Part shown: positions 1-11,506 of the stretch, in pieces | How positions within the stretch are numbered: position 1 is the first letter of the stretch | Layout: each line of letters starts with the position of its first letter | Notes under the pieces: model-generated | Seen by the model: the letters and a program-made list of their open reading frames with translations, nothing else | Told to the model about the DNA's origin: nothing | The model's database searches: none | Translations under genes and position numbers: made by a program | Source of the DNA: Patescibacteria group bacterium | GTDB lineage: Bacteria > Patescibacteriota > Andersenbacteria > UBA10190 | Direction of reading: 5' to 3' | Length of the DNA: 11,506 nucleotides | Assembly (NCBI GenBank): GCA_022574795.1 | Contig: JACZRJ010000007.1 | Location: 1-11,506, forward strand

Positions 1-3
1 GGT

Positions 4-1254
4 TTGAAGAAAAAGCCCACGCCTACGGCAAACCGGCCTGAGCAATCAGCAGCTGATAGAAGGCCGTGGCCTTTCAAGCTTGGGGAGGCGGTGTCATTTG
101 ATGAGGTTACAATTACGTTTAATAAGAAAAAAGTTTTTATTTGGACCGGTGTTGTGATTGGTGCCTTGGTGGTGATTGGACTGATTGTTTACCTGGTGTT
201 AGTGGCTCGCTTGGCGCAAGAATCTGAGGGGACTGATTTCTTGGGGTCACTGCCGTTGTTAGGGGAAAAGCAGCGAACAGTTAGTGGCTTGTCGGGAATG
301 GCCTGTGAACATCCTACTCGACGTCCGATTGCAGTGATGTTGGCAGCGGACCCAATCAATCGTCCGGTCTCGGGTTTTTCGCAGGCAGATATAGTGTGGG
401 AGCTGCCGGTGTTGGCCAGCAACGTTACTCGATTGTTGGCAGCGTATCAATGTAATGAGCCGACTGACATTGGCTCAGTTCGTTCAGCCCGGCATGACTA
501 TTTGTTTATAGCTGAAGGGATGGATGCTATTATTGCTCACTGGGGTGGCAGCTATCATGCTCTTAATCGAATTGCGGCCGGGGAGTTCAAGACAATTAAT
601 GCTCTAACTAATCCTTTTAAGGCCTACTTTAGAAAGACGCACTTGCCGTCACCGTATAATGGTTTCACCACCTATGAGCGTTTATGGAATGCTCTAGAGC
701 AGCTAGAGTATCGAGTTGAAACTGAGTTTGAGGGCTACGACTTTAAGGATGACGTGGCCGTCGCCGCGCGGCCAGCTGGTGGCACGTTGACGATAGCCTG
801 GCCGGGAGCTTTTCGCGTTCATTATGAGTATAATCCCGCCACAAATCGGTACGAGCGATTTTGGGCTGGCGTGAGACAGATTGACGCTGCCGATGGTGAG
901 CAAGTGGCGCCGAGTGCAGTCATTATTATGCGAGCTACTAATGGGTTTGCGGATGGTCCTGGCGGATACAATGAGGTGGGAATCGAGGGGACCGGCCGAT
1001 TGGAGGTTTATCAAGACGGCGGAGTGATTACCGGCACTTGGCATAAGAATGAACTCCGGAAAACTGATCCGGTGCAATTTCTTGATGAGTCCGGTGAGGA
1101 AATTACCTTCACTCGGGGTCAGCTTTGGGTGATGACGCCGAGCGATACCATTGAGGTTACCTGGGAGGAGCTTGAGGCTGAGCCGCAACGAAACCCTACG
1201 GATCCGACGCCAGTCATCGAGGCCTCGCCGGTTGGTAGTGGTCTACCTGGCTAG
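4..1254 (+). CDS. DUF3048 domain-containing membrane-anchored protein (YerB-like)
   Basis: The protein (416 aa from the TTG at 4) has a basic, proline-rich cytosolic N-terminus (about residues 1-43) and one strongly hydrophobic segment (about 44-70) that should act as an uncleaved membrane anchor. The rest, from residue 75 on, would lie outside the membrane. The DUF3048 signature is clear: RPIAVMLAAD...RPVSGFSQADIVWE (107-133), then IGSVRSARHDY (156-166) and AHWGGS (178-183), with the C-terminal DUF3048 half at about 265-385 (GTWHKNE, QLWVMTP). Bacillus YerB is a lipoprotein of this family; its biochemical role is not established, so none is assigned. The only two cysteines after the anchor are C101 and C150, which could form a disulfide. 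The frame stays open to the window edge, so the true start may lie upstream; the TTG followed by AAG-AAA-AAG is plausible but unproven. The gene ends with TAG, 48 bases before holA. Confidence 0.85.
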   Translation: MKKKPTPTANRPEQSAADRRPWPFKLGEAVSFDEVTITFNKKKVFIWTGVVIGALVVIGLIVYLVLVARLAQESEGTDFLGSLPLLGEKQRTVSGLSGMACEHPTRRPIAVMLAADPINRPVSGFSQADIVWELPVLASNVTRLLAAYQCNEPTDIGSVRSARHDYLFIAEGMDAIIAHWGGSYHALNRIAAGEFKTINALTNPFKAYFRKTHLPSPYNGFTTYERLWNALEQLEYRVETEFEGYDFKDDVAVAARPAGGTLTIAWPGAFRVHYEYNPATNRYERFWAGVRQIDAADGEQVAPSAVIIMRATNGFADGPGGYNEVGIEGTGRLEVYQDGGVITGTWHKNELRKTDPVQFLDESGEEITFTRGQLWVMTPSDTIEVTWEELEAEPQRNPTDPTPVIEASPVGSGLPG

Positions 1255-1267
1255 GTTGAAGCAGACC

Positions 1268-1296
1268 TTGTTTGTCGCTGGGAGCTGATTGATACT
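1268..1296 (+). promoter_or_regulatory. Candidate holA promoter for a leaderless mRNA
   Basis: TTGTTT (1268-1273) and GATACT (1291-1296) are separated by exactly 17 bases and match the sigma-70 consensus at 3 and 4 of 6 positions. A start site seven bases beyond the -10 would fall on the A of the holA ATG (1303), giving a leaderless transcript. This would explain the missing Shine-Dalgarno sequence. The match is modest and could be chance. Confidence 0.3.
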
Positions 1297-1318
1297 GAGC
1301 TGATGGCTCAGTATTTTT
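1292..1318 (+). terminator. Perfect 9-bp hairpin with T-run overlapping the holA start codon
   Basis: The arms ATACTGAGC (1292-1300) and GCTCAGTAT (1306-1314) are exact reverse complements with a 5-nt loop, TGATG (1301-1305), and the run of T's at 1314-1318 follows directly. G1291 and T1315 could add a wobble pair. The shape is that of an intrinsic terminator for the upstream DUF3048 gene. However, the holA ATG (1303-1305) is inside the loop and the 3' arm is coding sequence for residues 2-4. It could therefore be a terminator, an attenuator, or a structure controlling translation. The hairpin is directly visible; its role is inferred. Confidence 0.5.
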
Positions 1319-2214
1319 ATGGTCCTGATGCCTATGGCGCTCGCCTGGCAATTGACGAAGTAGCAACGCAGCAGAAGAGCGCGCTGCGCTGGCTGGATTC
1401 AGATGACCTCATCGAGAAATCGCTGGCTGCTTGGGTGGGACAAAGTCGCGGATTATTTGGCGTAGAATTATTAGTCGTTCGTGATCCCTCACAATTTGCT
1501 AAATCAAGCCAGGAGAAAATCGCTGCTTCCTTAGGTCAGCTGGAGGCGGCCAGCTGTATTTTATGGGATCGGGCAGTTCCTGATAAACGATCTAAACTAT
1601 ATCGAACCGCCAAGAAGATCGGGCGGGAATTTTCTGAACTGACCGAGCCGCAACTAGTAGCCTGGCTGAGGCAAGAAGCCGAGGCGCGATCAGGGACGAT
1701 TGATCAGGCGGCGGCGCAATTGTTGGTCGTTCGCCTCGGTTCTGATCGCTGGCGACTTCAGACCGAGTTAGAGCGATTACTGCTGCGGGATTCAATCGTT
1801 AGGCGAGAGCTTGTCGAGGATGAAATTGTGGCCCCGCCTCAAGCAGAAATATTTAGTACCCTCGAGGCGGTGGTACGAGGTGAGGCGCCAGTGGCAGTTG
1901 CCAGAGTTGAGGCGCTGCTGGCTTTGGGGGAGAGTGAGTTCTATCTGTTGTCGATGTTGGCCTATCAATATCGAACGCTGCTGGCGATTAAGCAGCAGCA
2001 CGTTGGTCAGAGTAAGGCGGCGGTTGCTACGGCTACCGGGTTACACCCGTACGTGGTAGAGAAGAGTCTGCCACTAGTGCAGCGCAGCTCGGTCGGCGAG
2101 CTGCTCAGTGGACTGACGCGGATTGCCGCGACCGACTTTGCTATCAAGCAGGGAAAAGTGGACCCACGAACTGGGTTGATGATGCTAGTGCTCGGGTTGG
2201 CCCAAGCACGGTAA
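1303..2214 (+). CDS. holA: DNA polymerase III subunit delta (clamp loader)
   Basis: The 303-aa product matches HolA, the delta subunit of the clamp loader that opens the beta clamp and places it on primed DNA. Visible features are the family's opening (YFYGPDAY, residues 4-11, where AAA+ relatives have a nucleotide site but delta does not bind ATP productively), the middle stretch SDRWRLQTELERLLL (146-160), and the C-terminal helical collar domain (about 210-303: LLSMLAYQYRTLLAIKQ, then HPYVVEKSLPLVQR and a final FAIKQGKVDPRTGLMMLVL). Length is a little below the usual 330-350 aa. The ATG at 1303 is the only possible start: upstream in frame there is no ATG, GTG or TTG before the stop at 1252. 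The best purine-rich stretch (GGGAG, 1280-1284) is 18 nt away, too far for a normal ribosome site. The start codon sits in a hairpin loop (separate entry). The gene stops with TAA and converges on rpsT. Confidence 0.9.
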   Translation: MAQYFYGPDAYGARLAIDEVATQQKSALRWLDSDDLIEKSLAAWVGQSRGLFGVELLVVRDPSQFAKSSQEKIAASLGQLEAASCILWDRAVPDKRSKLYRTAKKIGREFSELTEPQLVAWLRQEAEARSGTIDQAAAQLLVVRLGSDRWRLQTELERLLLRDSIVRRELVEDEIVAPPQAEIFSTLEAVVRGEAPVAVARVEALLALGESEFYLLSMLAYQYRTLLAIKQQHVGQSKAAVATATGLHPYVVEKSLPLVQRSSVGELLSGLTRIAATDFAIKQGKVDPRTGLMMLVLGLAQAR

Positions 2215-2252
2215 GGTATCCCTTGTTGGTTAGAGAAAAGGAGGGCGGCGAG

Positions 2253-2275
2253 GCTAGCTGCTAGCGTGGTCTTTT
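2253..2275 (+). terminator. Possible weak terminator after holA
   Basis: Two GCTAGC palindromes (2253-2258 and 2260-2265) flank a single T, so the segment can fold as a short stem (GCTA with TAGC, loop GCTGC). Six bases later comes TTTT (2272-2275). This lies 38 bases after the holA stop, in the 105-bp gap between the convergent holA and rpsT genes. The stem is only about 4 bp and the T-run short, so the terminator reading is weak. On the minus strand no T-run follows. Confidence 0.3.
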
Positions 2276-2319
2276 ATTGAATTCTGGTTAGTTGGCAGTC
2301 GGCTGGAAACAAGCTTAAG

Positions 2320-2589
2320 CTACGGGGCGGAAATTTTGGTAATGGCTTGCTGAAGCCGTGACTTTTTTCGAGCGGCGGTATTGCGATGAATGATGTAGTG
2401 GCGGGCAGCACGATCAATATTCTTTTGGGCTGCTGGGTAACTTTTTTGGGCTGCTGCGGAATCTTTGGCAGTGATAGCATCGCGAACTGTCTTGACGCTA
2501 GCACGCATTCGTTGGCGCCAGAGGTTATTGATACGGCGGCGTTGCTGGTCATGGCGGAGAGCTTTTTTGGCTGATTGAGTTTGGGGCAC
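2320..2589 (-). CDS. rpsT: 30S ribosomal protein bS20
   Basis: The 89-aa, very basic product has the typical bS20 layout: an N-terminal SAKKALRHDQQRR block (residues 6-18), RINNLWRQRMRASVKTVRDAI (19-39), then DSAAAQKSYPAAQKNIDRAARHYIIHRNTAARKKSRL (43-79), ending in a short tail. bS20 binds 16S rRNA in the small-subunit body and is one of the first proteins to assemble. The length is normal for the family (about 85-90 aa). The start is GTG (2587-2589), placed so that the protein begins MP like most bS20 proteins; there is no Shine-Dalgarno sequence in front. The gene ends with TAG. It lies 92 bases after truB on the same strand and could be cotranscribed with it. The leader is pyrimidine-rich (separate entry). 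Confidence 0.93.
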   Translation of the reverse strand: MPQTQSAKKALRHDQQRRRINNLWRQRMRASVKTVRDAITAKDSAAAQKSYPAAQKNIDRAARHYIIHRNTAARKKSRLQQAITKISAP

Positions 2590-2596
2590 AGGGCAG

Positions 2597-2623
2597 AGTT
2601 AGAAGTAAAAGTAGAAAAAGAAG
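2597..2623 (-). promoter_or_regulatory. Pyrimidine-rich leader upstream of rpsT
   Basis: Read on the minus strand, 2623-2601 is 21 pyrimidines out of 23 bases (interrupted only by A's opposite T2606 and T2612), and pyrimidine enrichment continues towards the GTG start. No Shine-Dalgarno sequence is present. Such unpaired U/C-rich leaders are known targets of ribosomal protein bS1 or RNA-binding regulators; that role here is inference. Confidence 0.3.
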
Positions 2624-2681
2624 TTTAGAGGCTAGTTAGGTGATCTAGAGTGTGGGTGAAATAGCTCTAATTAGCAAGTTA

Positions 2682-3683
2682 TTAGAAAATAATTTTCTTA
2701 GGGGAGAGGAGGGAAGTGGTTGGTGTCACTACACCAATGCCAATACATTGACCTGAGGTACTCCAGACGGAAACGTTGCTCGCTGTGGCTACTTTTCTTT
2801 GGCTCGTTTGAGGTAATTCTATCGGCTGACCGTTGGTAAATTGTGCGACGTTATCGGGTGATATTTCCACATGATCTAAGTCACAAATTAGCTCTGTGTA
2901 GCTCATTAGGCCCCTTTTGAGGAAATCTGTGGATAACTTATCAAGAGGTAAAGCACCTTTAATGTCAAATTTACCAATGCGTAGACGGCGTAGTTGCGAC
3001 ACATATGCTGCTGTGTCAAGAAGTGCACCAAGATCTCTGGCTAGTGAACGGATGTAGGTGCCGGTACCACAGGTTATGTTGAGAGAAAGTTTAGGATAGC
3101 GGTATTCATTGAGGGTAATATCGCTGATCGTGATTGGTCTGGCTCTCTCCCCTATCACTGCTTGAAGTTCAGCGGTGGAGAGTCCCTGGCGGGCTAACTG
3201 ATAGAGCTTTTTACCGTGGCTCTTGACGGCAGAATATACTGGCGGATGTTGGATACTCTCCCCTACGAAGTGTTGCAACGCCTTGGTCACCCTGGCTTGA
3301 TCTGGCGGACGGACGGACGGCTTAGGCTCAATTGTGCCGGCAGCGTCATCGGTGCTGCTGCTGGCGCCAAGTACAAAGGTAGCCTGATATTCTTTGTCCC
3401 AAGCATGAGAGTATTCAATTAGCCTGGTGGCAGGTCCGACGACAATCAAGAGGAGCCCGGTGGCGAGAGGATCGAGGGTACCGGTGTGTCCCACCTTTGG
3501 CGTACCGTGGCCAGTTTGCCGGAGCCCGGTTAGTCTCTGCCGGCCGGCCGGGGTAGCGACGGGGGAAGTTTTTAGAGCGTCACGTATGCGTTGAACCACA
3601 TCGTGGCTGGTGGGGCCCGCTGGTTTGTCGATAGCAAGAACGCCGCTGAGTTGGTTTGTCTTTGGAGTTATCTTCGCTACCAT
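2682..3683 (-). CDS. truB: tRNA pseudouridine(55) synthase
   Basis: TruB converts U55 in the T-arm of tRNAs to pseudouridine. The 333-aa product shows the family opening GVLAIDKPAGPTSHDVVQRIR (14-34, KPxGxTS motif), the catalytic box VGHTGTLDPLATGLL (64-78) with D71 as the expected nucleophile, the KEYQATFVLG strand (97-106), HPPVYSAVKSHGKKLYQLAR (147-166) with the conserved tyrosine, and GTYIRSLARDLG (207-218). From about 260 on there is a divergent C-terminal region in the place of the PUA-like domain. About 20 extra residues, rich in G, P, T and R, lie between the first motif and the catalytic box (about 39-63). The ATG at 3681-3683 has no Shine-Dalgarno sequence. The gene is divergent from gmd and followed by rpsT 92 bases downstream. 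It stops with TAA. Confidence 0.93.
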   Translation of the reverse strand: MVAKITPKTNQLSGVLAIDKPAGPTSHDVVQRIRDALKTSPVATPAGRQRLTGLRQTGHGTPKVGHTGTLDPLATGLLLIVVGPATRLIEYSHAWDKEYQATFVLGASSSTDDAAGTIEPKPSVRPPDQARVTKALQHFVGESIQHPPVYSAVKSHGKKLYQLARQGLSTAELQAVIGERARPITISDITLNEYRYPKLSLNITCGTGTYIRSLARDLGALLDTAAYVSQLRRLRIGKFDIKGALPLDKLSTDFLKRGLMSYTELICDLDHVEISPDNVAQFTNGQPIELPQTSQRKVATASNVSVWSTSGQCIGIGVVTPTTSLLSPKKIIF

Positions 3684-3690
3684 ACAGGAA

Positions 3691-3719
3691 TTGCTGCCGG
3701 ATGTAGTATTAGATTTAAT
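3691..3719 (+). promoter_or_regulatory. Candidate gmd promoter
   Basis: TTGCTG (3691-3696) and TTTAAT (3714-3719) are separated by 17 bases, matching the consensus at 3 and 5 of 6 positions. Transcription would begin near 3726, leaving only about 14 nt before the gmd ATG. Its -10 overlaps the -10 of the opposing truB promoter candidate at 3718-3719, so the two may compete for polymerase. Confidence 0.45.
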
Positions 3720-3746
3720 GATAACTATCTTATAAGGTTATGGCAA
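3718..3746 (-). promoter_or_regulatory. Candidate truB promoter
   Basis: On the minus strand TTGCCA (complement of 3741-3746) and TATCAT (complement of 3718-3723) are separated by exactly 17 bases; each matches the sigma-70 consensus at 5 of 6 positions. The predicted start near 3711 leaves a leader of about 28 nt before the truB ATG. The -35 lies inside the first codons of gmd. This is the best promoter match in the window. Confidence 0.55.
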
Positions 3747-4738
3747 AGAAAGCTTTGGTAACTGGAATAACTGGTCAGGATGGTTCGTATTTAACCGAAC
3801 TACTATTACAGAAGAAATATCAGGTTTTTGGGTTAGTGCAACGGTCAGCAACTGATCCGTTCGATAACATTCGGCATCTGCTTGATGACATTGAAATCAT
3901 TGTTGGCGATTTGAGTGACTCGGGTTCATTGATCCGGGCGCTTCAGCAGTCTGACCCCGACGAGGTTTACAATCTGGCGGCGCAATCATTTGTGAAGAGC
4001 AGTTGGGATATTCCTGAGATGACAGGTGATGTTACGGGGTTGGGAGTAACGCGAATGCTTGAAGCCGTTAGAACGGTTAAGCCTCAAGCGCGTTTTTATC
4101 AGGCCAGCAGTTCTGAGATGTTTGGCCAGGTGGCCCAGACGCCGCAGCGAGAAACTACCCCCTTTCATCCCCGCAGTCCTTATGGCGTAGCTAAGGTCTA
4201 CGGTCATTGGATTACGGTTAACTATCGGGAGAGCTATGATATGTTTGCTTGCTCAGGAATATTATTTAACCATGAATCACCGCGCCGAGGGTACGAATTT
4301 GTGACTCGCAAAGTGGCTAGCACGGCGGCGTATATTAAGGAGGGCTTAGCGAGCGAGCTTACTTTGGGTAATCTCGATTCAAAGCGTGATTGGGGATTTG
4401 CTGGCGATTATGTTGAGGCGATGTGGCTGATGTTACAGCAGGATGCACCAGATGATTATGTGATTGGGACTGGCGAAAATCACTCGGTGCAGGAATTATG
4501 CGAAGTGGCTTTTGGGCACCTGGGGCTGGATTGGACTAAATACGTCAAACAGGATAAGCGCTTTATGCGTCCGGCCGAAGTTGAAGTGTTGCTGTCCGAT
4601 CCCAGCAAGGCCCGGAAAAATCTCAAGTGGCAGACCAAGGTTTCTTTTGAGAAATTGATCCAGATGATGGTTGATGCGGAAATGAAACGTATTGTGGAGA
4701 TGCGAGCGGGAGAAGTTCCTGGGCTTCCCCGTGCCTAG
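3740..4738 (+). CDS. gmd: GDP-mannose 4,6-dehydratase
   Basis: This extended-SDR enzyme converts GDP-D-mannose to GDP-4-keto-6-deoxy-D-mannose in the cytosol using bound NADP. The 332-aa product starts with the Rossmann signature [12 protein letters not shown] (7-18, GxxGxxG at 9-15). It carries [12 protein letters not shown] (78-89), the catalytic segment QASSSEMFG (121-129, where S124 and E126 align with the T and E of E. coli Gmd) and YGVAK (148-152, catalytic Y148 and K152). Typical GMD substrate-side motifs follow: [10 protein letters not shown] (175-184), [20 protein letters not shown] (210-229) and the C-terminal [15 protein letters not shown] (277-291). Length is slightly below the usual 340-370 aa. 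AAGG lies only 2 nt before the ATG, too close for a standard ribosome site. The gene is divergent from truB and 148 bases ahead of the matching reductase. It ends in TAG. Confidence 0.93.
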
Positions 4739-4825
4739 GGGTCTGACCTTACAATAATTGAGATGAGTTCCGAGCAGCGAGGGAAGCGACCAGATTCGCA
4801 GCTGGTTGTTGGTTTGTTCTGTTTT

Positions 4826-4852
4826 GGCCGCCACTGCAACGGGGTGGCGGCC
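4826..4852. repeat. Perfect 9-bp inverted repeat between gmd and the reductase gene
   Basis: GGCCGCCAC (4826-4834) and GTGGCGGCC (4844-4852) are exact reverse complements around a 9-nt loop (TGCAACGGG). The stem is very GC-rich and should be stable. T's precede it on the plus strand but no T-run follows it on either strand, so it does not look like a standard intrinsic terminator. It sits 34 bases before the preferred start of the downstream reductase. It may shape mRNA stability or be a protein site; its function is unknown. Confidence 0.55.
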
Positions 4853-4886
4853 GTGGCTAGGGCAGGGTATTCATTACGAATTTGAG

Positions 4887-5870
4887 GTGAGCGAAGTAAT
4901 CGTAATCACTGGCGGCCGAGGCTTTGTCGGTACTCATTTAGCAGTTGAGCTCAGAAAATCATGGCCCAAGGCAACGATAGTGTCCTGGGATCTACCCGAG
5001 ATTGACCCCGTTAAAGACCCGGTGCCAGAGGTCACCGGCGGTCGCCACCGGCCAGCTGTCTTTAATGAGGTTGATATTACCAAGCCTGAAACCTATCAGA
5101 AATTGTTGAGTGAACTTACGCCAGACTGGGTGGTGCACCTGGCGGCTATTAGTGCTGTTTCAGGCAGCTTCAAGCAGGCTGAGTTAGTCCAACGAGTGAA
5201 TGTTGAGGGCAGCCGAAGTCTTCTGGAGTCAGTGACTCAGTACAGTCCCAAGACGCGGGTATTGGTGGCGAGCAGTGCTGACATTTATGGTTCGACTAAG
5301 CAGCTGGCCTCGGGCCAGCCCATCGCTGAACTTCCCTTGAGTGAAGCTGAGCCTCGTAATCCTTATGGGGCTAGTAAATTGGCCTTGGAACAATTAATTG
5401 TCGAGGATTTTAATGATCGAGTGCTCCGGGTGCGGCCCTTTCCGCACATTGGGCCGGGGCAGCAGACAGGTTTTGTAACGGCCGACTTCGCCTCGCAAAT
5501 TGCAGCCATTGAGCGCGCGGTCAAGGAGCCAGTTGTTACAGTCGGTAATCTTGAAGCCCAGCGAGATTTTACTGATGTGCGGGATGTGGTTCGAGCCTAT
5601 CGTTTATTAATGGAGCACGGTTCAATCGGTGAGGTGTATCATGTTGCCAGCGGTGAAGCTTTTAGTATTCAGTACGTCTTGGATGAGTTGCTGAAGTTAT
5701 CAACTGTTACTATCGAAGTGAAGCAAGACCCAGAACGAATGAGGCCGTCCGATATCCCGATGTTGGTCGGCGATGCCAGCAAGCTGAGGCAGGCGACAGG
5801 TTGGCAGCCGACCATTCCCCTAGCAGACAGTTTGCGTGATATTTTGGCGTGGTGGCGAGAGAAGGCCTAG
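4887..5870 (+). CDS. rmd: GDP-4-keto-6-deoxy-D-mannose reductase (RMD-like SDR)
   Basis: An NAD(P)-dependent extended SDR, 327 aa from the GTG at 4887. It has ITGGRGFVGTHLA (7-19, GxxGxxG at 9-15), HLAAISAVSGSF (84-95), the catalytic ASSADIYG (128-135) and YGASK (160-164, Y160 and K164), RPFPHIGPGQ (183-192), and GNLEAQRDFTDVRDVVRAY (220-238), the last two typical of RMD. RMD reduces the Gmd product to GDP-D-rhamnose; related enzymes make GDP-6-deoxy-talose, so the sugar is not certain. The placement directly after gmd supports the pathway. I chose GTG 4887 because the Rossmann motif then begins at residue 7, as usual; the frame is open back to a TTG at 4806, but that stretch carries the inverted repeat and reads like non-coding DNA. 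There is no clear Shine-Dalgarno sequence. It stops with TAG 11 bases before the stop of the convergent membrane-protein gene. Confidence 0.82.
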   Translation: MSEVIVITGGRGFVGTHLAVELRKSWPKATIVSWDLPEIDPVKDPVPEVTGGRHRPAVFNEVDITKPETYQKLLSELTPDWVVHLAAISAVSGSFKQAELVQRVNVEGSRSLLESVTQYSPKTRVLVASSADIYGSTKQLASGQPIAELPLSEAEPRNPYGASKLALEQLIVEDFNDRVLRVRPFPHIGPGQQTGFVTADFASQIAAIERAVKEPVVTVGNLEAQRDFTDVRDVVRAYRLLMEHGSIGEVYHVASGEAFSIQYVLDELLKLSTVTIEVKQDPERMRPSDIPMLVGDASKLRQATGWQPTIPLADSLRDILAWWREKA

Positions 5871-5881
5871 AGCCAGAACTT

Positions 5882-7816
5882 TTATTGCCCAGGCCAGGAG
5901 TGGTTGAGGAGCTGATAGAGTTGGTACTCACCTACCTGGCTGATCAGTGACCAGTTAGGACGAATTACCAGGGAGGGAAATTGTTGCCGCTCGACTGGTC
6001 CGACAATAATGTAATCAGGCGTTACTTCTGGTAGCTGGGCCAGCTCATTGGTGTAGAAAGGACCAACAGCTTGTTCTCGAGGCCGGGGGTTGCCACCGTG
6101 GCTCCAGACGTGTCCACTGGAGCCAAGATATATTGGTCGGCCGGCGAGCGAGGGCGGGCTGTTGTGATACGGGGCAGTTAGGATAACGGAGCCCGGGGCA
6201 GTTTTGCGTCTGATCTCCTCAGCAAAATCTATCGTTATCCAGTTCCAGTCTTCGTAGGCTGGGGTTGTTGGTAGCATGGTTTTCAGGAGATCAACGGCTC
6301 CAGACTGAATATGACCAATGATCAACAGCACCACCAGCAAGCTAGTAAGCAGCGGGCTGATGAGCATTGGTTTTGCAGACTTGAAATGTCTTAGCGGCCG
6401 GGTCAGGAGTCTGCTGGCTAGCCAGCCAATCAGAGGCAATGAGAAAATAAGCCAAAAGAGTAGCAATTTGTAGTTGTCCCAAATCCAGGGAGCAAAGGCA
6501 AAGACGTTGACGGCGGTGAAAATAACTAAGCCGACGCTGGCAAAGAGACGAGCGAAACGTGGCCCCTGATGAAAGAGGAGGGCGATGACGGCCAGGGGCA
6601 CGAGCAGGCCGGTGTTTTTCAACCAGAACCATACGGGGTTTTCTGAGCCCGCAGTCCAAAAGAGAGACAGGCGCAAGAAGGCCCCGGTTTCTACGGTATT
6701 GCTGGTCAGGTAATACAGCACGCCGGGGGTTCCGACAACCGCAGCAATAAAAAAGAATTTTCGCCATGATGAACCCGCCTGGTTGCCAGAAATACGCCAC
6801 CGACGACGATCGGCCATGACCAGAGCCAGTATCATGGGTACCAGAGCGATGACGGTATGGGCGTGAGCCAGGGGAAGTAAGCCAGCCAGGAGGCCGGCGG
6901 CAGCGAAGGCGCGCGGTTTATCTTTGGCCATGCCATGGAGCAGGAGTATCAATATCGTTAGGGCAGCCGGCAAGCCGAGCAAGAAGGAACGCTGAGGTAA
7001 CAGAGCCGCCATGATGATATTGGGAAAATAATAGCCAGTAACATCGTAACTAGTGCCAGCGTAATCTTGAGGCAAATGGAGCAAAAAATTGGTCACCGTA
7101 CTGGGGCTAGCTTGTAGATCAGTTAGCAGATTGAGAATACCGAGGGTGCTGCCGCTGCCAATAAGTAGGACGAGGGCAATGAGCGCGGCTGTTCGGCTGC
7201 GGGTAACTACTCGGGCAAAAATGAAGAAGAGAGTAAAAAATGTCGGCAGCAGTAGCAAGGCTGGCCAGGTTATACTAGGGGCATAGGTTGCGCCGGCGAT
7301 GAGGAGTACCCCGCTCAGGAAATCTATGAGAAATGGGTAGGTTAGTTTTTCCCCCGCCATGATGGGATTGGTTGGGGGGTTAGTTTGTCCTTCGGCAAAA
7401 GAGGTGACGACTGACATATGCCAGCCGAGGTCACCCCACGCGTTCAGGATATTAGTGTGTAGGCCTTGCTCGTTTTGATAGAGTAAGTTTGGGACGATTA
7501 CTGAGGCGAAGACGATCGAGGTGACCAGGACTCCAAGGGTTAGTCGGTCAAAGGGCAGGGCTAGCCACGTTGGCCAAGTGTTATGAATAACCAGAGCGGT
7601 AGTGCCCAGCATCATTACGGTGGCTACCCAGAGCAGCGTGACAGTCAGCGGGGTAATGAGCGAGAGTACATAGAAGCCAGTGGCAGCTACCAGCAAGCCG
7701 CTGATAGTTCCAGTAACCAGCGCAGTTACTTGGTCCGAAAAAATGTGGAGAGCAACAATTGTGGCATAGCCTAGCAAGGCTGGGGCTAAAAGTACGAGTA
7801 GCGGTAGTAGTGTCAT
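5882..7816 (-). CDS. Polytopic membrane protein, GT-C glycosyltransferase-like
   Basis: 644 aa with roughly 13-14 hydrophobic segments spread over residues 1-500 and a soluble, probably extracytoplasmic C-terminal domain (about 505-644). After the fourth segment comes a loop with GDLGWHMSVVTSFAEG (128-143) and NPPTNP, then GEKLTYPFLIDFLSG (155-169). Acidic residues in the first large outer loop are the usual catalytic feature of GT-C enzymes, which transfer sugars from polyprenyl-phosphate donors; D129 is the candidate here. Other distinctive parts are LAHAHT (316-321), PWIWDNYKLL (443-452), and in the C-terminal domain LAGRPIYLGSSGHVWSHGGN (557-576) and DYIIVGPVER (601-610). I recognise the overall GT-C architecture but not a named family, so substrate and product are unknown. 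The ATG at 7814-7816 directly precedes the first membrane segment. It is divergent from the PIG-V-like gene and stops with TAA. Confidence 0.7.
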   Translation of the reverse strand: MTLLPLLVLLAPALLGYATIVALHIFSDQVTALVTGTISGLLVAATGFYVLSLITPLTVTLLWVATVMMLGTTALVIHNTWPTWLALPFDRLTLGVLVTSIVFASVIVPNLLYQNEQGLHTNILNAWGDLGWHMSVVTSFAEGQTNPPTNPIMAGEKLTYPFLIDFLSGVLLIAGATYAPSITWPALLLLPTFFTLFFIFARVVTRSRTAALIALVLLIGSGSTLGILNLLTDLQASPSTVTNFLLHLPQDYAGTSYDVTGYYFPNIIMAALLPQRSFLLGLPAALTILILLLHGMAKDKPRAFAAAGLLAGLLPLAHAHTVIALVPMILALVMADRRRWRISGNQAGSSWRKFFFIAAVVGTPGVLYYLTSNTVETGAFLRLSLFWTAGSENPVWFWLKNTGLLVPLAVIALLFHQGPRFARLFASVGLVIFTAVNVFAFAPWIWDNYKLLLFWLIFSLPLIGWLASRLLTRPLRHFKSAKPMLISPLLTSLLVVLLIIGHIQSGAVDLLKTMLPTTPAYEDWNWITIDFAEEIRRKTAPGSVILTAPYHNSPPSLAGRPIYLGSSGHVWSHGGNPRPREQAVGPFYTNELAQLPEVTPDYIIVGPVERQQFPSLVIRPNWSLISQVGEYQLYQLLNHSWPGQ

Positions 7817-7834
7817 TTTAGAAGAGACCTGGGT

Positions 7835-7863
7835 TTAAAAATTGTCTGATTGTGCGGGATAAT
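7835..7863 (+). promoter_or_regulatory. Candidate promoter in the 139-bp divergent gap, plus strand
   Basis: TTAAAA (7835-7840) and GATAAT (7858-7863) are 17 bases apart and match the consensus at 4 and 5 of 6 positions. Transcription would start near 7870, giving a leader of about 86 nt for the PIG-V-like gene. On the minus strand the same gap contains an exact TATAAT (complement of 7903-7908) that could serve the 644-aa gene, but no recognisable -35 lies at the right distance. Confidence 0.3.
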
Positions 7864-7955
7864 GACTCATAGTAATGAGGTCGTTAGCAAAGCAACAGCT
7901 GAATTATAGGGTTGGGTGGTGAAAAAAGTAGTATGCTGTTTTTGATCATATTCAT

Positions 7956-9080
7956 ATGGGGCAACAGGTGTGGTTAGGACGATTGCAGTGGTTGCTGAGG
8001 CACGAATATGCTGAGGTAGTTTTTATCATTATTGAGGTCAGGCTACTGCTGTTTGCGGCGAGCTTATGGCTGGCGCCGATTGGGTTGTTGGCAGGCTATA
8101 GCCTCAATGATGCGTTAATTTCTCTTTGGCAGCAGTGGGATAGCAACTGGTATGTCTCGATTGCTGAGGCGGGATATGTCAGTTGGGGTTCTCAAGCATT
8201 CTTTCCTCTATATCCACTTTTGATTCGGCTCTTGGCTTTAGTAATACCCAGCGTGCATTTTGCGGCCTTACTGGTGGCTAATGTGGCGGCGGTGTTTGGT
8301 CTGTTGGTCTTCTATCTCCTCACCAAGCGGGAGCTGGGGCCAACTGTAGCGTGGTGGTCATTGATGGCCTTGTTATTATTTCCGTCGGCAGATTTTTTTG
8401 GGGCACCGTATACCGAGAGTCTTTTTCTACTGTTGTCGGTGGGAAGCTTTTATTTGGCACGACAAGGTCGCTGGCGACTCGCTGGCATTGTCGGTGGGCT
8501 GGCTGCCTTGACTCGACTCGCCGGTCTGGTCTTGTTGCCGGCGTTACTCATTGAATATTGGTTACAGAGGCGTGAGGGAGTCCGAGCGGCGCAGCAGGTG
8601 CTGTGGCTGGCCCTTATTCCTGGTGCCTTCGGGGTATATCTGCTGCTTAATTTTCTGTCGGCTGGAAGCCCGTGGCATTTTCTGGTCTTGGAACAGAGGA
8701 TCTGGAATCACCATTGGTCTTGGCCCGGGCTAGGCTTGGTGTCCTTAATTCAGCAGCCTTTGGCTGGCACACTAAGCGACATTATTGCGGATAGAATACT
8801 GTATTTGGTAGTGGCTGTGATAACAGCCGTGGCGAGCCTGGCGACTTTTTTTCGGTTGCGCCTCTCGTATGCGGTTTTCACTGGATTTACCCTTCTGATT
8901 ATTTACTCGACGACGGTGTTGATCAGCTCGCCGCGGTATGTACTTGGCGCTTTCCCAGTTTTTATGATTATTGGTCAACTGCTGGCTACAACACGATTAC
9001 GGTATGTGTGGTTGTTTGTATCAGCGGTACTATTGATCGTTATGCTGGGCCGTTACACCGCTGGGCTGTGGGCCTACTAG
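7956..9080 (+). CDS. PIG-V-like mannosyltransferase family membrane protein
   Basis: 374 aa with about nine or ten hydrophobic segments. The PIG-V family pattern is clear: QQWDSNWYVSIAEAGY (59-74) with the expected catalytic D62 just after the first membrane segment, FFPLYPLLIRL (82-92), GAPYTESLFLLLS (149-161), LAALTRLAGLVLLPALLIEYW (182-202) and SSPRYVLGAFPVF (324-336). Eukaryotic PIG-V (GPI mannosyltransferase 2) adds the second mannose to the GPI anchor from dolichol-phosphate-mannose. Bacteria have no GPI, so this protein probably transfers a hexose from a polyprenyl-phosphate donor to an unknown lipid, glycan or protein acceptor outside the membrane. The ATG at 7956 has no Shine-Dalgarno sequence. 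It lies beside the GDP-deoxyhexose pair and other GT-C proteins, suggesting surface glycan work. Its TAG stop overlaps the opposing gene's stop. Confidence 0.8.
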   Translation: MGQQVWLGRLQWLLRHEYAEVVFIIIEVRLLLFAASLWLAPIGLLAGYSLNDALISLWQQWDSNWYVSIAEAGYVSWGSQAFFPLYPLLIRLLALVIPSVHFAALLVANVAAVFGLLVFYLLTKRELGPTVAWWSLMALLLFPSADFFGAPYTESLFLLLSVGSFYLARQGRWRLAGIVGGLAALTRLAGLVLLPALLIEYWLQRREGVRAAQQVLWLALIPGAFGVYLLLNFLSAGSPWHFLVLEQRIWNHHWSWPGLGLVSLIQQPLAGTLSDIIADRILYLVVAVITAVASLATFFRLRLSYAVFTGFTLLIIYSTTVLISSPRYVLGAFPVFMIIGQLLATTRLRYVWLFVSAVLLIVMLGRYTAGLWAY

Positions 9081-10642
9081 TTTCTACTGTAGTCAATCCA
9101 GTGTAGGTGCTCGAGGAGTTTAAAGAGCCAGGGTTCTTGCCAGGGGTGGTCAATTGCGTACATAGCGGAGCCAATTGAGATTGCCAGAAGCGTTAGAGCC
9201 GTAATTTTTATTAAGCGTTTATGGAAGGTATCGGCGGCCGGTAGGAGCATCAATAGCCAGAACGGTATCAGCCACATGAACCACCGCATGCTGCTGGTTC
9301 CTCCGCCGTAGTTGCGGAGCTGAAGCGGTACTTGGAGGTAGAAGATAAGCACGATGAGAGATAACACGGTGGTGATTATGGCTAGGGGTTTGAAAGGGTG
9401 CCGTGGCTTGATGAAAGCCTGATATAGACCAACGAGGCTTAGCAGCCACAGGGGAGTTAGGGAGAAAAAGCCATGATGACCGCCAAGCATATGCCAAGCG
9501 TAACGCAGCCGGGAGGGCTCACCCCGGTCTAGTAAGTAGAGGCCTGCTCCCTCCCCATTCCAGTAACTTCCGGGAAATTGGTACCACCGGTTCCATCGTC
9601 GAAGGATGAAGCTCTCCTCAGTAACCTGCAGTTCATACACTTGTTGGTTAACGGTATCGTTGAGACGCAGATACCTGCCCAGCTTTTCCACCTTGGTTTC
9701 GGCGGAGAGCTGCTGGCCTTGCTTGGCCAGGGCATCCAGAAATTCAGGAGGCAGCGGGGCGCCGCGTTGGTTGAGACTCAAGTCTCGACTGACCGTCGCT
9801 AGCAGTTTTCCTTCCGTCATGTGTAGGTAGGGTGGTAGTAAAGTATCATGGGCAGCAACGTTGGTACCGAAGGCGACCAGGACGACAAGAGTGGCAGCAG
9901 GTATAACCGTGGTTAGGGTAAAGCGTGGTGCTTTGAGCAGTAACACTATGATTAGTCCTAGTAAGAAGGCCGTGGCTGGTAGTTCCAGGGCTGCCGCTGT
10001 CGCCGCCAGGGCTCCGGCCGCATACCCATGCCAGGCCTGACGCGAATGTTGCTGCCAGATAGCCAAGCCAAAATACGTGGCTCCTAGTGTTGCCGCGGCA
10101 GCCGGCAGGTGATTATTGAGCGTGGTTGCAAAGGTGGTGAACGAGGTGCCGAAGGCGGCGGCAGTGAAGACAAATAGTTTGCCCCAATCAGATTTGCCAT
10201 AACGCTCGAGCAGACGAGCGAAGAGTATCAGCCAGATGGTAAATAGTCCGCCATTGGTTATGATCAGCATTAGGCGGGCGGTGGCGAGAGGATGTTCCGC
10301 GAAAGATAGTCCGGTTAGTTGTTTGATGACCAAATATTCGCCAGCTAGGATAGTTGGTAGGAAGGTTGGTTTATCCGAATAGTAGTGAAGTTGACCGTCT
10401 CGACCAAGGTGCTGGATTCGATCGATCGTTCCCCAGCCGGGATTCAAGATAGTGTTATCGATGAGGTAGGTGCCTTCGTCACCTAGGGCACGGATAGTGT
10501 TGAAGCGGCTGACCGCGTTAGTACCGGCATACGGCGAAATGTTTATAATTCTTCCTACGACTAAGGCTAGGGCAGCGATGATAATGAGTTGATAGAATAG
10601 CTGACGCAGGTTGGCCGTAGTAGCTGGTTTAGCAGTATTCAT
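9077..10642 (-). CDS. Polytopic membrane protein, GT-C glycosyltransferase-like (YSDKP motif)
   Basis: 521 aa with one hydrophobic segment at about 15-35, then a large outer loop with SRFNTIRALGDEGTYLID (45-62), GWGTIDRIQHLGRDGQLHYY (69-88) and SDKPTFLPTILAGEYLVIK (89-107), followed by about ten more membrane segments. A long, mainly soluble stretch at about 265-375 separates two membrane blocks, and NYGGGTSSMRWFMWLIP (444-460) lies between late segments. An acidic first loop (D55, E56, D80s) followed by many helices is the GT-C / PMT-like plan. The SR-N-T-x-RAL-x-EGTY and YSDKP signatures resemble unnamed bacterial families; I know no characterised member, so donor and acceptor are unknown. 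The ATG is at 10640-10642; AAAGG occurs only 15 nt upstream. The stop TAG shares the CTAG at 9077-9080 with the PIG-V-like gene. It lies 89 bases after the partial gene on the same strand. Confidence 0.68.
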   Translation of the reverse strand: MNTAKPATTANLRQLFYQLIIIAALALVVGRIINISPYAGTNAVSRFNTIRALGDEGTYLIDNTILNPGWGTIDRIQHLGRDGQLHYYSDKPTFLPTILAGEYLVIKQLTGLSFAEHPLATARLMLIITNGGLFTIWLILFARLLERYGKSDWGKLFVFTAAAFGTSFTTFATTLNNHLPAAAATLGATYFGLAIWQQHSRQAWHGYAAGALAATAAALELPATAFLLGLIIVLLLKAPRFTLTTVIPAATLVVLVAFGTNVAAHDTLLPPYLHMTEGKLLATVSRDLSLNQRGAPLPPEFLDALAKQGQQLSAETKVEKLGRYLRLNDTVNQQVYELQVTEESFILRRWNRWYQFPGSYWNGEGAGLYLLDRGEPSRLRYAWHMLGGHHGFFSLTPLWLLSLVGLYQAFIKPRHPFKPLAIITTVLSLIVLIFYLQVPLQLRNYGGGTSSMRWFMWLIPFWLLMLLPAADTFHKRLIKITALTLLAISIGSAMYAIDHPWQEPWLFKLLEHLHWIDYSRN

Positions 10643-10731
10643 ATTTGGTTGGGATTACCTTTGAATGTACGTATCGGGCCAGGTTCGGCGAAGAGGAGGC
10701 GGGCCACTTTTGTTAGTAGCGCTAACAGAGT

Positions 10732-11506
10732 TTATTGAGGGCAGGTGCCATTTAGCCAGGTCAGAGTTCTTCGGATGACATAATCAAGCCGGTGTCGATA
10801 CCAGGCTAGGATTAGCGCGATAAATGGTAGGGAGAAGATCAGATGATTGTTGTGAACTTCGCGGTACGTGGCAGCAGCAATAATGAGGAGCAAGGTAAAG
10901 TGGACGGCCAGTCGTCGGTGGGGGATTGGTTGGTGAAAGTTTATCAGCAAGAAGAGTAGCGCCGAGGCCAGAAAAACAGCTGAGGGTATGAAGTGAAGTG
11001 AGTTTGGTAGGATTGCTTGGAGGCTGGTTGAATCAGGTGATTTGATCAGGACGTGGGTAAAGACATTTGCGATGAAGGCGTTGGTATCCCAAATCAGGAA
11101 CGGGATAATGGGCAATAAGCCTACGCTGACACCGCCAAAAAAGCGCCAGTTAGGTCGGCGACGAATAAACAGCCAGATAAAGAAAATAGCTGGCGCAAAT
11201 TTGGCTGAGAGTGATAAGCCAGCGAGCAGACCGGCCAGCAGCCAGAGCCGTCGGCGGGTGCTCAGGAGCGCTGCCAGGAGCAGCATGGTGGGCAAAATGT
11301 CGATGACAGTTGCCCTGAAAATTTCATCCAAAAAAAGATTGTGGGCCAGCAGGGCCGTAACGGCGAAAAGTAAGGTGGCCAGGTTTTGGCGGCTTAGTTT
11401 CTTGGTGTTGAGGGCTAGTAGTCCCAGGGCGATAACAGCTAGGGCGGTGTAGACTAGAGCAGACAGTTTGAGGCCAAGTGGTGAGCTGATAGCGTTGAGG
11501 CCAAAG
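10732..11506 (-). CDS. Partial polytopic membrane protein, GT-C-like (5' end outside window)
   Basis: The frame is open from the TAA at 10732 to the window edge (codons through 11503-11505), giving 257 C-terminal residues; a TTG at 11329-11331 exists inside it but is not the start, since coding-like hydrophobic sequence continues upstream (for example LVYTALAVIALGLLAL and TLLFAVTALLAHNLFLDEIFR). About seven hydrophobic segments alternate with short arginine-rich loops (STRRRLW, FIRRRPNWRFF, RHRLDYVIRR). The segment GLLAGLSLSAKFAPAIFFIW and the late HNNHLIFSLPFIALILAW resemble the membrane core of GT-C enzymes such as GT87/DUF2029-type mannosyltransferases, but the N-terminal catalytic loop needed to decide is missing. 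Same strand as the 521-aa gene and probably cotranscribed with it. Confidence 0.65.
   Translation of the reverse strand, partial: FGLNAISSPLGLKLSALVYTALAVIALGLLALNTKKLSRQNLATLLFAVTALLAHNLFLDEIFRATVIDILPTMLLLAALLSTRRRLWLLAGLLAGLSLSAKFAPAIFFIWLFIRRRPNWRFFGGVSVGLLPIIPFLIWDTNAFIANVFTHVLIKSPDSTSLQAILPNSLHFIPSAVFLASALLFLLINFHQPIPHRRLAVHFTLLLIIAAATYREVHNNHLIFSLPFIALILAWYRHRLDYVIRRTLTWLNGTCPQ

Follow-up and report, generated by a model that had tools for sequence, protein, structure and literature searches.

An intrinsic (Rho-independent) terminator consists of a stem with G-C pairs shortly past a stop codon, followed by a run of T. The junction described here, at the start of the clamp-loader gene holA in an uncultured ultra-small bacterium of the Patescibacteria, resembles such terminators in having a G-C-containing stem past a stop codon and a T run directly after it. 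Unlike them, it has a T run that is short and lies inside the next gene, and its stem holds both the −10 box and the start codon of that gene.

Bacterial leaderless (TA-led) genes have a −10-like TANNNT element about 10–12 bp before the start codon and no Shine-Dalgarno sequence (Zheng et al., 2011; PMC3160421). As far as the available text of that paper describes them, holA is like these genes in its TANNNT-type box close to the start and its lack of a Shine-Dalgarno sequence, but unlike them in that a hairpin encloses the start codon and includes the −10 box in one of its arms. The terms “candidate”, “TM7”, and “OD1” are absent from the main text of the same paper. In Deinococcus-Thermus, a promoter −10 region adjacent to the ORF gives leaderless mRNA (PMC12340547), and the −10 box of holA likewise abuts its ORF. 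The Deinococcus-Thermus case differs from holA in coming from another phylum, and the accessible part of that report mentions no overlap with a terminator. Within the accessible portions of open-licence papers, we found no description of leaderless genes in Patescibacteria/CPR; a side remark in this literature, likewise available in part, states that YchF promotes translation of leaderless mRNA.

Gene Context and Features of the holA Junction

The window, meaning the whole stretch of 11,506 nt that was analyzed, corresponds to contig G000:C125 in a draft genome comprising 782,870 bases in 171 contigs. For comparison we used nine further genomes of the same family (G001 to G009), all from genera other than that of the window; counting the window's own genome (G000), a holA relative is present in all ten. 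The following features of the junction are used throughout.

1 to 1254, + strand: DUF3048-family gene, the upstream neighbor (ORF call; Pfam PF11258, E = 2.2e-32; PF17479, E = 3.5e-21)
1268 to 1273, + strand: predicted −35 element TTGTTT, with TTG at −35 from the A of the ATG
1291 to 1296, + strand: predicted −10 element GATACT, 6 nt before the ATG
1292 to 1314, + strand: inverted repeat, terminator-like hairpin (arms 1292–1300 and 1306–1314)
1303, + strand: predicted transcription start at the A of the holA ATG (leaderless mRNA), from the −10 spacing and the −7 peak in G006, G002, and G003
1303 to 2214, + strand: holA, DNA polymerase III delta subunit (clamp loader), 303 aa (Pfam PF21694, E = 2.1e-19)
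1315 to 1318, + strand: T run 3′ of the stem (TTTT, then AT), within holA codons 5–6

The DUF3048 gene is open at the first base of the window and ends with TAG at 1252–1254, which leaves a gap of 48 nt before holA; the hairpin begins 37 nt past this stop codon. Its arms, ATACTGAGC (1292–1300) and GCTCAGTAT (1306–1314), are 100% complementary over 9 bp, four of them G-C, and the loop TGATG (1301–1305) contains the holA ATG (1303–1305). The sequence bears out the original prediction of a perfect 9-bp stem with the start codon in a 5-nt loop, and also its statement that no other holA ATG is possible, as the frame is open from the DUF3048 stop codon with no ATG, GTG, or TTG before 1303. The same prediction had five T's following the stem. 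There are T's at 1314–1318, but the first of them, T1314, still belongs to the stem as the final base of its 3′ arm, and what follows is TTTT, A, and T. The tail TTTTATGG is a weak one, with T at five of eight positions and a run that is short and interrupted (TTTTAT). A usable Shine-Dalgarno sequence is absent, as had been claimed: the nearest candidate, GGGAG at 1280–1284, lies 18 nt upstream of the start, and inspection of positions −17 to −5 found no GGAG, GAGG, or AGGA.

A Predicted Leaderless Promoter

A hexamer model was used to predict gene starts in parts of G000, G006, G002, and G003 (101, 506, 157, and 296 starts, respectively; the G000 set leaves out contigs reading N, those under about 3 kb). 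Genes with no same-strand neighbor within 40 nt upstream were classed as “far” and those closer to a neighbor as “near.” Among far genes, TANNNT ending at −7 was found in 48 of 321 starts in G006, 18 of 106 in G002, and 37 of 222 in G003, compared to control means at offsets −50 to −16 of 6.2, 2.4, and 7.4 (binomial P = 1.4e-27, 4.3e-11, and 8.8e-16). The corresponding counts for near genes were 12/185, 4/51, and 9/74. For the small sample from the window's own genome the peak was not significant (far 4/75 vs. a mean of 1.97, P = 0.14; near 0/26). The −7 peak is no artifact of the pipeline, since 150 kb of E. coli K-12 treated in the same way gave no peak (0/84 far, 0/45 near) and a clear Shine-Dalgarno signal, with a Shine-Dalgarno fraction of 0.35 for far and 0.62 for near starts vs. 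0.09–0.19 in the four Patescibacteria genomes.

The −10 motif model built from G006, G002, and G003 has the consensus T-A-T-A-C-T. TTG occurs at −35 in 18% of starts with strong −7 boxes (n = 100) vs. 1.9% of those with weak ones (n = 481), the pattern expected of a genuine sigma-70 promoter. At holA, the window's GATACT outscores 98.4% of control positions, and the family model gives a posterior of 0.81 for a −10 element at −7. The promoter pair originally proposed reads exactly TTGTTT, 17 nt, GATACT, 6 nt, ATG. It matches the E. coli consensus at only 7 of 12 positions, and a generic promoter scan missed it because this is below the scan's threshold of 9/12. The scan instead gave a promoter at 1289–1317 (9/12), which we rejected as the main promoter: its transcription start would fall within holA, and visual inspection of G006 showed no corresponding −35 element. 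Elsewhere in the window, a short divergent region (3684–3739) separates truB on the − strand from a sugar dehydratase-like gene (named by eye) on the + strand, with a 10/12 promoter match on the − strand at 3746–3718.

The geometry TTG-17-(−10)-6-ATG is common to the window, G006, and G007, the latter two belonging to other genera. G006 has TTGTCT and AATACT in the same places, with a posterior of 0.62 for the −10 element at −7 that is slightly circular because the motif model includes G006 starts. G007 reads TTGGAC-17-TAGTGT-6-ATG; the −35 element of this leaderless-type promoter (locus L008) falls within the terminal part of the DUF3048-like gene upstream. The best box of G003 is one base nearer the ATG, and the other six family relatives have no such −10 box at −7 of holA. 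When the window and G006 are aligned on the ATG, 24 of 60 upstream bases are identical, with clusters in the −35 region (TTGT.T) and over ATACTGAG (−11 to −4), which is the same in both. The start-site statistics in three family genomes, the −35 signal, and the same geometry in two other genera all argue for the leaderless reading of the original prediction, and on this sequence evidence we regard a leaderless promoter at holA as likely.

The Junction and Its Hairpin in Relatives

An ORF with a DUF3048-like C-terminus, recognized by eye from its C-terminal sequence, lies upstream of holA in all 10 genomes. The spacing of the two genes varies. G001 and G008 have a 4-nt overlap, G002, G007, and G009 have gaps of 4, 19, and 1 nt, and G003, G004, and G005 have gaps of 190, 120, and 226 nt; G006 has a gap of 38 nt and a fused hairpin as in the window. 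This constant neighborhood, and the overlap or spacing of at most 19 nt in five of the genomes, speak for plain co-transcription, in which holA would be read from a long DUF3048 mRNA and the hairpin would act as an attenuator or translation switch. However, the 48- and 38-nt gaps of the window and G006 hold a predicted promoter, and the window lacks a Shine-Dalgarno sequence. The RNA fold of 1268–1330 (−21.9 kcal/mol, z = −3.59, with none of 200 shuffles equally good) has one dominant hairpin and no alternative antiterminator pairing, and there were no Rfam matches up to an E-value of 1 in 1150–1500. We consider co-transcription of this kind highly improbable. The single dominant fold and the lack of an Rfam match also led us to reject a riboswitch, known RNA element, or attenuator, and they lend no support to the earlier suggestion that read-through or the state of the hairpin controls clamp-loader supply.

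G006, whose HolA is identical to that of the window at 152 of 301 positions (51%), has a hairpin in the same place, with 11 pairs (including two flanking A-T pairs) and one bulge, followed by TTTTGG. Six of the pairs, ATACTG/CAGTAT, are identical to those of the window; position −5 is bulged, and a shift in register gives three inner pairs. The three changed positions allow 64 combinations of letters, among which that of G006 ranks sixth in stability, and first among those without U at +6. This choice of letters is a weak hint, from one comparison, at selection for pairing.

A stem with a T-rich tail was not found between positions −60 and +36 relative to the holA start in the other eight family relatives, even with bulges allowed, so that the hairpin at this start is carried by two sequences only. 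The search for compensatory changes that the original prediction had called for gave a mixed outcome, with re-pairing in G006 and no hairpin in the remaining relatives. The prediction had also named loss of the stem in relatives that keep holA as evidence against it. Eight of nine relatives show this, yet all eight have differing junctions: in five the gene abuts or overlaps DUF3048 (−4 to 19 nt), and in three a spacer of 120–226 nt intervenes.

The absence of the hairpin from eight of the nine relatives is also in line with a simpler reading, in which holA has a leaderless promoter only and the hairpin is a by-product without termination, arising because ATACT is complementary to the Gln-Tyr codons CAG TAT, with chance pairs added. 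Five of the nine bases of the 5′ arm are the −10 box, which overlaps that arm, and the 3′ arm lies in codons 2–4. Moreover, the match of the codons CAG TAT TTT between the window and G006 is unremarkable, given that the two genes agree at 26 of their 44 two-fold codons. Nor do leaderless starts show extra structure when taken together: a stem of at least 5 bp was found at 2 of 136 strong vs. 15 of 731 weak starts, and we rejected a general class of hairpins over leaderless starts.

Three observations weigh against a by-product. The GAG beside the −10 box is kept in G006 even though neutral sites are near saturation, as judged from the 4-fold sites of holA, just 17 of 49 of which are identical. 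G006 re-pairs through a slip in register. Lastly, perfect stems of at least 9 bp with loops of 3–8 nt occur around the start codon in just 2 of 1,060 predicted starts in four genomes (G000 1/101, G006 0/506, G002 0/157, and G003 1/296), the second being an A+T-rich one in G003. Counted anywhere in the sequence, seven perfect stems of this length turned up in 123,085 bp of G000, a density of 0.057 per kb; the density in G006 is 0.122 per kb. Taken together, we find the by-product reading doubtful, while giving it real weight.

The symmetry could also act at the level of DNA, as an operator: the 23-bp dyad is centered on the predicted start site, a classical place for an operator, and might be bound by a dimeric holA repressor. 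No other copy of the dyad within 2 mismatches exists in G000, which led us to dismiss an operator regulon, and the symmetry is weaker in G006, where a bulge keeps the RNA pairing instead. An operator for a single-site repressor is a very remote prospect. The outer dyad pattern occurs in 2 of the 10 family genomes. Around an ATG it was found in 3 of 379 genomes of the phylum (reversed-pattern control, 1), namely at the two holA sites and in one hairpin behind a tRNA-Leu gene in G363. The latter (locus L180, 1250–1274) has a 9-bp stem with ATG in a 5-nt loop, and we rejected it as an independent third case, since it lies directly behind the tRNA-Leu gene (1162–1244), on the other strand, and not at a gene start. 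It sits where a terminator is expected.

Terminator Evidence

A generic terminator scan lists the holA hairpin as 1291–1315, but such a match means little by itself because the window contains 18 terminator-like sites vs. 12.0 (sd 4.0) in shuffled sequence. Counts within 80 nt after stop codons are more informative for G006, with 36 of 478 in sense orientation, 13 in antisense, and 0 in coding controls. The sense and antisense counts for the other genomes (G000 1/91 vs. 1; G002 4/149 vs. 1; G003 11/286 vs. 9) mean that use of intrinsic terminators is clear in G006 only.

In G006, 11 genes have both a terminator-like site between −60 and +36 and a same-strand neighbor 15–200 nt upstream. Five of them have TANNNT at −7 (loci L076, L061, L169, L071, and L065, where a terminator-like hairpin comes first and the TANNNT of the next gene's start comes after it), compared to 23 of 182 for all G006 genes with a neighbor at that distance. 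Leaderless promoters placed directly behind a terminator seem to be a regular arrangement in G006, with the two merged at holA. Another terminator-like hairpin over a predicted start is found at L091 in G002. A further one, at L138 in G003, was rejected, as the supposed gene spans 41 codons, begins with TTG, scores low, and is probably a wrong prediction.

With respect to the proposed terminator and its overlap with the promoter, the re-paired G006 hairpin with its T run and the use of terminators in G006 are in favor, and the eight relatives that lack the hairpin are against. On balance, a terminator at the holA start appears moderately likely from the sequences compared.

A Putative Fused Terminator and Leaderless Promoter

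The best single account of the junction, which we hold to be somewhat better than an even proposition, is that a terminator and a leaderless promoter are fused here. RNA polymerase arriving from DUF3048 would form the hairpin and tend to end in the T run within the first holA codons. A separate sigma-70-type promoter, TTGTTT-17-GATACT, would initiate transcription with the A of the holA start codon, as its geometry and conservation suggest. The resulting leaderless mRNA could not form the hairpin because the 5′ arm is missing from it.

Any read-through RNA is predicted to pair −11 to −3 with +4 to +12 and to hold the start codon in the loop. Such RNA would be poorly translated because its start codon is in a tight loop without a Shine-Dalgarno sequence. 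Leaderless RNA is predicted to have its first two bases unpaired. Very easy translation of this RNA is nevertheless disfavored because a different fold of its first 36 nt remains, at −8.7 kcal/mol vs. a mean of −3.35 for strong leaderless starts.

The net effect would be that the supply of HolA is insulated from transcription of DUF3048. In its fullest form, this becomes one self-insulating element of about 25 bp, in which upstream RNA is both ended and untranslatable and only RNA starting with AUG makes HolA; we put this forward tentatively, at somewhat less than even confidence. The fused element is a local variant of things already known. If the account is right, very small genomes can pack the end of one gene and the start of the next into a single element, and such packing avoids leakage of transcription into a core replication gene.

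Predicted Leaderless Promoters across Patescibacteria

Counts of TATANT-N6-ATG and TATANT-N9-ATG, which span genomes of Patescibacteria only (n = 145), came to 7,968 and 5,462, respectively, and the reversed-pattern control of the former came to 5,126. An excess of N6 at P < 0.01 was found in 49 genomes and a deficit in 0, and the ratio was 1 or lower in 24; the window's own genome has 23 vs. 13. These numbers suggest that leaderless promoters are common, though not universal, across the Patescibacteria. The fused holA element would be a compact extreme of this mode of expression. If leaderless initiation is indeed widespread in this large and mostly uncultured bacterial group, it would affect both the annotation of start codons and any attempts at expressing these genes in other hosts.
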